Below are positions 1 to 64,000 of a stretch of DNA of 64,000 bases, one piece after another (the first letter of the stretch is position 1; each line of letters begins with the position of its first letter). The stretch lies in NCBI RefSeq assembly GCF_014270105.1, contig NZ_JACNMF010000001.1:310001-374000 (forward strand). Reading direction: 5' to 3'. Both the position numbers and the translations under genes were made by a program. Under the pieces are notes generated by a model that saw only the letters and a program-made list of their open reading frames with translations, was not told where the DNA came from and searched no databases. Origin of the DNA: Hyunsoonleella aquatilis (GTDB lineage: Bacteria; Bacteroidota; Bacteroidia; Flavobacteriales; Flavobacteriaceae).

Positions 1-1956
1 TTGTATCTTTTCACTTGCCGAGAAATCCGAACGCAACTTATTTAACATCCAGTTGCCTTGCTGATTGAACCCAATGCGCACATAGCTACCCATAACAGGG
101 TTATTGTTGTATCTTAGAGAAGTCCCCTGAACGCCATTGACAATTTCTACCGACATCATGTCCTTCCAGTTAAGGGTGGCACCATGCGCCTGTCTGTACA
201 AACGTTTTATGAATAATACCAACGATCGCACATGAACCGGAATGCCTTCTAGCCAAGCGTTGAATTCATCGGAGTTTTCGTCGGACGGCGTTAACAATTT
301 CACCACCGAACCAAGAGTTCTTTTTTCGCTTAAGAACGACCTTGATTTTGGACGGTTGGGGTCTTTGTCCTTCCAACGGGTAGAGTAGTTGAACTCAATA
401 ATTTCCTCAGCCTTTTTGAAATCTTCTTCAATATTTTGAAGGTTAAAGTTGCTATAGGTGATTGCATTTTGCATAGACTTGGAAATCTCTGATTTACCAC
501 CTCCAGAGACGGTACATGGTTTGTGGCAAAACACACCTTCCGGAAAGGTTTCCACCATACGCCACAAGTTAATCTTTGGGTGTTTTTCCAATCTGAGCTT
601 ATTACCAGTTGGATGCACATAAGTTTTAAAAGGCGATAACGTCAATTTCTGGGTTTTGCCCTTGTATTCCCATGTAATATTATTTTTGTTAATATTGAAA
701 TAGGACGTCTCGGGGATATAAATGATATTAGGATATTTATTGTCTACCGCATAGTTTTCAGGCATAACAGTAATCCTGTCTGCTAATAGTTTTTTTACCT
801 CCTCAAAGGTGTGGGTCAATCCGTAATACCTTGAATAATCCACGCCGTTTACGGTATCCCCCATAATACGTCTTGCGTAGGCAATAGCGCCACCAGCATG
901 CTCTTCTTCCAATGATCCGTATAGGTTGGCGGAATAGCTGATTTGCGTTTTGATTTCCTTTTTGGAATAGCCGTAATAGTTGTCCGCAATCAAAGTAATG
1001 ACTACACCTCGGTCATCCCTGCAAGTGATTTTAAACGCACCACCGTCATTGTAAAGCTCATTTTCATCTTTCCAGCACATGCCGTCTTTACGTTGTCTTT
1101 CGGTGGCATCATCATAATGAGGTAAGCCCAAATCTTTCTTTTTCAATTCTTTTAAATGAGGCGCTAAAACGATACATCCGGTATGGCCTGTCCAATGTTC
1201 AGGATCCAGTGCGGCATCGTTTTGGGCAAGGTTTGGGTCTCCGGCATTGCCAAAAATGTTTTCCACAAAATCAAGATTACTTACCAAATTCCCTGGAACA
1301 AAAAAGCGCACTTCCAAGGATTTTTTAGGAACGATACCCTTTACTTCTGGGCAAACCGTTGGCCTAAGCATCATGGATACAATTACCTTGGCTTTGTCTT
1401 CCTGGCTGGAAGTGAAGGGCAATACTTTTAAGTCCTCTGGTGGGTTAAATGCGGCATTTAAAAAGTGGGCGAATACCACTTTCGGTACTTCTTTTTTATC
1501 CAAAGGCACAGGTAAGGTGCCTTCTACAATATGGAACGTTCCTTTTGTGGTTCTTTTATCGTGAAGCGGGTTGTTCAAAACTCCCTGCTTTATGCGGTTG
1601 GACGTTACCAAATCACTTTTAAAGAGATTGCCATCTGGGGGCAAACTAATTTCCCGTGCCTGTCCTTTTTTGGTCAGGATAAGGGTGTCGTTTGGTACCA
1701 CGATTGGTTTTTTAATGTCGATCTCCTTGAGGTAATCGTCAATAAAGTTTTGAATTCGTTTATCAACAGGGGAATGATGGCTGGACAGCAATCGGGATTT
1801 CTCCTTCAAGCTTTTGATGAGTCCACCGGTTAATTCCTCAAACTTCGGATCTAAAAATTTTTCTTTACTGTCTGGTTTATCTTTAAAAGTCGGTTGGCCT
1901 AATGACGCTAATTGCAGATTGATAAACTGAATAATGTCTTTTCTTGATTCTTTCAT
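1..1956 (-). CDS. Large PPi-PEPCK-like protein, C-terminus outside window
   Basis: The frame is open for 652 codons from an ATG at 1956 to the left edge without a stop, so the gene runs out of the window. There is no signal peptide or membrane segment. Near residues 486-491 lies a Gly-rich GGGKSE loop in the context TVSGGGKSEISKS, which resembles the kinase loop of phosphoenolpyruvate carboxykinases. Around residues 250-370 there is a dense conserved-looking stretch (HTGCIVLAP, DDRGVVITLIADNYYGYSKKE, HAGGAIAYARR). The size (over 650 residues and unfinished) and the loop fit the large pyrophosphate-dependent PEPCK family better than the ATP or GTP enzymes. The coding call is firm; the family call is from memory and tentative. 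Confidence 0.6.
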   Translation of the reverse strand, partial: MKESRKDIIQFINLQLASLGQPTFKDKPDSKEKFLDPKFEELTGGLIKSLKEKSRLLSSHHSPVDKRIQNFIDDYLKEIDIKKPIVVPNDTLILTKKGQAREISLPPDGNLFKSDLVTSNRIKQGVLNNPLHDKRTTKGTFHIVEGTLPVPLDKKEVPKVVFAHFLNAAFNPPEDLKVLPFTSSQEDKAKVIVSMMLRPTVCPEVKGIVPKKSLEVRFFVPGNLVSNLDFVENIFGNAGDPNLAQNDAALDPEHWTGHTGCIVLAPHLKELKKKDLGLPHYDDATERQRKDGMCWKDENELYNDGGAFKITCRDDRGVVITLIADNYYGYSKKEIKTQISYSANLYGSLEEEHAGGAIAYARRIMGDTVNGVDYSRYYGLTHTFEEVKKLLADRITVMPENYAVDNKYPNIIYIPETSYFNINKNNITWEYKGKTQKLTLSPFKTYVHPTGNKLRLEKHPKINLWRMVETFPEGVFCHKPCTVSGGGKSEISKSMQNAITYSNFNLQNIEEDFKKAEEIIEFNYSTRWKDKDPNRPKSRSFLSEKRTLGSVVKLLTPSDENSDEFNAWLEGIPVHVRSLVLFIKRLYRQAHGATLNWKDMMSVEIVNGVQGTSLRYNNNPVMGSYVRIGFNQQGNWMLNKLRSDFSASEKIQ

Positions 1957-2145
1957 GATGCTTTAAACTATTGAATAATAAGTGAATACATTCATATTCA
2001 AAGCAAATTTAGACTTAGAATTCCTGAAAAAACATGTCAAAAGTCATATTGCGGGGATATTTTTTGCTATAACGATGTAGTGAATGTGGGAAATAATCTT
2101 AACCAGGTAATGAGATAATACGTAGGGATGGTTCAAAATGTTAAC

Positions 2146-2832
2146 CTAATTATCGGCCGAACTTAGCTCTGTTCCATCATACGGACAGTAGGACCATTTT
2201 CCGTTAAGCATTCTGTTACATTTATTGCAAATTTTTTCCTTTAACAAAGAACCCAACGGCAATTCGACTACATTTTCAAAATCACCAAGAGAAAAATAAA
2301 GATTTTCAGAACTGTATGGGTCAACCGGAAGAATTTTTTTAAAACCAGGATTTTTGAATAGAAAAACTTGCATGTTCTCACCCATAGGACCGAGCATATT
2401 ACTCATCATAGGTTTTATTAGTGATAAAAAATTGAGTAAATCTGGATCGTAGTTTTTTTCGTTCTCAAGTTGAAGTTCGTCGGTTTTGAATCTGACTTTT
2501 AAAGAGGATTGAATGGAATCTTTAGAAGCATAGGTGACACCACCAAACAATCCCACTTTTCCTTTTACGGCAATTATGGTCACATAATTTTTTAGAAGAT
2601 TTATGATGGCTTCACTTTCTGATTTGGAGACTGTTTTGTCCTGAGAAAACACCACATTCCAATATTCTGTAGGAATCCACCAAATTAGATCAATGGATTC
2701 TGTAGAGTCACTGGAATATTGCGTTTCGGTGATTAGTTTGTCGATGCTTACGTTTTCAAATTCTTTTTTTTGGGAAAATGAAAATTGGAATGTGAGAAAG
2801 GTAATTAGGGCAATAATAATTTTTTTCATCAA
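2146..2832 (-). CDS. Exported protein with C-terminal zinc-ribbon-like motif
   Basis: This 228-residue protein starts with a clear Sec signal peptide (MMKKIIIALITFLTFQFSFSQ), so it should be periplasmic or outer-membrane associated. No enzyme motif is recognised. The last 30 residues hold CNKC followed by YCPYDGTEL, which looks like half of a rubredoxin-like zinc ribbon; only three Cys are obvious, with Asp or Tyr a possible fourth ligand. It sits 18 bases downstream of glutaryl-CoA dehydrogenase on the same strand, so the two may be cotranscribed, but no functional link is evident. Confidence 0.75.
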   Translation of the reverse strand: MMKKIIIALITFLTFQFSFSQKKEFENVSIDKLITETQYSSDSTESIDLIWWIPTEYWNVVFSQDKTVSKSESEAIINLLKNYVTIIAVKGKVGLFGGVTYASKDSIQSSLKVRFKTDELQLENEKNYDPDLLNFLSLIKPMMSNMLGPMGENMQVFLFKNPGFKKILPVDPYSSENLYFSLGDFENVVELPLGSLLKEKICNKCNRMLNGKWSYCPYDGTELSSADN

Positions 2833-2850
2833 TGGTTTCTTTGTGCTAAT

Positions 2851-4029
2851 TTACTTAAAAGCGTTCAAACCCGTTACATCCAATCCCGTAATTAATAAAT
2901 GAATATCATGTGTGCCTTCATAAGTAATCACACTTTCCAAATTCATCATATGGCGCATAATGGAATATTCTCCCGTAATGCCCATGCCTCCTAAAATTTG
3001 GCGGGCTTCTCGGGCTACATTAATTGCCATGTCTACATTATTGCGTTTTGCCATGGAAATCTGCGCTGAGGTGGCTTTGTTTTCGTTACGCAATACACCC
3101 AATCTCCAAGCCAGTAGTTGTGCTTTGGTGATTTCAGTAATCATTTCGGCCAGTTTTTTTTGTTGAAGTTGAAATTGCCCAATGGGCTTTCCAAACTGTG
3201 TGCGCTCCTTACTATATCGCAGTGCGGTGTCGTAGCAATCCATGGCAGCGCCAATGGCACCCCAAGCAATACCGTAGCGTGCGGAATCTAAACAACCCAG
3301 TGGTGCGCCTAACCCTGATTTATTGGGCAATAAGTTTTCTTTTGGTACTTTAACATTGTCAAAAATCAATTCTCCAGTTGCCGATGCCCGAAGCGACCAT
3401 TTATTATGGGTTTCAGGAGTAGTAAATCCTTCCATTCCACGTTCCACGATCAATCCGTGAATGCGTCCCTCTTCATTTTTTGCCCATACCACAGCTACTT
3501 GGGCAAAGGGTGCATTACTGATCCATAGCTTGGCACCATTCAATACATAGTGGTCGCCATTATCCTTAAAGTTGGTCACCATGCCTCCGGGGTTGCTCCC
3601 GTGGTCTGGTTCCGTCAATCCGAAACATCCAATCCATTCGCCACTGGCCAGTTTAGGTAGGTATTTTTTGCGTTGTGCCTCACTGCCGTATTTCCAAATA
3701 GGATACATCACTAATGAAGATTGCACAGAGGCTGTAGAGCGAATCCCAGAATCGCCCCGTTCAATTTCCTGCATAATCAGGCCATAACTAATTTGGTCCA
3801 AACCTGCCCCACCATATTCCATCGGAATGTAGGGGCCAAAAGCTCCGATTTCAGCCAAACCGCCAATAATTTGTTTGGGGAATTCTGCCTTTTGGGCATA
3901 GTCTTCAATAATTGGAGAAACATTCCGTTTTACCCATTCACGGGCAGAATCACGTACTAATTTATGTTCGTCTGAAAGTAATTCATCTAAATTGTAATAA
4001 TCCGGGGCTTCGAACAAATCGGGTCTCAT
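2851..4029 (-). CDS. gcdH: Glutaryl-CoA dehydrogenase (acyl-CoA dehydrogenase family)
   Basis: This FAD enzyme oxidises and decarboxylates glutaryl-CoA to crotonyl-CoA in lysine and tryptophan breakdown. The 392 residues match the usual family length. The catalytic Glu is in TYEGTHDIH (E371), and the substrate-binding Arg and Ser of glutaryl-CoA dehydrogenases appear in GIRSTASVQSS (R97 and following). The acyl-CoA dehydrogenase signature CFGLTEPDHGSNPGG is at about 135-149, and the C-terminal QILGGMGITGEY region is complete. These details separate it from short-chain acyl-CoA dehydrogenases. It stands alone, with no other lysine-degradation genes in view. Confidence 0.93.
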   Translation of the reverse strand: MRPDLFEAPDYYNLDELLSDEHKLVRDSAREWVKRNVSPIIEDYAQKAEFPKQIIGGLAEIGAFGPYIPMEYGGAGLDQISYGLIMQEIERGDSGIRSTASVQSSLVMYPIWKYGSEAQRKKYLPKLASGEWIGCFGLTEPDHGSNPGGMVTNFKDNGDHYVLNGAKLWISNAPFAQVAVVWAKNEEGRIHGLIVERGMEGFTTPETHNKWSLRASATGELIFDNVKVPKENLLPNKSGLGAPLGCLDSARYGIAWGAIGAAMDCYDTALRYSKERTQFGKPIGQFQLQQKKLAEMITEITKAQLLAWRLGVLRNENKATSAQISMAKRNNVDMAINVAREARQILGGMGITGEYSIMRHMMNLESVITYEGTHDIHLLITGLDVTGLNAFK

Positions 4030-4196
4030 AAATTAAATATTATTCAGATTTACAGCAAATTTATTGAAAATAATTTACTAAAAACAGTTTTTTTTACAGA
4101 ATATTAAACTCTAAAGTGGCAGTGCTTCCATTTGAAATTTTATTCTTTCTGATTAAGTCTTAATGACTATCAAATTAAGGATTCACGATGTTTAAA

Positions 4197-4213
4197 CTAC
4201 CCATTTTAGGTAG
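4197..4213 (+). promoter_or_regulatory. 17-bp palindromic operator, copy 1
   Basis: CTACC-N7-GGTAG, followed by TAC. The identical 17 bases recur at 7096-7112 and a diverged copy is at 6803-6819. Here the element ends 12 bases before the TAATTTTG box; in the other two copies the gap is 22 bases, so the difference is about one helical turn. It is probably bound by the LuxR/NarL-type regulator encoded at 6180; TACCCAT also fits the NarL heptamer TACYYMT. Confidence 0.65.
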
Positions 4214-4225
4214 TACAGCTTACTT

Positions 4226-4233
4226 TAATTTTG
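4226..4233 (+). promoter_or_regulatory. Promoter -7 box of the kinase/regulator operon
   Basis: TAATTTTG fits the Bacteroidota -7 consensus TAnnTTTG. The usual -33 TTTG position falls inside the palindrome at 4197-4213, as expected for an activator-dependent promoter. Confidence 0.5.
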
Positions 4234-4390
4234 TGCTTCTTTATTGAGAAAACTGCTAAAGTTTGTGTAGTGGCTTTTTTATCAACGAATTTCGTTTAAT
4301 AAATGCACATTAGCTTCTACCTTCGGAAAAAACAATAATGTTTTTATATTAACTTAGAATTTTGATTTTTTTTTGGATTAAACTCTCAAT

Positions 4391-6175
4391 GTGAAGTACT
4401 TCGTTTTTTCTTTAGTTTTTTTGATAGTTCTAAAATCTTTTGGGCAACGGGATAAGGTAGGGGAAATTATGTTCTACAATACACAGATTGATTCATTAAT
4501 AAAGGTTTTTGATTATAATTCTGCAAGGGAATTACTTCATAGTTCTTCGCAGTTGGCCAATGAAATTCAGGTGGATTCAATTTCGGCAATTGTATATGAA
4601 GCACATGCAAAGTATTACTACTACACAAGCGATTATCAAAAAACTGCTAAATATTTGATAGCATCTGCTGAAATTTATGATAAAATAGGAGCGAAGAACA
4701 AGGCCATTAGAATGTATAACAACATTGCCGCAATTCTCGGGGCACTTGGTCAATATCAAAAAGCACTCAATACCAGAAAAAAAATACTGGAATATAATGA
4801 AATTGAGGATGATTTGGGATTCAAAATAAGTGTATTGTCAAATATTGGATCGGATTACCGAAAGTTAAACCTAAACGATAGTTCGTTTAACTATTTAAAA
4901 AATGCCCTAAAAGTTTCCAAAGAAAATAAATTAAACCCCTTAATAGGCGCCATTTACAAGAAAATCCAAAAAGCATACCTAGAGCTTAATCAATATCATT
5001 TGTCCATAAAGTACGGAGATTCCGTTTTAATTTATAAGGATGAAATTGAAAGACCACTTTATGAAAATTCGATAATTGATGCAGCACAGGCGCTTTTTAA
5101 AATTCAGAATTACGAAGGGGCGCTACAAAAATGTCAACTAGCAGAAACTTTAATAAGCGAAAGTAAAATGCTGATTAATCTGCCTATGGTATACCAGTTG
5201 ATGAGCTCTATTTATGAGCAAAAAAAGCAATACAAAAAGGCGAATAGTTTGTTAAAAAGAAGAATTGTAATTCGCGACAGTTTGTTAAGCGAGGAAAAGC
5301 AAAGACAAATTATTGAGCTAGAGCAGAAATATCAAACAGAAAAAAAGGAGAAAGAAAATTTCAGGTTAAAAAAAGAAAGTGTTGAAAAAGACTTAAAACT
5401 TATCCGGAAAAACAATGTGCTTCTTGTTGTTTCTCTTGTGTTTGGGGTGGTTGTGGCATTCCTTGTTCTTTATCAACTAATTAAGTTTAAATCGAAAAAT
5501 AAGGCGCTTCAAAATGAAATGGATAGACGAGAAGAGGTCGAAAGAAGTTTAGGGGTCGTAAGAGACAATATTGCCAAAGATTTTCACGACGACCTTGGAA
5601 ATAAACTTGCACGAATTACGGTGCTGTCCGATCATATGGTGCAATCTCAAACTACCAAAACCAAAGAAGAAGCGATTTCAGCATTGAAAAAAATCAAATT
5701 AGATTCAGATATATTATACAAAGGTACGAGGGATTTTATGTTCTCCATAAAGGCCAATAGCGACTATGCCGAAGAGCTTTTTACGTATTTATCAGATTTT
5801 GGAGAAGATTTTTTCGAATCCTTTCCTATTGACTTTTTCGTGGAGAAACATTTACACAGGAATATAAAGTTGCCCTATTACTGGAATAGGCAAATTATTA
5901 TGATTTTTAAGGAGGCCATGACAAATACGGCAAAATATTCAAACGCTTCCAAAGCGGTTTTACGGTTAAGTTTGAAAGCAAATTTTTTGGAAATTAGTTT
6001 TGATGATAATGGTGTTGGTTTTAATGAAGAAAGAGTAAGTGACAAAAACGGACTGGCCAATATGAAACTAAGAGCAGATAAAATCTTAGGCCGTTTGGAA
6101 ATTATTTCAGGAAGTGAGGGGACAAAAATTGTGTTTTCTTCACGCATGCCTTTGAATTATAAACTCAACACATGA
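4391..6175 (+). CDS. TPR-domain sensor histidine kinase
   Basis: This 594-residue kinase starts at a GTG; the start is chosen because it gives a clean signal peptide (MKYFVFSLVFLIVLKSFGQ). About 300 periplasmic residues form TPR-like helical repeats, followed by a coiled stretch, one membrane segment (about 343-364), a HisKA_3-type dimerisation helix with the phosphoacceptor H399 in DFHDDLGNKLARI, and an HATPase_c domain (FKEAMTNTAKYSNA, DDNGVGF, GLANMKLRA). It is a NarX/DesK-type kinase. The response regulator starts five bases after its stop, so the two form a cognate pair. The stimulus is unknown; the TPR part suggests sensing of a protein or peptide. Confidence 0.9.
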   Translation: MKYFVFSLVFLIVLKSFGQRDKVGEIMFYNTQIDSLIKVFDYNSARELLHSSSQLANEIQVDSISAIVYEAHAKYYYYTSDYQKTAKYLIASAEIYDKIGAKNKAIRMYNNIAAILGALGQYQKALNTRKKILEYNEIEDDLGFKISVLSNIGSDYRKLNLNDSSFNYLKNALKVSKENKLNPLIGAIYKKIQKAYLELNQYHLSIKYGDSVLIYKDEIERPLYENSIIDAAQALFKIQNYEGALQKCQLAETLISESKMLINLPMVYQLMSSIYEQKKQYKKANSLLKRRIVIRDSLLSEEKQRQIIELEQKYQTEKKEKENFRLKKESVEKDLKLIRKNNVLLVVSLVFGVVVAFLVLYQLIKFKSKNKALQNEMDRREEVERSLGVVRDNIAKDFHDDLGNKLARITVLSDHMVQSQTTKTKEEAISALKKIKLDSDILYKGTRDFMFSIKANSDYAEELFTYLSDFGEDFFESFPIDFFVEKHLHRNIKLPYYWNRQIIMIFKEAMTNTAKYSNASKAVLRLSLKANFLEISFDDNGVGFNEERVSDKNGLANMKLRADKILGRLEIISGSEGTKIVFSSRMPLNYKLNT

Positions 6176-6179
6176 ATGT

Positions 6180-6800
6180 ATGAAAACCAAAGTAATGATA
6201 GTGGAGGACAATGAACCTCTGAATGATCTATTCCGTGATATAATTAATAGTTCCGAAAATTTCAAGGTTTCTGGTTCTTATTTGAATGCCGAAGATACTC
6301 TCAAATTCTTTAAGGACGACATGCCAAATATCGTTTTAATGGATATTGAACTTCCAAAAATGAGCGGTATACAATGTACTAAAGAATTAAAAAAAATCAA
6401 CCCGAATGTTCTAGTTATAATGGTTACGGTTTATGAAAATTCTGCTACAGTTTTTGATGCTTTATGTGCTGGAGCAACAGGGTACTTAACAAAAAATGCC
6501 TCGTCGGAAAAGCTGATAGCTTCTTTAAACGAAGCCCTTGCTGGAGGAGCGCCTATGAGTATAAATATTGCCAAAATGGTGGTACAATCCTTTCAAAAGT
6601 CTCCTGATTCCATATTAACCGAAAGGGAGACTGAGGTACTCAACATGTTAGCGAGAGGTAGTAGTTACAAATCCATTGCTTTAACTTTTGAGATAAGCGT
6701 AAATACCATTAAATATCATATCAAGAATATTTATGATAAACTCCAAGTGCATTGTAAGGAGGATGCTATTGAGGAAGCTTCAAAGCGAAAACTTATTTAG
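6180..6800 (+). CDS. NarL/LuxR-type response regulator
   Basis: The receiver domain occupies residues 1-120, with acidic residues E9-D10, phosphoacceptor D55 in VLMDIELPKMSG and a conserved Lys in YLTKNAS. A LuxR-type helix-turn-helix follows (LTERETEVLNMLARG, then IALTFEISVNTIKYHIKNIYDKL). It is the partner of the kinase just upstream. Three palindromes, in front of the kinase, just behind this gene and in front of the secreted protein at 7166, are its likely binding sites, making it autoregulatory with a short local regulon. That target assignment is inference. Confidence 0.92.
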   Translation: MKTKVMIVEDNEPLNDLFRDIINSSENFKVSGSYLNAEDTLKFFKDDMPNIVLMDIELPKMSGIQCTKELKKINPNVLVIMVTVYENSATVFDALCAGATGYLTKNASSEKLIASLNEALAGGAPMSINIAKMVVQSFQKSPDSILTERETEVLNMLARGSSYKSIALTFEISVNTIKYHIKNIYDKLQVHCKEDAIEEASKRKLI

Positions 6801-6802
6801 AC

Positions 6803-6819
6803 CTACCTAATCGGTGTAG
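6803..6819 (+). promoter_or_regulatory. 17-bp palindromic operator, copy 2 (diverged)
   Basis: CTACC-N7-TGTAG followed by TAC, a diverged form of the sites at 4197 and 7096. It ends 22 bases before the TAGTTTTG box at 6842, the same distance as copy 3. Its right half (GGTGTAG) also pairs perfectly with CTACACC at 6829-6835, so the region could fold as a hairpin behind the regulator gene. Confidence 0.55.
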
Positions 6820-6841
6820 TACTTCACGCTACACCACTTCA

Positions 6842-6849
6842 TAGTTTTG
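6842..6849 (+). promoter_or_regulatory. -7 box for the small peptide gene
   Basis: TAGTTTTG matches TAnnTTTG and lies 26 bases before the ATG of the 54-residue peptide. The palindrome at 6803-6819 takes the place of the -33 box. Confidence 0.45.
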
Positions 6850-6875
6850 TTGTATTCATTTTAAATTTTAAAACT

Positions 6876-7040
6876 ATGTTAGATTCATTAATTCTGTTTT
6901 TCAAGATTGTTGTTTTACTTAATACAGCAAGTGTGCCCTCCGAATTACCCATCGATTTGTACGATGATGATATTGAGACAACCGCAATAATGGAAAAAGG
7001 TAATATTCGTGTAGAAATACAAACAATATCAGGCAGATGA
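6876..7040 (+). CDS. Small 54-residue peptide, possible regulon member
   Basis: ATG at 6876, TGA ending at 7040. The N-terminus is hydrophobic (MLDSLILFFKIVVLLN) and the tail is acidic (PIDLYDDDIE) and ends EIQTISGR. It has its own promoter box and palindrome upstream, and a rho-independent terminator (7069-7094) downstream, so it forms a complete small transcription unit between the regulator and its putative secreted target. The hydrophobic start suggests insertion in or export across the inner membrane. No family is recognised; it could be a peptide that feeds back on the TPR sensor, but that is speculation. Confidence 0.5.
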   Translation: MLDSLILFFKIVVLLNTASVPSELPIDLYDDDIETTAIMEKGNIRVEIQTISGR

Positions 7041-7068
7041 CTGTTTGTTTTGTCTGAAATGCAAAAGG

Positions 7069-7094
7069 CGCTCAGTTTTTCTGGGCGTTTTTTT
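7069..7094 (+). terminator. Rho-independent terminator
   Basis: CGCTCAG, five T, CTGGGCG (one G-T pair in the stem), then seven T. It lies 28 bases after the stop of the small peptide gene and just before the next palindrome. Confidence 0.75.
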
Positions 7095-7095
7095 G

Positions 7096-7112
7096 CTACC
7101 CATTTTAGGTAG
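7096..7112 (+). promoter_or_regulatory. 17-bp palindromic operator, copy 3
   Basis: Identical over all 17 bases to the copy at 4197 and also followed by TAC. It ends 22 bases before the TAGTTTTG box at 7135-7142 of the secreted protein gene, matching copy 2. Confidence 0.65.
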
Positions 7113-7134
7113 TACGCAAAGTGATATCAGAAAG

Positions 7135-7142
7135 TAGTTTTG
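7135..7142 (+). promoter_or_regulatory. -7 box for the secreted ELWxxDGT-type protein
   Basis: TAGTTTTG matches TAnnTTTG, 23 bases before the ATG at 7166. A leader motif TAACCTTAAATTT (7147-7159) follows; the same 13 bases recur at 24759-24771 in front of the small lipoprotein gene of the second two-component locus. Confidence 0.5.
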
Positions 7143-7165
7143 TCCCTAACCTTAAATTTTAAATC

Positions 7166-8758
7166 ATGAAAACAAAACTACTTATCACTGTACTCTTTTT
7201 GCCATTTTTCGGATTCACCCAAATTAGCCTGCTGTTTGATTCCAATGAAGCGGGTGGATTAAATCCAGCACAGGGAAATCCTGATAATGCCATCGTTTTT
7301 GGGAGTGACCTCTATTTTACGTCCTCAGACACCAATACTTCCTCTAGAATTTACAGAACCGACGGTACGATGTCTGGCACTGAATTAGTGCGTTATGCAC
7401 CAAGTACTACTCAGAATTTTGTGACATTAAAGCCTAGTTGGTCAATTTATACGGATGCCAATGGAGACCTACAACTTGCTTTCACATCACACAGGGAATT
7501 AACAGTTGGGGTATATCAATATAACAAGTTAGTTACAGGATTAGATGACAGCAACTTCGATGAGGTCAATAATGCCAGCTCTGTCACTCTTGGCGAATTA
7601 GAGAATATAAATGACAGACTATATTTTTTAGTGTCTCAATCGTCAGTCAGTAGGTTAAACCTATCAGGAACTGTAGCTAATATTAAAAGCTTTACAAACT
7701 CTGTAACCAAACTTTTCGCTTTTAACAATATGTTATATATGACAGCAGATGATGGAGATGATGCTGGAAATGAGCTATATGTTTACGACCCGGTTACAAA
7801 CGCCACTTATTTAGTGGCAGATATAAACCAAGTGTTAACGGGAGATTTTAGCAACCCAAACCAAACTTTTGGAAGTGATCCGGATGATTTTATAGAAGCC
7901 AATGGCAAATTATATTTTACTGCCGATACTGGTTTTGGTAGAAAACTATGCGTTTTAAATGGGGTAACAGTATCTGTAATCTCAAGCACGGACGAGGCTG
8001 AGGGAATGGAAATCTTGATATCTGGAGGTATAACATATCTGATATTATCGGCAGATGTTAACGGCTCTAAAAGACTAGTGAGAGTCAATACAACAGATGA
8101 TACAGCTACATTATTGTCCACTAATCTTTTAAACCCAAAAGAGATGACAGGCTTTAATGGGTTTATTTATTTTTCTGCCGAAGGAAATGATGGGATAGAA
8201 CTATATCGAACTGCAGGAACAACGGGAAGTACAGGTATTGTATCCAACATAAATGCATCCGGGGATAGCAACCCGACGGGTTTTCTTGAATACGATAATG
8301 CCCTTTACTTTGGAGCCAATAACGGTGTGGTTGGAAATGAACTTTGGAGCGTAGATACATCAAATACGGTAGCACTTGTTGAGGATTTCATCGTTGGTCC
8401 TGGAAGTTTTTCACCGCAACCTTTCGCCGTTTTTAATAACAAACTGTATTTGAATGGGATGAAAGGGGCTTTAGAAAGAGAGCTTTATATATATCAATCC
8501 CAAACGCTCAGCAATATCAATTATGATATTACAAATATTGAGATTTTTCCAAATCCCGTCGAAAATTCATTTTTCTTCAATGGAATTCATAAAGATGAAT
8601 TGATTGATGTATCAATATTCGATATAAACGGAAAGCATCTAAAAACATATCAAAAACTACAAGAGCATTTTTCCATCGAAGCCTTTCCTTCGGGAGTGTA
8701 TGTTGTAAAAATTCAAACTTTCAACAGAAGTTATTCAAGAAAGATAATTAAGAATTAA
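7166..8758 (+). CDS. Secreted ELWxxDGT-repeat protein with T9SS sorting tail
   Basis: This 530-residue protein has a signal peptide (MKTKLLITVLFLPFFGFTQ), a body with degenerate ELWxxDGT-type repeats (IYRTDGTMSGTELV, GNELYVYD, GIELYRTAGTTGSTGIV, GNELWSVD), probably a beta-propeller, and a C-terminal type A sorting domain (IEIFPNPVENSFFF to SRKIIKN, about 455-530). It should cross the outer membrane by the type IX system and stay on the surface or be released. It is the probable output of the adjacent two-component system. The ligand is unknown. Confidence 0.87.
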   Translation: MKTKLLITVLFLPFFGFTQISLLFDSNEAGGLNPAQGNPDNAIVFGSDLYFTSSDTNTSSRIYRTDGTMSGTELVRYAPSTTQNFVTLKPSWSIYTDANGDLQLAFTSHRELTVGVYQYNKLVTGLDDSNFDEVNNASSVTLGELENINDRLYFLVSQSSVSRLNLSGTVANIKSFTNSVTKLFAFNNMLYMTADDGDDAGNELYVYDPVTNATYLVADINQVLTGDFSNPNQTFGSDPDDFIEANGKLYFTADTGFGRKLCVLNGVTVSVISSTDEAEGMEILISGGITYLILSADVNGSKRLVRVNTTDDTATLLSTNLLNPKEMTGFNGFIYFSAEGNDGIELYRTAGTTGSTGIVSNINASGDSNPTGFLEYDNALYFGANNGVVGNELWSVDTSNTVALVEDFIVGPGSFSPQPFAVFNNKLYLNGMKGALERELYIYQSQTLSNINYDITNIEIFPNPVENSFFFNGIHKDELIDVSIFDINGKHLKTYQKLQEHFSIEAFPSGVYVVKIQTFNRSYSRKIIKN

Positions 8759-8793
8759 TATGATAAAATTGAACAAGAGATGGTATCTATAGA

Positions 8794-9510
8794 TTACATC
8801 TTCAAATAAAAATCCTTGGTCAGGTTGATATAGTCCTCCGTGTATTGATGGCGTTCCGTTTCAATTATCAACGTGTTGGTGGATATCGTTGTTTTTTGAA
8901 ATGAGAACTCCATCAAACTTCTTTTGGCCTTGGAAGTAGGATTTCCTTTTATATGTAAAATTCTATTAGGGAAAAGGCCAACCGCCTCCGCTAGCGGGAT
9001 AAAGCTGTCTTCCACATGGAAAGGGATCACAACAGAAAATATGCCGTGACCTGACAATAATTCGGAAACACTTTCCAAAAGATGCTCAAAAGGCATGGCA
9101 TCTTGAAACCTTGCCAAATCCCGTTTTTCGTTTCTTGTTTTATAATCTTCCTGGTAAAATGGAGGGTTAGATACAATTAAATCATATTTGTCGTCAATTT
9201 CTTCGGTAAACTCTTCTAAAGAAGCATGATAACAAAATAGTCTGTCTCCCCAAGGTGATTGCTCAAAGTTTCCAACGCACTGTTCATATGCATCACTATC
9301 TATTTCTAGGGCGTCAATCACTTGTGCAATACTGCGTTGGGCCAACATCAGGGCTAGGATACCTGTTCCGGCGCCAATATCCAGAATGGAAAAGGGTTGT
9401 GTTTTAATGGAAGTCCATGCACCCAGTAATACGGCATCCGTGCCAATTTTCATAGCACATTTATCTTGATCGACTTTAAAATTTTTGAACTGAAACGTAA
9501 CGTTTTTCAT
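8794..9510 (-). CDS. trmN6: tRNA1(Val) (adenine(37)-N6)-methyltransferase
   Basis: This is a class I SAM-dependent methyltransferase of the YfiC type, 238 residues, which methylates A37 of tRNA-Val. Visible are the N-terminal FQFKNFKVDQDKCAMKIGTDAVLLGAW signature, the SAM-binding ILDIGAGTGILALMLAQR (about 43-60) and the catalytic NPPF motif in VSNPPFYQEDY. It is cytoplasmic and stands alone; the flanking gene at 7166 converges on it. Confidence 0.9.
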   Translation of the reverse strand: MKNVTFQFKNFKVDQDKCAMKIGTDAVLLGAWTSIKTQPFSILDIGAGTGILALMLAQRSIAQVIDALEIDSDAYEQCVGNFEQSPWGDRLFCYHASLEEFTEEIDDKYDLIVSNPPFYQEDYKTRNEKRDLARFQDAMPFEHLLESVSELLSGHGIFSVVIPFHVEDSFIPLAEAVGLFPNRILHIKGNPTSKAKRSLMEFSFQKTTISTNTLIIETERHQYTEDYINLTKDFYLKM

Positions 9511-10133
9511 TGAATAGACAAACTTACTTTTAAAAATCTAATAGGTCTTTTTTATAAAAAATTAAAAGCCCGAAGATACTATTTTGAGATTTACACAAAA
9601 AGTGAATTTTTAAAACCGAACATCAGGTCTGGGTGCAGGATAGTAAGGTTCATCTACAAACGTTGTTTCTACTAATTAAATAGGTGTTGATATTTTGATG
9701 CTGTAAGCTGAGAAATACAATATTTTGGCGTTTGCATCAAGTAAAAGGGGAGTTATAATAGTATGGAATTAATGGTTTGATTTTTCTCTTTGTTACGATT
9801 GAAATGTTAAAAAATGAGTAGGCCTTTCCAGGTTACTTATAGATAATATGAATTGTGTTGAACTTTTTTTTTGATGACATTTCAAAACTTTGTCCGATGT
9901 GCAAGTGTAATCCATTAAGTCGATGTCATGAAACCAATGATTTTATTTCTAGCACTTTCAATTTTAGTACTGGCTTTTGGTTGAAGCATAACAATCCTTA
10001 CGAAAACGATATTTATGCTGAAAATTCGTGTTGCGATGAGTTTGAATCTAAAATTTGAAATGATAATTATCCCTATAAACTAAATAGCGAAGAAAGGACA
10101 AGAGTAAATCCAGCCTATTAAACTACCATAAAA
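9511..10133. other. Long intergenic region, possible gene remnants
   Basis: AT-rich gap without a convincing gene. A GTG-started frame at 9855-10058 encodes 67 residues with six Cys (LCPMCKCN and SCCDEF) but has no recognisable family and no clear ribosome site. On the minus strand a short frame ending near 9612 reads FVDEPYYPAPRPDVRF before a stop, which could be the tail of a decayed gene. Neither is strong enough to annotate as functional. Confidence 0.35.
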
Positions 10134-11450
10134 ATGAAAAATTTTAAAATTAAAACCTGTGCCATTATTTGGATTGTATTAATGAGCTTTTTTAACTGTA
10201 GCCAAGGTGATGTTACAAGTGAAGAAAAGGAAGAAAAAACTGAAGAGAACCATTCAGGTTTAGCTCTTGTTGACCAAGTAAGTTTAAGTAGTGCGGACGA
10301 TGAGTTTGGGATTGACATTATAGCCACCGATAACGGCTATATAATATGTGGCGTGGCAAATGAAGAACGCCCTTATCTTATAGCAATAGATAAAAACCTG
10401 AACGTAATTTGGGAAAAAAACTTGGGGACAAGTGGTGTTGGTGGATTTGAGAGGATTATTAAAACGAAAGATGGCAATTACGTTGCAACTGGTTTTACCG
10501 AAGTTACTGGCAATGATTTGGACCTAGACGTATATGCCGTTAAAATAAATGATTCTGGTGAAATCCTTTGGGAGAATACGTTCAACTTCAATTATATTAC
10601 AGACACAACCATGGATATGATTGAGGCTTCCAATGGTGATATTGTTATTGCAGGAAGTAAGCTAACAGAGCCTCTGCCTGCAAGTATTTTTGATGCTAAA
10701 AAGGATATTTTAGTGGTAAGAATTGATGCAGGAGGTGATTTGGTTTGGTCCAATACTTTTGGTGAGGTTGACAGTAATGAAGGGTTGTCTTCAATTATAG
10801 AAGATAGCAACGGTGATTTTTTGATAGGGGGCTCATTGTCCGTTGAAATTCCCAGTAATAATGGCAGTATTGTCACTACTAGTGAAAGCGATGTGCTGTT
10901 GCTCAGGGTAAATTCTGACGGCCAGTTGCTGACCAGAAAAACACTTGGTTCTTCTGAAAGCGACGGTGCTGCAAGACTTCATAAACTTAGTAATGGACAA
11001 ATTGTTGTATTGAGTGCTAGTTCAGGGTCCGATCAAGATGTTATCCAGCAAAATAAAGGCGAACAGGATATATGGTTGTTTTCAATAGATAGTAACTTAA
11101 ATATTACTAATCAAGCTAGCTTTGGTGGTGTTGGGATGGATTATGCCAGTAGACTAATAGAAAAAAGTAATGGCGAATTACTTTTGATAGGAGATACAAA
11201 CTCACATTTAATAACAGCTAGTAATGCCTTTGCCTCCTCGGATGTATGGATTTTAAGGCTGTCGTCTGCATTCACGGTCTTAGATGAAATTACTATTGGG
11301 GGTAGTGATTATGATGGAGCTTCTGGGGCTATATTGGATAGTGACGATAATTTGGTGGTTGTTGGGAGTTCAGTGTCAACTGACGGCGATGTGGTAAACA
11401 ATATGGGTAATTGGGATATTTGGGTGACTTTTATAAAAGATTTTGAATAA
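10134..11450 (+). CDS. Lipoprotein with beta-propeller-like repeats
   Basis: This 438-residue protein has a lipoprotein signal (lipobox SFFNC, Cys near residue 22) and an acidic Glu/Lys-rich linker. About seven repeating units follow, of the kind DGNYVATGFTE, NGDIVIAGSKL, NGDFLIGGSLS, NGELLLIGDT and DDNLVVVGSSV, each followed by an I/V-W-E or W-x-R/L segment. This is the pattern of PQQ or delta-60-like propeller blades. It is probably anchored in the outer membrane. No catalytic residues are seen and no operon partner is evident. Confidence 0.8.
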   Translation: MKNFKIKTCAIIWIVLMSFFNCSQGDVTSEEKEEKTEENHSGLALVDQVSLSSADDEFGIDIIATDNGYIICGVANEERPYLIAIDKNLNVIWEKNLGTSGVGGFERIIKTKDGNYVATGFTEVTGNDLDLDVYAVKINDSGEILWENTFNFNYITDTTMDMIEASNGDIVIAGSKLTEPLPASIFDAKKDILVVRIDAGGDLVWSNTFGEVDSNEGLSSIIEDSNGDFLIGGSLSVEIPSNNGSIVTTSESDVLLLRVNSDGQLLTRKTLGSSESDGAARLHKLSNGQIVVLSASSGSDQDVIQQNKGEQDIWLFSIDSNLNITNQASFGGVGMDYASRLIEKSNGELLLIGDTNSHLITASNAFASSDVWILRLSSAFTVLDEITIGGSDYDGASGAILDSDDNLVVVGSSVSTDGDVVNNMGNWDIWVTFIKDFE

Positions 11451-11496
11451 TTCATTTGAGGTGTTAAATGCACGGTTAAAAATGGGCTGGATGCAT

Positions 11497-11820
11497 TTAA
11501 TAGCTTTTAAAATTAATCTCAACCAAACCAATACCACCTTCCTTGAGTGTCCCAATGGACACCGTTATTTCCGGTAAGCACTTTTACTGAAGCTACTTGT
11601 TCCGGTTCAATCCTCGAAGACCAGTCGCATGAAAAGAAAGTTTGTTCATTTTGTAATATTCAATTGAAAAACTGCCTAAAGAGTCCGAGAAAGCCATCTT
11701 TTTGGTCTTTTTTGCTGAAACTTCAACATCATTCAAAGTATAAGCTTTAAAAGCTAAAATCCTGCCGTTGATGATTTTTGTCTGATCGTGAAGATGGTCT
11801 ATTGTGATAAAAAACAGAAT
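11497..11820 (-). pseudogene. Decayed TonB plug / carboxypeptidase-regulatory-like gene
   Basis: Read on the minus strand from 11820, one frame gives IINGRILAFKAYTLNDVEV then SAKKTKKMAFSDSLGSFSIE, typical of the carboxypeptidase-regulatory-like (CarboxypepD_reg) domain. The frame then breaks; a second frame continues EPEQVASVKVLTGNNGVHW, and after another shift a third ends GGIGLVEINFKSY and a stop. Those pieces match the end of the TonB plug motif (SVKVL-G...GGNGVVEIKTK). Two frameshifts and no start mark it as a pseudogene. It lies in a 675-base gap with nothing else recognisable. Confidence 0.6.
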
Positions 11821-12057
11821 GCACTAAAAACTATAACAATTTATTTGATGGATGAAGGCTGAATTTTGCATAAATATGGCGATGGTAACTGTTTTTCAAT
11901 AAGATTTGAACAGTTGTCATGCAATTGGAGCTTTATGTTTTAATTAAGGAAAAGTGCCTCAACTGAAATGGAAAAGTAGGCATTTCATATCTATGTTTTC
12001 AATATTTTATCCGATTTAATGGACTTTTTCTTGCGAAATTGAAACTAAAATTGTACG

Positions 12058-12088
12058 TTTGTCGAGTAAATTTGCTTTTTATCGATTA
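12058..12088 (+). promoter_or_regulatory. TTTGTCGAGTAAAT / TTTTTATCGATTA motif pair
   Basis: Two short motifs lie 38-68 bases before the adhesin-like gene. Closely similar motifs, in the opposite order, occur at 24468-24500, and a TTTGTCGATTAA copy is at 42811-42822. They may be binding sites of a shared regulator; which one is unknown. Confidence 0.3.
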
Positions 12089-12125
12089 TGTTGATTAGGA
12101 ATTTTCCAACCCCAAATTCTTAATT

Positions 12126-15100
12126 ATGGAAAAAAAGTACATTTTTAGCTCTCCTATCTTAACCGTAATCTGCGTCTTTTTGTTTGGGATTTGCATTGCA
12201 AATGCTCAGACGATACAAGTAGAAGTGCTGGGAGGAGCGGTGGTAACCCAAGGTTCAACAGTTACGATCAATGCAGGAAATGCCATTGATTTTAGAATTA
12301 CAAATACGTCTGCTGGATGTACGAAGTTGAAGGTACAGGATGTTGATATTTCAAATACCACCGATTTTGATATTAGCCCAAATAACCCGAAAAGAACTGT
12401 TCGATCTCAAGGCTGTAAAAACTGGAAAAAATACCTTGATTTTGAAATAGAAAATATAAGTCCTAATTGCACGACTACAAGTACTTTAGTAACTATTGAA
12501 ATCAAAAACCAAGCTGATTTTACCTTTACAGTAGAAGTAAATTCCGCTCCGGAAATATATGTTTTGGGTGGGAGTCCATTTGCCGATATCATGCATGGTG
12601 ACACTACAACTTCTGATACAAATGGTACTTATTTTGGTATTATAGATGAAGGAAATGTAGAGGTAAGGCGGTATGCTATCGCCAATATTGGAAGCTGTGA
12701 TTTGGATATATCCACAATTACAAGCTCAAATTCAGATTTTGCTGTATCATCTCCGTACCCCATTCCATTTAATGGTTTGGATCCATTCTTTTTTATTGTT
12801 TTTGACGTAACATTTACTGCTCCAGTAGCGGGTACCGGAACGCAATCCTCTACCATAAGCATTGGGAATTCAGATAACACCACATTCACATTTGTGGTTG
12901 AGGCCGAGATGTTTAACGAGAATATTCCAGGCCCGGGAGGTATTACGGCCGATTTCAGGCTCTGGTTAAAATCCACTAGAGGTATTGTTGATACCGCATC
13001 AAAAGTTTCAGAATGGCAAGATTTAGGGACGAATGGCAAAGATGCCATTCAGCCAACAGGAACCAATCAGCCAACGTATTTGGACACAGCAACGGACAAT
13101 ATCAACTTTAACCCTGTAATAAAATTTGAAAATGACGGAGGCGCAACGGAGCAATATTTATACAATGCCACCAATGGTTTTTATAGTCAGGACATATTTA
13201 TAGTGATGATTCCGGATGCTACAATGACAAGTGCATCGGCCAGAAACACTATTTTTGCTGGAACATCCTCCGGAAATGCTGGTGATATCACAGGTGTAGG
13301 CTTTGGGGATTACTCTTCAGAATTTACCAATGAAACATTGTCCTACAATCAGGACGTTGCTGGTGGTGGGAGTTATAATGGCGAGGCAGAAATTAGTTCG
13401 TCTTATGCAAATGCGGGGATTATTAATGTTAGAAACAACTCGGCAACTTCACCCACCGGACAGGATATATTATACAATTCCGTGGTCTTGACCACCAATT
13501 CCGTTAATGATATTGCTTTTGCGAACGTGGGCTCACCTGGTCCTCCAATTCTGGGGACTGAATATTGGATAGGACGTAATTTTGATGTCCAAGGAAGTTT
13601 AAATGGAAGAATAGCTGAAATTTTCACTTTTGCTGAACGCGTTACAGATGCAGATCGTCAAAAAATAGAATCCTACTTGGCCATTAAATATGGCCTGACT
13701 TTAGGTGCTGCAACAGAGGCCCAAAAGGACTATATCAATTCCTTTGACACAAAAGTTTGGGACATTACCGCAAATGCCGGTTATAATTATCACGTGGCAG
13801 GAATTGGTAGGGATTCTATTTCTGATTTGAATCAAAAGCAATCCAAAACGTTGAATATGCTCAACGAAGTGACTATAGGCTTAAATGGTATTTCAACCAC
13901 CAATAGTGCCAATATTCATGAGTTTGAAAATGATGGCGACTTTTTGGTTTGGGGCTCAAATGATTTGGCCTACACGGCAAGTGGCTCAAACACTATTACA
14001 ATAAGTTCTGGAATTACTACCTCTTTAACCAGAGTATTGCGCCAGTGGAAAATTATCGAATCTACTGAAGTAACAAGTGACGTTGGCAACGTTTTCGTCA
14101 GCATTCCATCAGGGGCCTTTAGTGGTTTTGCTTTAGGTACAGACGAGGAATATGTGCTAGTCGTCGCAGATACGGGTACTTTCGCCAATGCTGATATTAT
14201 CGATGTGATTCCATTAAAAGATGATGGTTCGGGAAATCTACAAACTTGGTACGATTTTGATGGAACAAAATATTTTACTTTCGGTAAGGCCGGTAAGTAT
14301 TCAAATGACAGGGCCTTAAGTATTGGTGCCGGCGATTATTTAGTCGGTGAATATGATTTAAATCTTAGCGTTGACGATTTTACGATTTCCGCTTGGATTA
14401 AAAACTCTACAACTTCTGGAACAAGAACAATTATGGCCAAAGGCGAAAAACTGCAATTAAGATTGAACGGTAATGAGGAAATTGAGGTCATGATGGACGA
14501 TGCGGTAACGCCACGTTTTACATCAAATGTTCAAATTAATGATGGTAAATGGCATCAAATAACCTTTGTGTATCACAGTGGAACTATATTTCTTTATGTT
14601 GATGGCGTTTTAGACAAATCCGAGCAAAATGTAGTACACCCTTCACCTAACTACAATCACTTTTCGGTCGGCGCAGTATATGTTGACAAAAGCAATATTC
14701 TTAATCCGTTTTTAGGAGAAATAGATGAGATTTATGTTTGGGATGTTGGGCTTACTGAAGATCAAATTCGATATTTGATGAACCAGGAAGTAGAGCGTTT
14801 TGACATTTCAGGAACGGATTATGTGGACGGTAAAATTATTCCCCAAGCAAGCACCAGCAATGAAATTGGTACGATTACTTGGTCGCATTTAAGGGCCTAT
14901 TACGATTTCAATGCGTTTTATGGATCGACAACCGAAGGTTTAACGGATGACAGGTATTTTTTAAGGTTGAAATATTTGGATAAGGACAAATCCATGACTG
15001 ATGCACAAACTATTCCTGTGCCCTATATTTCGGCAAATGATGGGGCTTGGGATACAGCAACTACATGGAGTAATAATGCCGATCAAGTCATTCCAAATAC

Positions 15101-17006
15101 AACAAGTTTGGATGGTTCTACAGTAGTGGATTGGAATATTGTTGAAATTGGGCATAACATTACCTCGGGAGACAGGGATGTTTCGGTTCTGGGACTCACC
15201 CAAACCGCAGGAAAATTAACCATCGCCGATCCTATTGAAGCCCAAGATGAAACCAATTCAGGTCAGGCTTTAACGGTTACCCACTATTTGGAAATTGACG
15301 GCGTAATTGATTTGGTAGGAGAATCACAATTGATACAAACAGATAAAAGTATAATTGATGCCGATAGTGGGGGCTATATTGAGCGGGACCAACAGGGTAC
15401 GGCAAATGGCTTTAACTATAATTATTGGTCATCATCCGTTGGCCCAATTACAGGAAATACTGCTACTAGGGGTACGGGAATTTCGGCATCTAACGCCAAT
15501 AATAACATGGTTGGCTTTTTAAATGACGGGACCATTTCCGGACTTTACCAGGATTTGACTTATAGCTCTTCTGCAACTGCAAGTGATGGTACCCCACCAC
15601 CACCGGGATTTGCCAGAACCATAAGTTCGCATTGGTTGTATAAGTTTTATGGTGAAGCCGACAATTATTTTGCATGGCAGAAAATTGATGAAAACACGGC
15701 TTTACTGCCAGGCGAAGGATTCACTATGAAAGGGACATCAGGCACGGTTGCTATAGCTACTCCCCAAAACTATGTTTTTGAAGGTTTGCCGTACAATGGT
15801 GATATCACGCTTGAATTGGATAATTCATCAGGCGAAGTGGATCGCTTAATTGGTAACCCATATCCTTCCGCCATAGATGCTACCGAATTTATATTGGATA
15901 ATTTAAGTATTGCTGACGGAGGTACTAATACCAACGGAACAATTTTTAATGGCGCATTATATTTTTGGGATCATTTCGGAGAGGAGAACACGCATGTTTT
16001 AAAGGAATATGTAGGGGGTTATGCTACTCGAAATTTAACTGGTGGTGCTGCCGCTATTTCTAATGATGCTAGAATCAATAACACATCTAACGGAGGAGGA
16101 GCTGCAACGGGGACAAAAGTTCCGGGGGAATATATTCCCGTAAATCAGGGGTTTTTCGTATCCACGGCGTTGGACGGATTGGATAACGATAACGGTACCC
16201 CAATACTTACGGTTGATGGTGGTGATATTGTCTTCAAAAATAGCCAGCGGATTTTCGCAAGGGAAGATGGGAGTACATCGCTTTTTACTAAACCTGGCAC
16301 AAAAAAAGGAAGTAAACAAATTGCAGGTACAGGAGTCGAAAAACCGATGATAAAATTGATTTATAGTTCTCCGCAAGGTTACCATAGGCAATTGGTTTTG
16401 GGCGCTGATCCAAATGCATCTTTAGATTTCGATTTAGGTTATGATGCTTTTATGCTGGATGTTGGTATTGAAGATATGTATTGGTTGATTAATGATAGCA
16501 GGTTTGTGATTCAGGGAGTAGATGGATTTGAACAAACACAAAAATATGACTTGGGAGTAAAGGTTAAAGAAGCCGGAATTGCCAAAATGAGCTTAGAGCT
16601 TAAAGAAAATAGCGATGTTGCTGTCCAAATTGAAGATACTGAAACTGGTGAAGTCTTCAATATTGAAAATGAACCCTTTGAGGTGTATTTGGAGGCCGGT
16701 ACATATAATGATCGATTTAAACTGGTATTTGCAGGCCAATCTCAATTGTCAGTTGAAGAAGTGCAATCCGTAAAGGATAAATTGGAAACTTATTTTGATA
16801 GAGAAGCATCGGTACTAAAAGTAAATCTGATTTCAAAAGCCGAGGCTTTAAGCGCTTCGTTCTCAAATATAATGGGCCAACAAATTTTGGAACAAAACGT
16901 TTCCTCGAATAGCTTTAAAATGCCAATAAATGTTAATTCAGGCGTTTACATTTTAAACCTAAAAACCACACAGGGGACACTAAGTAAGAAGCTAATTTTA
17001 GAATAG
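12126..17006 (+). CDS. Giant T9SS-secreted adhesin-like protein with LamG domain
   Basis: This 1626-residue protein has a signal peptide (to about residue 27, NAQTIQ), an N-terminal beta-rich part with a choice-of-anchor-type repeat (about 168-261, IANIGSCDLDIS), a domain common in Flavobacteria with WQDLGTNGKDA (about 295) ending IESYLAIKYGLTLG (about 515), and a LamG/concanavalin-like domain (about 738-880, FTISAWIKN, DGKWHQITFVYH, LYVDGVLD). A long beta-rich region follows. The last 80 residues form a T9SS type A sorting domain (NIMGQQILEQ, SGVYILNLKT, SKKLILE). It is likely a surface adhesin or glycan-binding protein. No catalytic motif is seen. Confidence 0.85.
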   Translation: MEKKYIFSSPILTVICVFLFGICIANAQTIQVEVLGGAVVTQGSTVTINAGNAIDFRITNTSAGCTKLKVQDVDISNTTDFDISPNNPKRTVRSQGCKNWKKYLDFEIENISPNCTTTSTLVTIEIKNQADFTFTVEVNSAPEIYVLGGSPFADIMHGDTTTSDTNGTYFGIIDEGNVEVRRYAIANIGSCDLDISTITSSNSDFAVSSPYPIPFNGLDPFFFIVFDVTFTAPVAGTGTQSSTISIGNSDNTTFTFVVEAEMFNENIPGPGGITADFRLWLKSTRGIVDTASKVSEWQDLGTNGKDAIQPTGTNQPTYLDTATDNINFNPVIKFENDGGATEQYLYNATNGFYSQDIFIVMIPDATMTSASARNTIFAGTSSGNAGDITGVGFGDYSSEFTNETLSYNQDVAGGGSYNGEAEISSSYANAGIINVRNNSATSPTGQDILYNSVVLTTNSVNDIAFANVGSPGPPILGTEYWIGRNFDVQGSLNGRIAEIFTFAERVTDADRQKIESYLAIKYGLTLGAATEAQKDYINSFDTKVWDITANAGYNYHVAGIGRDSISDLNQKQSKTLNMLNEVTIGLNGISTTNSANIHEFENDGDFLVWGSNDLAYTASGSNTITISSGITTSLTRVLRQWKIIESTEVTSDVGNVFVSIPSGAFSGFALGTDEEYVLVVADTGTFANADIIDVIPLKDDGSGNLQTWYDFDGTKYFTFGKAGKYSNDRALSIGAGDYLVGEYDLNLSVDDFTISAWIKNSTTSGTRTIMAKGEKLQLRLNGNEEIEVMMDDAVTPRFTSNVQINDGKWHQITFVYHSGTIFLYVDGVLDKSEQNVVHPSPNYNHFSVGAVYVDKSNILNPFLGEIDEIYVWDVGLTEDQIRYLMNQEVERFDISGTDYVDGKIIPQASTSNEIGTITWSHLRAYYDFNAFYGSTTEGLTDDRYFLRLKYLDKDKSMTDAQTIPVPYISANDGAWDTATTWSNNADQVIPNTTSLDGSTVVDWNIVEIGHNITSGDRDVSVLGLTQTAGKLTIADPIEAQDETNSGQALTVTHYLEIDGVIDLVGESQLIQTDKSIIDADSGGYIERDQQGTANGFNYNYWSSSVGPITGNTATRGTGISASNANNNMVGFLNDGTISGLYQDLTYSSSATASDGTPPPPGFARTISSHWLYKFYGEADNYFAWQKIDENTALLPGEGFTMKGTSGTVAIATPQNYVFEGLPYNGDITLELDNSSGEVDRLIGNPYPSAIDATEFILDNLSIADGGTNTNGTIFNGALYFWDHFGEENTHVLKEYVGGYATRNLTGGAAAISNDARINNTSNGGGAATGTKVPGEYIPVNQGFFVSTALDGLDNDNGTPILTVDGGDIVFKNSQRIFAREDGSTSLFTKPGTKKGSKQIAGTGVEKPMIKLIYSSPQGYHRQLVLGADPNASLDFDLGYDAFMLDVGIEDMYWLINDSRFVIQGVDGFEQTQKYDLGVKVKEAGIAKMSLELKENSDVAVQIEDTETGEVFNIENEPFEVYLEAGTYNDRFKLVFAGQSQLSVEEVQSVKDKLETYFDREASVLKVNLISKAEALSASFSNIMGQQILEQNVSSNSFKMPINVNSGVYILNLKTTQGTLSKKLILE

Positions 17007-17263
17007 AAACAGGATCGTAATTTGGCAAAGCAAAGGTTTCGTATGCGAATAAGCGACTGATTGTTCTTGTGCTCTCCTTTAGTGTAAATTCTACTTGCTG
17101 GATTCGGCTTTTTAAAGTGCCTCTCATCAAAAGCCCCATAAAATTTGAATTCTTAGGTCGAAATCACATCATGTAAAAAAAGAGCTTGATTTTCTTCGGG
17201 CATCCTTTGTGGTGGGTTTAATCTTGAGAGAATCATTTTATAAATACAGAAAAAAGCTGTAAT

Positions 17264-17289
17264 ATTGCATTTTGTATACAAAATGCAAT
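17264..17289 (+). promoter_or_regulatory. 26-bp perfect palindrome, GntR-family operator
   Basis: The half-site ATTGCATTTTGTA is followed directly by its exact reverse complement. The core TTGTATACAA matches the TNGTnnnACNA type of site bound by FCD/FadR-like GntR regulators. It lies ten bases before the GTG at 17299 of the gntR gene, so it is most likely an autoregulatory and operon operator. A TTG start that would lie inside the palindrome (17272) is therefore rejected as the gene start. Confidence 0.75.
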
Positions 17290-17298
17290 TTCGGAAAA

Positions 17299-17940
17299 GT
17301 GATTGAATATACAGACTTAAGCCGGCCTATTTATAAGCGTTTAAAGGAGATGATCCGAAACGGCGAATTGAGGCAGGGCGAAAAAATAGTGCAGGAAAAG
17401 ATAGCCGAACAGTTAGGCGTAAGCAGAACGCCGTTGATGAAAGCTTTACTAGCCCTTGAGAATGAGTATTTAGTAGAAAGTATCCCCCGCCGCGGTATGT
17501 ACATCAAGACTTTGGACTACAGCCAAATTATCGATATTTATGTATGCAGGGAGGCTTTGGAAGGTATGGCCGCAAGAATTTTGGCTGAAAAAAAGGAGCC
17601 TACCGCAGTTAAAAAACTGAAGGACTGTTTTTCTCCTTTTGTGGGTTTGACCGAAATCGACCAGCAAACTTATGCCGATGCGGATGAGGTATTCCATTCA
17701 CTGTTGATAACACTTACGGGCAACAAACCACTGGATAACATCTACTTTTTCAGCAACATACACGATAAGGTTGTCGGGCACGGCTTGGTGAGGTCGCCAG
17801 AGGAGACCTTGGAAGAACATTTTAATATCATTGCAGCGATTGAGGAAGGGAATGCAGATAGAGCTGAAGAACTAGCAAGAGCACATATCAGTAAATCAAA
17901 AGAATTATTAATAAACCAAAGTAAAAAACAAAGAAAGTGA
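17299..17940 (+). CDS. GntR-family regulator, FCD (FadR-type) subfamily
   Basis: The winged helix is in the first 70 residues (IYKRLKEMIRNGELRQGEK, IAEQLGVSRTPLMKALLALE, VESIPRRGMYIK). A helical FCD ligand domain follows with the metal-binding pattern CREALEG, FHSLLI, LEEHFNII and RAHI. The GTG at 17299 (213 residues) is preferred because an in-frame TTG at 17272 is inside the perfect operator palindrome. It is the first gene of the sugar-acid operon and overlaps the dehydrogenase gene by four bases. FCD regulators usually respond to sugar acids or organic acids, probably the operon's substrate. Confidence 0.9.
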   Translation: MIEYTDLSRPIYKRLKEMIRNGELRQGEKIVQEKIAEQLGVSRTPLMKALLALENEYLVESIPRRGMYIKTLDYSQIIDIYVCREALEGMAARILAEKKEPTAVKKLKDCFSPFVGLTEIDQQTYADADEVFHSLLITLTGNKPLDNIYFFSNIHDKVVGHGLVRSPEETLEEHFNIIAAIEEGNADRAEELARAHISKSKELLINQSKKQRK

Positions 17941-18983
17941 GTAATTACAAAATTGCAGTAGTGCCAGGTGATGGTATTGGTAATGAAATTGTACCCCAAG
18001 GACTGAGAGTTTTAGAGGCCGTGGCCAAAAAGCACAATTTTTCAATCGAAACTGAGGAGTTTGGTTGGGGAGCAGGATATTATTTAAAACACAATCAATT
18101 TATGCCCGATGACGGGATTGAAAAGTTGAGGGCATTTGATGCTGTGTATTTTGGTTCCGTTGGTCTTCCAGCAGTGGACGACACCTTGCCCGCAAAAGAC
18201 TACACCTTTAAGGTGAGAACACATTTTAATCAATATGTGAATCATAGACCTGTGCGCACATATCCAGGCGTAACGAGACCTATTCGTTCAGAAAAACATA
18301 TCGATTTTGTAATTGTAAGAGAGAACAATGAAGGAGAGTTTGTTCAGATGGGTGGGCAATATTTGCCAGATTTTGAAAACGGGATGGGTATTGATACCAG
18401 TGTTTTCACAAGAAAGGGTATTGAACGCGTGGCGCACTATGCGTTTAAGTTGGCCAGAACCAGACGTAACAAAGTTACGCATATTACAAAGTCCAATACT
18501 TTAATCAATAGTTTATCCTACTGGGATAGGGTGATTAAAGAAGTGGCCGAACAATATCCGGATGTAGAACACCAACAGATGTATATCGACAACTCCACGG
18601 CCATGTTCGTACTAAAGCCAGAACAATTTGATGTAGTGTTGACTACAAACTTATTCGGTGACATCTTGAGTGATTTAGGAGGTGCTGTAATGGGAAGCCT
18701 TGGTTTAGGAGGTAGTGGCAATATCAACCCTGAAAAGGAATTTCCATCAATGTTTGAACCGATCCATGGGTCGGCTCCAGATATTGCAGGTCAGAATATT
18801 GCTAATCCTTACGGACAGATTTGGTCTGTGGCCTTAATGCTGGAGCATTTGGGCGAGTCCGAAGCAGCAAACAATATTATGGAGGCTATTGACAAGTCAA
18901 CCTCTTCAGGGGTGTTGACGGTAGATTTGGGCGGCAAAGCCAGTACAACTGACGTTGCCGACGCGGTCATAGCAAACCTTTGA
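17937..18983 (+). CDS. Isocitrate/isopropylmalate dehydrogenase family, tartrate dehydrogenase-like
   Basis: This 348-residue NAD-dependent beta-decarboxylating dehydrogenase is closest in pattern to TtuC/D-malate dehydrogenases (VVPGDGIGNEIVPQG; the substrate Arg cluster in FKVRTHFNQYVNHRPVR; ITKSNTL with K185; the metal-binding Asp residues in FGDILSDLGG; and FEPIHGSAPDIAG). The segment RENNEGEF carries Phe135 where TtuC and isocitrate dehydrogenases have the catalytic Tyr (EGEY). The GTG start at 17937 overlaps the gntR stop. In this operon with a four-carbon acid sugar kinase it may act where PdxA2 acts in the D-threonate and erythronate pathways, oxidising a 4-phospho acid with loss of CO2. 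That substrate is inference. Confidence 0.85.
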   Translation: MSNYKIAVVPGDGIGNEIVPQGLRVLEAVAKKHNFSIETEEFGWGAGYYLKHNQFMPDDGIEKLRAFDAVYFGSVGLPAVDDTLPAKDYTFKVRTHFNQYVNHRPVRTYPGVTRPIRSEKHIDFVIVRENNEGEFVQMGGQYLPDFENGMGIDTSVFTRKGIERVAHYAFKLARTRRNKVTHITKSNTLINSLSYWDRVIKEVAEQYPDVEHQQMYIDNSTAMFVLKPEQFDVVLTTNLFGDILSDLGGAVMGSLGLGGSGNINPEKEFPSMFEPIHGSAPDIAGQNIANPYGQIWSVALMLEHLGESEAANNIMEAIDKSTSSGVLTVDLGGKASTTDVADAVIANL

Positions 18984-18994
18984 TTAGTAGCCAA

Positions 18995-19630
18995 ATGGAT
19001 AGGGTAGTTGATCTAACGATGGCATACCACAACGGTATCAATGGTTTTTCCAAAGAAGTTGCAAAAACCAAAGATAAAGACGGGTGGAATGCCAGTACCC
19101 TATCCTTTTATTCACATGTGGGTACCCACATGGATGCCCCATTTCATTTCAATGTAAGCAACCAGACCGTTGATGAAATCCCTGTGTCAGATTTTATTGG
19201 ACGTGCTTATGTAATTGATGCACGAGAGGTAGAGCCTAAAGGGCTGATTAAAGTAAATCATATTCCTGACGAAGTTCGTGAAAAATTTATCGAGGGCGAT
19301 AGTTTGATTATTTGGACGGAATGGTCCAAACATGCTGGGACTCAAAAGTATAGAGACGATTTGCCGCGAATCAGCGAGGGATTAGCCCAGTGGTGTATCC
19401 AACATAAAGTAAAAATGATTGCGGTGGAACCACCTTCAGTGGCCGATGTAAACAATCTGGATGAGGTGACCAAAATCCATGAGATTCTTCTCGCTGGTGT
19501 GGTGATTATCGAAGGTATTACCAATATTGAAAGTTTAAAATCCAATTGTGTAAAGCTCATTGCATTACCGCTGAAAATAAAAGAAGGGGACGGAGCTCCC
19601 GCACGTGTTATCGCCATTGAAAATTATTGA
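18995..19630 (+). CDS. Cyclase-family metal hydrolase (kynurenine formamidase-like fold)
   Basis: This hydrolase of about 211 residues has the family signature HVGTHMDAPFHF (metal-binding His/Asp) and a late VEPPSVAD segment. An in-frame TTG at 18980 overlaps the upstream stop (TTGA); ATG at 18995 gives the usual MDRVVDLTM start and is preferred. The family hydrolyses amides, lactones and cyclic imides. In this operon it may open a sugar-acid lactone before phosphorylation; this is inference. The gene ends one base into the kinase start codon (TGATG). Confidence 0.85.
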   Translation: MDRVVDLTMAYHNGINGFSKEVAKTKDKDGWNASTLSFYSHVGTHMDAPFHFNVSNQTVDEIPVSDFIGRAYVIDAREVEPKGLIKVNHIPDEVREKFIEGDSLIIWTEWSKHAGTQKYRDDLPRISEGLAQWCIQHKVKMIAVEPPSVADVNNLDEVTKIHEILLAGVVIIEGITNIESLKSNCVKLIALPLKIKEGDGAPARVIAIENY

Positions 19631-21045
19631 TGCTAAAAAGCCTTAAACATATTTTAAGCAATCTTCCCTCTGAAGATTCGAATGATTATCGCTCCGAAAA
19701 CAGGGCGTTGTTTTCCAAATTGGATAAAACCTGTATCGTTATTGATGATGACCCCACTGGGAACCAAACCGTTTATGGCATTCCATTATTGACAGAATGG
19801 AGCATGGACGTCTTTATAAAGGAATTTATTGAGGGCACGCCAGTGTTTTATGTTTTGACAAATTCAAGAAGTTTAACACCGGAAGGCACTTCAAAAATAT
19901 ATGAGGAAATAGCCCAAAATATTTTGAAGGCATCAAAGGTTACTCAAAGAAAGTTCACTATTGTCAGTCGAAGCGATTCCACGTTACGCGGCCATTTTCC
20001 GTTGGAGCCTGAAACTTTGCAGAAATATTTGAATTTAAACGAGGCCATTACCGTATTTATTCCAGTAATGTTTGAGGGCAATCGTGTTACTGTGGAGGAT
20101 GTCCATTATATTAAAAACGGGGATGACCTCACCCCGGTTAATGAAACCCCTTTTGCCCAAGACCATTCTTTTAAATATTCAAATGCAAATTTAAAAGCCT
20201 ATATCGCAGAAAAAACAAATGGCGATATTCAGATTTCTGATGTTTTCTCTTTTTCATTGGAGGAAATTAGGCAATTGGACGTAAACGTCCTTGCTGAAAA
20301 TATTTTGGAAATTCCTGCAAACAGCTACTGTATTTTTAACAGTTTGAATTACTCCGATTTGGATAAAGTATCTCAAGCATTACTAAGAGCAGAGGCTTTG
20401 GGTAAACCAATAGTTTACAGGACTTCAAGTTCTTTCGTGCCATCATATATCGGGTTAGAGCCAAGAGGATTACTAACTTCAAAAGATGTATTTTCAGAAC
20501 ACAACACTAACGGGGGTTTGACAATTGTTGGGTCCTACGTAAAAAAATCTTCAGAACAATTGAGCAATGCCCTTTCTATTTTTCAAAAGGAGAGCATCGT
20601 AGAAGTAGATGTATCGCAAGTACTCTCCACCGAATATGAATCGCATTTGAATGACCTGATTTTGAGAATAGATACTCATATTTCTCAAGGGATGGATGTT
20701 ATCGTTTATACCAGTAGAAAACTGATAACGGGGAATTCCCAGAACGACACAGTCGATATTGCCATTAAGATATCAAACGCTTTGGTAACGCTGGTTAGAG
20801 GCATTTCTATACGCCCAAAATACATCATTGCAAAAGGCGGGATTACATCCCACGATTTGGCAACAAAAGGCCTTGGTATGAAACGATCCAAAGTTTTGGG
20901 GCAAGTACAACCCGGAATTCCCCTCTGGGAAATGGGAGAGGATACCCATTTTCCAAGATTGCCATATATTGTTTTTCCAGGAAATGTTGGGGATGCCGAT
21001 ACTTTAAAAACCATTATAACTAAACTAAAACACCATGTTCAATAA
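19630..21045 (+). CDS. Four-carbon acid sugar kinase family (DUF1537)
   Basis: The kinase of 471 residues has the two-domain DUF1537 layout. The N-terminal domain has IDDDPTGNQTVYGIPLLTEW (about 40-60), VLTNSRSLTPEG and VSRSDSTLRGHFPLE. The C-terminal nucleotide-binding domain has IVGSYVKKSSEQ, YIIAKGGITSHDLATKGLG and FPGNVGD. Known members phosphorylate D-threonate, L-threonate, D-erythronate or 3-oxotetronates at O4. The ATG at 19630 is used; a TTG one codon earlier is also possible. The end overlaps the transporter gene by 11 bases, so the genes are translationally coupled. Confidence 0.9.
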   Translation: MLKSLKHILSNLPSEDSNDYRSENRALFSKLDKTCIVIDDDPTGNQTVYGIPLLTEWSMDVFIKEFIEGTPVFYVLTNSRSLTPEGTSKIYEEIAQNILKASKVTQRKFTIVSRSDSTLRGHFPLEPETLQKYLNLNEAITVFIPVMFEGNRVTVEDVHYIKNGDDLTPVNETPFAQDHSFKYSNANLKAYIAEKTNGDIQISDVFSFSLEEIRQLDVNVLAENILEIPANSYCIFNSLNYSDLDKVSQALLRAEALGKPIVYRTSSSFVPSYIGLEPRGLLTSKDVFSEHNTNGGLTIVGSYVKKSSEQLSNALSIFQKESIVEVDVSQVLSTEYESHLNDLILRIDTHISQGMDVIVYTSRKLITGNSQNDTVDIAIKISNALVTLVRGISIRPKYIIAKGGITSHDLATKGLGMKRSKVLGQVQPGIPLWEMGEDTHFPRLPYIVFPGNVGDADTLKTIITKLKHHVQ

Positions 21046-22291
21046 CTCCAAACGCTATAGGTTTTTCCTTGGCTCATTCTTGATTACTTTGTTGCTTTAC
21101 GTGGACAGGGTATGTATTTCATCCGCTAAGGATTCTATTGCTGGCGACTTAGTTTTGACCGATATTCAAATGGGTTGGGTGCTAAGTGCCTTTGCCCTTG
21201 GGTATGCTTTGTTTCAAGTGCCCGGAGGTGCTTTAGGAGATAAATATGGGGTTAGAAAAGTGTTGACATGGATTATGGTATTGTGGTCCATTTTTACATC
21301 TTTAACAGGGGTGGCGTGGAACTATATTTCCATGCTATTTTTCAGATTTACCTTTGGTGCAGGAGAGGCGGGAGCATTCCCCAATATTTCAAGAGCTGCC
21401 TTCTCATGGATACCGACAAAGGAAAGAGGCCTTTTTCAGGGTATTAACTTTTCTGGATCCAGATTGGGAGCTGCTTTTGCTCTGCCATTGGTGGCCTATC
21501 TTATTGATGCTTGGGGTTGGCGCAATATCTTTTACTTTTTTGGAGCCATTGGGATTATATTCGCTGTTGTCTTTTATTGGGCATTTAGAAATAAACCGGA
21601 AGATCACCCGGGATTATCTGAGGCCGAAAAGGAATATATCGTGAACAATAGGCAACACGCCGTAGAGAAAAAAGGAGGTAATCTTTCAATAGGAACTATT
21701 CTTGGATCAAACAATGTCATATTGGCCATGATACAGTATATCGGAAGCAACTTTATTTTCTTTTTTATGTTGACGTGGTTGTTTCCATATATCAAAGCGA
21801 AGTATGAATTAGGCCTTGTGGCAACTGGTTTTTATGCCATGATGCCTTTGTTGGCGGGTGCATTGGGGAACTGGGTTTCAGGTTTTATGGTAGACAGTAT
21901 TTACAAAACAGGAAAATGGAAGCAGTCCCGACAAATCCCGGCTACTATTGGATTTGTTTTGGTAGTGATAGGCATACTTTCCAGTTTATATATGGATACA
22001 CCTTTGGGTGCGGTATTCTGTTTATCCGTTGCTATTTTTGGAGCAGATATGACCTTGAGCCCATCGTGGTCTTTTTGTATGGATATTGGTGAAGAAAACT
22101 CGGGAAAGGTCTCTGGAATGATGAATATGGCTGGGAATATCGGTGCATTTACAACCGCATTGGCTTTTCCATACCTTCGTGAATGGACCGGAGCCGATGA
22201 GCCTTTTTTCTACGTAGCCGCCGCACTTGGATTTGTAGCCATATTTTGCTGGTACTTTATGAACCCCAATAAAAAATTAAGTGATGCGTAA
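21035..22291 (+). CDS. MFS transporter, ACS (sugar-acid/anion:cation symporter) type
   Basis: This integral membrane protein of 418 residues has about 12 helices. The ACS/hexuronate-galactonate branch is shown by DRVCISSAKDSI in helix 1, GYALFQVPGGALGDKYGVRKV (helix 2 to loop 2-3) and FGAGEAGAFPNISRAAFSWIP. It probably imports the carboxylated sugar used by the operon. It overlaps both neighbours by 8-11 bases, which points to a tightly coupled transcript. Specificity cannot be read from sequence. Confidence 0.9.
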   Translation: MFNNSKRYRFFLGSFLITLLLYVDRVCISSAKDSIAGDLVLTDIQMGWVLSAFALGYALFQVPGGALGDKYGVRKVLTWIMVLWSIFTSLTGVAWNYISMLFFRFTFGAGEAGAFPNISRAAFSWIPTKERGLFQGINFSGSRLGAAFALPLVAYLIDAWGWRNIFYFFGAIGIIFAVVFYWAFRNKPEDHPGLSEAEKEYIVNNRQHAVEKKGGNLSIGTILGSNNVILAMIQYIGSNFIFFFMLTWLFPYIKAKYELGLVATGFYAMMPLLAGALGNWVSGFMVDSIYKTGKWKQSRQIPATIGFVLVVIGILSSLYMDTPLGAVFCLSVAIFGADMTLSPSWSFCMDIGEENSGKVSGMMNMAGNIGAFTTALAFPYLREWTGADEPFFYVAAALGFVAIFCWYFMNPNKKLSDA

Positions 22292-23309
22292 ATTAAAAGG
22301 AGTGGCCATTGGGGCCGGGTATTTTAGTCAGTTTCAGTATCAGGCATGGACTAGAATTCCGGAAGTTGAAATCACGGCACTTTGTAATTCCAACAAAGAA
22401 CGGGCAAAGAGAATCATGGATGCCTATGGTGTAAAAAACCATTATACCGACTATAAGGAGATGATCCTCAAAGAAAAGCCTGATTTTGTGGATATTATTA
22501 CCCCTCCTGAAACGCATTTTGAGATGTGCAAGTTTGCTGCAGATCATGGCGTTCATATTATCTGCCAAAAGCCCATGGCGCCAACTTATGAAGAGTCAGT
22601 GCGCATCGTGGATTACGTTTCGAAGAAGAATGTGCGCTTCGTGGTCCACGAAAATTTCAGATTTCAACCTTGGCACCGGGAGATTAAAAAACTGATTGAA
22701 AATGATGCCGTCGGCGAACTTTTCAACCTTAATTTTAGGTCTCGAATGGGCGATGGATGGGGAGAGGATGCCTACTTATCCCGTCAGCCCTACTTTCGGG
22801 ATTATAAAAAACTATTGATTTATGAAACCGGTGTACATTTTATAGACACTTTCAGATATCATGCTGGGGAGGTGAACAATGTATATGCCATTTTAAAACG
22901 ACTGAACCCCGTCATTAAAGGTGAAGATGCTGGATTAATGGTTTTGAATTTTGAATCGGGAGCAACGGCAGTGTGGGATGCCAACCGATACAACGAGAGC
23001 AATATTGAAAATTTCCGATATACCTTTGGCGAGTACTTGGTGGAAGGTTCAAAGGGCTCTATCCGGTTATATAATGATGGCAAAATTACTGTACAGCATT
23101 TGGGAAAACCTGAAAAAGAGCATCAATATGAGCATCGTAACATTGGTTTCGCAGGAGACTGTTGCTATATCTTTCAACGTGATTTTATCGATAAACTGAT
23201 TTCGGGAGCATCTTTTGAAACCAATGGCCCAAGCTATTTAAAGACATTGAAAATCCAGGAAGCAGCTTATAAATCTGCTGAAACCAATTCACCCATTAAA
23301 ATAATTTAG
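22284..23309 (+). CDS. Gfo/Idh/MocA-family NAD(P)-dependent oxidoreductase
   Basis: The 341-residue enzyme has an N-terminal Rossmann fold (GVAIGAGYFSQFQYQAW), DIITPPETHFEM, and the catalytic Lys of the family in ICQKPMAPT (near residue 96). A C-terminal alpha/beta domain contains HENFRFQPWHREIK and YETGVHFIDTFRYHAGEV. These enzymes oxidise or epimerise sugar hydroxyls. The ATG at 22284 overlaps the transporter stop; a GTG at 22281 is an alternative. Being last in the coupled block, it may convert the imported acid or a related sugar into the kinase substrate. Confidence 0.88.
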   Translation: MRKLKGVAIGAGYFSQFQYQAWTRIPEVEITALCNSNKERAKRIMDAYGVKNHYTDYKEMILKEKPDFVDIITPPETHFEMCKFAADHGVHIICQKPMAPTYEESVRIVDYVSKKNVRFVVHENFRFQPWHREIKKLIENDAVGELFNLNFRSRMGDGWGEDAYLSRQPYFRDYKKLLIYETGVHFIDTFRYHAGEVNNVYAILKRLNPVIKGEDAGLMVLNFESGATAVWDANRYNESNIENFRYTFGEYLVEGSKGSIRLYNDGKITVQHLGKPEKEHQYEHRNIGFAGDCCYIFQRDFIDKLISGASFETNGPSYLKTLKIQEAAYKSAETNSPIKII

Positions 23310-23388
23310 GTTTCAATTTCGTAAAACCTGGTTTTTTGGCTTGCTATTTTTGTAAATTGCATCTTCGTTTTACTTAGATATAACCCTG

Positions 23389-24393
23389 ATGGTCACTTTA
23401 AAACAGCTTGCAAAGGAACTTAATGTTTCAATTTCTACCGTTTCAAAAGCACTTAACGATAGTGAAGAAATAGGTGAGGATACCAGAAAGCGCGTAAAGG
23501 AGCTAGCTGAATTGTATAACTATAAGCCCAACAAGGTAGCGCTAAGTTTAAAGCAAAACAAAACGAAAACGATTGGGGTGATCATCCCGGATATCCTAAA
23601 CCATTTTTTGTCTAAAGTACTTTTTGGGATTGAGCGGGAAGCCAGTAAGCATGGTTATAATATTATTACATGTATCTCCAATGAATCCTTGGAAAAGGAA
23701 AAGGAAAGCCTGGAACTTTTGGCCAATGGGAGCGTGGACGGCTTTATTTTGAGTTTGGCTGAAGAAACCCAAATGAAAAATGAAGTACATCATTTGAGAG
23801 ATACCATAGGGCAGGGATTGCCGATTGTAATGTTTGATAGGGTAGCCCATGACGTCATGTGTGATAAGGTAATTGTGGATGATTTTGAAGCTACGTATAA
23901 TGCCACCAAGAATTTGATTGCCGAAGGGCGAAAACATATTGTTTTTATCAGTAAAATAGATGATATAAGCGTTGGTAAATTAAGGGAAAGAGGCTATAAC
24001 AAAGCAATTTTAGAAGCACAAATGTCGCCTTTGGTTTTAAAAATTAAGAAAGGCGATGATATCCAGCAAAAAATTAGAAAGCTTTTAAAGAAGAATAAAA
24101 CTATTGACGGAGTTGTGGCCGCAGATAGCGCTTCTGGAGTTGTTGCCATTAATATGGCGATAAACCTGAAGAAAAAAGTACCAAAAGATATTTCAGTGGT
24201 TGGTTTTTCGAGTAAAGCTGTATCCAATCACTCGGTACCTAGATTGGCTATTATCAGACAACATGCCAAAAGAATCGGAGCCATGGCAGCCGAGATGCTT
24301 ATTGCGCGTTTAAATAATACTACTGAATCACAGCCTGATTTTTCAACAAAGGTGATAAAAACCAGTTTTGTAAAAAGCGAATCTACCTTATAA
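23389..24393 (+). CDS. LacI-family transcriptional regulator
   Basis: The 334-residue repressor has an N-terminal LacI helix-turn-helix (TLKQLAKELNVSISTVSKAL) and hinge (YNYKPNKVALSLK), followed by a periplasmic-binding-protein-like ligand domain (TIGVIIPDILNHFLSKV, GFILSLAEET, DGVVAADSASGV). It closes the sugar-acid operon, 79 bases after the oxidoreductase, with a TATTTTTG box (near 23345) suggesting its own promoter. Having both a GntR and a LacI regulator in one locus implies two signals control it, for example a sugar and the derived acid. Confidence 0.92.
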   Translation: MVTLKQLAKELNVSISTVSKALNDSEEIGEDTRKRVKELAELYNYKPNKVALSLKQNKTKTIGVIIPDILNHFLSKVLFGIEREASKHGYNIITCISNESLEKEKESLELLANGSVDGFILSLAEETQMKNEVHHLRDTIGQGLPIVMFDRVAHDVMCDKVIVDDFEATYNATKNLIAEGRKHIVFISKIDDISVGKLRERGYNKAILEAQMSPLVLKIKKGDDIQQKIRKLLKKNKTIDGVVAADSASGVVAINMAINLKKKVPKDISVVGFSSKAVSNHSVPRLAIIRQHAKRIGAMAAEMLIARLNNTTESQPDFSTKVIKTSFVKSESTL

Positions 24394-24774
24394 ATCTAGG
24401 GATGGAAAGACAAGTTTCTTTGAAAGAAAATACAGGTAAAAAACACAATATGCAGTTAATCGATGTTTTTTATCGATAAAATATGCCTTTTGTCGAGTAT
24501 TTTGTCAAATACTACCTCTCGCCTCTACTTTCGTACCAGATAACGAGCAAACTATATTCCCTCTCTGCACGTTATGTTAATTAATCCTTTTTTTGACCCA
24601 GGTCATTCTCCCTCGAAAATTTGAAAATCATTTCGTATGCTTTTGAGCATCCGATTTTTAAAGTTAATTATTCCATTTTCCCTTGATTAAGATTTTGAAT
24701 TAAAATCTTGATTTTTTTAACGTGTAAGTTTTTAAAACTTAGATAAAGAGAAATAGTTTAACCTTAAATTTCGA
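24394..24774. other. Intergenic region with palindromes before the small lipoprotein gene
   Basis: Contains a 14-bp perfect palindrome TTTTATCGATAAAA (24468-24481), then TTTTGTCGAGTATT and an inverted repeat AGTATTT-TGTC-AAATACT (24496-24513), like those in front of the adhesin gene at 12126. After about 240 bases of AT-rich sequence there is TAGTTTAA (24755-24762), a weak -7 box, and the leader TAACCTTAAATTT (24759-24771), also seen at 7147. No gene is visible before 24775. Confidence 0.4.
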
Positions 24775-24933
24775 ATGAATATGAAAGCCCTAAAAATTAC
24801 CTTAGTCTTAGCCTTTTTAGCTGCCTCTTTAACCTCTTGTGTAAAGCAGGATTTGAATGAAGATGACGTTTTAGTATCACCGGTAAACGAAATACCGTCT
24901 CCATTTACTGGAGGTAGTGGACATGATCAATAA
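24775..24933 (+). CDS. Small 52-residue lipoprotein
   Basis: MNMKALKITLVLAFLAASLT followed by SC gives a convincing lipoprotein signal with lipobox (SLTSC), leaving a mature peptide of about 30 residues ending FTGGSGHDQ. A terminator (24956-24988) closes the unit. It is the gene directly before the second TPR histidine kinase, just as the kinase/regulator at 4391-6800 has a tiny peptide nearby. A link to the kinase's sensing domain is possible but unproven. Alternative start: the second Met. Confidence 0.7.
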   Translation: MNMKALKITLVLAFLAASLTSCVKQDLNEDDVLVSPVNEIPSPFTGGSGHDQ

Positions 24934-24955
24934 TTTCTAGTAGTTACAATATTTT

Positions 24956-24988
24956 AGCCCTTAGGATTTTTTCTTAAGGGCTTTTTTA
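24956..24988 (+). terminator. Rho-independent terminator
   Basis: Stem AGCCCTTA / TAAGGGCT around an 11-base loop, followed by a T run; 22 bases after the small lipoprotein stop. Confidence 0.85.
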
Positions 24989-25045
24989 ATTTAAGAATTT
25001 AAAAATTATAGATACATTTGAAAAAAGAGTCAATTTTACCAAATT

Positions 25046-26890
25046 TTGAGAATAAAACTTATTCATTTTCTAGTTGTGTTAGGGTGCTGTTATTCCTCAG
25101 CTCAGACAGGTAGCCATTCAGATAAAATAGATTCTATTCAAAATTTTATCCAGAACATACCTAATTCGGACTCACTTCTCATTGCTAAACAGCACTATAA
25201 AATTGCAGAGCTATATAGATTCTCTTCCATTAATGATAGTGCCTATTACTATTATAACAAAGCCGCAAAAGTTTTTAAAAATCGAAAACTTCTGTTCGAA
25301 ACTGCAATCACCCTTTTTGGGCTAACAGTAGTTCAAACTAACAATAAAGATTACACAGGTGCCGAAGTAACCGCATTTGAAGCAATTGATATACTTGAAA
25401 ATCTTCCTCAGAATAATAATGTAAAAAAATACAAGTCGTATATATACAATACATTAGGGATCATATTTGACGAATTAGATTTGTTTGAAGATGCTATTAA
25501 ATATCTAAACCTTTCCCTTGAAATCAAAAAAGGTTTGAATGGAGATTTTGAAAGAAGCAAAGCCCTAACAATCAATAATATTTTGAAGGTGTATCGGCGT
25601 TCTGGACAATTTGATTTGGCCGTTCAAAAATATAATGAAATATATGGCAACAAGGATTTGATTAGAAATCACCCCGACGTTTATGTTTTGGCTCTGGGCA
25701 ATTATGGCAAAACACTATACGAATCAGGTAATCTGGAGCAATTGCCTGGCATATATTTAAGGGCCTTAAGAATTACAGACAGCATCAATGACAGCTACAA
25801 CTCCATCATTTTGCATCAGCATTTGGCCGAGTTTTATAATGACAGAAACAATAAGGATTCTGCGAAATATTATGCCTATAAGGCCAAGGAAATTTCGGAG
25901 GATTATGCCAATGACGATTTATTGAAATCCCTTATGCTACTCTCAAAAATTGAAGAAGGTGAAACGTCAGCAAAGTTCCTCGAGCAGTATGTTAAGCTGA
26001 GCGACAGCCTTCAAAAAGCTGAAAGGGCCATCAGAAATAAATTTGCGAGAATAAGATTTGAAACTCAGCAGATTGAACAGGAAAATATCCGTATCGCCCG
26101 AGAACGCATGTGGTTGATCATTATCTCGGTCATATTATTGGTGGCGGCACTGCTGCTTTATGTGATTATATCTCAACGGGCTAAGAATAAAGAGTTGGAA
26201 TTCAATAGGCAACAACAAGAAACCAATGAAGAAATCTATAATCTGATGCTTGCTCAAAATGATAAAATCGAGGAGGCTAGAGCTCTTGAGAAAAAACGAA
26301 TTTCAGAAGAACTGCATGATGGGGTTTTAGGGCGATTATTCGGAACCCGTTTGAGCTTGGATAGTTTAAACCTGAACCCTTCGGTTGAGGCTATTAAAAC
26401 CCGAGGACAGTATATTGACGAATTGAAGACTATCGAAGAAGATATCCGAAAGGTATCCCACGAGTTGAATACTGATTTTGTTTCAGGTTCAGGGTTTGTG
26501 GACATCATCGAGACACTTGTTGAAACCCAAACAAATGCTTATGCTCTTAAATATGATTTATCACATGACGACGACATTCACTGGGATGGCGTTTCTAACA
26601 AATATAAAATACATGTATATAGAATGCTACAAGAAGCACTGCACAATATTTATAAACATGCAGAAGCGACTAAAGTTGACGTTATTTTTAAATTAAAAAA
26701 TGATGTAATTTGTCTAATAATTAAGGACGACGGGTCTGGATTTGAGGTAAACAAGGCCAAATCTGGGATTGGCTTAAAGAACATGAATTCCAGGATCGGT
26801 GAAGTTGAGGGCAACTTGCATATAGAGTCGGAAAAAGAAAAAGGTACAACAGTAACCATTGAAATACCAACCAAAATAGAAGTAAAATGA
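25046..26890 (+). CDS. TPR-domain sensor histidine kinase (second)
   Basis: This 614-residue kinase starts at TTG 25046 (MRIKLIHFLVVLGCCYSSAQ is a good signal peptide and no ATG fits). The periplasmic part (about 20-350) is TPR-like; a membrane segment lies at about 356-376, a coiled linker follows, then a HisKA_3 helix with H424 in ISEELHDGVLGRLFG and an HATPase_c domain (LQEALHNIYKHAEATK, IKDDGSGFE, GIGLKNMNSRI). It overlaps the response regulator by four bases (ATGA). The architecture is the same as the kinase at 4391, so the two are paralogues with different partners. Confidence 0.92.
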   Translation: MRIKLIHFLVVLGCCYSSAQTGSHSDKIDSIQNFIQNIPNSDSLLIAKQHYKIAELYRFSSINDSAYYYYNKAAKVFKNRKLLFETAITLFGLTVVQTNNKDYTGAEVTAFEAIDILENLPQNNNVKKYKSYIYNTLGIIFDELDLFEDAIKYLNLSLEIKKGLNGDFERSKALTINNILKVYRRSGQFDLAVQKYNEIYGNKDLIRNHPDVYVLALGNYGKTLYESGNLEQLPGIYLRALRITDSINDSYNSIILHQHLAEFYNDRNNKDSAKYYAYKAKEISEDYANDDLLKSLMLLSKIEEGETSAKFLEQYVKLSDSLQKAERAIRNKFARIRFETQQIEQENIRIARERMWLIIISVILLVAALLLYVIISQRAKNKELEFNRQQQETNEEIYNLMLAQNDKIEEARALEKKRISEELHDGVLGRLFGTRLSLDSLNLNPSVEAIKTRGQYIDELKTIEEDIRKVSHELNTDFVSGSGFVDIIETLVETQTNAYALKYDLSHDDDIHWDGVSNKYKIHVYRMLQEALHNIYKHAEATKVDVIFKLKNDVICLIIKDDGSGFEVNKAKSGIGLKNMNSRIGEVEGNLHIESEKEKGTTVTIEIPTKIEVK

Positions 26891-27561
26891 CAGAACACAT
26901 CAAAATTTTAATGATTGATGATCACCCAATGATTATTGAGGGGTATCAAAATACATTGTTGTTTACCAAGAAAGAAAATCAGGAACTGAGTATCCATATT
27001 GCTAACAATTGCGATGAGGCCATAATATTTATGGATAAGTCCGTCTCCAATGGTTTGCCTTATGATATGTTATTTGTAGACATAAGCCTACCCCCCTCTT
27101 CCGACGGGAAAATGAGTTCTGGGGAAGACTTGGCAGAATATGCCCGAAAGGTATTGCCAGATGCCAAAATCGTAATTCTTACCATGTTCAACGAATCTTT
27201 CAGGATTCACAACATTATGAAAAATATCGATCCCGAAGGTTTTTTGATAAAAAGTGATTTAACCTCCAGCGAGCTAGCCAGTGCTTTTCAGGCCGTTTTG
27301 AATAATCCACCATTTTATAGTGGTACTGTAAATAGTTTTATCAGGAAATCCATTACCAGCGATATAGTTATCGACGATAGAAACAGAAAAATTTTGCACT
27401 TGCTGTCCCAGGGAATCAAAACCAAAAGCTTGGCGTCCCACTTGGATATTTCTTTAAGTGCCGTTGAAAAGCGCAAAAAGCAATTAAAGGAGATTTTTTC
27501 GGTTGAGGACGGAAAGGATGAAACCTTACTTAAAGAAGCCCGTGACAAAGGGTTTATTTAG
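26887..27561 (+). CDS. LuxR-type response regulator (second)
   Basis: The receiver domain is in residues 1-130 with DD at 11-12 and phosphoacceptor D65 in LFVDISLPP; an insert (SSDGKMSSGEDLAEYARK) is typical of this flavobacterial branch. The C-terminal helix-turn-helix (DRNRKILHLLSQGIKTKSLA, LDISLSAVEKRKKQLKEIF) is a diverged LuxR domain. It is translationally coupled to the kinase gene. No copy of the CTACC palindrome is near, so its targets should differ from those of the regulator at 6180. Confidence 0.9.
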   Translation: MTEHIKILMIDDHPMIIEGYQNTLLFTKKENQELSIHIANNCDEAIIFMDKSVSNGLPYDMLFVDISLPPSSDGKMSSGEDLAEYARKVLPDAKIVILTMFNESFRIHNIMKNIDPEGFLIKSDLTSSELASAFQAVLNNPPFYSGTVNSFIRKSITSDIVIDDRNRKILHLLSQGIKTKSLASHLDISLSAVEKRKKQLKEIFSVEDGKDETLLKEARDKGFI

Positions 27562-27658
27562 CATTTCCAATCCAGAAAAGAACTAAAAAGTGTAATAAAG
27601 TAAAAAAAAGCACATTTTTTTCCTCCCAAAAGCACCTCAAACAGTACGTTCTATAATT

Positions 27659-27681
27659 AAACCGTAATTCTGTTACGGTTT
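27659..27681 (+). terminator. Terminator of the second two-component operon
   Basis: AAACCGTAA, five-base loop, TTACGGTTT, then further T. The hairpin is perfect (nine base pairs) and about 100 bases after the regulator stop. Confidence 0.65.
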
Positions 27682-27782
27682 TTCCGCAGTTCAAAGCCGT
27701 ATCTTATGGTTATCTTTGTTTTGTCAACATATCAGATTAATTAATCCCTCGATTTTTTTGTTGATAATAGCAATTTACAAAG

Positions 27783-27811
27783 GCCCTGTGGAGGTGAGAG
27801 ACCCACAGGGC
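27783..27811 (-). terminator. Perfect hairpin at the 3' end of the DUF456 gene
   Basis: GCCCTGTGG and its exact complement CCACAGGGC enclose an 11-base loop, 17 bases beyond the stop of the minus-strand gene. The following T tract on the minus strand is weak, so termination is probable rather than certain. Confidence 0.5.
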
Positions 27812-27827
27812 TACTTCTTTCCGAGCA

Positions 27828-28325
27828 TTAGAAAGCACTGCCTCCATATTCTATCAATTTTCCGATGTATAGTCCCAGGAAAATGATTGCAACCACAAAT
27901 TTTAAAAAGGTTGAAGTGAGAAAGCCGATAAAAGAACCGAAAGCGGCCTTTACAGCAGTTTTAGAATCATTTTTGTGGATAAGTTCGCCAATCAATGCTC
28001 CGAAAAATGGACCAATAATTATGCCTCCAGGAATTGGAGCAACCAGTCCAACAATTAAACCTATCGTAGTGCCGATCATCCCATATTTTGACCCGCCAAA
28101 ACGTTTCGTGCCAACTGCCGGAATAATATAATCCAGTAGCCAAATTAAGGTAGCCACGATAAATGTGACTGCTAAAAAGGATTTGTTCATCGGTATGGCA
28201 TTCGTAAAATGTATGAGCAAAAGGCCTATCCAACTGGTAATAGGACCCGGCAAAATAGGTAGAAAACTGCCCAAAATCCCCAAAATCATAAATAGGCCGG
28301 CTATGATGATTAAAATGATATCCAT
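27828..28325 (-). CDS. DUF456-family membrane protein
   Basis: The 165-residue integral membrane protein is rich in Gly and Pro, with the DUF456 pattern FMILGILGSFLPILPGPITSW, the AVGTKRFGGSKYGMIGTTIG loop, APIPGGIIIGPFFGALIGEL and a last helix with IIFLGLYIGKLIEYGGSAF. Four or five membrane segments are predicted. The family function is unknown. It is transcribed alone, divergent from the BlaI/M56 module. Confidence 0.9.
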   Translation of the reverse strand: MDIILIIIAGLFMILGILGSFLPILPGPITSWIGLLLIHFTNAIPMNKSFLAVTFIVATLIWLLDYIIPAVGTKRFGGSKYGMIGTTIGLIVGLVAPIPGGIIIGPFFGALIGELIHKNDSKTAVKAAFGSFIGFLTSTFLKFVVAIIFLGLYIGKLIEYGGSAF

Positions 28326-28385
28326 TATAAAAGTTTAAGTTTTTCAATAGGTAAGACGTTTTGCTAAACAAAACGTTACATTTTA

Positions 28386-28445
28386 AACTAAAAAATTAGT
28401 TAAAACTAAAATTTTAGTTATATTTGTAAAACTAAGTTTTTAGTT
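28386..28445 (+). promoter_or_regulatory. Triple BlaI operator AACTAA-N4-TTAGTT
   Basis: Three 16-bp dyads with the same arms: 28386-28401, 28404-28419 (a perfect palindrome) and 28430-28445, with centres 18 and 26 bases apart. A TATATTTG -7 box (28419-28426) lies between the second and third. This is the arrangement expected for repression of the module by its own BlaI protein at 28468. The second module (48178-48240) uses different arms. Confidence 0.8.
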
Positions 28446-28467
28446 GAAATAAAAATATCATATAAAA

Positions 28468-28830
28468 ATGAAACAACTTACCAAAGCGGAAGAGGATATT
28501 ATGCAAATACTTTGGCAACTTAAAAAAGCCAATGTAAAAGCAATAATCGAACAATTGCCAGAACCAAAACCCGCTTACAATACCGTATCCACTATCGTTA
28601 GAATTTTAGAAAATAAAGGTTTTGTGGATTACGAAAAACAGGGGAAAGGCCATATCTATTTCCCCATTGTAAAAAAGCAGGACTACAGCAACCAGTCTAT
28701 AAATAAACTGGTGGACAATTATTTTCAAGGCTCCTTCAAAAGTATGGTATCGTTTTTTGTGAAAAAGAACGATATGGACATAAAGGATTTGGAAGCTGTA
28801 CTAAAGGAAATCAATAAAAATGACCGCTAG
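28468..28830 (+). CDS. BlaI/MecI-family repressor (module 1)
   Basis: The 120-residue winged-helix repressor has the family pattern LTKAEEDIMQILWQLKKANV, PKPAYNTVSTIVRILENKGFV and GHIYFPIVKKQDYSN, with a C-terminal dimerisation helix. In the known systems the partner M56 protease triggers its cleavage and release from DNA. It is preceded by three matching dyads and followed by the protease gene, which overlaps it by 11 bases. Confidence 0.93.
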   Translation: MKQLTKAEEDIMQILWQLKKANVKAIIEQLPEPKPAYNTVSTIVRILENKGFVDYEKQGKGHIYFPIVKKQDYSNQSINKLVDNYFQGSFKSMVSFFVKKNDMDIKDLEAVLKEINKNDR

Positions 28831-30469
28831 TATGTTGCATTATATTTTTCAAACTATCACCTTTCAATTGCTCTTTTTAATCATTTATGATGTCTTCCTA
28901 AAAAAAGAGACCTTCTTTAATTGGAACCGAGCCTATTTGCTCATTACCCCTATTTTATCATTACTGATTCCCTTTGTTAAGATAAATAGTTTTAAGGATG
29001 TTATCTCTCAAGAGTTTATGGTTCAGTTGCCTGCGGTGTTTATGGGTGATGCCACGGTTGCCGAACAAAACCCGATACAAATATCTCAATCAACGGCGGT
29101 TCAAACGTCGTTATCCACATGGGAAACGTTAATGTTAATGGGGACTGTAATTGCTGGAGTATTGTTGGTGTTCAAACTATTGAAACTTTTAAAGTTGTTA
29201 AAACGAAGCACAAAGGAAGCAAAAGGCAAGCTAGTAATGGTAAAGGTATCAAATAGTAAGATGGCCTTTTCGTTTTTTAACTACGTGTTTATAGGCGATG
29301 GTATCGATAATACTGAAAAAGCCACCATTTTAAAACACGAAATGGTACATATTAAGCAAAAGCACACGTTTGATTTATTGCTGTTTGAACTGTTGAGGAT
29401 AGTGTTTTGGTTCAACCCCTTGGTGTATATGTATCAAAATAGAATTATGGCACTACATGAATTTATTGCAGATGCGCAAGCCACGAAACAGCACGATATG
29501 TCGGCCTACTATCAAAACCTATTGTCTCAGGTGTTTGATACCAAATCCCTTTCGTTTATAAATCCATTTTATAAACAATCATTAATCAAAAATCGAATCA
29601 TTATGTTGCAAAAATCAAAATCAAAACAAATTAAATTACTGAAGTATATGGTATTAATCCCTGTAGTTTTAGGAATGCTTATATATACTTCATGTGAAAA
29701 GGAAGTTTATTCAAGTGAAGATTTAAGTCAATATTCATTTACAATTTCGAAAGAAGAACATGATAGCAATGCCAATTCAGAAGAAATCAGGGCGAAAACC
29801 AATAAATTTGAGTCTTTTTTAAAGTCTAATCCAAATTATGTGGGGTGGATAAATTTTGACAACAATCCAAAAACTAAAAGTTATTCTATTCACCCTTTGG
29901 AAGAGAATGTTCCCGAAAAATATACGTCCGAATACACGGAAAAGAACAGTGGAGGTGAATTATTGAAGATTAGGTACAACTTTGAAATTTTGAATAAATC
30001 ACAAGAAATTACGGTGAGGAAGTTGAACCATCCAAAAGTGGAGACTGAAGAAGAAAAGGTAAAACGTCTTGAGGAGTTCGAAAAAAAGAAAGCATCTTAT
30101 GCTAATGTAGAGGACGTACCTTTTGCATTTGTTGACCAAGTACCAGTTTTCCCTGGCTGTGATGGGAACTCCGCAGAAGAATTAAAAAAGTGTTTGCAGG
30201 AGAATGTTTCAAAACATGTAAATCACAATTTCAATGTTAAAATAGCCAGTGACCTTAATTTGGAAGGGAGGCAACGCGTTAATGTTATATTCAAAATTAA
30301 TAAGGAAGGGGAGATAGTTGATGTGCGTTCAAGAGCACCTCATGAAGCTTTGGAAAAAGAAGCCATTAGGGTGGTAAAAACACTTCCAAAGTTAAAACCA
30401 GCCATGAATAATGGGAAAGTGGTTAACCTGCTTTATTCTTTACCAATAATTTTTCAAGTGGCCAATTAG
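28820..30469 (+). CDS. BlaR1-type M56 metallopeptidase with TonB C-terminal domain
   Basis: The 549-residue protein has three to four N-terminal membrane segments and the zinc motif HEMVH (173-177), with a third-ligand Glu in LHEFIADAQ. A membrane segment at about 283-297 leads to an extracytoplasmic tail. The tail ends in a TonB_C-like domain (VNVIFKINKEGEIVDV, EKEAIRVVKTLPKLKPA). Such proteins can serve as sensor-transducers; the TonB-like tail may touch an outer-membrane receptor. The signal is unknown and no beta-lactamase is nearby, so a role in beta-lactam resistance should not be assumed. Confidence 0.9.
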   Translation: MTASMLHYIFQTITFQLLFLIIYDVFLKKETFFNWNRAYLLITPILSLLIPFVKINSFKDVISQEFMVQLPAVFMGDATVAEQNPIQISQSTAVQTSLSTWETLMLMGTVIAGVLLVFKLLKLLKLLKRSTKEAKGKLVMVKVSNSKMAFSFFNYVFIGDGIDNTEKATILKHEMVHIKQKHTFDLLLFELLRIVFWFNPLVYMYQNRIMALHEFIADAQATKQHDMSAYYQNLLSQVFDTKSLSFINPFYKQSLIKNRIIMLQKSKSKQIKLLKYMVLIPVVLGMLIYTSCEKEVYSSEDLSQYSFTISKEEHDSNANSEEIRAKTNKFESFLKSNPNYVGWINFDNNPKTKSYSIHPLEENVPEKYTSEYTEKNSGGELLKIRYNFEILNKSQEITVRKLNHPKVETEEEKVKRLEEFEKKKASYANVEDVPFAFVDQVPVFPGCDGNSAEELKKCLQENVSKHVNHNFNVKIASDLNLEGRQRVNVIFKINKEGEIVDVRSRAPHEALEKEAIRVVKTLPKLKPAMNNGKVVNLLYSLPIIFQVAN

Positions 30470-30470
30470 T

Positions 30471-31616
30471 ATGTTAAGAACGGCCCTGATTTTTTTAGTA
30501 ATGTTAGTTAAAACTGAAGCACAAACTTCGGTTTTAAACATTGCCGATAGTTTGTATTTGAACGGCGATTTTACAAAATCCATCACATATTATAAAGCAT
30601 ACGACGATCCATCGGAAGTTTTTGATAAAATAGCGAAGGCTTACATGGCCATTGGCAACTATGATAAGGCATTAAAGCATTTTGAATCTGCCATTGAAAC
30701 AAATCCGGATGATGTTTTGACCAAATACGAATTTGCAAAATTACTGTCCAAGACCAAAAATTTCGAGACGGCTTCGCTACTTTTTAAAGAGTTGATTACG
30801 AAACACAAGGACAACCCCAATTACCACTACGAACTGGGCTTGGTTTTGGAACAACTAAAGGATTCATTGGCGCAGCAAAGTTTTCATAGGGCTTTTGCGC
30901 TGGACAGTACCCACCAAAAAGCAATTTATAAAATAGCAAAGCACCATTTGCAAAAGCGCCAATATGCCAAGGTGGATATGCTGGTTGAAAAGGGATTGGA
31001 AACCTATCCCAACAATGTTGAACTGCTTAGCTTAAAAGCACAGAACCTTTTTTGGCAACAGGAATACAGAAAAGCAATACCCTGGTTTGAAAAGCTGATT
31101 GAACTTGGCGAAACCTCAGAGTTTGTTTATGAAAAGTTGAGTGCCTGCCATGTCAAACATTTCAAGTACGCTGATGCGTTGAAATACAAATTGGAAGTAT
31201 TGAAGTTCAACCCCGACGATGCGATGACCAACTATACTATCGGTGCCTATTATCTAGAACTCCAAGATTACGAAAAAGCAGAAGACTTTTTAAGCAAGGC
31301 TTTATTGGTTTTAGGCAGGCCGTTACATAACGAATACGGCAAACTGACAACTGCTTTATCCTATCAAAAGAAATACCCCGAAGCAATAAAAGCCATTAAA
31401 AAGGCAATAAGGGAAGCACCCGAAATTGAATGGCCACATTTGAGGCTGGCACTTATTTTAGAAAAGTACTATGCTGATTATAACGCTAAGATTGATGCTT
31501 TTGAAGCTTTCAGGCAAAAATTTCCTGAAAGCAGGATGGCTACCTTCGTCGATGGTAAAATCAAGGCGTTAAAAGAGGAACAATTCAATCGTCAGGAAAG
31601 CGAAAACCCGAATTAG
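30471..31616 (+). CDS. Exported TPR-repeat protein
   Basis: The 381-residue protein has a signal peptide (MLRTALIFLVMLVKTEAQ) and about eight TPR units (MAIGNYDKALKHFESAIETNPDD, YHYELGLVLEQ, YTIGAYYLELQDYEKAEDFLSKAL). It begins two bases after the M56 stop, so it belongs to that module. It is a periplasmic scaffold and could present or modify the sensor, but no direct evidence exists. Confidence 0.88.
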   Translation: MLRTALIFLVMLVKTEAQTSVLNIADSLYLNGDFTKSITYYKAYDDPSEVFDKIAKAYMAIGNYDKALKHFESAIETNPDDVLTKYEFAKLLSKTKNFETASLLFKELITKHKDNPNYHYELGLVLEQLKDSLAQQSFHRAFALDSTHQKAIYKIAKHHLQKRQYAKVDMLVEKGLETYPNNVELLSLKAQNLFWQQEYRKAIPWFEKLIELGETSEFVYEKLSACHVKHFKYADALKYKLEVLKFNPDDAMTNYTIGAYYLELQDYEKAEDFLSKALLVLGRPLHNEYGKLTTALSYQKKYPEAIKAIKKAIREAPEIEWPHLRLALILEKYYADYNAKIDAFEAFRQKFPESRMATFVDGKIKALKEEQFNRQESENPN

Positions 31617-31681
31617 AGTGAGTTATTATAAAATAAGTTGTAACAATTATTTAGAAAGTTATGTGCCATTCAATAAAAACA

Positions 31682-32701
31682 ATGAAAGTCTTATTTAAAA
31701 TACTTCTTCTATTTTCAATTATAGGCTGTTCTTCACCTCAAAACTACAATGTGACTCCTAAACAATATATGGATGAGGTTTTTGAAATTGTGGAAAAAAA
31801 ATCTATCAGAAAAGATGCTGTTGATTTAAGCCCAATAAAGAAACTCGTGTATGAAAAGTTAAAAAGCATTGATTCAATTGAAGAATGTTACCCATTGATA
31901 GAATCTACACTTATTGGGCTCCAAGACCATCACAGTTTCTTCATGCCAAAAAACAAAGTAGTTCAATGGAAATCAACTTCTAAGACGAAGAATATTTATG
32001 AATTAATGACCTTTACGGGTACAACTTTAAACAAGGATATTGGATATATTTCAATGAGGGGGTTTAATAGCGGAGATTCAATTTCTATGCAAAAATATGC
32101 TGACAGCTTACAGGATAAGATAAAATCAATTGACAGTAAAAACGTTAAAGGCTGGATACTGGATTTAAGAGAAAACAACGGAGGCAATTGTTGGCCAATG
32201 CTCGCTGGGATAGGACCTCTATTAGGTAATGGAATATGTGGCTATTTTATAGATAATGATAAAAGAAGGGCTTCATGGTTTTACGCTGATGGCGCATCTG
32301 GTATTGACTCTTTTACTAAGGTTAAAGTAAGTAAAAAACCATACGCACTAATCAATGAAGACCCCCATGTTGCTGTATTAACAAGCCCCAGTACTTGTAG
32401 TTCTGGAGAAGTAGTTGCTACGGCATTTCATAATAAGGAAAATACAAGAAGCTTTGGAAAAAGTACTGCTGGTTTGACTACTGGTAATGCTCAGTTCAAA
32501 TTAAGTGATGGTTCCGCAATATTTCTAGCAACAAGTATTTACGTTGATAGAGAAGGCGTTGTGTTTGGTGGTAAAATTTCACCCGATGAAACGATAGATG
32601 TACCATTTATTTCGGTTGGCTTACGTGGAGATCCAGTTGTGGAAAGAGCAATCGAATGGATTTATGAACAAAAGCAAAATATGCTACGTAGCAAAGAATG
32701 A
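31682..32701 (+). CDS. S41-family (C-terminal processing) peptidase lipoprotein
   Basis: The 339-residue lipoprotein starts at ATG 31682 rather than an in-frame ATG at 31661, because MKVLFKILLLFSIIGC forms a proper lipoprotein signal. The S41 core shows ISMRGFNSGDS, GWILDLRENNGGNCWPM and the nucleophile Ser region VLTSPSTCSSGEVVATAF, then FGKSTAGLTTGNAQFKLSDG. No PDZ domain is evident, so it is a short form like tail-specific proteases without PDZ. It likely acts at the outer membrane on unknown substrates. Confidence 0.87.
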   Translation: MKVLFKILLLFSIIGCSSPQNYNVTPKQYMDEVFEIVEKKSIRKDAVDLSPIKKLVYEKLKSIDSIEECYPLIESTLIGLQDHHSFFMPKNKVVQWKSTSKTKNIYELMTFTGTTLNKDIGYISMRGFNSGDSISMQKYADSLQDKIKSIDSKNVKGWILDLRENNGGNCWPMLAGIGPLLGNGICGYFIDNDKRRASWFYADGASGIDSFTKVKVSKKPYALINEDPHVAVLTSPSTCSSGEVVATAFHNKENTRSFGKSTAGLTTGNAQFKLSDGSAIFLATSIYVDREGVVFGGKISPDETIDVPFISVGLRGDPVVERAIEWIYEQKQNMLRSKE

Positions 32702-32818
32702 AAATAATTGCCTTATACTGGCTAACTTGGAAAACCCTGCAGGTTTTTCTTTGGCCGTTCTATTTTTAGTAGGTTAGTTGTGCAACCACGCAACTATCCT
32801 TACTCAAGCCTTTAATCT

Positions 32819-32845
32819 GAAAACCGGAGTCTAGCTTCGGTTTTC
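32819..32845 (+). terminator. Hairpin terminator after the S41 peptidase
   Basis: GAAAACCG and CGGTTTTC flank an 11-base loop. The 200-base gap also holds a fragment reading AAACCCTGCAGGTTTTT (32734 onward), related to the repeat cores at 60920 and 61750. Confidence 0.55.
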
Positions 32846-32903
32846 CCTTTTAGAAGGATTTTAGTTCCAAAAAAATTGTACTTTTCGGCTTCAGAATAGT
32901 TCA

Positions 32904-33380
32904 ATGAGACCAACTTTGATTTTAATACTCCTTTTTACCCTCATGTCCTGCGAGTATTTTAATATAAAAAAAACAACTCCCGAAGCTATTTTAAAGGAGG
33001 AACTAAAGACTTTTAATTGGGATGAGGTCGATACTTATCCCAGTTTTTCTCAATGTGATAGTCTTAGTTTGAAGGAAGAAAAAAAGTCTTGTTTTGAAAG
33101 TACTTTGTATGCCGAGATTAGCGGGTTTCTTCAGAATCAAATCATTGTGGTGACTGAAGATGTTAATGATACTTTGCAATTGGAATTTAAAGTATCAAAA
33201 CAAGGTGATTTATTCTTGATGAAAACTGAAATGGATTCTCTGACACAACAGCAAATACCCCAACTACAAAGACTTCTACAAAAAAGTTTGGATTCGTTGC
33301 CTAGAATTTATCCGGCCATTAAGCGTGGTCAGCAAGTTGCTACTGAGTTTAAACTTCCCGTGATTATCACAGTAGATTAA
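32904..33380 (+). CDS. Small lipoprotein of unknown function
   Basis: The 158-residue protein has a lipoprotein signal (MRPTLILILLFTLMSC). The C-terminal half (LQLEFKVSKQGDLFLMKTEM, SLPRIYPAIKRGQQVATEFKLPV) resembles the TonB C-terminal fold in rhythm, but is too diverged to name. Its stop overlaps the stop of the convergent Bax-inhibitor-like gene by four bases. No operon partner. Confidence 0.8.
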   Translation: MRPTLILILLFTLMSCEYFNIKKTTPEAILKEELKTFNWDEVDTYPSFSQCDSLSLKEEKKSCFESTLYAEISGFLQNQIIVVTEDVNDTLQLEFKVSKQGDLFLMKTEMDSLTQQQIPQLQRLLQKSLDSLPRIYPAIKRGQQVATEFKLPVIITVD

Positions 33381-34111
33381 AACCGAATAGCCAATTTTCG
33401 CATCAGGCGCAACACTTCAACATACAACCAAACCAACGTTACCAAAAGCCCCCAAGTGGCCAGCCATTCTTTATATTTAGGCGATGAGTTTTTATGGCGT
33501 TCAATGTAGTCAAAGTCGAGCAGTAACGATAATGCGGCAAAAATACCTGCTACGATATTGAAAATGATGGCAGGCCATGAGGTGCCCCATATAAATACTT
33601 TTATTCCGAAAAAACCGAGTATCCACGAAATGATATAAATGATAAAAATGCTTGCAGTGACAGTTATAATTACACTTCGGAGCTTTTTTGTGACCACAAT
33701 AATTCGGGTTTGATATAATAAAAGCATGACGAGAAATGTCACCATAGTTATTCCAATAGCCTGATATGGGAAGTTGGGAAAACGGGCATGGGCATAAGCT
33801 GTTGTAGCTCCCAGGAAAAAACCTTTTGCAATGGCGTACAGTGGTACCAAAATATGTGCCCAATGTTGGCGTACGGAAATCACGAGACTGATAATTATGG
33901 CGGCCAGCATACCGCCCATTGAGTACCATTTTACATCCGCGCCCTCACTGTAAAGTTTCCAAATGCCGATAGAAATAATGATAATAATGGTGATGGAAAG
34001 TGAAGATTTTACAAAGACCCCCGTCACCGTCATTTTATTGGAAGAAGGACGGTCGTTATTAAAAAAGTAATCGGTAAAAGCGGGGTTGCTCGTTTTGTCA
34101 AGTAGTTTCAT
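33377..34111 (-). CDS. Bax inhibitor-1/YccA-like membrane protein
   Basis: The 244-residue protein has about seven membrane segments and the layout of the bacterial BI-1 related family, which starts with a short cytoplasmic stretch ending PSSNKMTVTGVFVKSSL. A conserved-looking loop, AKGFFLGATTAYAHARFPNFPYQAIG, follows the third helix. The final segment is DFDYIERHKNSSPKYKEWLATWGLLVTLVWLY. Homologues are linked to calcium leak or membrane-protein stability, but the role here is unknown. Confidence 0.87.
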   Translation of the reverse strand: MKLLDKTSNPAFTDYFFNNDRPSSNKMTVTGVFVKSSLSITIIIIISIGIWKLYSEGADVKWYSMGGMLAAIIISLVISVRQHWAHILVPLYAIAKGFFLGATTAYAHARFPNFPYQAIGITMVTFLVMLLLYQTRIIVVTKKLRSVIITVTASIFIIYIISWILGFFGIKVFIWGTSWPAIIFNIVAGIFAALSLLLDFDYIERHKNSSPKYKEWLATWGLLVTLVWLYVEVLRLMRKLAIRF

Positions 34112-34131
34112 TAGGGTAAATCTACTAAAAA

Positions 34132-35259
34132 TTATAATTTGAATTTACGGCCTTTCCAACTATATCCACCAAACAGCGATAGTAGCCCAACATGAACACT
34201 AAAAAACGGATAGAAACTAAAACTGGTCAAGAAACTAAGAAATGCTTTTTTCTGCCCAAAAAATGTGGCCGTTTTGTACAGTAGCAAAAAATCAATATTC
34301 AATTTAATTACTAAAAGATACACCCAGATTTTAAAATTGAACAGACCGGCAATGGCTAAAAATGGGAGTACTAGGGCCAAAATATTTATTAAAAGGACAA
34401 TGATGCCTGTCAATTTTCCAATCCAATTATTGTAGGCCTTGGCTTTGGACGCCCAACGGAGGCGTTGTTGCATAAGTTCATGCCAAGTGGGTTGCGGATT
34501 GGTTTTTACAATGGCCTTTTCACATTTTAAATAATGCACTTTATCTGGGAATTTTGATGTGAATTTTTCCAATAGGAAAATATCGTCGCCACTTGAAATA
34601 TTGGTGTTGCCTTCAAAACCGTTCACTTCCTGAAAAGTAGTTTTGGTATAACCAAAATTTGCCCCGTTGCATAAAAATGGTTTTTTCAGCCCAAATCCAC
34701 CAACGCCCGCTCCTTGTAAACTGAAGAGGTCCAATTGTTGAAACCTGCCCAAAAATGTTGTGCCGTCATGATACATTACAGGGCCAGCAATACATATTGA
34801 ATCGGTTTGCTGAATGAATTCGTCAAAGCATTCCAACCAGAATTTTGGTAAAACACAATCTGCATCGGTGGTAATTATCCATTCGTGCTTTGCTTTGTTT
34901 ATAGCTGTATCGATGGCATCTTTTTTTGGAGATTCGGTTTGTCTTTCATTGGCGACAATTTGGAAATTGAGAATTGCATTTTCCTCCAAAAATGTTTCAA
35001 TGATTTCTTTTGAATGGTCTTCCGAAGCATCATCCACCAAAATCACTTCAAATAGATCTTTTGGGTAATTGAGCAAACTTATGGAATGTAGTAATTTCGG
35101 CAGATTTTCAGCTTCATTTCTAAAAGGGATGACCACTGTAAATTTCGTTTTGGCGGGAACGTCTTTCAAATGAAACGATTTGACTTTGTCAAAACCCACA
35201 ATAAAACTTCCAATCAATAGCAAATAAGAAAGTACGACAATGAGGCTGAAAACAATCAT
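34132..35259 (-). CDS. Family 2 glycosyltransferase, membrane-bound
   Basis: The 375-residue enzyme has an N-terminal membrane segment, a GT-A fold (VVIPFRNEAENLPKLLHSI, ILVDDASEDHS), the metal-binding TTDADCVLP and the QQRLRW motif used by processive enzymes, then two or three C-terminal membrane segments. The substrate is unknown. It follows the flippase-like gene with one base between them, so the two are probably an operon making or exporting a surface glycolipid. Confidence 0.9.
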   Translation of the reverse strand: MIVFSLIVVLSYLLLIGSFIVGFDKVKSFHLKDVPAKTKFTVVIPFRNEAENLPKLLHSISLLNYPKDLFEVILVDDASEDHSKEIIETFLEENAILNFQIVANERQTESPKKDAIDTAINKAKHEWIITTDADCVLPKFWLECFDEFIQQTDSICIAGPVMYHDGTTFLGRFQQLDLFSLQGAGVGGFGLKKPFLCNGANFGYTKTTFQEVNGFEGNTNISSGDDIFLLEKFTSKFPDKVHYLKCEKAIVKTNPQPTWHELMQQRLRWASKAKAYNNWIGKLTGIIVLLINILALVLPFLAIAGLFNFKIWVYLLVIKLNIDFLLLYKTATFFGQKKAFLSFLTSFSFYPFFSVHVGLLSLFGGYSWKGRKFKL

Positions 35260-35260
35260 A

Positions 35261-36226
35261 TTACTCGCTTTTTGGAAGATTGAAATTCAATACATAGTAA
35301 CTGCCAAATACACTGGGGAGGGCAAAATTCAATAGCCACATGATGGTCACCGTACTTAAAATGATGAGTGGGTTGATGCCTAAAAAAGAAAACAGATAGA
35401 CGGCAACGCCACCTTTGATGACGGCATCAAAAATAAAAATTGAGGGGAGCAATGAGGCTAAAAGATACAGAGATGTAATGACCATCATAGCTTCAAAATA
35501 CGCCAAATCTGTATTGAAAATATGAAGCAATAAAAAGAACTGAAACGAAAAGATGAGATATCGGAACAATGAAAATAAAACCCCTAAACTTAATCCGTTT
35601 TTGGGATAATTAAGAACGAACTGCTTTACCTTTTCAAAAGAAAATCCTTTAATAGAAAATTCACTCTTCCGAATACCAAAACCGACAAGGGCAATCGCGA
35701 GAAAAAATATGATGAGCAATCTCCCAAACCTATAAAAGTCAATTTCGAGATGATACCGGTTCATAAAAAAACTAAGGCCAATGATACCGAAAATTACGGT
35801 TATCCCCATTTGTAATATATTACCCAATAAATTAACCATCAAAATAGATTTCCTTTTTGAGCCTTCAAAATAAATGGCTTTTGCCCCATATTCCCCAATT
35901 CTGTTAGGTGTAAATAAGGATGCCGTCAATGCCCCTAAGCTTTGTTCCATGGCTTGTTTAAAATTTAGTCTTGCGACAGGGCTTGTCAAATACTTCCATT
36001 TCAAAATTTCAAAACACCAATTAAGAATAGAAAGCAACACCAAAATAAGGGCGTTTTTACTCGATAATACCTTGTTTTCTCTAGCAAATACAATAAATTC
36101 TGAAAGATTTAAATCGGGATTGTCCGTCAATTTTTGATACACAAAATAAATGGCACCCCCAACAATGCTTAATTTAATAAGCACAAAAAAGAATTGTTTA
36201 GTTTTGTATGGAAGCGAGTTGTGCAT
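35261..36226 (-). CDS. Lysylphosphatidylglycerol synthase TM region-like (UPF0104) protein
   Basis: The 321-residue integral membrane protein has about eight helices and belongs to the YbhN/AglD/MprF transmembrane family (LNFKQAMEQSLGALTASLFTP, NRIGEYGAKAIYFE, LLASLLPSIFIFDAVIKGGVAVYLFS). Members flip or transfer lipids. It is directly upstream of the GT2 gene. Its start is close to the divergent barrel gene, whose upstream in-frame ATG at 36208 would overlap it. Confidence 0.88.
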   Translation of the reverse strand: MHNSLPYKTKQFFFVLIKLSIVGGAIYFVYQKLTDNPDLNLSEFIVFARENKVLSSKNALILVLLSILNWCFEILKWKYLTSPVARLNFKQAMEQSLGALTASLFTPNRIGEYGAKAIYFEGSKRKSILMVNLLGNILQMGITVIFGIIGLSFFMNRYHLEIDFYRFGRLLIIFFLAIALVGFGIRKSEFSIKGFSFEKVKQFVLNYPKNGLSLGVLFSLFRYLIFSFQFFLLLHIFNTDLAYFEAMMVITSLYLLASLLPSIFIFDAVIKGGVAVYLFSFLGINPLIILSTVTIMWLLNFALPSVFGSYYVLNFNLPKSE

Positions 36227-36258
36227 GTTTCGGCTTGCAAAATAACCTTAAAGTCTTT

Positions 36259-36897
36259 ATGAACCCAAAAATAAATCAACTTACCACGGTATTGCTATGG
36301 TTGTGCGTTTTGTTTTGCTGTTTTAGGACTATTGGGCAAGGTGACACCAGCACTATAAAAGGGCAAATTGCTTTAGGTGTTAGCAGTCCATCAAGTGGTG
36401 GGTTTGTGGATGGTTATGAAGGTAAGTCGATAAACTTTCCGTCCGTAAGTTTAGGGTTTCAATATATGTTTAAACCCAGACTGGGAGGTAAAATGGATTA
36501 TAATTTCAGCAGAATTTCCAATGCTTCCAGCTCGCAGGAATTTAAGTTGAACTATTCGCGAGTCAATGTGCAACTGGTGTATGACGCTTCGAGGCTCATT
36601 TCATTTTCACAACGAATTGGCACTTTTTTTCATGCGGGTCCGGGATTGTCGTTTGCAAAACCCTTGGGGAATTTTGGGGCCAACAAAACGACTTTTTTTA
36701 ATTCAATGGCCGGAGTGGAATTGCATTACGGTATTTCAGATACGTTGACTGTTTATTTGGACGGCTCTTATGTTTTTGGGTTTGGAAAAGAATTTAGTCC
36801 AATATCGGAAGGTTTCGGGTCGTTTAACGGAAACTTGCTCACTATCACTTTTGGGGTGTCCATTTCATTTAGCGGTTGTTATTTTTGTGGGGATTAA
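36259..36897 (+). CDS. Outer-membrane beta-barrel protein (porin-like)
   Basis: The ATG at 36259 is chosen because MNPKINQLTTVLLWLCVLFC forms a signal peptide; the in-frame ATG at 36208 would overlap the divergent gene. The 212-residue protein consists of alternating beta strands (YMFKPRLGGKMDYNFSRISN, FNGNLLTITFGVSISFSG), fitting an eight-stranded barrel. Ends CYFCGD, an unusual pair of Cys for an outer-membrane strand. No specific function is recognised. Confidence 0.75.
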   Translation: MNPKINQLTTVLLWLCVLFCCFRTIGQGDTSTIKGQIALGVSSPSSGGFVDGYEGKSINFPSVSLGFQYMFKPRLGGKMDYNFSRISNASSSQEFKLNYSRVNVQLVYDASRLISFSQRIGTFFHAGPGLSFAKPLGNFGANKTTFFNSMAGVELHYGISDTLTVYLDGSYVFGFGKEFSPISEGFGSFNGNLLTITFGVSISFSGCYFCGD

Positions 36898-36900
36898 GAG

Positions 36901-37063
36901 AGAGGCTGTTTAAAAATATGTCAATTATTTTTTTATGTCCTTTTTTGCGTCCTTTGTCGTTAAAATTTTAGACCGTAACTTTGGCTATGCTGGAAAATTT
37001 TGCCTAACAGCCCATCAAAAATGAACTGTAAAAATTATAATCACACATTTCTAAACAGCCTCT
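36901..37063. mobile_element. 163-bp MITE-like element carrying a promoter
   Basis: The ends are a perfect 12-bp inverted repeat (AGAGGCTGTTTA at 36901-36912; TAAACAGCCTCT at 37052-37063), of a kind seen at IS termini. No coding capacity. The element stops one base before the ruvC ATG and contains a full Bacteroidota promoter (see 36953-36983). It looks like a miniature inverted-repeat element that has become the ruvC promoter region. Confidence 0.65.
36953..36983 (+). promoter_or_regulatory. Promoter TTTG-N19-TAACTTTG inside the element
   Basis: TTTG at 36953-36956 and TAACTTTG at 36976-36983, separated by 19 bases, match the Bacteroidota consensus exactly. It points toward ruvC (ATG 37065), giving a leader of about 75 bases. 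Confidence 0.65.
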
Positions 37064-37064
37064 T

Positions 37065-37652
37065 ATGAAAGAGAAAATCATTTTAGGCATTGACCCTGGT
37101 ACTACCATTATGGGTTTTGGACTTATAAAAGTGGAGGGGAAAACCATGCAGTTTATGCAGCTGAACGAGCTGGATTTAAAAAAATACGACGACCATTACC
37201 TGAAATTAAAATTGATTTTTGAGCGTACTGTCGAACTTATCGATACCCACCATCCCGACGAAATAGCGATTGAAGCGCCTTTTTATGGCAAAAACGTACA
37301 AAGTATGTTAAAACTGGGCAGAGCACAAGGCGTAGCCATGGCGGCCGGATTGAGCCGACAGATACCCATTACCGAATATCTTCCTAAAAAAATTAAAATG
37401 GCCATCACAGGCAATGGAAATGCAAGCAAAGAGCAGGTGGCAAAAATGCTCCAAAGTTTATTGGGGCTTAAAACGCTTCCAAAGAATTTGGATGCCACCG
37501 ATGGATTGGCCGCCGCAGTTTGCCATTTTTATAATTCCGGTAGAGTTGAGGTGGGGAAGAGTTATTCTGGATGGAGTGCTTTTGTGAAGCAGAATCCGCA
37601 AAAAATAAGCCCCCTATCCCCCAAAGGGGGAATAAAACAGCCTAATAAATGA
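37065..37652 (+). CDS. ruvC: Holliday junction endonuclease RuvC
   Basis: RuvC resolves Holliday junctions as a dimer with RuvAB. Residues 1-160 are canonical: catalytic Asp in ILGIDPGTT, Glu in [11 protein letters not shown], and the late Asp pair in [14 protein letters not shown]. The last 20 or so residues ([19 protein letters not shown]) are encoded by a palindromic repeat (37607-37631) and are probably not functional. The stop overlaps the hemW start by four bases (ATGA). The gene is bounded by a MITE-like element on its 5' side and by a repeat on its 3' side. Confidence 0.93.
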
Positions 37653-37712
37653 GTATGAGTGAGAGTTCCTCCCCCATGGGGAGGCTAGGAGGGGCTTTGG
37701 GTTTAGGAGGGG
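37607..37712. repeat. Palindromic intergenic repeat across the ruvC/hemW junction
   Basis: Left arm AAGCCCCCTATCCCCC + AAAGGGGGA (37607-37631). The right arm (37669-37697) is the imperfect reverse complement (CCTCCCCCATGGGGAGG, then CTAGGAGGGGCTT). GC-rich hairpins stand out from the AT-rich surroundings. It encodes the RuvC tail and the HemW N-terminal extension, so it must have inserted at an overlapping stop/start. Confidence 0.7.
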
Positions 37713-38836
37713 CCGGAATCTACATCCACATACCCTTCTGCAAACAAGCGTGCCATTATTGCGATTTTCATTTTTCAACGTCATTAAAAAAGAAGGATGA
37801 ATTAATTCAATGTTTGGCCAAAGAAATCGAATTGCGAAAGGATGAATTGGGAGGAGAAACTGTTGAAACCATTTACTTCGGGGGAGGTACACCGTCTTTA
37901 TTGTCGAATGACGAATTACGGTTTTTGATTGATACGGTTTACAAAAATTTTGAGGTTAGTGAAACCCCCGAAATCACTCTCGAAGCCAATCCCGACGATT
38001 TGTCCGATGAGCAAATAAACGAACTAACGACTACTCGGATAAACAGACTAAGCATTGGTGTCCAATCCTTTTTTGAGCGAGACTTAAAACTGATGAACCG
38101 AGCCCACAATGCTGAAGAAGCTAAAAATTGCCTATCGGAAGCCATCAAATCTTTCGAAAATATTTCCATCGATTTGATTTACGGCATTCCCGGGTTGTCC
38201 AATAATGAATGGATTTCAAATATTGAAAAAGCACTATCTTTTAAAGTACCGCATATTTCGGCTTATGCCTTGACCGTTGAACCAAAAACGGCACTGGCCT
38301 CATTCATAAAAAAAGGCATTGTTGACAATGTGGACGACGATTTGGCGCATGAGCAATACAATATTTTGGTTGATAAATTGCAGGCGGAAGGTTTTATCAA
38401 TTATGAACTGTCCAATTTCGGTAAGCCCAATTATTTTAGCAAAAACAATTCGGCATATTGGCTGGGAAACCCCTATTTGGGCATTGGGCCTTCGGCACAT
38501 TCCTTTAATGGTGACCAGCGTAGTTGGAATGTGTCCAATAATACAAAATACATCAAAGCCATTCAAAATGGCGAATTACCGCAAGAGATTGAGACCCTAT
38601 CAAAGCGAGACCGTTTTAACGAATATGTGATGACCGGTTTGCGCACGATTTGTGGCGTTTCCTTGAAAAAAGTGGAACAGGATTTTGGTTTGGATTACAA
38701 AAAATACCTTTTGGAGCAGTCAGAAATTTATATTGACGAACATTTATTGTATATTGATGGAGCTAAATTATTAACCACAAAAAAAGGTAAATTTTTGAGC
38801 GATGGTATCGCTTCGCACCTTTTTAAAATCACCTAA
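37649..38836 (+). CDS. hemW: Radical SAM heme chaperone HemW (coproporphyrinogen oxidase-like)
   Basis: The 395-residue protein has the HemW pattern: [20 protein letters not shown] with CxxxCxxC, the [13 protein letters not shown] loop, [15 protein letters not shown] and [18 protein letters not shown]. It lacks the extra Cys of true coproporphyrinogen dehydrogenases and is thought to deliver heme. Normal HemW starts just before GIYIHIPFC, but here the frame begins [21 protein letters not shown], encoded by the repeat. The true start could be ATG 37649, 37655 or 37676. Confidence 0.9.
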
Positions 38837-38838
38837 AT

Positions 38839-39588
38839 TTGATTGCTACCGTACAATACAATTCCAGAAAACTGCAGATAGATTTGTCCAAACCCTTGGA
38901 TATTTCCATTCCGGTAAGCGATAGACAGGATAATGTAAACGCATGGTATATAGATAAACCCAGTGTTGAGCCTGTAAGAGAAGGCGAGTGGGTGGCTACC
39001 GTAAAAGATGGGGCTTGTATCAATTTTAATAATATAAAATTCAATCCACATTCGCATGGGACGCATACCGAATGTGTAGGGCATATTACGGAAAAAGTAC
39101 ACTCGATAAACCAAAATTTAAACCAGTTTTTCTTTTTGGCCGAAGTGATTACTGTGGCACCAGAGAACTATATGAAAGATAAAGTGATTTCCAAAAAGCA
39201 GCTCCAATTTGCATTGGGAAACAAAAAAAGGGACGCTGTGATTTTGCGCACCATGCCCAATACCAGGGAAAAATTAACCCGACAACATTCCAATACCAAC
39301 TGGCCGTATCTGCTGAAAGAGGCGGTGGAGTTTTTGGTAAGCAAAGGCATCAAACACCTTTTGATAGACACTCCGAGTATTGATAGGGAAAAGGACGAAT
39401 GTGAACTAGTGGGACACAATGTCTTTTGGAATACATCGGGGAAATTACGGATGGATGCTACGATAACAGAGTTTATTTATGTGGATAACAGGATAAAGGA
39501 TGGGGAATATTTCTTGAATTTACAGGTAGCTCCTTTTGAAAATGATGCCTCACCAAGTCGTCCTGTATTATTTGAAGTGATAGATTAA
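38839..39588 (+). CDS. Cyclase-family protein (second)
   Basis: The 249-residue member of the kynurenine-formamidase-like fold begins at TTG 38839. The metal motif is PHSHGTHTECVGHI, with Glu where the operon copy at 18995 has Asp, plus LLIDTPSIDREKDECELVGH. A different subgroup from the copy in the sugar-acid operon. It is only 2 bases after hemW and overlaps the DUF4230 gene start by one base, so it is in the same transcript. The substrate is unknown. Confidence 0.85.
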   Translation: MIATVQYNSRKLQIDLSKPLDISIPVSDRQDNVNAWYIDKPSVEPVREGEWVATVKDGACINFNNIKFNPHSHGTHTECVGHITEKVHSINQNLNQFFFLAEVITVAPENYMKDKVISKKQLQFALGNKKRDAVILRTMPNTREKLTRQHSNTNWPYLLKEAVEFLVSKGIKHLLIDTPSIDREKDECELVGHNVFWNTSGKLRMDATITEFIYVDNRIKDGEYFLNLQVAPFENDASPSRPVLFEVID

Positions 39589-40196
39589 TGGAAGTATTTA
39601 TTGCAATTATCATAGCAATTTTGGTCACACTTGGGGTGGTTACCGTTGTGAAATCCTTCAGAAAAAAACAATTGATTAATGCACAGTCCACTATCCTTCT
39701 AAATAAGATCAAAAAGGTGTGCAAGTTTATTACGGTGGAGGGGGATTTTGCCGAGATCTACCACTACGAGGACGTTAAGCAAAAGTTTTTAAAGCTGATT
39801 ACAAGTAAAAAGAAAGCTTTGGTGGTGGTTAACGCAAAGGCACATGTGGGGTACGATTTGTCCAAAATTCATTTGAAAGCTGATAATGATAAAAGGAAAA
39901 TTATCTTAGAGCATTTTCCACAACCCGAGGTTTTATCTATTGAAACTAATTTGAACTATTACGACAAAAGCGACGGGTATTTTAATAAGTTTGAAGCCAA
40001 CGATTTAACCGATTTGCACAATGAAGCCAAGTTGCATATTCGGGATAAAATTCCTGAAAGCGGGCTCATTGAAATAGCACAGCAGGAAGCCTTGGAAACT
40101 ATTTTGCTAATTGAAACCATTGTGGAAACCATTGGCTGGAAGCTGGATTACTCGTCTTTAAAAATCGAAGACAAAGAAGTTAAAAAACTGGAGTAA
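39588..40196 (+). CDS. DUF4230-family protein
   Basis: The 202-residue protein has an N-terminal membrane anchor (MEVFIAIIIAILVTLGVVTVV), then the DUF4230 core (CKFITVEGDFAEIYHYED, KKALVVVNAKAHVGYDLSKI, IPESGLIEIAQQEALE). Function unknown; Flavobacteria often carry it near hemW and related housekeeping genes. It is translationally coupled to the upstream cyclase gene. Confidence 0.85.
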   Translation: MEVFIAIIIAILVTLGVVTVVKSFRKKQLINAQSTILLNKIKKVCKFITVEGDFAEIYHYEDVKQKFLKLITSKKKALVVVNAKAHVGYDLSKIHLKADNDKRKIILEHFPQPEVLSIETNLNYYDKSDGYFNKFEANDLTDLHNEAKLHIRDKIPESGLIEIAQQEALETILLIETIVETIGWKLDYSSLKIEDKEVKKLE

Positions 40197-40197
40197 G

Positions 40198-40566
40198 GTG
40201 GACATAGAACAGATCAGAATACATTGCTTGAGTAAAAAAGGCGCCACAGAAAGTTTTCCATTTGATGAAAGCACGTTGGTTTTTAAAGTGTTGACTAAAA
40301 TGTTTTTGATGGCCCCATTAAGCCGGTGGGATAAGGGCGAGAATACCATCACTTTGAAATGCGATCCAGAATACACCGAACAACTTCGAGCCGATTACGA
40401 AAGTATTTATGCAGGCCCCTACGTCAGCAACAAACATTGGAATACCATCGATATTTACAAAGGCGAATTAAAACCATTGTTTATCAAAGAGTTAATGGAC
40501 CATTCCTATGACATGGTGGTAAAAGGCATGACCAAAAAAATGCGGGAAGAGCTTCAAAATTCCTAA
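40198..40566 (+). CDS. MmcQ/YjbR-family DNA-binding-like protein
   Basis: The 122-residue protein starts at GTG one base after the DUF4230 stop. The YjbR/CyaY-like fold shows IRIHCLSKKGATESFPFDE, VFKVLTKMFLMAPLSRWD, TLKCDPEYTEQLRADY and SNKHWNTIDI near the end. Some family members bind DNA in structural work, but the biological role is uncertain. It is the last gene of the ruvC-hemW transcript. Confidence 0.88.
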   Translation: MDIEQIRIHCLSKKGATESFPFDESTLVFKVLTKMFLMAPLSRWDKGENTITLKCDPEYTEQLRADYESIYAGPYVSNKHWNTIDIYKGELKPLFIKELMDHSYDMVVKGMTKKMREELQNS

Positions 40567-40945
40567 AACCGCCTAGCTTTGTTGAAGCGACCGTTTTTTT
40601 ATTGTATATTTAGATACTCTCAATTCTCCATCACATTTTAATAGCACCAGAATTTAGCCCCCAATCTTAATGTTACGTGAGTTCGAAATGGATTTTGCGG
40701 ACAGGTTTCGCTGTTTGAGGTTTTTCGAAACCCTTGGCTAGTTTGTCCCGCGTTAGGGATTGCAGTGGAAATCCCACAGCGGAGTCAAGATTGCTATAGG
40801 GACGGAGCGAGGAATTGGAACGGAAAGCCCGACCCTCCCGATAGCTATCGGGAGTGGGTAACGCCCAAATGAAGAAATCAGTTTCGAAATCAGGTTAAAG
40901 TAGAGTGTGATTAATCAATATATTAACTTTAATTTTTTACTAATT
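40567..40945. other. Intergenic region holding a structured repeat
   Basis: Besides the folded element at 40750-40864, the gap contains a perfect hairpin with a TTCG loop, GGTTT-TTCG-AAACC (near 40720-40733). No open frame of interest is seen. The final 60 bases lead into the exported protein gene. Confidence 0.5.
40750..40864 (+). repeat. Structured repeat, possible small RNA element
   Basis: A closing stem GCGTTA (40750-40755) / TAACGC (40859-40864) brackets a hairpin GGGATT / AATCCC (40756-40775) and a perfect 20-bp palindrome CTCCCGATAG + its complement (40835-40854). This looks like a multibranched RNA or a recurring flavobacterial repeat. The 18-bp core of the palindrome recurs at 55616-55633 in front of tRNA-Leu. 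Strand is uncertain. Confidence 0.5.
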
Positions 40946-41770
40946 ATGAAAACTACCAACCAATTTTATGCAGTGCTTTTTGTATTGCTGATGGCTCCTG
41001 CCACATTTTTTACACAAGATGAAAAAGAGGCACCCCGCCCGCAGTACATTACGATGACCACCATGCACTGGAACATGGACATGGAGGATTTTGACATGGA
41101 CGAGTGGAAGGCCGTTGAAAAGGAATACTTGGACAAGGTAACGGCCAAAAATGAGCATGTAATGGCCTCTTCCTTTTATATGCACCAAATGACGCCTGAC
41201 AATCGGGAGCTGGTGTATGTAAGGGTCTATGCTTCTTGGGCTGATATTGAAAAGGCCCAAATGCGAAATGGGGAGCTGGAAGAAGAAGGCTGGCCGGATG
41301 AGGAGGCTAGAGAGGCTTATATGAAGAAACGTAATGCATATTATTCCAATTATCACTCCGATGAGATATATGCCACTTTACCATTGGTGAAACGGGTACA
41401 AGATGCTTCAAAGGATATGATTTGTTATGTTAGGACATCGCATTTGGCGTTTCCGGATGATGGGGATAATGATGAAATCAAAAAGGTGATGACTGATGAT
41501 TTTAATAAAATGATAAAAGACAACCCATTGATTAAGGGGTATTATCCGCACAGACACGCTTGGGGCAGTGATGGAAGGGAAATAATGGAGGCCTACTTTT
41601 TGGATTCGATGACGGATTTAGATAAAATATTTAAAGGTCTCGGAGAAGCTATAGAGAAAGCATACCCGGATGAAGTGGATAGGAAAAAGCGGGAAGAGGT
41701 GCTCCAAAAGTATTTTACCGGAGTGCACGGGGATGCTATTTATAGATTTGTAGCTGGTTTGTCGAAATAA
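40946..41770 (+). CDS. Exported protein of unknown function
   Basis: ATG 40946 is chosen because MKTTNQFYAVLFVLLMAPAT is a signal peptide; an in-frame upstream start at 40907 adds only a poor extension. The 274-residue protein is rich in Glu, Asp, Lys, Trp and Tyr (TTMHWNMDMEDFDMDEWKAV), without known motif. It is probably periplasmic. It converges with a small gene across a shared terminator. Confidence 0.7.
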   Translation: MKTTNQFYAVLFVLLMAPATFFTQDEKEAPRPQYITMTTMHWNMDMEDFDMDEWKAVEKEYLDKVTAKNEHVMASSFYMHQMTPDNRELVYVRVYASWADIEKAQMRNGELEEEGWPDEEAREAYMKKRNAYYSNYHSDEIYATLPLVKRVQDASKDMICYVRTSHLAFPDDGDNDEIKKVMTDDFNKMIKDNPLIKGYYPHRHAWGSDGREIMEAYFLDSMTDLDKIFKGLGEAIEKAYPDEVDRKKREEVLQKYFTGVHGDAIYRFVAGLSK

Positions 41771-41787
41771 TTTTTGCTTAGGTATAT

Positions 41788-41816
41788 AAAAAGGACACTT
41801 TTTAAGTGTCCTTTTT
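41788..41816. terminator. Bidirectional terminator
   Basis: AAAAA GGACACTT-TTT-AAGTGTCC TTTTTTTT: a perfect stem with an A run on the left and a T run on the right, serving the convergent genes on both strands. It overlaps the stop codon of the small membrane protein. Confidence 0.85.
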
Positions 41817-41939
41817 TTTGAAAAGCCCCAGACCAAAGGGAAACATAAATACCAAAAAGAGATATCTGCCCGTAATCAATCCGTAAATGGTGATGCCGGC
41901 CAGAATGACCATCAGTATAACTTTGTAGCTATATTTCAT
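41802..41939 (-). CDS. 45-residue membrane protein
   Basis: ATG at 41939, stop at 41802-41804. The sequence runs MKYSYKVILMVILAGITIYG through two hydrophobic stretches (LITGRYLFLVFMFPFGLGLF) to KKKDT. Two short helices with a Gly-Arg turn and a basic tail make it a plausible inner-membrane protein. I recall similar unnamed 45-residue proteins from Flavobacteria. Function unknown. Confidence 0.65.
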   Translation of the reverse strand: MKYSYKVILMVILAGITIYGLITGRYLFLVFMFPFGLGLFKKKDT

Positions 41940-41986
41940 AGGGCAAAAATAATTGTCTATTTTCAAAATATAAAATACCTATCCCA

Positions 41987-42268
41987 ATGTTAGAAATTAG
42001 ACCCACTTGCGAAAACTGTAACAAGGCCCTGCCTTTTGATGCCGAAGATGCCATGATCTGCACATTTGAATGTACCTTTTGCTGGGAATGTGCAGAAACG
42101 GTTTTAAAACAGGTTTGCCCAAACTGTGGTGGTAATTTTGAAAAGCGTCCTATTCGGCCAGAGCATTTGTTGGAGAAGTATCCGGTTTCTGAGGTGGTGG
42201 TTTATAAGCCGATTGACATTAAAAAGCATCAAAAACAGTATCCTCAGGGCACTAAAAGAATTGCTTAA
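41987..42268 (+). CDS. DUF1272-family Cys-rich protein
   Basis: The 93-residue protein has the DUF1272 zinc-binding pattern: LEIRPTCENCNKALPFDAED, MICTFECTFCWECAE and CPNCGGNFEKRP. Eight Cys form two likely zinc sites. The family is small and uncharacterised. Its stop overlaps the stop of the convergent NTF2-like gene. Confidence 0.92.
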   Translation: MLEIRPTCENCNKALPFDAEDAMICTFECTFCWECAETVLKQVCPNCGGNFEKRPIRPEHLLEKYPVSEVVVYKPIDIKKHQKQYPQGTKRIA

Positions 42269-42696
42269 ACCGAAGTATCCGCAATAATCTTCCACTCACC
42301 ATTAATTTTCTTAAATACCAACATAAAAATACCGTCGGCATTGCCAATGTCGCGCTTAATATGATACTCGCCAAAAACATAATAGGCATCCGTAGCGATT
42401 TTGTTGATGGCATTTATTTTAAAGCTCAACTTTCCGGTATATGCTGCGGTGGGGTAATAGGTTTGGTAATGATCCAAGGTTTCGTGCCATCCGTAGGTAA
42501 CACCTTTTTTTCCATAGTAAGCAAGGGAGTCGCTTTTCCAGTAGCTGTCCATAAAGCCCTCAATATCGTTATTGGACCATGCCATACGTGCGTTTTTTAA
42601 TACTTTGTTGATGGCCTTGGTGTCTTCGTTTTCTGGGGTCTGTGCATAAGATATGCTGAAAATTAGCAGACAAAAAAGTGTAACTATTTTTTTCAT
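42265..42696 (-). CDS. NTF2-like (SnoaL/DUF4440-type) exported protein
   Basis: The 143-residue protein has a signal peptide (MKKIVTLFCLLIFSISYAQ) followed by an NTF2-like cone fold: ALNKVLKN-type first helix (INKVLKNARMAWSNNDIEGFMDSYW), YGWHETLDHYQTYYPT and FKKINGEWKIIADTSV at the end. No conserved catalytic set can be assigned. It is transcribed alone. Confidence 0.85.
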   Translation of the reverse strand: MKKIVTLFCLLIFSISYAQTPENEDTKAINKVLKNARMAWSNNDIEGFMDSYWKSDSLAYYGKKGVTYGWHETLDHYQTYYPTAAYTGKLSFKINAINKIATDAYYVFGEYHIKRDIGNADGIFMLVFKKINGEWKIIADTSV

Positions 42697-42810
42697 TGTT
42701 GTAGGTTTTTCAAAAGTAAAACTAGGCTAAAATAATCAAATATTATGCTAAACTTGCTACTCGTCGATGAAATTGACACCGACTGATTTTTCAACTAGAG
42801 TAAAAACCAA

Positions 42811-42822
42811 TTTGTCGATTAA
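42811..42822 (+). promoter_or_regulatory. TTTGTCGATTAA motif before the STAS gene
   Basis: Twelve bases similar to TTTGTCGAGTAA at 12058 and TTTGTCGAGTATT at 24489, about 100 bases before the STAS gene. Possible shared operator; weak evidence alone. Confidence 0.25.
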
Positions 42823-42911
42823 TTGTTGCGTAATCAAATTTACTTTTTATATTTACGTCATATTCAGACTATTAATAGCCCAAATTTATTGTCGAACTAA
42901 TATCATTTATA

Positions 42912-43190
42912 ATGGAATTAAGAATTACTAGTTGTAATAATTTCTACAAACTAAAAGGTGTGCTCAACAAATCAAATGTTGACGCTTTTCAAACAGAATT
43001 CAAAGACGCTTTTCAAAAATTTAACAACCTGACCATCAGTATTGAAGGTCTGGAAAGTGTGGACCGCTATGGTGTTAACGCCCTAATGGATTTGCACGAG
43101 GAGTCTTTAAAAACTGCCAAGCAACTGTCTATTGTTGGTTTGGGTTGTAAAGAACTTTACGACCACTTTAAAACTAACGAAGCGGCCTAA
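42912..43190 (+). CDS. STAS-domain protein (anti-anti-sigma-like)
   Basis: The 92-residue single STAS domain (FYKLKGVLNKSNVDAFQTEF, NNLTISIEGLESVDRYGVNALMDLH) has Asp/Arg-Tyr at the usual Ser phosphosite (SVDRYGVNAL, where canonical is DSxG). The phosphorylatable Ser therefore seems to be absent, so it may act as a constitutive or non-phosphorylated partner. It stops one base before the convergent DUF4407 gene ends. Confidence 0.85.
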   Translation: MELRITSCNNFYKLKGVLNKSNVDAFQTEFKDAFQKFNNLTISIEGLESVDRYGVNALMDLHEESLKTAKQLSIVGLGCKELYDHFKTNEAA

Positions 43191-43191
43191 G

Positions 43192-44292
43192 TCAAAGCGC
43201 AGTTTTCTGCCTGTTGTAAAACGCATCGGCTTGCAATTGCATCAATTCGCGAGCCTTTTTGTGTTTATAGGCGTATAATTCTTCGTCATTTTTAATGTCG
43301 TTGTAAACGTTGTCGTTTAAGGCATTTTCGGTTTGTACCAATTTGACTCGTTGTGCTTTATTTTGAAGGATAATGCTCTTTAGGGTGTCTTCCTGTTCTT
43401 CAAGATGATGGTCGTACGCGCCTTTTGGGGCTAATAATTTTGCAAAGATGGGGGCGGTTTCAATCGCGAGGAACAAAAGGAAAATAAAGAAAGAAGGCAA
43501 CCATGGCAGTTTGTTCAAGGCATTAACCCGCGCCATCAATCCATCAAAATTATTGATGACGGGTTGGGTATTAACCACTTGTGTATTGTAATCCCCTTTT
43601 AAGGATGCGATTTCGTTTTCCGTAGCAAATATCTTGGCTTTGTTTTCTTCTTTAAGGGCTTGCAATTCTGCCAATGCGGTATCATGTTTTTCTCTTTTTT
43701 CCTTATACACCGGGCCTTTGCCTAAAAGCTTTGTGCCGGCAGTACCTTCTGCTTCGGAAATATATATGTCGTATAAGCCATTAACTTCTGCTTCTTTATC
43801 ATTAATTTCTTTTTGTAAAGCCGTAATATCATTTTGAAGCGAAGTGATTTCAGGTGTATAACGTTGCGCGATTTGCTCTTGGTTGGCAAGTGTCATTTCA
43901 TTTTTTTCTTCTAAAAGCACCTGATTGATTTCTTTTTCAAAAATCTTCAGTTCTAACGGTTTAGCGATAACCACAGCTATGATTAAGGCTAAAATAATTC
44001 GTGGCAGGGCTTGAATGAATTCGTCCAGCGCACTCCCTGTCTTTTTAATGGTAGATACAATATAACGGTCTAAATTAAAAATGAGAAGCCCCCAAATAAG
44101 TCCGAAGAAAACGGAAGTATATAAATTATCAAAAACAGTATAGAGCGCATAACTCGCCGCTATAAAAGCCATAATCGCTGTAAAGAAAACAGTAGCTCCA
44201 ATACCAGCATATTTGTTTTGTTCTCCAACAGAACATTCTTCTAAAATATGAGTATCTGCCCCAGAGCAGAGGATAAAAAATCGCTTTAACAT
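43192..44292 (-). CDS. DUF4407-family membrane protein
   Basis: The 366-residue protein has the DUF4407 layout: an N-terminal CSGADTHILEECSVGEQNKYAGIGA segment, three membrane helices (about 30-120), a long coiled-coil periplasmic loop (about 130-245, many Glu/Lys/Ala), then a last membrane helix (LPSFFIFLLFLAIETAPIFAKLL) and a helical tail. The family is unknown, sometimes found near contractile or defence systems, but nothing here supports that. An 11-bp inverted repeat pairs its leader with codons 1-5. Confidence 0.9.
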   Translation of the reverse strand: MLKRFFILCSGADTHILEECSVGEQNKYAGIGATVFFTAIMAFIAASYALYTVFDNLYTSVFFGLIWGLLIFNLDRYIVSTIKKTGSALDEFIQALPRIILALIIAVVIAKPLELKIFEKEINQVLLEEKNEMTLANQEQIAQRYTPEITSLQNDITALQKEINDKEAEVNGLYDIYISEAEGTAGTKLLGKGPVYKEKREKHDTALAELQALKEENKAKIFATENEIASLKGDYNTQVVNTQPVINNFDGLMARVNALNKLPWLPSFFIFLLFLAIETAPIFAKLLAPKGAYDHHLEEQEDTLKSIILQNKAQRVKLVQTENALNDNVYNDIKNDEELYAYKHKKARELMQLQADAFYNRQKTAL

Positions 44293-44339
44293 GATGTGGT
44301 CGTTTTTTGATTGATTGACTATTAGAACGTTAAAGCGAT
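44280..44339 (-). promoter_or_regulatory. Inverted repeat enclosing the DUF4407 start codon
   Basis: ATCGCTTTAAC (44280-44290) and GTTAAAGCGAT (44329-44339) are perfect complements. In the mRNA the leader arm could pair with the start of the coding sequence and hide the initiation site. This is a possible translational control element or a chance match. Confidence 0.35.
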
Positions 44340-44379
44340 GGATTTGTTACATGTTTTTTGCTAAAAACTTCCAATCAAA

Positions 44380-45120
44380 CTATTCAAGCAGTTTTAAAAT
44401 GTATTTTTCAAATATTTCCCCATTGCCAAGTTCCATTTTTCCATTTTTTTTGAAATGGGGGAGGCCCCGTGTAATTTTTTTAACAACGCCATTCTTGTCA
44501 ATGAATAAATTTTTGGGATAAGAACTATTGCCGATTTTTTCTAAATATGCCCTGGCATCGGTTAAGTGAATAAAGTGAAATGGTTGATTTTTTAAAAACT
44601 CTAATGTTGTTTCTTTGCGATCGGGGGTTATTGTGACAAAATTTACTTTATCAGCATATTTTTTTGACAGCTCATTCAAAACGGGGATTTCCTCAACGCA
44701 AGGCTTACATCTTGTAAGCCATAGATTTATGAGTGTGGGTTTGCCCTTAAGATCATTTGAGTTAAGTTCCTTGCCCTCCGCTGTGGTTAAGTTAAAATTT
44801 GGCAGTTCTTTATTGAGGTAAGTATTGATTTTTTCGGGAAGTCTTTTTGTGCCTTTATGGTGTCTTGTTCTTTTAATATCTAGTTGCATCGTCTTAATTA
44901 TTGAATCATTGGATACAACACTGTCTGTCAAGCTTTCGTTTATTGTCACTTCTGCTCCGTCTTCACTGAGTTTCTTTCTAATGTGTTGTTTTAGCAGTTG
45001 ATAGGATTCCTCAGAGTGAATTGTTGTAGAGCTATTCGTCTTATAATATACTTTTTGTTGAGCTTCAATATTTGAAATAAAAATGAATGCGATAACTAAT
45101 ATGGATATAACTTTATTCAT
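44380..45120 (-). CDS. TlpA-like thiol-disulfide oxidoreductase, exported
   Basis: The 246-residue protein has a signal peptide (MNKVISILVIAFIFISNIEAQ), an N-terminal extension of about 90 residues, and a TlpA/ResA-type thioredoxin fold with the redox pair in LTRCKPCVEEIPVLNELS and VFNFL-like SYPKNLFIDKNGVVKKITRG. It is likely periplasmic and anchored or soluble. It lies nine bases downstream of the M56 gene on the same strand, so it is the output or a helper of module 2. Confidence 0.88.
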   Translation of the reverse strand: MNKVISILVIAFIFISNIEAQQKVYYKTNSSTTIHSEESYQLLKQHIRKKLSEDGAEVTINESLTDSVVSNDSIIKTMQLDIKRTRHHKGTKRLPEKINTYLNKELPNFNLTTAEGKELNSNDLKGKPTLINLWLTRCKPCVEEIPVLNELSKKYADKVNFVTITPDRKETTLEFLKNQPFHFIHLTDARAYLEKIGNSSYPKNLFIDKNGVVKKITRGLPHFKKNGKMELGNGEIFEKYILKLLE

Positions 45121-45129
45121 ATAACTTAT

Positions 45130-47808
45130 TTATTTTGAATTTGTCTTGTTGGAAATACTCTTCTTTTTATTTCTTATTTCATACTGTTTGATGACGGGAT
45201 ATGGCAGGTTTGGGAAAATTTCAACTGATTCTTTTTCTTCTTCACTCAGTAGGTTATAGAGCAGGAATAATTTATCTATTTCAGGACGGGGATATCTTTG
45301 TCCGTTGGGATTGGGGTTGTTGTATTTTTTAGCCAAAATGTTATAAGCTTTAGCATTTTCAGATAGATTTTTTATGGTACTTATGGAATCATTTCTGACA
45401 GAATTTGAAGGTAGTTTAGGTGCTTTACGCGGTTTAAAGGACTCTAATTCGCTTTCAGAGAAATTATCATAAATGTTATCCAGTTGCTTCTTTAAAATTA
45501 ACAATTCTGAAGTGTCCGAATTATCCCCTTTTTGATGTTTTTCAATTTCGTTTAGATACCTTACGTATAGTTTATGGTAGCTGTTATAATTTGCCTTCAA
45601 GACAATATTGTCATAGCCATCCTTAGTATATAATGCGCACGAATTTGGTTTCTTTATTTGAAGTGCTTCATGTTTAGACTTAGCACTTTTAGCCATGCGA
45701 TAAAAAACGAAGTCGTTTGGTTTATAGTTTTTTAACTCTATGTTTTTTATCCTATGGGCATCAATGGATACAGTAATATCTGTGTCATTTTGCCACTGTT
45801 CAAGTTGAGTTCGTGTTGGCTGTTCTAATTTTGTTGATTCGGGGTTTTTAAAGGATTTTACTTCGGGATACATTTTAACGGTAGCCTGTTGAGCCTTGGT
45901 CATGATTTTATAAATAGCAATGGCCCTGCGCAATTCGTCGTGATGAATTCTTTTGGTTTTTTCGCATTCGTCAATAAATGCATTGTATTCTTGCATCATG
46001 GCTGGTGTTGCACCTTTTCCTTCTTTGCTTTGGACGCTAATATGTCCTATAGCATTGTGTTCTATGGATTTATTATGAAAATATGGGAAGGGCTCAGCAA
46101 TATTTTTTTCGTCATCGGTCATGTTCTCATAAATAAAATACAAGCGTTTTATTTCATTAGATTTAATGAATATTTTCTTTTGAACATTCTGGTCATTATA
46201 TTTTTTTGCCAGTGTATTATATTCAATGATTTCGTCGGACAATGTTTTTGAAAGGTCGGGCTTTGTGTACGTCAAACTAGGAATTTCAGGAGCTTGTCTT
46301 ATGTTGAATTTGTCGAAATCTTCAGGTTGTAAATCATTATATAAATCATCCAATTGATGCTTTAGGAGTTTTAATTCACTGTCGTCTTTCTTTTCAGAAT
46401 TTAGAAAATGTTCAATTTCACCTTTATACTTTAGAAGTGCTTTATTGTATAATCTCGCCCGGATGTCCTGCATGGATAAGCGATACCCATCTTTGGTCAA
46501 TAGCATAAAATTATTGGAGTCGTAAGTGCCCTTATCTGGATCGCCGTCTATCGCAAATTTATTGCTGTAACTATAAATATCTTTGGGCGAGTACTTATTT
46601 AATTCTGAAGTTGGGATTGGTTTTCCGTCCATGTGAAAGACAAAGTTTGTCGTTTTTTTCCAACTATTAAATTCTTCTTGGGATGGATGTTGGGGGAGGG
46701 CATAATTCCGTCCGCGAGTCATCCATTTTAGGTTTAAATCTTTAATAGAATTTCGCTGTTCTGTGGTCATCATTTTATAAATGGTTTTTATCCTGGACAG
46801 CTTCTCATGTCCCAAGCCTCTAGTGCGTTTAAAATTCTCATTAAAATCGATAAACTCATCCATCATCGATTCGCTTACGCCATCTCCAGGAGGTATTTGG
46901 TCGAGATTAATACGCTGTATTTCAACATTTCTTGTTACGGTATTTTTTTGGCCAAATCCAAAAACTAACCCGCAAACCAACAGAAGAAGCCCCATATTTC
47001 TGACCCATAAAATTTTTTTAGAAGTGCTGTTTTTCATTATGGCAAACCTTTTTTTGATGGGTGAATAATTGAATCTACTGGAAAGAGTGGTGCAGGAAAC
47101 CAAAGCCGTAAATTCCAGCATCATATTTTGGTATGCGGAAACATCAGCACCGTTTTTCAGAACCGCCCGGTCTGCTATGAACTCATGGTTGAGTTTGATG
47201 TCTTTTTTTATTAGAAACAACAAAGGGTTGAACCAAAATGCAATTTGAAGTATTTCAATAAAGAGAATATCCAATGAATGTTTTTGAGTCGCGTGTGTTT
47301 GCTCATGCAAAAGAATTTCCTCGGGAATGGCCTTTTTTTCAAATAGAGATTTATTCAAAAAAATATAACTAAAAAACGAATGAGGTGTTTCTAAATTGTT
47401 CAGTAAAACATACCAAAAACTGTGGGTTTTATGCTTCGGATTTTGCCTGATTTTTTGGATGAGTTGATGCAGATTGATGCAAAATCTGATAGAAAATAAT
47501 ATAGTACCTAACGCATAAATCCCCCATAAAATGTTGGGAAGATAGTCTTTTGTTGACTTTACTTCGGTAGTTTCAATATGTTGTATGATGGATTCACCTG
47601 GCCCATAACTGGTATCAAAAGAAGCGGTTTGTATAGGTACATCGACATATACCGTATAAGTTACAAAAGGGATGCAGGCAGATAGTAATACGATGCCTAT
47701 CAAATAGAAACGTTTAAACGTATGGGCACTGGTTTTTTCTAAACAAAGTTTGTAAAACAGCATTAGGATGGCTAAACAGGCGCTGGATTTTAAAATCATC
47801 AAAGGCAT
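45130..47808 (-). CDS. M56 metallopeptidase with tandemly duplicated sensor domain
   Basis: At 892 residues this is much longer than typical BlaR1 proteins. The N-terminal membrane part contains HEQTH (168-172) and the third-ligand Glu in NHEFIADRA; a membrane segment follows at about 272-288. The tail has two copies of a domain of about 270 residues (about 309-578 and 597-871). Paired motifs include MMDEFIDF / MMQEYNAF, IKTIYKMMTTEQ / AIAIYKIMTKAQ, LKHQLDDLYND / LKKQLDNIYDN, YNTLAKKYND / YNILAKKYNN. It ends basic. It is the sensor-protease of module 2, with BlaI 2 bases upstream and TlpA downstream. Confidence 0.88.
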   Translation of the reverse strand: MPLMILKSSACLAILMLFYKLCLEKTSAHTFKRFYLIGIVLLSACIPFVTYTVYVDVPIQTASFDTSYGPGESIIQHIETTEVKSTKDYLPNILWGIYALGTILFSIRFCINLHQLIQKIRQNPKHKTHSFWYVLLNNLETPHSFFSYIFLNKSLFEKKAIPEEILLHEQTHATQKHSLDILFIEILQIAFWFNPLLFLIKKDIKLNHEFIADRAVLKNGADVSAYQNMMLEFTALVSCTTLSSRFNYSPIKKRFAIMKNSTSKKILWVRNMGLLLLVCGLVFGFGQKNTVTRNVEIQRINLDQIPPGDGVSESMMDEFIDFNENFKRTRGLGHEKLSRIKTIYKMMTTEQRNSIKDLNLKWMTRGRNYALPQHPSQEEFNSWKKTTNFVFHMDGKPIPTSELNKYSPKDIYSYSNKFAIDGDPDKGTYDSNNFMLLTKDGYRLSMQDIRARLYNKALLKYKGEIEHFLNSEKKDDSELKLLKHQLDDLYNDLQPEDFDKFNIRQAPEIPSLTYTKPDLSKTLSDEIIEYNTLAKKYNDQNVQKKIFIKSNEIKRLYFIYENMTDDEKNIAEPFPYFHNKSIEHNAIGHISVQSKEGKGATPAMMQEYNAFIDECEKTKRIHHDELRRAIAIYKIMTKAQQATVKMYPEVKSFKNPESTKLEQPTRTQLEQWQNDTDITVSIDAHRIKNIELKNYKPNDFVFYRMAKSAKSKHEALQIKKPNSCALYTKDGYDNIVLKANYNSYHKLYVRYLNEIEKHQKGDNSDTSELLILKKQLDNIYDNFSESELESFKPRKAPKLPSNSVRNDSISTIKNLSENAKAYNILAKKYNNPNPNGQRYPRPEIDKLFLLYNLLSEEEKESVEIFPNLPYPVIKQYEIRNKKKSISNKTNSK

Positions 47809-47810
47809 AA

Positions 47811-48176
47811 CTATTTCTTTTTAATTTCACTATCGATTAGGGCTTTTAACTCTTCCAATTCTTCCTTGCTAAGATTGGTTTCTTGTGTAAAAAAGGACGC
47901 AAATTGCGTTGCGCTTCCATCAAAAAAGTTTTTTACCAATCCTTTTACGTGCTTTGAGAAATAGTCTTTTTTCTTCACTAAAGGATAGTACTGTCGCGAT
48001 TTTCCAAATAATTTGTATGCGATAAACCCCTTATCCGTCATGCGTTTTAACAATGTAGCTACGGTGGTTGTGGCTGGTTTTGGTTCAGGGTAAACTTCCA
48101 ACAGATCTTTCATGAAGGCTTTTTTTAGCTTCCATAAATGATTCATTAATTCCTCTTCGGTTTTTGATAGTTGCAT
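47811..48176 (-). CDS. BlaI/MecI-family repressor (module 2)
   Basis: The 121-residue winged helix shows LSKTEEELMNHLWKLKKAFM, EPKPATTTVATLLKRMTDKGFIAYK and SRQYYPLVKKKDYFSKH, with a C-terminal dimer helix. It starts at ATG 48176 and its stop is 2 bases before the M56 gene. Three dyads with TTCTAC-N4-GTAGAA-type arms lie directly upstream. The DNA-reading helix differs from that of module 1 (PATTTVATLLKRM versus PAYNTVSTIVRIL), consistent with a different operator. Confidence 0.93.
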   Translation of the reverse strand: MQLSKTEEELMNHLWKLKKAFMKDLLEVYPEPKPATTTVATLLKRMTDKGFIAYKLFGKSRQYYPLVKKKDYFSKHVKGLVKNFFDGSATQFASFFTQETNLSKEELEELKALIDSEIKKK

Positions 48177-48177
48177 C

Positions 48178-48240
48178 TTCTACAAGTTTAGAATTGTTTC
48201 TACAAATGTAGAATAAAAATTCAATTCTACAAACGTAGAA
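48178..48240 (-). promoter_or_regulatory. Triple BlaI operator TTCTAC-N4-GTAGAA
   Basis: Three 16-bp dyads: 48178-48193 (imperfect, right arm TTAGAA), 48198-48213 and 48225-48240, centres 20 and 27 bases apart. On the minus strand TACATTTG and TACGTTTG, two fits to the -7 box, lie inside the second and third dyads, so bound repressor would cover the promoter. The layout copies that at 28386-28445 but with other arms. Confidence 0.8.
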
Positions 48241-48262
48241 TACAAATATTAGTTAATTTTAA

Positions 48263-49120
48263 CTATTTCCTAGACCGAATACTTTCGATAATTACCGTTG
48301 AAATAATCAATGTTCCTCCAATAAACGTATTGGAAGTAGGTATTTCATTTAAAAAGAAATAGGCCAAAAGAATCCCAAAAAATGGTTGTGTGCTTAAAAT
48401 AATACTGGCAGTGCTTACTGAAAAATATTTTAGGCTTTTTATTAGTAAGGAATGTCCAACTGCTGTGGCCAATAGTGCTAGAATAATGACATAGGGGTAT
48501 TGAGTCGATATTTCTGAAGTTCCAAATATGAATAATACGGGAACAAGGACAATGGTTACTACCAATAATTGGTGCATCATAATCATGGTACCATTATGGG
48601 ATTTTGAGCTTCTCTTCAACATTATGTTGCGAAGTGTAAATAGTATTGCTGAAATTACTCCCCAAATGACACCTTTAAAATGTGAGTTTTCCGTGTTAAA
48701 CTCTGGGGCCAAAATGTAAACACCGATTAAAACCAAAATGGCCAATAGCAAATGAACCTTGTTGAATTTGGTTTTGGTGAGAATGGGCTCCAAAATTGCG
48801 GTAATTGCCGGATAGGTGTATAGCGACAACATCCCAATGGACACATTGGATACTTTTACGGAATGGAAATAGGTAATCCAATGGGCTCCTAAAAATAAGG
48901 CGCTGATCAAAACAGTTCTGGCGTCCTTTTTTGACCTAAATTTCAAATTTACTTTTTGAAGTTTGCAGAATGCAAACAGAAAAATCAGGGCTAGTGCGGA
49001 ACGCCACCAAATTATTACGGCAGTCGGCATTGCAATATATTTGCCCAATACCGCCGCAGAGCTTATTAAAACAGTAGCAAGTGTTAGTTCTAAAACATTT
49101 CTAAAATGTTGATTATTCAT
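48263..49120 (-). CDS. EamA-type DMT permease
   Basis: The 285-residue membrane protein has about ten helices in two EamA halves (LELTLATVLISSAAVLGKYIAM, SNVSIGMLSLYTYPAITAILEP; then HFKGVIWGVISAILFTLRNIML, FFGILLAYFFLNEIPTSNTFIGG). Probably exports or imports a metabolite of unknown identity. It is transcribed alone between BlaI module 2 and dnaG. Confidence 0.9.
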   Translation of the reverse strand: MNNQHFRNVLELTLATVLISSAAVLGKYIAMPTAVIIWWRSALALIFLFAFCKLQKVNLKFRSKKDARTVLISALFLGAHWITYFHSVKVSNVSIGMLSLYTYPAITAILEPILTKTKFNKVHLLLAILVLIGVYILAPEFNTENSHFKGVIWGVISAILFTLRNIMLKRSSKSHNGTMIMMHQLLVVTIVLVPVLFIFGTSEISTQYPYVIILALLATAVGHSLLIKSLKYFSVSTASIILSTQPFFGILLAYFFLNEIPTSNTFIGGTLIISTVIIESIRSRK

Positions 49121-49246
49121 TTAAATTGACACTTGATTATGGCGTTCAAAAGTAGTTAAAATTTGCAGATACCTAGTTTTTCCTATTGAGTAATGTGCTA
49201 TTTTATGTTACTTTTACCGTTTAGCTTTTTAAATTTATCGTAGTAG

Positions 49247-51208
49247 GTGATTGCCGCACATTCCATAGACCAAGTTTTTGATACTGCCAGAGTTGAGGAG
49301 GTAATCGGCGATTTTGTGCAATTGAAAAAGGCCGGTAGCAATTATAAGGGTTTAAGCCCCTTTAGCGATGAGCGAACGCCAAGTTTTATGGTATCGCCAG
49401 TAAAACAGATTTGGAAGGATTTTAGTACTGGAAAAGGTGGTAATGTTGTTGCTTTTTTGATGGAGCATGAACATTTTACCTATCCAGAGGCTATTCGCTA
49501 TTTGGCAAAAAAATATAACATTGAACTTGAGGAAACTCAGCAAAGTGATGCTCAAAAGGAAGCCGCCAACGAACGTGAAAGTCTGTATCTGGTCAGTGAA
49601 TTTGCTAATGTTTATTTTCAAAAGATATTAAACAAAACAGACCAGGGCAAATCTATCGGATTAAGTTATTTTAAGGAACGTGGTTTTACGGAAGAAACCA
49701 TCAAAAAATTTGATTTGGGTTATGCCTTGGATGAATGGCAGGCCTTTACGGATGAGGCTTTAAAGCAGGGTTATCAGCTTGAATTTTTAGAGAAAACAGG
49801 ACTTACTATTGTAAAGGGTGAAAAGCGTTTCGACCGTTTTAAGGGTCGCGTAATGTTCCCTATTAAAAGTATGAGCGGGCGTGTACTTGGTTTTGGTGGC
49901 CGAATTTTGATAAATGATAAAAAGGCCGCAAAATATCTGAACTCCCCCGAAAGCGAGATCTACCATAAAAGCAAAGTACTTTACGGTATATACAATGCAA
50001 AACAAAGTATTGCTAAGGAGGACAATTGTTATTTGGTGGAGGGTTATACGGATGTGATTCAATTCCATCAAACCGGAATTAAAAATGTGGTATCTTCTTC
50101 AGGAACAGCTTTAACTTCGGAGCAAATCCGTCTGATCAACCGACTTACCAAAAACATTACTGTTCTTTTTGATGGGGATGCGGCAGGAATGCGTGCATCA
50201 CTTCGGGGTATCGATTTGATATTGGAGCAGGGAATGAACGTTAAGGTGTGTTCTTTTCCAGAAGGAGAAGACCCAGACAGTTTTGCCAAGCAAAACACCT
50301 TTGAGGAGCTCACACTTTACTTAGATGAACAGGCTCAAGATTTTATTCAGTTTAAGGCATCCATTCTTTTTGAAGACTCCAAAAACGACCCCATAAAAAA
50401 GGCCGAAACTATTCGCGATATTGTCAATAGCATTTCCAAAATTCCTGATACTATAAAAAAGGAGATTTATATTAAGGAATGTTCGAAAATTATGGATATC
50501 AGCGAAGAAGTGCTGTTTAGTACTTTAGCTCAAATCAGTAAAAAAGAACTTCAGGAAGAGAATAAAAAGTTCAAAAAAGAACAGCAGAGTTTTGAGGTGA
50601 TACGCCATGAACAGCCACGAGAAAAAGTGGATGTGCAATATATTTTGGAGCGAAAGATTATCGAAATTTTATTGCTTTACGGCAACAAGATCGAGGATTT
50701 TGAGGATTTGGTGCTAAAGGAAAATGAACAAGGCGAGCTGGTGCGAGAGCCGGTCATTCAACAGGCCAAAGTGTTCGAAAAAATTTATCTGGATCTTCAG
50801 GAGGATGAAATGGAGTTTTCAGATCCTCAGTTCAAGGATTTGTACTACACGGTGATTGACAAGTTAAATCAAGAAGACAAAGATTTTGAGTTGAGAAACT
50901 TCATCAATACACTTGATGCCAATACGGCCAATGAGATTACCAACATCTTAATGGAAGATGAACGCTATACTTTGGACGATTGGCACCGAAAGAATATATT
51001 CCCAAAGGAAAAGACACAAACGGTCTCGCAATTGGTGAGCGAGACCATTTTAAATCTTCGATGCTTTTTAATAGAGCAAAAAGTACTAGAATGTCAACAA
51101 AAGACGTTGGAGCACAAATCTGAAATCAACAGGTCTGTACTGGAAGAAGTCAAAGAATACTCCAACCTTAAAATGTTGCTGTCAAGAAAATTGAGCCGCG
51201 TATTATAG
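49247..51208 (+). CDS. dnaG: DNA primase DnaG, N-terminal zinc ligands missing
   Basis: The 653-residue primase starts at GTG 49247. The N-terminal domain aligns with the CHC2 zinc-binding domain, but the four ligands are S37, S40, D58 and T61 (GLSPFSDE, KDFSTGKGG) instead of C-H-C-C. The toprim core is intact (EGYTDVIQFHQTGIKNVVSSSGTA, FDGDAAGMRAS) and the RNA-polymerase basic region is present (GFGGRILINDKKAAKYLNSPES). The C-terminal helical domain contacts DnaB. The remaining fold should still bind DNA; loss of zinc ligands is probably lineage-wide. Confidence 0.93.
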   Translation: MIAAHSIDQVFDTARVEEVIGDFVQLKKAGSNYKGLSPFSDERTPSFMVSPVKQIWKDFSTGKGGNVVAFLMEHEHFTYPEAIRYLAKKYNIELEETQQSDAQKEAANERESLYLVSEFANVYFQKILNKTDQGKSIGLSYFKERGFTEETIKKFDLGYALDEWQAFTDEALKQGYQLEFLEKTGLTIVKGEKRFDRFKGRVMFPIKSMSGRVLGFGGRILINDKKAAKYLNSPESEIYHKSKVLYGIYNAKQSIAKEDNCYLVEGYTDVIQFHQTGIKNVVSSSGTALTSEQIRLINRLTKNITVLFDGDAAGMRASLRGIDLILEQGMNVKVCSFPEGEDPDSFAKQNTFEELTLYLDEQAQDFIQFKASILFEDSKNDPIKKAETIRDIVNSISKIPDTIKKEIYIKECSKIMDISEEVLFSTLAQISKKELQEENKKFKKEQQSFEVIRHEQPREKVDVQYILERKIIEILLLYGNKIEDFEDLVLKENEQGELVREPVIQQAKVFEKIYLDLQEDEMEFSDPQFKDLYYTVIDKLNQEDKDFELRNFINTLDANTANEITNILMEDERYTLDDWHRKNIFPKEKTQTVSQLVSETILNLRCFLIEQKVLECQQKTLEHKSEINRSVLEEVKEYSNLKMLLSRKLSRVL

Positions 51209-51829
51209 GTCTAAAAACTTCGCTTGATTCACTAAGTCGACCAAATTGTCCACCTTTAGTTTTTTCATCAAACGTGCTTTATATGTACTCACAGTTTTTT
51301 CGTTGATATCCAATTCCTTGGAAACTTCCTTGTTCTTCTTTCCAATGGCCAAAAGTTTTAACACTTCGGTTTCCCTTGTAGAAAGTTTTTTAAAGAAGGT
51401 GCCATTTTTGTTGTTTCGGCTTCCAAATGCAAGTTCCTGGGTCAACTCATTGCTAAGGTGGATGCCGCCATCATGAACTTTGGAAACAGCTTCACTTACA
51501 GTAATGACATTTTCGTTTTTGGAAACGTAGCCAGAAGCTCCTGCTTTAATAGAGTTAAAGCCGTAAACATTTTCAGGTTGGGCACTGAACATCAATGCCT
51601 TTACATCTGGAAAGTCTGACTTTATGTGCCTTAGCACGGTTAAACCATTTAATTTAGGCAAATCAATTTCAGTCAAAAGAACGTCAACGGGTTCTTTTCT
51701 GAGAAAATCCAAAACGGCTTCGCCATTGTCAACACTGCCGACGATTTTCACGTCAGAAGAAGCAGAAAAAAGGTGCTCAAGCCCTTTTCTAATAATAGGG
51801 TGAGGGTCTGCTATTAATAATTTAATCAT
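51203..51829 (-). CDS. Orphan NarL-type response regulator with Glu at the phosphosite
   Basis: The receiver has Glu54 (VLLTEIDLPKLNG) where the phosphoacceptor Asp is normal, and ADPHP at the acidic pocket (second acidic residue missing). T/S and Lys (MFSAQPEN, YVSKNEN) remain. A LuxR helix-turn-helix follows (LSTRETEVLKLLAIGKKNKE, LDINEKTVSTYKARLMKKL). No kinase gene is adjacent. The substitution may mimic the phosphorylated state, so DNA binding may be constitutive or controlled in another way. It converges with dnaG, overlapping by six bases. Confidence 0.9.
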   Translation of the reverse strand: MIKLLIADPHPIIRKGLEHLFSASSDVKIVGSVDNGEAVLDFLRKEPVDVLLTEIDLPKLNGLTVLRHIKSDFPDVKALMFSAQPENVYGFNSIKAGASGYVSKNENVITVSEAVSKVHDGGIHLSNELTQELAFGSRNNKNGTFFKKLSTRETEVLKLLAIGKKNKEVSKELDINEKTVSTYKARLMKKLKVDNLVDLVNQAKFLDL

Positions 51830-51946
51830 ATTCTTAGGGTTTTAATTTACTATGATGTTGATTTTAATTGAGAGAATCATAGTATAGCTATTAGGGAATA
51901 CACCCAAAATGCAAAAATACTAAAATTTTTGATGATAATACAATGC

Positions 51947-52735
51947 TCATATCAAATTGCTAGGAATTTCGCAAATTGGAATAGGAATCATCTTGTGCTT
52001 GTTGTTATTATTGTAACGCTTATAAATTCTGAAAACCTCTTGTTGTCGACCGGAAAAATCCTCGATAGTTTTACCATCGTCATCCATTTTCATGGCCCAT
52101 TCCAATTCCGGGTAGGATGCTCCAATTTGGTCCTCGTCGCTACGGGCATCACCAAATAAACCGTCACTCGGTGCAGCTATCATAATGGATTCTGGTACTT
52201 TAAGGTACTCTCCGAGCATGTACACCTGGGATTTCAATAAATCTGCTATTGGGCTTAAATCAACACCGCCATCACCATATTTTGTGTAAAAGCCTACCCC
52301 AAAGTCTTCAACCTTATTACCAGTACCGGCTACTAAAAGCGAATATAGACCAGCATAATAATATAAAGTAGTCATTCGAAGCCGTGCCCTCGTATTTGCC
52401 AAGGCCATGTCAATAGTAGCTTGGTCGCCGTCCATAAATACCTCAGTTTTAAACTCCTCAAAAACTGGAGTCAAGTCTGCTCGGGTATCACTTACATTGT
52501 CAAACCTTGCTTTAAGTTGCTCAATATGTTCATGGGCGCGAGAAACATGGCTTTCTGCTTGGTGGATAGGCATTTCAACGCAAAGAACGTTCATGCCGGT
52601 TTTTGCGCACAATGTGGAAGTTACGGCAGAATCAATACCGCCAGAAACACCAACAACAAATCCATTAACACCGGCATTCGTGGCATAGTTCTTCAGCCAG
52701 TTTACGATAAAATCAACAACTTTTTCAGTTTGCAT
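51947..52735 (-). CDS. nadE: NAD+ synthase, ammonia-dependent
   Basis: The 262-residue enzyme adenylates and amidates deamido-NAD using ammonia. The P-loop pyrophosphatase motif is GVSGGIDSAV (about 27-36), followed by the family segments NTRARLRMTTLYYYAG, GTGNKVEDFGVGFYTKYGDGGVDLSPIADL and the C-terminal APSDGLFGD. It lacks a nitrilase glutaminase domain, so it uses free ammonia. In Flavobacteria nadE is often next to gldB-gldC, as here, in divergent orientation. Confidence 0.95.
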   Translation of the reverse strand: MQTEKVVDFIVNWLKNYATNAGVNGFVVGVSGGIDSAVTSTLCAKTGMNVLCVEMPIHQAESHVSRAHEHIEQLKARFDNVSDTRADLTPVFEEFKTEVFMDGDQATIDMALANTRARLRMTTLYYYAGLYSLLVAGTGNKVEDFGVGFYTKYGDGGVDLSPIADLLKSQVYMLGEYLKVPESIMIAAPSDGLFGDARSDEDQIGASYPELEWAMKMDDDGKTIEDFSGRQQEVFRIYKRYNNNNKHKMIPIPICEIPSNLI

Positions 52736-52826
52736 ACAGTAAGAATTTTAATTTGGGAATAGTACCTTTGCAAACAAAAATAAAGCAATCACCCAATTAA
52801 TAAAAATTTAAGGCGTTATACTTTTC

Positions 52827-53786
52827 ATGAAAAATTTGATGTTGTTTATGTTGCTGATGCTCCTTATTTCCTGCGGAAATGACAATAAATTGGAGCAGGC
52901 GATTGCACAAATTAATACCGATATTTCTGTTGAAAGATTTGATTTGCTTTTTGGAAAAGCTACAAACAATGATTTACCTGAATTAAAAAGGGCCTATCCT
53001 TTTATGTTTTCCGAAAAGTTTCCCGATTCCTTTTGGATTGCGAAAATAAGGGATACCATTCAGCAGGAACTTGTTAAGGAAGTTGCAAAGGTATTTCCAA
53101 ATCTTGATGAGGAGGAAATGGATATTGAATCGCTTTTCAATCATTTGAAATATTATTTTCCTGAATTTAATACGCCACGGGTGATTACGACCACTTCTAT
53201 GGTGGACTATCGAAATCGGATAATCGTTACCGACACCATTGCCATTATTGCTCTTGATAATTATTTGGGGAAAGATCATTTTTTTTATCAGGAAATTCAA
53301 AAGTATATCCGAAAGAATTTTGAAGCCAAGCAGATTGTGGTGGATTTAGCATCTGAGTATGCAGGACGGTACATCTATCAGCCGCAACGGAAAACTTTAT
53401 TGGATGAAATGGTATACTTCGGAAAGCAATTATATTTTAAGGACATTATGTTGCCAAATGTTTCAGAGGCTGAACGTATTGGATATTCTGAATCCGAATT
53501 GGAATGGGCCAGGGCTAATGAACACTACGTTTGGCGGTATTTTGTTGAGCGCGAATTACTATATAGTGCCGATACCAAACTGCCTAGCAGGTTTATCAAT
53601 CCAGCTCCTTTTAGTAAATTTTATTTGGAAGAGATAGACACTGATTCTCCGGGTAGATTGGGCCAATACATCGGCTGGCAAATAGTTAGGGCCTATATGA
53701 AAAACAATGAAGTTTCCGTAAAGGACATGCTACAAATGAAACCTGAGGATATTTTTAATAATTCAAAGTTTAAACCACTTAAATAA
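52827..53786 (+). CDS. gldB: Gliding motility lipoprotein GldB
   Basis: The 319-residue lipoprotein (MKNLMLFMLLMLLISC) has the GldB core (VERFDLLFGKATNNDLPELK, DSFWIAKIRDTIQQEL, NYLGKDHFFYQEI, RFINPAPFSKFYLEEIDTDS, GWQIVRAYMKNN). GldB is needed for gliding and T9SS function in Flavobacterium johnsoniae. Together with gldC and the T9SS tails in the window it indicates a gliding organism. GldC starts one base after. Confidence 0.94.
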   Translation: MKNLMLFMLLMLLISCGNDNKLEQAIAQINTDISVERFDLLFGKATNNDLPELKRAYPFMFSEKFPDSFWIAKIRDTIQQELVKEVAKVFPNLDEEEMDIESLFNHLKYYFPEFNTPRVITTTSMVDYRNRIIVTDTIAIIALDNYLGKDHFFYQEIQKYIRKNFEAKQIVVDLASEYAGRYIYQPQRKTLLDEMVYFGKQLYFKDIMLPNVSEAERIGYSESELEWARANEHYVWRYFVERELLYSADTKLPSRFINPAPFSKFYLEEIDTDSPGRLGQYIGWQIVRAYMKNNEVSVKDMLQMKPEDIFNNSKFKPLK

Positions 53787-54121
53787 TGGCAAATACAATA
53801 ACTTCAAAAATTGAGCTGAATGTTGAACTAGATGAAAACCGCGTGCCGGAAAAGCTCTCATGGTCAGCGGAAGATGGGGGCATAAGTAATGCAGAAGCCA
53901 AGGCGATGATGCTGTCTGTTTGGGACGATAAGGCTAAAGAAATGTTGCGTATTGATTTGTGGACCAAAGATATGCCCGTTGATGAGATGAAAATATTCTT
54001 CCATCAAACTTTAGTAGCAATGGCCAATACATTTAATCGGGCTACCCAGGACGAAAAAATGACGGCAACCATGAAGGATTTTTGCGATTATTTTGCTGAA
54101 AAATTGGAGTTGAAAAAATAA
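53786..54121 (+). CDS. gldC: Gliding motility protein GldC
   Basis: The 111-residue protein has the GldC pattern (TSKIELNVELDENRVPEKLSWSAEDG, AEAKAMMLSVWDDKAKEMLRIDLW, MKDFCDYFAEKLEL). No signal is seen. It is a small accessory protein that helps gliding in F. johnsoniae. The ATG touches the gldB stop (TAATG), so it is coupled. Confidence 0.94.
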   Translation: MANTITSKIELNVELDENRVPEKLSWSAEDGGISNAEAKAMMLSVWDDKAKEMLRIDLWTKDMPVDEMKIFFHQTLVAMANTFNRATQDEKMTATMKDFCDYFAEKLELKK

Positions 54122-54126
54122 ACGAT

Positions 54127-55515
54127 TTATTCAAATATCTCCGTAAAATACTTGTAAAACCAAGGAATTGTTTCAATCCCTTTAATATAGTTCCAGATCC
54201 CAAAATGCTCGTTAGGGGAGTGGATGGCGTCACTATCCAAACCAAAGCCCATTAAAATAGTTTTGCTTTTTAATTCTTTTTCAAATAAGGCAACAATCGG
54301 AATACTGCCCCCGCTGCGCTGTGGAATGGGAGTTTTTCCAAACGTGGTTTCGTAAGCCTTACTGGCTGCAAGATACCCGATGCTATCAATTGGTGTTACG
54401 TACCCTTGCCCACCGTGATGTGGCGTTACCTTTACTTTCACACCTTTTGGGGCAATGCCTTCAAAATGGGTTTTAAACAATTGGGTAATTTCTTCCCAAT
54501 CTTGATGTGGTACCAAACGCATGGAAATTTTAGCAAAGGCTTTACTCGGGATTACCGTTTTAGCACCTTCGCCAATATACCCGCCCCAAATACCATTTAC
54601 ATCCAAAGTAGGTCTAATTGAATTGCGTTCATTCGTGGTAAAGCCTTTTTCGCCATAAACAGCATCTATGTCCAGAGCGTTTTTGTAGCTTTCCAAATTA
54701 AAGGGGGCTTTTGCCATTTCGGCGCGTTCTTCTTTGGACAGTTCTTCTACTTTACCATAAAATCCTGGTATGGTAATGTGGTTGTTCTCATCGTGAAGTG
54801 AGGCTATCATTTTAGCGAGAATATTGATAGGGTTTGCCACTGCGCCTCCATACAAACCAGAGTGCAAATCACGATTTGGCCCCGTAACTTCTACTTCAAC
54901 ATAGCTTAGCCCGCGAAGCCCAGTTGTGATAGATGGGACATCATTGGCAATCATGCCCGTATCTGAAATAAGAATGACATCATTTTCCAGTTTCTTATGA
55001 TTGTTCTTTACAAAGGTTGCCAAATTTGCGCTGCCAACTTCCTCTTCGCCCTCAATCATAAACTTCACATTACAGGGCAGTTGATTGGTGGCTGTCATAA
55101 ACTCTAAGGCTTTCACATGCATATACAATTGACCTTTGTCATCACAAGCGCCTCTAGCAAAAATAGCACCGTCGGGATGTTTTTCCGTGGTTTTGATGAC
55201 AGGCTCAAAAGGAGGGGAGTACCACAGATCTAAAGGGTCTGGGGGCTGTACGTCGTAATGTCCATAGACCAAAACGGTAGGTAAGGTTTTCCCAACTATT
55301 TTTTCCCCATAAACAATGGGGTAACCGTCAGTTTTGCATATCTCTACGGTATCGCACCCTGCTTTCTCCAGACTTTTTTTAATGGCCTCGGCCGTTTTTA
55401 AAACATCGTTTCTATAAGCCGAATCGGCACTTATTGATGGGATTTTTAGCAGATCGACCAGTTCATTGATAAAGCGTTCTTTGTGTTGTTTTATATAAGA
55501 TTTAATCGCGTTCAT
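54127..55515 (-). CDS. M20-family dipeptidase
   Basis: The 462-residue zinc peptidase of the carnosinase-like branch shows VLVYGHYDVQPPDPLDLW (His/Asp), FARGACDDKGQLYMHVKA (metal-bridging Asp), IEGEEEVGSANL (catalytic Glu pair), ISDTGMIANDVPSITTGLRGL and IPIVALFEKELK... followed by DSDAIHSPNEHFGIWNYIKG (late His). Probably cytoplasmic, cleaving dipeptides. It converges with gldC. Confidence 0.92.
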   Translation of the reverse strand: MNAIKSYIKQHKERFINELVDLLKIPSISADSAYRNDVLKTAEAIKKSLEKAGCDTVEICKTDGYPIVYGEKIVGKTLPTVLVYGHYDVQPPDPLDLWYSPPFEPVIKTTEKHPDGAIFARGACDDKGQLYMHVKALEFMTATNQLPCNVKFMIEGEEEVGSANLATFVKNNHKKLENDVILISDTGMIANDVPSITTGLRGLSYVEVEVTGPNRDLHSGLYGGAVANPINILAKMIASLHDENNHITIPGFYGKVEELSKEERAEMAKAPFNLESYKNALDIDAVYGEKGFTTNERNSIRPTLDVNGIWGGYIGEGAKTVIPSKAFAKISMRLVPHQDWEEITQLFKTHFEGIAPKGVKVKVTPHHGGQGYVTPIDSIGYLAASKAYETTFGKTPIPQRSGGSIPIVALFEKELKSKTILMGFGLDSDAIHSPNEHFGIWNYIKGIETIPWFYKYFTEIFE

Positions 55516-55576
55516 AGGCCATATTGAATGAAGATATCCAAAAGTATAAAAAAGAATACTTTTTATAGCATCGAGG

Positions 55577-55606
55577 TTTGGAATTTAAAAATCTTAACTA
55601 TATTTG
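55577..55606 (+). promoter_or_regulatory. Promoter of tRNA-Leu
   Basis: TTTG (55577-55580), 18 bases, TATATTTG (55599-55606): close to the Bacteroidota consensus. Transcription should start about seven bases later, placing the palindrome at 55616-55633 in the tRNA leader. Confidence 0.65.
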
Positions 55607-55615
55607 CATCCCGAT

Positions 55616-55633
55616 TCCCGATAGCTATCGGGA
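55616..55633. repeat. 18-bp palindrome in the tRNA leader
   Basis: TCCCGATAG plus its exact reverse complement. The same 18 bases are the core of the palindrome at 40835-40854. It lies between the tRNA promoter and the mature 5' end, so it will be in the precursor. Confidence 0.7.
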
Positions 55634-55641
55634 GGGACTAT

Positions 55642-55723
55642 GCGGGCGTGGTGGAATTGGTAGACACGCTAGACTTAGGATCTAGTGCCGCGAGGTGTGA
55701 GAGTTCGAGTCTCTCCGCCCGCA
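55642..55723 (+). tRNA. tRNA-Leu (anticodon TAG)
   Basis: 82-nucleotide class II tRNA. Acceptor stem GCGGGCG / CGCCCGC with discriminator A; D-arm with GGTAGAC; anticodon stem CTAGA / TCTAG with loop CTTAGGA, giving anticodon TAG; variable arm TGCCGCGAGGTGT; T-arm GAGAGTTCGAGTCTCTC. No CCA is encoded. A rho-independent terminator follows. Confidence 0.97.
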
Positions 55724-55732
55724 CATGACAAG

Positions 55733-55760
55733 AGCTTCTTTTTATAAAGGAGCTTTTTTT
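55733..55760 (+). terminator. Terminator behind tRNA-Leu
   Basis: AGCTTCTTT-TTAT-AAAGGAGCT (one G-T pair) followed by T residues. Confidence 0.75.
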
Positions 55761-55989
55761 ATGCAATACTGTTTGATTGAAAAATATGAAAGGAGACGCG
55801 AGAAGTTTATCATAAGGGTAGACTAAAGGGGCCCTCGTCAGTACATAAATCAAAAAGTGCTACATATTTTGCTGAATTAATACAGGACGTGCATTTTCTT
55901 CCATTAAAGAACTTGAAAATTTAACATTTATCCTCGTAACAATTAGACTGTTAGAACGTCTCTTTTATAACGACTAACCCAATAATTTG

Positions 55990-55997
55990 TAACTTTG
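55990..55997 (+). promoter_or_regulatory. -7 box TAACTTTG of the GAF-domain gene
   Basis: TAACTTTG matches TAnnTTTG. Transcription would begin near 56004, so a TTG start at 55995 is excluded and ATG 56019 is the start. Confidence 0.55.
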
Positions 55998-56018
55998 TAC
56001 CCTAATTTAATCCATAAG

Positions 56019-58394
56019 ATGGACATCAACGATAGTATTGAGTCGCCAATGATGCTAAAAGTCAGCTTCAACAAGTTGCTTCAGCATTATGAAAAACTGG
56101 CCGAGAGTGAAGATGAATTTCTTTCTGCCAAGGCGAAGCGTGTCCTAAGGTCTGCGGCATCGTTTCCGGAGTTAAGGGATGGTTTTAGCGATACTCAAAT
56201 TTTGGAGGACAGGAAAGAAGAGATAAGCATTATTCTTCAAGATTCATTTGCCCCCGTATTGACCAAAAATGAGATTAAGACAGCCTCTGTGCCTTTTCAT
56301 AATTTGATATTCAATTCTTCGGAAAGGTTTAAAAATATTATCAAAACCGCAGGCGATGGTTTTGAGTTGAATATCAAAAATATGCCTGATGACCACAGGT
56401 ATATTATTGCATGTACCATAATTCTAAATTTTTGCTATGGCTATAATTTGAATTTTAAGCGCCCATTTTATTATGAAATTCCGGATGCCAATGGCATTTT
56501 AAGGTTTTACAAGATAATGTACAATGCCGATTTTTGTGAAATCGTTCCAACGGAAAGGGCAAAAAAAATTACTGAAGAAGATTATAAAAAACTCCTGGAT
56601 AATTTTGAAAATTTAGACTTATGGAAGGAACTTTTTCCTCAAGGTAGCTATATTTTCAAAGGCTTCGTGATTTCCAATATTTTTGATGTTACGGAGGATC
56701 AATCTATTTCCAACATAAAATCCAATTTAATCGGTGAGGATAAGCGTAAGGACGAAAACTTTATGTACGAGTTTCATGATGTATTTAGGTCTCTGCTGGG
56801 TATCAATGATTTGCAGGTTGGTTTTTCAATTTATAATGAAGAGGAAAAGGCTTTTGAGCGTGTATATGGGGTAGGGATCAATAGTTACCTTTTAGGGGAC
56901 CAAGAACGCTTGGAATGTGATAGTTCATTGTGCAAATGGTCCTATAACAGATTGATTGTAGAGAACAAATATTTCTCTATTTCTGACGTAGATGGTGTTT
57001 ATAAAAAAGCAAAAGGAGGTTTTGCACCTCAGGTGGAGGTGTTGCATAAACAAGGTTTTAAAAGTGCCATTTTTGCACCAATTGCTAATGATGAAGGACT
57101 TATGGGAATAATGGAAATTGTATCCAATACACCACATGCTTTGAATAGTATCAATGCCAATAAGTTGGTGGATGTGATGCCATTTATCGTTTCGGCAGTG
57201 GAGCGGTCCAAAAAGGATGAAGAGAATCTTATTGAAGCTATTATTCAAAAGGAATGCACCTCAATTCATCCGAGTGTGCATTGGCGTTTTGCTAAAGAAG
57301 CAAAGAATTATATAAAGGCTGAAATGGAAGGGCAAGAGGCTTCCTTTCGAAAAATTGCTTTTGATAATGTATACCCGTTGTACGGGCAAATAGATATTAA
57401 GGGGTCCTCCGAAGCTAGAAACTATGCGACAAGAGAAGATTTGTCGCTTCAACTTAGAGCGGCAAAACAGATTTTGGATAAGGCTTTGAAATTGGAACAT
57501 TTGCCAATCTATGAGCAGTTTATTTATCAGATAAATGATTTTCAGAACGGATTGGACGAAAACTTCCAAGTGGATAGCGAGCAACAGATTTCATCCTTCT
57601 TCAAAGAAGACGTTGAACCTCTTTTAGATCATTTAAAAAGTAAACAACTGTTGAATGATGATGTAGAAGCCTACTACGAAAATATTGACGAAAAGGTCAA
57701 CGTACTTTACAGACATAGAAAAGACTACGACGAAACTATTGCCAAAATTAATGTGGAAATGGCTACGCTCTTGGATAAAAAACAAGAGGAAGCGCAACAG
57801 ATGTATCCGCATTATTTTGAACGCTTTAAAACCGATGGTGTTGAGCATAATATGTACGTTGGAGAGTCTATTACCAAAGAAGATAGTTTCAATAAAATTT
57901 ACTTGTACAATCTGCGTTTATGGCAATTGCAGGTAATGTGTGAAATGGAAAACGCCTATTACCAAATGCAATCTGATTTTCCAGTGGCGTTGGACGTAGC
58001 CTCCATGATTTTGGTGTTCAACCAGCCTTTGACCATCAGTTTTAGGATGGACGAAAAGCAATTTGATGTGGACGGCACCTACAATGCACGTTACGAAATC
58101 GTAAAAAAACGTGTAGATAAGGCTTATATAAAAGGCACCACAGAGCGCGTTACGCAAAAAGGAAAAATCAGCATCGTGTATTCCCAAAAACAGGATGAAA
58201 TTGAATATTTGGGTTACATCAAGTTTCTTCAGTCCAAGAATTATTTGGATACTGATGTAGAAATCGTAGAGTTGCAAGATTTACAGGCGGTAACCGGATT
58301 AAAAGCAATTCGCGTAAGTGTACTATATCATAAAAACGAAAATGACAAGGCGTTTTATACCTATGATGATTTGATGAAGGAACTTAAGGCATAA
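56019..58394 (+). CDS. Large GAF-domain protein of unknown function
   Basis: The 791-residue soluble protein (ATG 56019 chosen by the promoter box at 55990). A GAF-like domain lies at about 250-400 (DLQVGFSIYNEEEKAFERVYGVG, LECDSSLCKWSYNRLIVENK, GFKSAIFAPIANDEGLMGIMEIVS). Then comes a helical part with VYPLYGQIDIKGSSEARNYA and a C-terminal region of beta strands. No signal peptide or output domain is recognised. I know similar proteins only as unnamed flavobacterial GAF proteins. It is convergent with the HD-PycTM gene. Confidence 0.85.
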   Translation: MDINDSIESPMMLKVSFNKLLQHYEKLAESEDEFLSAKAKRVLRSAASFPELRDGFSDTQILEDRKEEISIILQDSFAPVLTKNEIKTASVPFHNLIFNSSERFKNIIKTAGDGFELNIKNMPDDHRYIIACTIILNFCYGYNLNFKRPFYYEIPDANGILRFYKIMYNADFCEIVPTERAKKITEEDYKKLLDNFENLDLWKELFPQGSYIFKGFVISNIFDVTEDQSISNIKSNLIGEDKRKDENFMYEFHDVFRSLLGINDLQVGFSIYNEEEKAFERVYGVGINSYLLGDQERLECDSSLCKWSYNRLIVENKYFSISDVDGVYKKAKGGFAPQVEVLHKQGFKSAIFAPIANDEGLMGIMEIVSNTPHALNSINANKLVDVMPFIVSAVERSKKDEENLIEAIIQKECTSIHPSVHWRFAKEAKNYIKAEMEGQEASFRKIAFDNVYPLYGQIDIKGSSEARNYATREDLSLQLRAAKQILDKALKLEHLPIYEQFIYQINDFQNGLDENFQVDSEQQISSFFKEDVEPLLDHLKSKQLLNDDVEAYYENIDEKVNVLYRHRKDYDETIAKINVEMATLLDKKQEEAQQMYPHYFERFKTDGVEHNMYVGESITKEDSFNKIYLYNLRLWQLQVMCEMENAYYQMQSDFPVALDVASMILVFNQPLTISFRMDEKQFDVDGTYNARYEIVKKRVDKAYIKGTTERVTQKGKISIVYSQKQDEIEYLGYIKFLQSKNYLDTDVEIVELQDLQAVTGLKAIRVSVLYHKNENDKAFYTYDDLMKELKA

Positions 58395-58399
58395 TACTT

Positions 58400-59593
58400 C
58401 TAGGGCGCGCCACTGGTCGCAAAAGCTATTCCAAAAGCAATAACACTTACCACAATACCAATCATAAATACGGTATAGGTAGTTCGTAAAAGGTTGTATT
58501 TCCTATTGAGAACAAGCCCCAAAAAATAGAGATCTTTGGTCAATGAACCATACAAATAATCCTTGTCCTGCATCATTTCCCCCATGGCCCATTCAAAATC
58601 TTTTAAGCTCATTTGATGGAAATTCCCGAAGAATAATAGATTTACTTTTTTATTGGCTACGTCCTCTTTTGTGAACTGCCCCTTTGTGACGTTCGGCCTA
58701 GTTGCCAAAACTGATAAAACAGTTGAGGCAACCGTGAACAATAGAAAAATTAACGTGGGATATATCAGATAACTATTGGAAGGATTGTCCAGTTTGGGCA
58801 ATAAATTAGATAGGGCTACCGAAATTATAATAGCATTTACCGAAAGCAAAATATTGGCTTTGGTATCGGCAATATCGCTTAGTGTAATATGGTTTCTTAA
58901 TGCTACCCGAAACATGGTTTCGATACCTCGATCTGGCAATTCCACCTTACTTTTTTTAAAACTGAGCTCCTCCTTTTTCTGATTTAATTTTTTGGAATCC
59001 GCATCAATCTTTTTCTTCATTTTGATTAGTTGCGAAAGATTTTTACCCTTGCGATTATCCCACATACTTGATGCCTCTGTTGAATAAAATCGATGTCTGG
59101 TGGTAAGGAAATCAATATTTTCCGCAATCCATTCGGACTCAGTAAGGCTCTTATTGCACAGCAATTCCCATTCCTTTCTGAGCAGTTCAGAAATTTCCAA
59201 ATAATTTTTGCTTCCTATATGAGAACTGTCCGCGTCCCTAATAATGCATTCCAATTGATTTTTTGGGACGGCGTCGATTTTAGTTGCTAGAATTAAATCA
59301 CAAATTGTTTTTACGTCCTTTTCTGGGCAGTTTTGTCCTGCCAAAAACGCCTTGGCTATTTTAACACTCTCTTCTTCGTGGTCTTTCGCCCCTTTAGTGT
59401 AGCCCGTGTCGTGTAACCATGAGGCCACCAAAAGCAGATTTTTATCAGCCTCCTCAATATTGGCTAATTCAGCAAGCTCTTTTGCGCTATTTACTACACG
59501 TTGCGTATGTGGGATATTGTGATATAAAAAAGATGTGTCTAACTTTTCGTTGAGTAGGTTAAGTGCAAATTTCTCGGCTTCAGCAATCAACAT
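58400..59593 (-). CDS. HD phosphohydrolase fused to Pycsar-effector-like (PycTM/DUF5706) domain
   Basis: The 397-residue protein combines an N-terminal HD domain (HNIPHTQRVV; HD pair in LLLVASWLHDTGYTKGAKDHEEE; IIRDADSSHIG) and a helical linker. The C-terminal PycTM-type module has RVALRNHITLSDIADTKANI, two membrane segments (about 255-300), and a third hydrophobic segment at 370-392. The PycTM module is the membrane-acting part of Pycsar antiphage effectors, which open or damage the membrane in response to cyclic pyrimidine nucleotides. No cyclase gene adjoins, so a defence role is unproven; the HD domain might destroy a nucleotide ligand. Confidence 0.82.
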   Translation of the reverse strand: MLIAEAEKFALNLLNEKLDTSFLYHNIPHTQRVVNSAKELAELANIEEADKNLLLVASWLHDTGYTKGAKDHEEESVKIAKAFLAGQNCPEKDVKTICDLILATKIDAVPKNQLECIIRDADSSHIGSKNYLEISELLRKEWELLCNKSLTESEWIAENIDFLTTRHRFYSTEASSMWDNRKGKNLSQLIKMKKKIDADSKKLNQKKEELSFKKSKVELPDRGIETMFRVALRNHITLSDIADTKANILLSVNAIIISVALSNLLPKLDNPSNSYLIYPTLIFLLFTVASTVLSVLATRPNVTKGQFTKEDVANKKVNLLFFGNFHQMSLKDFEWAMGEMMQDKDYLYGSLTKDLYFLGLVLNRKYNLLRTTYTVFMIGIVVSVIAFGIAFATSGAP

Positions 59594-59833
59594 AGGCGTG
59601 ATTTAAAATGATTATTGGTAAAAATACTAAACTTTAGTTGAAAAAGGATTTCTCGATGTTTGCATCGATATTTCCTTTGGGGTTTAGTATGAATAACGGC
59701 ATAATTTGTCGTAAATTTCAATTATGCTTTCAATGGCCTATGAAATAGATAGAAATGTAAGTTTTCTAGTCTTTTTTAGACTAATGGCTCGTTTGAAAGC
59801 ATATATTAATTTAACAATGAAAGGACAAAAAAT

Positions 59834-60280
59834 ATGCTAACTTGGAAAGAAGTTATCGGTTTTTCCGTAAACGGAAACCCAACCCCCGACCGGCGAGTTG
59901 AAAAAACACCAGCCGAATGGCAAGCACAATTAACCCCGGAACAATTCAGAATTGCGAGATTAAAAGGTACGGAACGACCGCATAGTGGTGCGCTATGCAG
60001 TATTTATGAGGCCGGAAAATACAATTGTGTATGTTGCGACACACCTTTGTTTGATTCCACCATTAAGTTTGAATCGGGGACGGGCTGGCCTAGTTTTACG
60101 CAACCCATTAAAGAAAATGCGATTAAATATGAAAAAGATAGTTCCTTTGGAATGGTGCGGGTTGAGGTGCTGTGCAATACCTGTGATGCGCATTTAGGGC
60201 ATGTATTCCCCGACGGTCCAGAACCAAGTGGACTGCGCTATTGTATCAATTCGGAATCCATGCAATTGGAAAAACAATAA
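59834..60280 (+). CDS. msrB: Peptide methionine (R)-S-oxide reductase MsrB
   Basis: The 148-residue enzyme reduces methionine-R-sulfoxide. The zinc-binding pairs are CVCC in YNCVCCDTPLFDS and CNTC in EVLCNTCDAHLGHVFPDGP; FESGTGWPSF and the catalytic Cys in LRYCINSESMQL complete the family. It has no signal peptide, so it acts in the cytoplasm. It is the first gene of the redox cluster. Confidence 0.95.
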   Translation: MLTWKEVIGFSVNGNPTPDRRVEKTPAEWQAQLTPEQFRIARLKGTERPHSGALCSIYEAGKYNCVCCDTPLFDSTIKFESGTGWPSFTQPIKENAIKYEKDSSFGMVRVEVLCNTCDAHLGHVFPDGPEPSGLRYCINSESMQLEKQ

Positions 60281-60369
60281 AACATATCAAAATAATCAAA
60301 TAGCTCCTTCGCTTTTGAAGGGAAGGTGGGTTTCAATTCCCTAGAATTGAAACTCGGAAGGGTAATAAA

Positions 60370-60909
60370 ATGACAAACAAAAATATACAAATAGCAACAG
60401 TTGGCGGAGGATGCTTTTGGTGTACCGAAGCCATATTTCAGGAATTAAAAGGTATTGAGAAAGTAGTGTCCGGATATTCCGGGGGGGATGCTCCCGGAAA
60501 ACCAACATATCGCGAAGTATGTTCGGGTTTAACCGGTCATGCCGAAGTCGTGCAAATTACCTTTGATGCCAATATGATTTCCTATGAGGAAATTCTACTT
60601 ATTTTTATGACCACACATGACCCTACAACGTTGAATAGGCAAGGGGCAGACAGGGGAACACAATACCGCTCGGTGATTTACCATCACGACGAAACCCAAA
60701 AAGAAATAGCTCAGGTTGTGGTAAAAGAAGTCGCCAAATATTTTGATGACCCAGTAGTAACTGAAATATCGCCTTTGGTTGTTTTTTATGATGCCGAGGA
60801 TTACCATCAAGATTATTATCGCAACAATACACAACAAGGCTATTGTAATGCAGTGATTACACCAAAGTTGGCGAAATTCAGAAAGTTGTATGCTGAAAAA
60901 TTAAAGTAA
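60370..60909 (+). CDS. msrA: Peptide methionine (S)-S-oxide reductase MsrA
   Basis: The 179-residue enzyme has the catalytic motif GGGCFWCTEAIFQELKG, YSGGDAPGKPTYREVCSGLTGHAE, MTTHDPTTLNRQGADRGTQYRS and the late EDYHQDYYRNN. Complements MsrB for full repair of oxidised Met. A repeat-like hairpin region (60301-60352, including TTTCAATTC-CCTA-GAATTGAAA) separates it from msrB. Confidence 0.95.
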   Translation: MTNKNIQIATVGGGCFWCTEAIFQELKGIEKVVSGYSGGDAPGKPTYREVCSGLTGHAEVVQITFDANMISYEEILLIFMTTHDPTTLNRQGADRGTQYRSVIYHHDETQKEIAQVVVKEVAKYFDDPVVTEISPLVVFYDAEDYHQDYYRNNTQQGYCNAVITPKLAKFRKLYAEKLK

Positions 60910-61000
60910 CTTCAAGTTTAAGACCCGCGAGGTTTAAGGTGCCGGACTGGTTTCACTATCAAACCTTATGATTTGGAACATTAAAACAAAAGGAAAATCG

Positions 61001-61489
61001 ATGTCTTATTACGCAAATAAACCACAACTGTTTAAAGCCCCAGAATTTGGTGTTGACACTTGGGTGGATAGTGACGGAAATAAAACTGATGCCATAAAAT
61101 TGTCAGATTTTAATGGAAAATTTAAGGTAGTGTTTTGTTTTCAAAGCTGGTGCCGTGGTTGTCACACTAAAGGTTTGCCCGACTTAAAAAGAATGGTCGA
61201 TGCTTTAAAAGAAAATGACAATGTGGTTTTTTTGGCCATTCAAACGGTTTTTGAAGGTCATCATGCAAATACGTATGAAAAAACGTTGGAAACTCAAAAG
61301 AAATATGGCTTACAAATACCGTTTGGATATGATGCTGGTAAAGAAGATGACTTGCAGTCCACTTTAATGCGCAACTATAAAACGGGTGGCACACCTTGGT
61401 TTATCTTTATAGATAAGAAGGATTTTGTAGTGTTTTCGGAATTCCATTTATACCCAAATAATGCCATCGAATTTCTTAAAACAATGTGA
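61001..61489 (+). CDS. Thioredoxin-fold redox protein (CxxC)
   Basis: ATG 61001 is preferred to an in-frame ATG at 60968. The 162-residue protein has a redox motif in FCFQSWCRGCHTKGLPDLKR, near residue 50, NDNVVFLAIQTVFEGHH and the cis-Pro TGGTPWFIFID. This is a TlpA/alkyl-hydroperoxide-like thioredoxin without signal peptide. It may reduce the Msr enzymes or peroxides. The next gene starts three bases after its stop. Confidence 0.87.
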   Translation: MSYYANKPQLFKAPEFGVDTWVDSDGNKTDAIKLSDFNGKFKVVFCFQSWCRGCHTKGLPDLKRMVDALKENDNVVFLAIQTVFEGHHANTYEKTLETQKKYGLQIPFGYDAGKEDDLQSTLMRNYKTGGTPWFIFIDKKDFVVFSEFHLYPNNAIEFLKTM

Positions 61490-61492
61490 TCT

Positions 61493-61741
61493 ATGGTGCC
61501 GAAAATCAAAATTTATGGTACTGAAAGATGTCATAAAAGTCAATATTATATTCATTTTTTAAAAGGTTTGAATCTTGATTTTCAGTTTCTTGATGTAGAA
61601 ATAGTTGAGGCCAATGCTGAGGCGTTACGAAGTTTATATGAAAATAGGCGACTTAATTTTCCAACGATTACCATTGGCGAAAAGAAACTAAGAAACCCAT
61701 CAGATTCAGATTTAAAAAAATGGATTGAAAAGTTATCATGA
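61493..61741 (+). CDS. Glutaredoxin-like protein (CxxS)
   Basis: The 82-residue glutaredoxin fold shows KIKIYGTERCHKSQYYIHFLKG with a CHKS active site, lacking the second Cys and so monothiol-like, RLNFPTITIGEKKLRNPSD, and a C-terminal helix. Starts 3 bases after the thioredoxin-fold gene, in the same unit. In E. coli a glutaredoxin is reported as a SelO target, and selO follows here. Confidence 0.85.
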   Translation: MVPKIKIYGTERCHKSQYYIHFLKGLNLDFQFLDVEIVEANAEALRSLYENRRLNFPTITIGEKKLRNPSDSDLKKWIEKLS

Positions 61742-61749
61742 AACTAAAA

Positions 61750-62049
61750 AGACCTGTCAGGTTTTCAAAACACTACTGTTCGGAAGAGTTTTGAAGAACC
61801 CTCCTAATCCCGCCTCTGGCGGGATTGTTCTCCCTTTTGAAAAGGGAGGAGCCAAAAAGCGACAAAAATTTAGGTTTAAAATTAAGAGATTCCTAGATTT
61901 AATCTCATATTAAGTTCTTCTCTTTTTGTAAAGAGGAGAATGAATTTCAATTTTTCATTAAAAAAAATTGAAAGAAAGAGGAGTTAAGACCCTATAAAAC
62001 GCTTTTATTCGTCTTCCGAGCACTTGTGTTTTCAAAACCTGACAGGTCT
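61750..62049. mobile_element. 300-bp inverted-repeat element between grx-like and selO
   Basis: The ends (61750-61773 and 62026-62049) are reverse complements with one mismatch in 24 (AGACCTGTCAGGTTTT-N-AAAACAC), and similarity continues through TCGGAAGA. Inside are nested hairpins: AATCCCGCC-TCT-GGCGGGATT, CTCCCTTTT / AAAAGGGAG and AT-rich ones around 61915-61965. There is no coding capacity. The element fills the whole gap. Its AGACCTGTCAGGT core relates to repeat fragments at 60920 and 32734. Confidence 0.7.
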
Positions 62050-62061
62050 AAAAAGTAGAAA

Positions 62062-63624
62062 ATGAAATTAAACATAAAAGATAAGTTCAATAAAGAGTTA
62101 CCGGCAGATCCTATTAAGGAAAACTCCAGAAGACAGGTGTCTGGAGCATGCTTTTCTTTTGTAGCGCCCGGGGAAACGTCAAAACCTGAATTGTTGCACG
62201 TATCTCCAGAAATGGCAAAAAGTTTAGGGCTTTCTTTGAAGGATACTGAAAGTAAGGAGTTCTTAAATGTTTTTACGGGAAATAAGGTGTTGCCAAATAC
62301 AAAACCTTATGCCATGTGCTACGGCGGGCATCAATTTGGAAATTGGGCGGGCCAACTAGGTGACGGCAGGGCGATCAATCTTTGCGAAGTAGAACATGAC
62401 GGCAAAAATTGGGCATTGCAATTAAAAGGTGCCGGGGAAACGCCCTATTCCAGAACGGCTGATGGATTGGCTGTTTTACGGTCTTCTATTCGGGAGTATT
62501 TATGTAGCGAAGCTATGTTTCATTTGGGCGTGCCTACTACTCGGGCTTTGTCATTGGCATTATCCGGAGACCGCGTGTTGCGGGACATGATGTATGATGG
62601 CAATGCCGCTTATGAAAAAGGGGCCATAGTTTGCAGGGTTGCCGAGTCCTTTTTACGTTTCGGGAACTACCAAATTTTTGTGGCGCGGCAAGATGAGGCA
62701 AACTTGAAAGTTTTGGTGGATTACACGATAAAACATCATTTTTCACACTTAGGTGAGCTCTCAAAAGAAACTTATATCGATTTCTTTAGGGAGGTCACCA
62801 ATCGCACTTTAGACATGATTATCCATTGGCAACGCGTTGGTTTTGTGCATGGTGTGATGAATACCGACAATATGTCAATTCTAGGTTTGACAATTGATTA
62901 TGGACCGTACGGTTGGTTAGAAGGTTATGATTATGGATGGACACCAAATACTACGGATAGGCAGCACAAACGTTACAGATATGGCAATCAGCCCAATGTT
63001 GGTCTTTGGAATTTGATACAGCTCGCCAATGCGCTTTACCCATTGATTGAGGAAGCTGAGCCTTTGGAAGCCATTTTAAATCAGTATAAAACGGACTATG
63101 ATGAGAAGTCTTTAGAAATGATGCGTTCGAAATTGGGATTGGAAATTGAAGATGAAAATGATCCAGACTTAATTCGGGATTTAGAAGATGTTTTACAACT
63201 CTCGGAAACGGACATGACAATCTTTTTCAGGAGTTTGGCCGATTTCAAAATAGAAGATGATTCCAAAGGTTTAAATTTTATTTTCGACGCATTTTACAAG
63301 CCAGATGAAGTTGCGTTCAATACTGAGGAACGTTGGAAAGATTGGTTTGTAAAATACGGAGAACGTTTACAAATGGAAACGCTTTCTTTTGAAGAGCGAA
63401 AAACGAAAATGAATGCCGTCAATCCCAAATATGTCCTAAGAAATTACATGGCGCAAATGGCCATCGATGATGCCGATAAAGGCAATTATGGATTAATTGA
63501 CGAATTATTCAGAATGCTCAGGAAGCCTTACGACGAGCAACCCGAATATGAAAAATGGTTTGCAAAACGACCAGAGTGGGCACGTTATAAAGTGGGGTGT
63601 TCGATGTTATCGTGTAGTTCTTAG
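62062..63624 (+). CDS. selO: Protein adenylyltransferase SelO (YdiU/UPF0061)
   Basis: The 520-residue pseudokinase-fold enzyme transfers AMP to proteins. Diagnostic stretches are YGGHQFGNWAGQLGDGRA, LQLKGAGETPYSRTADG, VLRSSIREYLCSEAMFHLGV, GFVHGVMNTDNMSILGLTIDYGPYG and RYGNQPNVGLWNL. The C-terminus VGCSMLSCSS keeps two Cys (513 and 518) where eukaryotic SelO has CxxU, consistent with redox control. It follows glutaredoxin- and thioredoxin-like genes and precedes a second msrA-like gene. Confidence 0.95.
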   Translation: MKLNIKDKFNKELPADPIKENSRRQVSGACFSFVAPGETSKPELLHVSPEMAKSLGLSLKDTESKEFLNVFTGNKVLPNTKPYAMCYGGHQFGNWAGQLGDGRAINLCEVEHDGKNWALQLKGAGETPYSRTADGLAVLRSSIREYLCSEAMFHLGVPTTRALSLALSGDRVLRDMMYDGNAAYEKGAIVCRVAESFLRFGNYQIFVARQDEANLKVLVDYTIKHHFSHLGELSKETYIDFFREVTNRTLDMIIHWQRVGFVHGVMNTDNMSILGLTIDYGPYGWLEGYDYGWTPNTTDRQHKRYRYGNQPNVGLWNLIQLANALYPLIEEAEPLEAILNQYKTDYDEKSLEMMRSKLGLEIEDENDPDLIRDLEDVLQLSETDMTIFFRSLADFKIEDDSKGLNFIFDAFYKPDEVAFNTEERWKDWFVKYGERLQMETLSFEERKTKMNAVNPKYVLRNYMAQMAIDDADKGNYGLIDELFRMLRKPYDEQPEYEKWFAKRPEWARYKVGCSMLSCSS

Positions 63625-63649
63625 AATTAAATTTATAAATTAAAAGTTT

Positions 63650-63777
63650 GAGTTTCCCCTCTAAAAAGCCTGTGCTGAGCTTGTCGAAGTAAGGGGAGAA
63701 AGGGGTGTGTTTTTAGGATTAGTGAAGTTTTTTGAAATTGATTTACACCTCCCTGAATCCCTCCTTGTTAGGAGGGA
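63650..63777. repeat. Repeat cluster between selO and the second msrA
   Basis: TTTCCCCTCTAAAAAG with a later GGGGAGAAA arm, the GCTGAGCTTGTCGAAGT stretch common in Flavobacteria, and a perfect hairpin TCCCTCCT-TGTT-AGGAGGGA (about 63755-63777). Non-coding. Confidence 0.5.
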
Positions 63778-63801
63778 CACTTAAAAATAAAACTCAAATG
63801 C

Positions 63802-64000
63802 ATGAAACAAAAAATAGTTTTCGGAGGCGGTTGCCATTGGTGTACGGAAGCCGTATTCCAATCTTTGAAAGGTGTGTCAAAGGTTGAACAGGGTTTTGCG
63901 GCTTCCACGGGGGCGGATCACAGTTTTTCCGAGGCGGTTATTGTACACTTTGATGAGGCTGAAATCTCATTGAATGTGCTTGTCGAGATTCATATACATA
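63802..64000 (+). CDS. Second MsrA-like methionine sulfoxide reductase, cut by window end
   Basis: ATG 63802; 66 codons visible. The start MKQKIVFGGGCHWCTEAVFQ keeps the catalytic Cys and WC but has His where MsrA usually has Phe (GGCFWC). FDEAEISLNVLVEIH follows. The motif GFAASTGADHSFSEAV is shorter than in the first MsrA, so this is a distinct subgroup. It extends the redox cluster. Confidence 0.85.
   Translation, partial: MKQKIVFGGGCHWCTEAVFQSLKGVSKVEQGFAASTGADHSFSEAVIVHFDEAEISLNVLVEIHIH

Follow-up and report, generated by a model that had tools for sequence, protein, structure and literature searches.

A conserved DUF1537-kinase operon in Flavobacteriaceae carries an isocitrate-family dehydrogenase with phenylalanine at the usual tyrosine

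The D-threonate pathway consists of the kinase DtnK and the dehydrogenase PdxA2. A locus of Hyunsoonleella aquatilis raises the question of which enzyme works with a DUF1537 kinase that has neither PdxA2 nor an aldolase beside it, and on which substrate the two act. A preliminary description of the locus had proposed that a TtuC-like enzyme takes the place of PdxA2. We analyzed this proposal in the window (the whole stretch of 64,000 nucleotides), in the rest of the genome and in related genomes. In our preferred reading, to which we give a probability of roughly 0.37, a sugar acid, or a sugar resembling one, is taken up and converted to dihydroxyacetone phosphate; the kinase acts before the dehydrogenase (IDH-F), which would fill the slot that PdxA2 holds in D-threonate pathways. 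The opposite order, in which oxidation precedes phosphorylation, has about the same likelihood.

Results

The gene set is conserved across several phyla

Seven plus-strand open reading frames span positions 17272-24393 in the order GntR-IDH-CYC-KIN-MFS-GFO-LacI, and a Pfam search agreed with the assignments of the preliminary description. They are listed here with a downstream hairpin:

17272..17940, + strand: GntR/FCD-type regulator (Pfam GntR and FCD)
17937..18983, + strand: IDH-F, dehydrogenase of the isocitrate/isopropylmalate/tartrate family with Phe at the usual Tyr (Iso_dh, PF00180, 314 bits)
18980..19630, + strand: CYC, cyclase-family metal hydrolase, probably a lactonase (PF04199, 100 bits; cut-off 23.1)
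19627..21045, + strand: KIN, DUF1537 kinase (Pfam SBD_N and NBD_C)
21035..22291, + strand: MFS carrier, nearest to the anion:cation symporter type (MFS_1, 194 bits)
22281..23309, + strand: GFO, Gfo/Idh/MocA dehydrogenase (Pfam GFO_IDH_MocA)
23389..24393, + strand: LacI-family regulator (Pfam LacI and Peripla_BP)
24956..24982, + strand: terminator-like hairpin 3' of the LacI gene (11-pair stem and T run; a match to consensus only)

With each gene counted from its earliest possible start codon, neighbors from GntR through GFO overlap by 4, 4, 4, 11 and 11 bases, and a 79-base gap precedes LacI. The overlaps described earlier are thus real, although they measure 4-11 rather than 1-11 bases, and the unit begins not at 17264 but at 17272, the first start codon. 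Terminator-like sites in the stretch scanned numbered 11, against 6.4 expected. The reading frames and Pfam matches bore out the grouping of the kinase with an Iso_dh-type dehydrogenase, a cyclase hydrolase, an anion-type carrier and a Gfo/Idh enzyme, without PdxA2 or an aldolase. The best NCBIfam subfamily for the carrier was TIGR00893, the D-galactonate transporter type (246 bits, under the cut-off of 395).

We searched 199 genomes of the family and found this kinase type in 15, all of which keep the order IDH-CYC-KIN-MFS-GFO; in G051 the dehydrogenase gene is broken over two reading frames. The GntR gene is the upstream neighbor in 9 of these 15 genomes, and the LacI gene holds the same place at loci L025 and L040. 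A broader scan found the complete five-gene set at 17 of 80 loci, all five genes in a different order in L057 (Verrucomicrobiota) and L060 (Planctomycetota), and partial sets in L048 and L055 (Planctomycetota) and in L075 and L050 (Verrucomicrobiota). A search for GFO at a strict cut-off in 395 Bacteroidota genomes gave six matches, the window genome counted. Since the order is kept throughout the 15 family genomes and the set recurs in Planctomycetota and Verrucomicrobiota, the five genes represent one pathway, as had been argued, and their association is not chance. This set, conserved in several bacterial phyla, very probably degrades a sugar acid. The parts of the open-licence literature available to us contain no description of it.

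IDH-F lacks the tyrosine of its family

IDH-F matched PF00180 only, with no match to the PdxA family (PF04166). It resembles dehydrogenases of the TtuC/DmlA type that act on tartrate and D-malate: it is 48% identical to E. coli DmlA, retains three Arg, a Lys and three Asp, and passed the tartrate dehydrogenase model TIGR02089 by about 1 bit (471.5 against a cut-off of 470.4). However, it differs from them in operon context and in an altered substrate loop, and it has Phe where E. coli LeuB has Tyr145; since it lacks this Tyr, the simple label TtuC-like is not supported. We take the Tyr common to DmlA and LeuB to be a catalytic residue, and the three conserved Arg presumably hold a malate-like dicarboxylate. 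Phe was present in all 32 KIN-linked copies compared, whose other catalytic residues are conserved, and in all five IDH rows linked to the aldolase OtnC; Tyr occupies the column in DmlA, LeuB and L139, as in an ordinary tartrate dehydrogenase. The Phe rows fell into two separate clades of the IDH tree, and on this evidence the replacement appears to have arisen twice. (The alignment and tree omit L042 and L067, whose sequences are those of L030 and L034, as well as the split gene L025 and the fragment L083; L159 is present twice, so the nine Tyr rows of the tree are eight genes.)

A second difference lies in the loop that leads up to the first substrate Arg. With the two IDH-F types aligned with a gap, KIN-linked copies carry Lys or Arg in 28 of 30 distinct main-type rows (a basic residue is absent in L053 and L154) and in both other-type rows, and all five OtnC-linked IDH-F rows carry Thr. 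Thr is also found in rows without OtnC (L121, L140, L136, L137 and L159-L161), and E. coli LeuB, whose substrate has no phosphate, carries Arg at the same column. The basic residue would therefore be a weak sign that the kinase acts first; the LeuB Arg, the exceptions and the gap led us to lower the odds of that order. A structure prediction for IDH-F from 14 sequences reached a pLDDT of 52, too low for use.

Sister clusters point to a lactone step and to dihydroxyacetone phosphate

The motif H-x-GTHMDAPxHF, which we take to be the metal-site motif of cyclase-family hydrolases, was invariant in 14 of 14 aligned CYC sequences. In sister clusters the CYC position is occupied by other proteins: in Marinovum and Sulfitobacter one with the metallo-beta-lactamase fold and, beside IDH-F in G538, one of the SMP-30/gluconolactonase family. 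Because lactonase-type proteins of other families fill this slot, making three unrelated families in all, CYC is by analogy probably a lactonase, which supports the lactone-opening step proposed earlier.

The same clusters bear on the end product. The kinase OtnK and OtnC are encoded next to or near IDH-F in G538, in Sulfitobacter and on three rhizobial or agrobacterial plasmids, the last by record annotation (L134, L135) or BLAST (L162). NCBIfam scores in G538 and Sulfitobacter were 618 and 498 bits for OtnK (cut-off 350) and 328 and 300 bits for OtnC (cut-off 250). The DUF5060 hydrolase, GFO and MFS carrier of G538 resemble their counterparts in KIN sets (43%, 53% and 59%). Since these sister clusters retain GFO and IDH-F but use OtnK and OtnC, the pathway of the window probably also ends in dihydroxyacetone phosphate, in line with the preliminary description. 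They share OtnK and OtnC with the four-step L-threonate route (LtnD, OtnI, OtnK, OtnC); the window set, in contrast, has no OtnC, LtnD or OtnI, and KIN did not match the 3-oxo-tetronate kinase (OtnK) model NF043035 at E 0.001.

Two orders of phosphorylation and oxidation are about equally likely

In the kinase-first reading, the MFS carrier would import the substrate, GFO would turn its cyclic form into a lactone by oxidation, CYC would open the lactone ring to give the acid, KIN would phosphorylate the terminal hydroxyl of the acid, and IDH-F would oxidize the phosphorylated acid to dihydroxyacetone phosphate and CO2. We infer these reactions, their order and their product. As in the D-threonate system, a DUF1537 kinase would thus be paired with a decarboxylating NAD-dependent dehydrogenase to yield dihydroxyacetone phosphate; the differences are that the dehydrogenase belongs to Iso_dh rather than to the PdxA family, that GFO and a lactonase-type step are added, and that KIN, the sole PF17042 match in the genome, scored 51.8 bits with the DtnK model NF047819, far under its cut-off of 450.

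Alternatively, IDH-F may stand in the place of the dehydrogenases LtnD or DenD and form a 2-oxo- or 3-oxo-tetronate, which KIN would phosphorylate and a decarboxylase encoded elsewhere would convert to dihydroxyacetone phosphate. The neighbors of KIN relatives argue for this order. By tree and neighborhood, kinases of the KIN subfamily adjoin GarR/LtnD-like or DenD-type dehydrogenases, in some loci with an F_bP_aldolase; one such neighbor, in L063, is a D-erythronate dehydrogenase (NF043036, 469 bits; cut-off 325). Enzymes of this class act before the kinase, which speaks against kinase-first, and IDH-F may accordingly replace LtnD or DenD instead of PdxA2. (In L064 and L066 an unscored neighbor has the same length as the L063 enzyme.) LtnD and F_bP_aldolase accompany the KIN relatives L165, L077, L096, L098 and L103. 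The L165 locus, on an Arthrobacter plasmid, carries an LtnD/2-OtnK/2-OtnC-like set whose aldolase is an F_bP_aldolase, and one report gives a three-step route of LtnD, 2-OtnK and 2-OtnC for L-threonate and D-erythronate in Arthrobacter (PMC12540250). The window operon differs from that route: it has no LtnD, DenD or F_bP_aldolase, and has an Iso_dh-type enzyme, a cyclase hydrolase and GFO. In the OtnK/OtnC clusters IDH-F presumably also acts before the kinase, and the annotated genes shown for L134, L135 and L123 include no isomerase. The three dicarboxylate-type Arg of IDH-F likewise fit a diacid and an anion carrier. As a variant of this order, IDH-F could oxidatively decarboxylate a branched C5 diacid such as hydroxymethyl-tartrate.

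What oxidation-first needs, and kinase-first does not, is a separate decarboxylase. Of the 15 family genomes that carry the set, 14 showed no 2-OtnC-like class II aldolase (G169 is the only exception), and the operon has none. The window genome holds four Aldolase_II domain matches, all at C15:301-316 kb, with no match in an OtnC-sized frame, and a single class II F_bP_aldolase, whose frame has 359 aa. We therefore see no known enzyme that would carry out decarboxylation as a step of its own, and a place for IDH-F in the PdxA2 slot, as proposed earlier, is plausible; decarboxylation in the set genomes may also be carried out by an enzyme that we did not recognize. Model scores identify one protein of the C15 region as a RhaD-type aldolase, a 773-aa frame with Aldolase_II lies at 310 kb, and a double-domain class II aldolase (L141) has OtnC as its best model (178 bits, under the cut-off of 250). 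The double-domain protein occurs in 9 of the 15 set genomes compared with 7 of the 184 remaining genomes (Fisher p 4e-8), which favors oxidation-first. Nevertheless, it is missing in the other 6, and in the window genome its neighbors, read by eye, are sugar isomerase- and sugar kinase-like genes, with the RhaD-type gene about 13 kb away. We therefore consider it unlikely to be the missing OtnC, and we think that its co-occurrence marks a life style. We rejected a RuBisCO-like decarboxylase, for which the genome gave 0 PF00016 matches, and the single PdxA of the genome as a missing PdxA2: this protein, encoded elsewhere, is biosynthetic by score, with 336 bits for the pdxA model (cut-off 290) but 188 bits for that of D-threonate 4-phosphate dehydrogenase (cut-off 583), consistent with the earlier statement that the set has no PdxA2.

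GFO provides the best lead to the substrate

The closest solved relative of GFO is 5uhw (167 bits; next best 74), which we take to be the D-apiose dehydrogenase ApsD, and 5uhw was also the best Foldseek match of the GFO AlphaFold model (pLDDT 92.7; TM 0.89, 30% identity). Given this relation, the operon may act on something other than a simple C4 acid. All 25 aligned GFO rows have the motif N-x-x-I-x-GED unchanged, and it is also present in 5uhw and in a Sinorhizobium apiose-type cluster. A DUF5060 hydrolase lies at 15 of 36 set loci; all five members scanned have Collagen_bind_2, and in two (L050, L060) the Apiosidase score lies above the cut-off, by under 1 bit. Taken together, the relation to 5uhw and the apiosidase-like protein encoded near some sets suggest that the substrate is a branched sugar similar to apiose; our best lead is a branched C4/C5 sugar acid, apiose-like or other. 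A tetrose would be an unusual GFO substrate, and an anion carrier is a poor fit for a neutral sugar.

The same evidence could be read as D-apiose degradation proper, with GFO as D-apiose dehydrogenase, CYC as apionolactonase and IDH-F, in place of ApnO and the RuBisCO-like protein, as an oxidoisomerase/decarboxylase that takes D-apionate or phosphorylated D-apionate. The operon does share with the oxidative D-apiose pathway (ApsD, ApnL, ApnO, OiaK, RuBisCO-like protein) a Gfo/Idh aldose dehydrogenase, a lactonase step, a DUF1537 kinase and, near some sets, apiosidase-like hydrolases. However, we regard this version as improbable: the genome has no RuBisCO-like match and the set no ApnO-type domain, the carriers are of anion type, KIN gave no match to OiaK at E 0.001, and the kinase of G538 scores as OtnK, with 146 bits for OiaK against a cut-off of 700. 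In addition, two ApsD-type rows fell outside the set GFOs in the GFO tree (support 93; two outgroup rows are very long), a stricter form of the motif is missed by some set rows and by Roseibium, and the window has no DUF5060 neighbor.

Discussion

An ordinary tartrate or D-malate pathway among functionally unrelated neighbors is very improbable, since the narrow pass of the tartrate dehydrogenase model is set against linkage to KIN, GFO, CYC and MFS over three phyla and the Phe of every linked copy compared. A broader proposal, which we consider doubtful, is that the Iso_dh family was recruited twice to a pathway for branched, apiose-like sugar acids, each time losing the catalytic Tyr, and replaced PdxA2 in KIN sets and LtnD or DenD in OtnK/OtnC sets; the basic loop residue may then mark a phosphorylated as opposed to a free acid.

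With IDH-F, the DUF1537 acid-sugar pathways would gain another type of dehydrogenase. Phe-for-Tyr is a sequence marker that may set a sugar-acid group apart from those enzymes that now carry the label of tartrate or isopropylmalate dehydrogenase, and it makes a family-wide annotation error testable. It is also a natural experiment, in which one catalytic residue is altered in two separate clades, most of the members sampled being part of sugar-acid clusters. In marine ecology, the operon may bring to light a sugar acid drawn from algal or plant material by Bacteroidota, Planctomycetota and Verrucomicrobiota.

A conserved five-gene set

The preliminary description of this region as a sugar-acid operon read its genes correctly; all were confirmed by open reading frames and Pfam.

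17272-17940, +, GntR
17937-18983, +, Iso_dh-family dehydrogenase (IDH)
18980-19630, +, cyclase-family hydrolase (CYC)
19627-21045, +, DUF1537 kinase (KIN)
21035-22291, +, MFS carrier (MFS)
22281-23309, +, Gfo/Idh dehydrogenase (GFO)
23389-24393, +, LacI

Successive operon genes overlap by 4, 4, 4, 11 and 11 bases. LacI is followed by a terminator-like hairpin (consensus match only). The kinase family, PF17042, has a single match in the window genome. Two tetratricopeptide sensor-kinase-like and response-regulator pairs flank the region, at window positions 4391-6800 (assigned by domain scan) and 25046-27561 (from translation by eye).

The kinase was matched in 17 of 199 genomes of the family (Flavobacteriaceae, judging by named relatives), near full length in 15. 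All 15 keep the order IDH-CYC-KIN-MFS-GFO (the set), with GntR upstream in nine and the dehydrogenase of G051 split across two frames; the two weak matches (G134, G159) have no set at those loci. In a broader scan of named genomes with the kinase alignment, all five genes were present in 17 of the best 80 loci (kinase frame not recovered in two; L042 and L067 duplicate genomes of the family sample). Partial sets were found at L048, L055 and L075, which are truncated by contig ends, and at L050, which is not. These loci include Planctomycetota (L048, L055, L060) and Verrucomicrobiota (L050, L057, L075); gene order is altered in L057 and L060 and in the partial sets of L055 and L075. Two more Bacteroidota genomes, G442 (kinase split across two frames) and G259, also carry the set. 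Because the order is constant in the family and the set recurs in other phyla, we conclude that the five genes are one functional unit, as the single pathway first proposed had implied.

In the closest relative (L040:402-7594), genes for DUF2264, GH88-like and DUF4955 proteins and a gene clustering with the sulfatase of L035 precede the set, suggesting that its surroundings there are a polysaccharide locus. Close to the set, three distant genomes encode DUF6797 proteins (L033:1-2792, L050:4686-7391, L155:11105-13441), two of which (L033, L050) include a cytochrome c domain. Such proteins might act on the sugar ahead of import, oxidising it outside the cytoplasm.

Exchangeable steps in sister clusters

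Marinovum and Sulfitobacter plasmids carry GFO (41% and 40% identical), an IDH with Phe at the usual Tyr (IDH-F), a metallo-beta-lactamase-fold protein and TCT or TRAP carriers, the Sulfitobacter plasmid additionally with OtnK and OtnC. Plasmids L134, L135 and L162 also combine IDH-F with OtnK and OtnC; no GFO was listed or matched in them, its place being taken by an Epimerase-type dehydrogenase (L134, L162) or an oxidoreductase (L135). About 15 kb of the Bacteroidota genome G538 holds MFS (59%), GFO (53%), a DUF5060 hydrolase (43%), an SMP-30/gluconolactonase-family protein, IDH-F, OtnK (618 bits vs 350) and OtnC (328 vs 250), with no match to KIN or CYC within 44 kb. Judged by family names, three unrelated families appear to fill the lactonase slot; several types occupy the carrier slot, and the kinase slot is taken by KIN or OtnK. 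Since these slots are exchangeable, the clusters point to a lactone that is formed and opened, followed by C4 oxo- or phospho-acid chemistry leading to dihydroxyacetone phosphate. Slot exchange and the OtnK/OtnC sisters make the lactone opening and end product originally proposed probable, but do not fix an order of kinase before dehydrogenase.

A Phe-bearing dehydrogenase

By profile score IDH barely clears the tartrate dehydrogenase cut-off, and it shares 48% identity with E. coli DmlA. The alignment retains the three Arg, the Lys and the three Asp of the family, which we take to have active-site roles. IDH has Phe where DmlA, LeuB (E. coli Tyr145 by alignment) and an ordinary tartrate dehydrogenase have Tyr. 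In a tree of 49 aligned sequences, all 32 from KIN loci and all five from OtnK/OtnC loci have Phe, as do three more (L121, L138, L140); the other nine, representing eight genes, have Tyr. The Phe sequences form two clades (30 sequences, support 100/97; 10 sequences, 90/76), and the well supported branches force at least two Phe/Tyr changes: two origins of Phe if Tyr is ancestral, the reverse direction being compatible with the same count. Running counter to a simple rule, L138 has Phe, none of its listed neighbours being such a kinase, and L159 and L160 have Tyr beside an OiaK, RuBisCO-like and ApnO cluster. On the latter two, both Variovorax plasmids, a weakly GarR-like gene accompanies the Tyr-bearing Iso_dh.

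The loop that precedes the first substrate Arg contains Lys or Arg in 30 of 32 main-type IDH-F sequences of KIN sets (28/30 without duplicates; absent from L053 and L154; L057 and L060, of the other type, have Lys and Arg at another alignment position) and Thr in all five OtnC-linked sequences, a pattern recorded ahead of reading L157 and L162. Because E. coli LeuB also carries Arg at this column, and Thr is likewise present in sequences without OtnC, this residue is only a weak hint of phosphorylated versus free acid; checking it lowered the weight given to a kinase-first order.

Order of kinase and dehydrogenase

We tentatively place the kinase first, with IDH-F acting on its product (probability roughly 0.37). 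Almost equally likely is the possibility that IDH-F acts before KIN, which the neighbours of KIN-subfamily kinases and an Arthrobacter route favour. Genes next to these kinases encode GarR-like enzymes and a GntP-type symporter, in some loci also F_bP_aldolase or PdxA. The kinase of L063, whose clade lies near the set's kinases in a quick tree (support 93, the join not firm), adjoins an SDR scoring as D-erythronate dehydrogenase (469 vs 325); the kinase neighbour in L064 and L066 has the same length (unscored). The Arthrobacter route runs through LtnD, 2-OtnK and the F_bP_aldolase-type 2-OtnC (PMC12540250), and Arthrobacter plasmid L165 carries a KIN-type kinase (35%) with GarR-like, GntP-like and F_bP_aldolase genes. 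However, no 2-OtnC-like aldolase was found in 14 of the 15 set genomes: with a query adjoining a KIN-type kinase in Rhodococcus, only G169 matched clearly (E 5.5e-29), values in the others ranging from E 3e-7 to 1e-10, and those frames that were listed spanning 357-359 aa. No Aldolase_II match of the window genome falls in an OtnC-sized frame. A double-domain aldolase is present there and in eight other set genomes; scored on the window genome's copy only, it matches the OtnC model best, though under the cut-off.

A sugar utilisation cluster of the window genome (G000:C15:301000-319000, L147) encodes two aldolases, one of RhaD type and the other a double-domain class II protein of 429 aa (best NCBIfam match OtnC, sub-cut-off). 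Seven Bacillota loci (L095, L101, L104, L112, L114, L115, L118) have KIN-type kinases with PdxA-like and GntP-like genes, five with a GarR-like gene.

Substrate of the pathway

The nearest solved relative of GFO is 5uhw (167 bits; next 74), also the best structural match of its predicted model (pLDDT 92.7; TM 0.89, 30% identity). We take 5uhw, whose title names only an Agrobacterium radiobacter oxidoreductase with NAD and magnesium, to be D-apiose dehydrogenase, and this closeness in sequence and fold favours a D-apiose pathway variant. A Roseibium GFO homologue is clustered with genes for a DUF1537 kinase and for RuBisCO-like and ApnO-type proteins, and a Sinorhizobium homologue with an ApnO-type gene. 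Two papers describe D-apiose breakdown involving a RuBisCO-like enzyme in A. radiobacter K84 (PMC6302742) and such gene content in a strain growing on D-apiose (PMC11747546). Of 36 set loci, 15 (14 once a duplicate is removed) include a DUF5060 hydrolase, the window locus not among them. All five hydrolases scanned carry Collagen_bind_2; L050 and L060 exceed the Apiosidase cut-off, each by under 1 bit, and L026, L075 and L155 do not reach it. The first structure solved in the Apiosidase Pfam family, BT_1012, shares that C-terminal domain (PMC4032388). Plain D-apiose is nevertheless improbable: the carriers are anion-type, KIN is not OiaK by model, and no RuBisCO-like protein was matched in the genome.

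A branched sugar acid converted to a tartrate-like diacid would fit the retained Arg triad and the carriers, such a natural sugar being hypothetical. We found no description of this pathway variant in the open-licence literature searched. The set is a real, conserved variant, and it is possible, though less likely than not, that the IDH family was twice recruited, with loss of the Tyr, for a branched sugar acid, replacing PdxA2 or LtnD/DenD.
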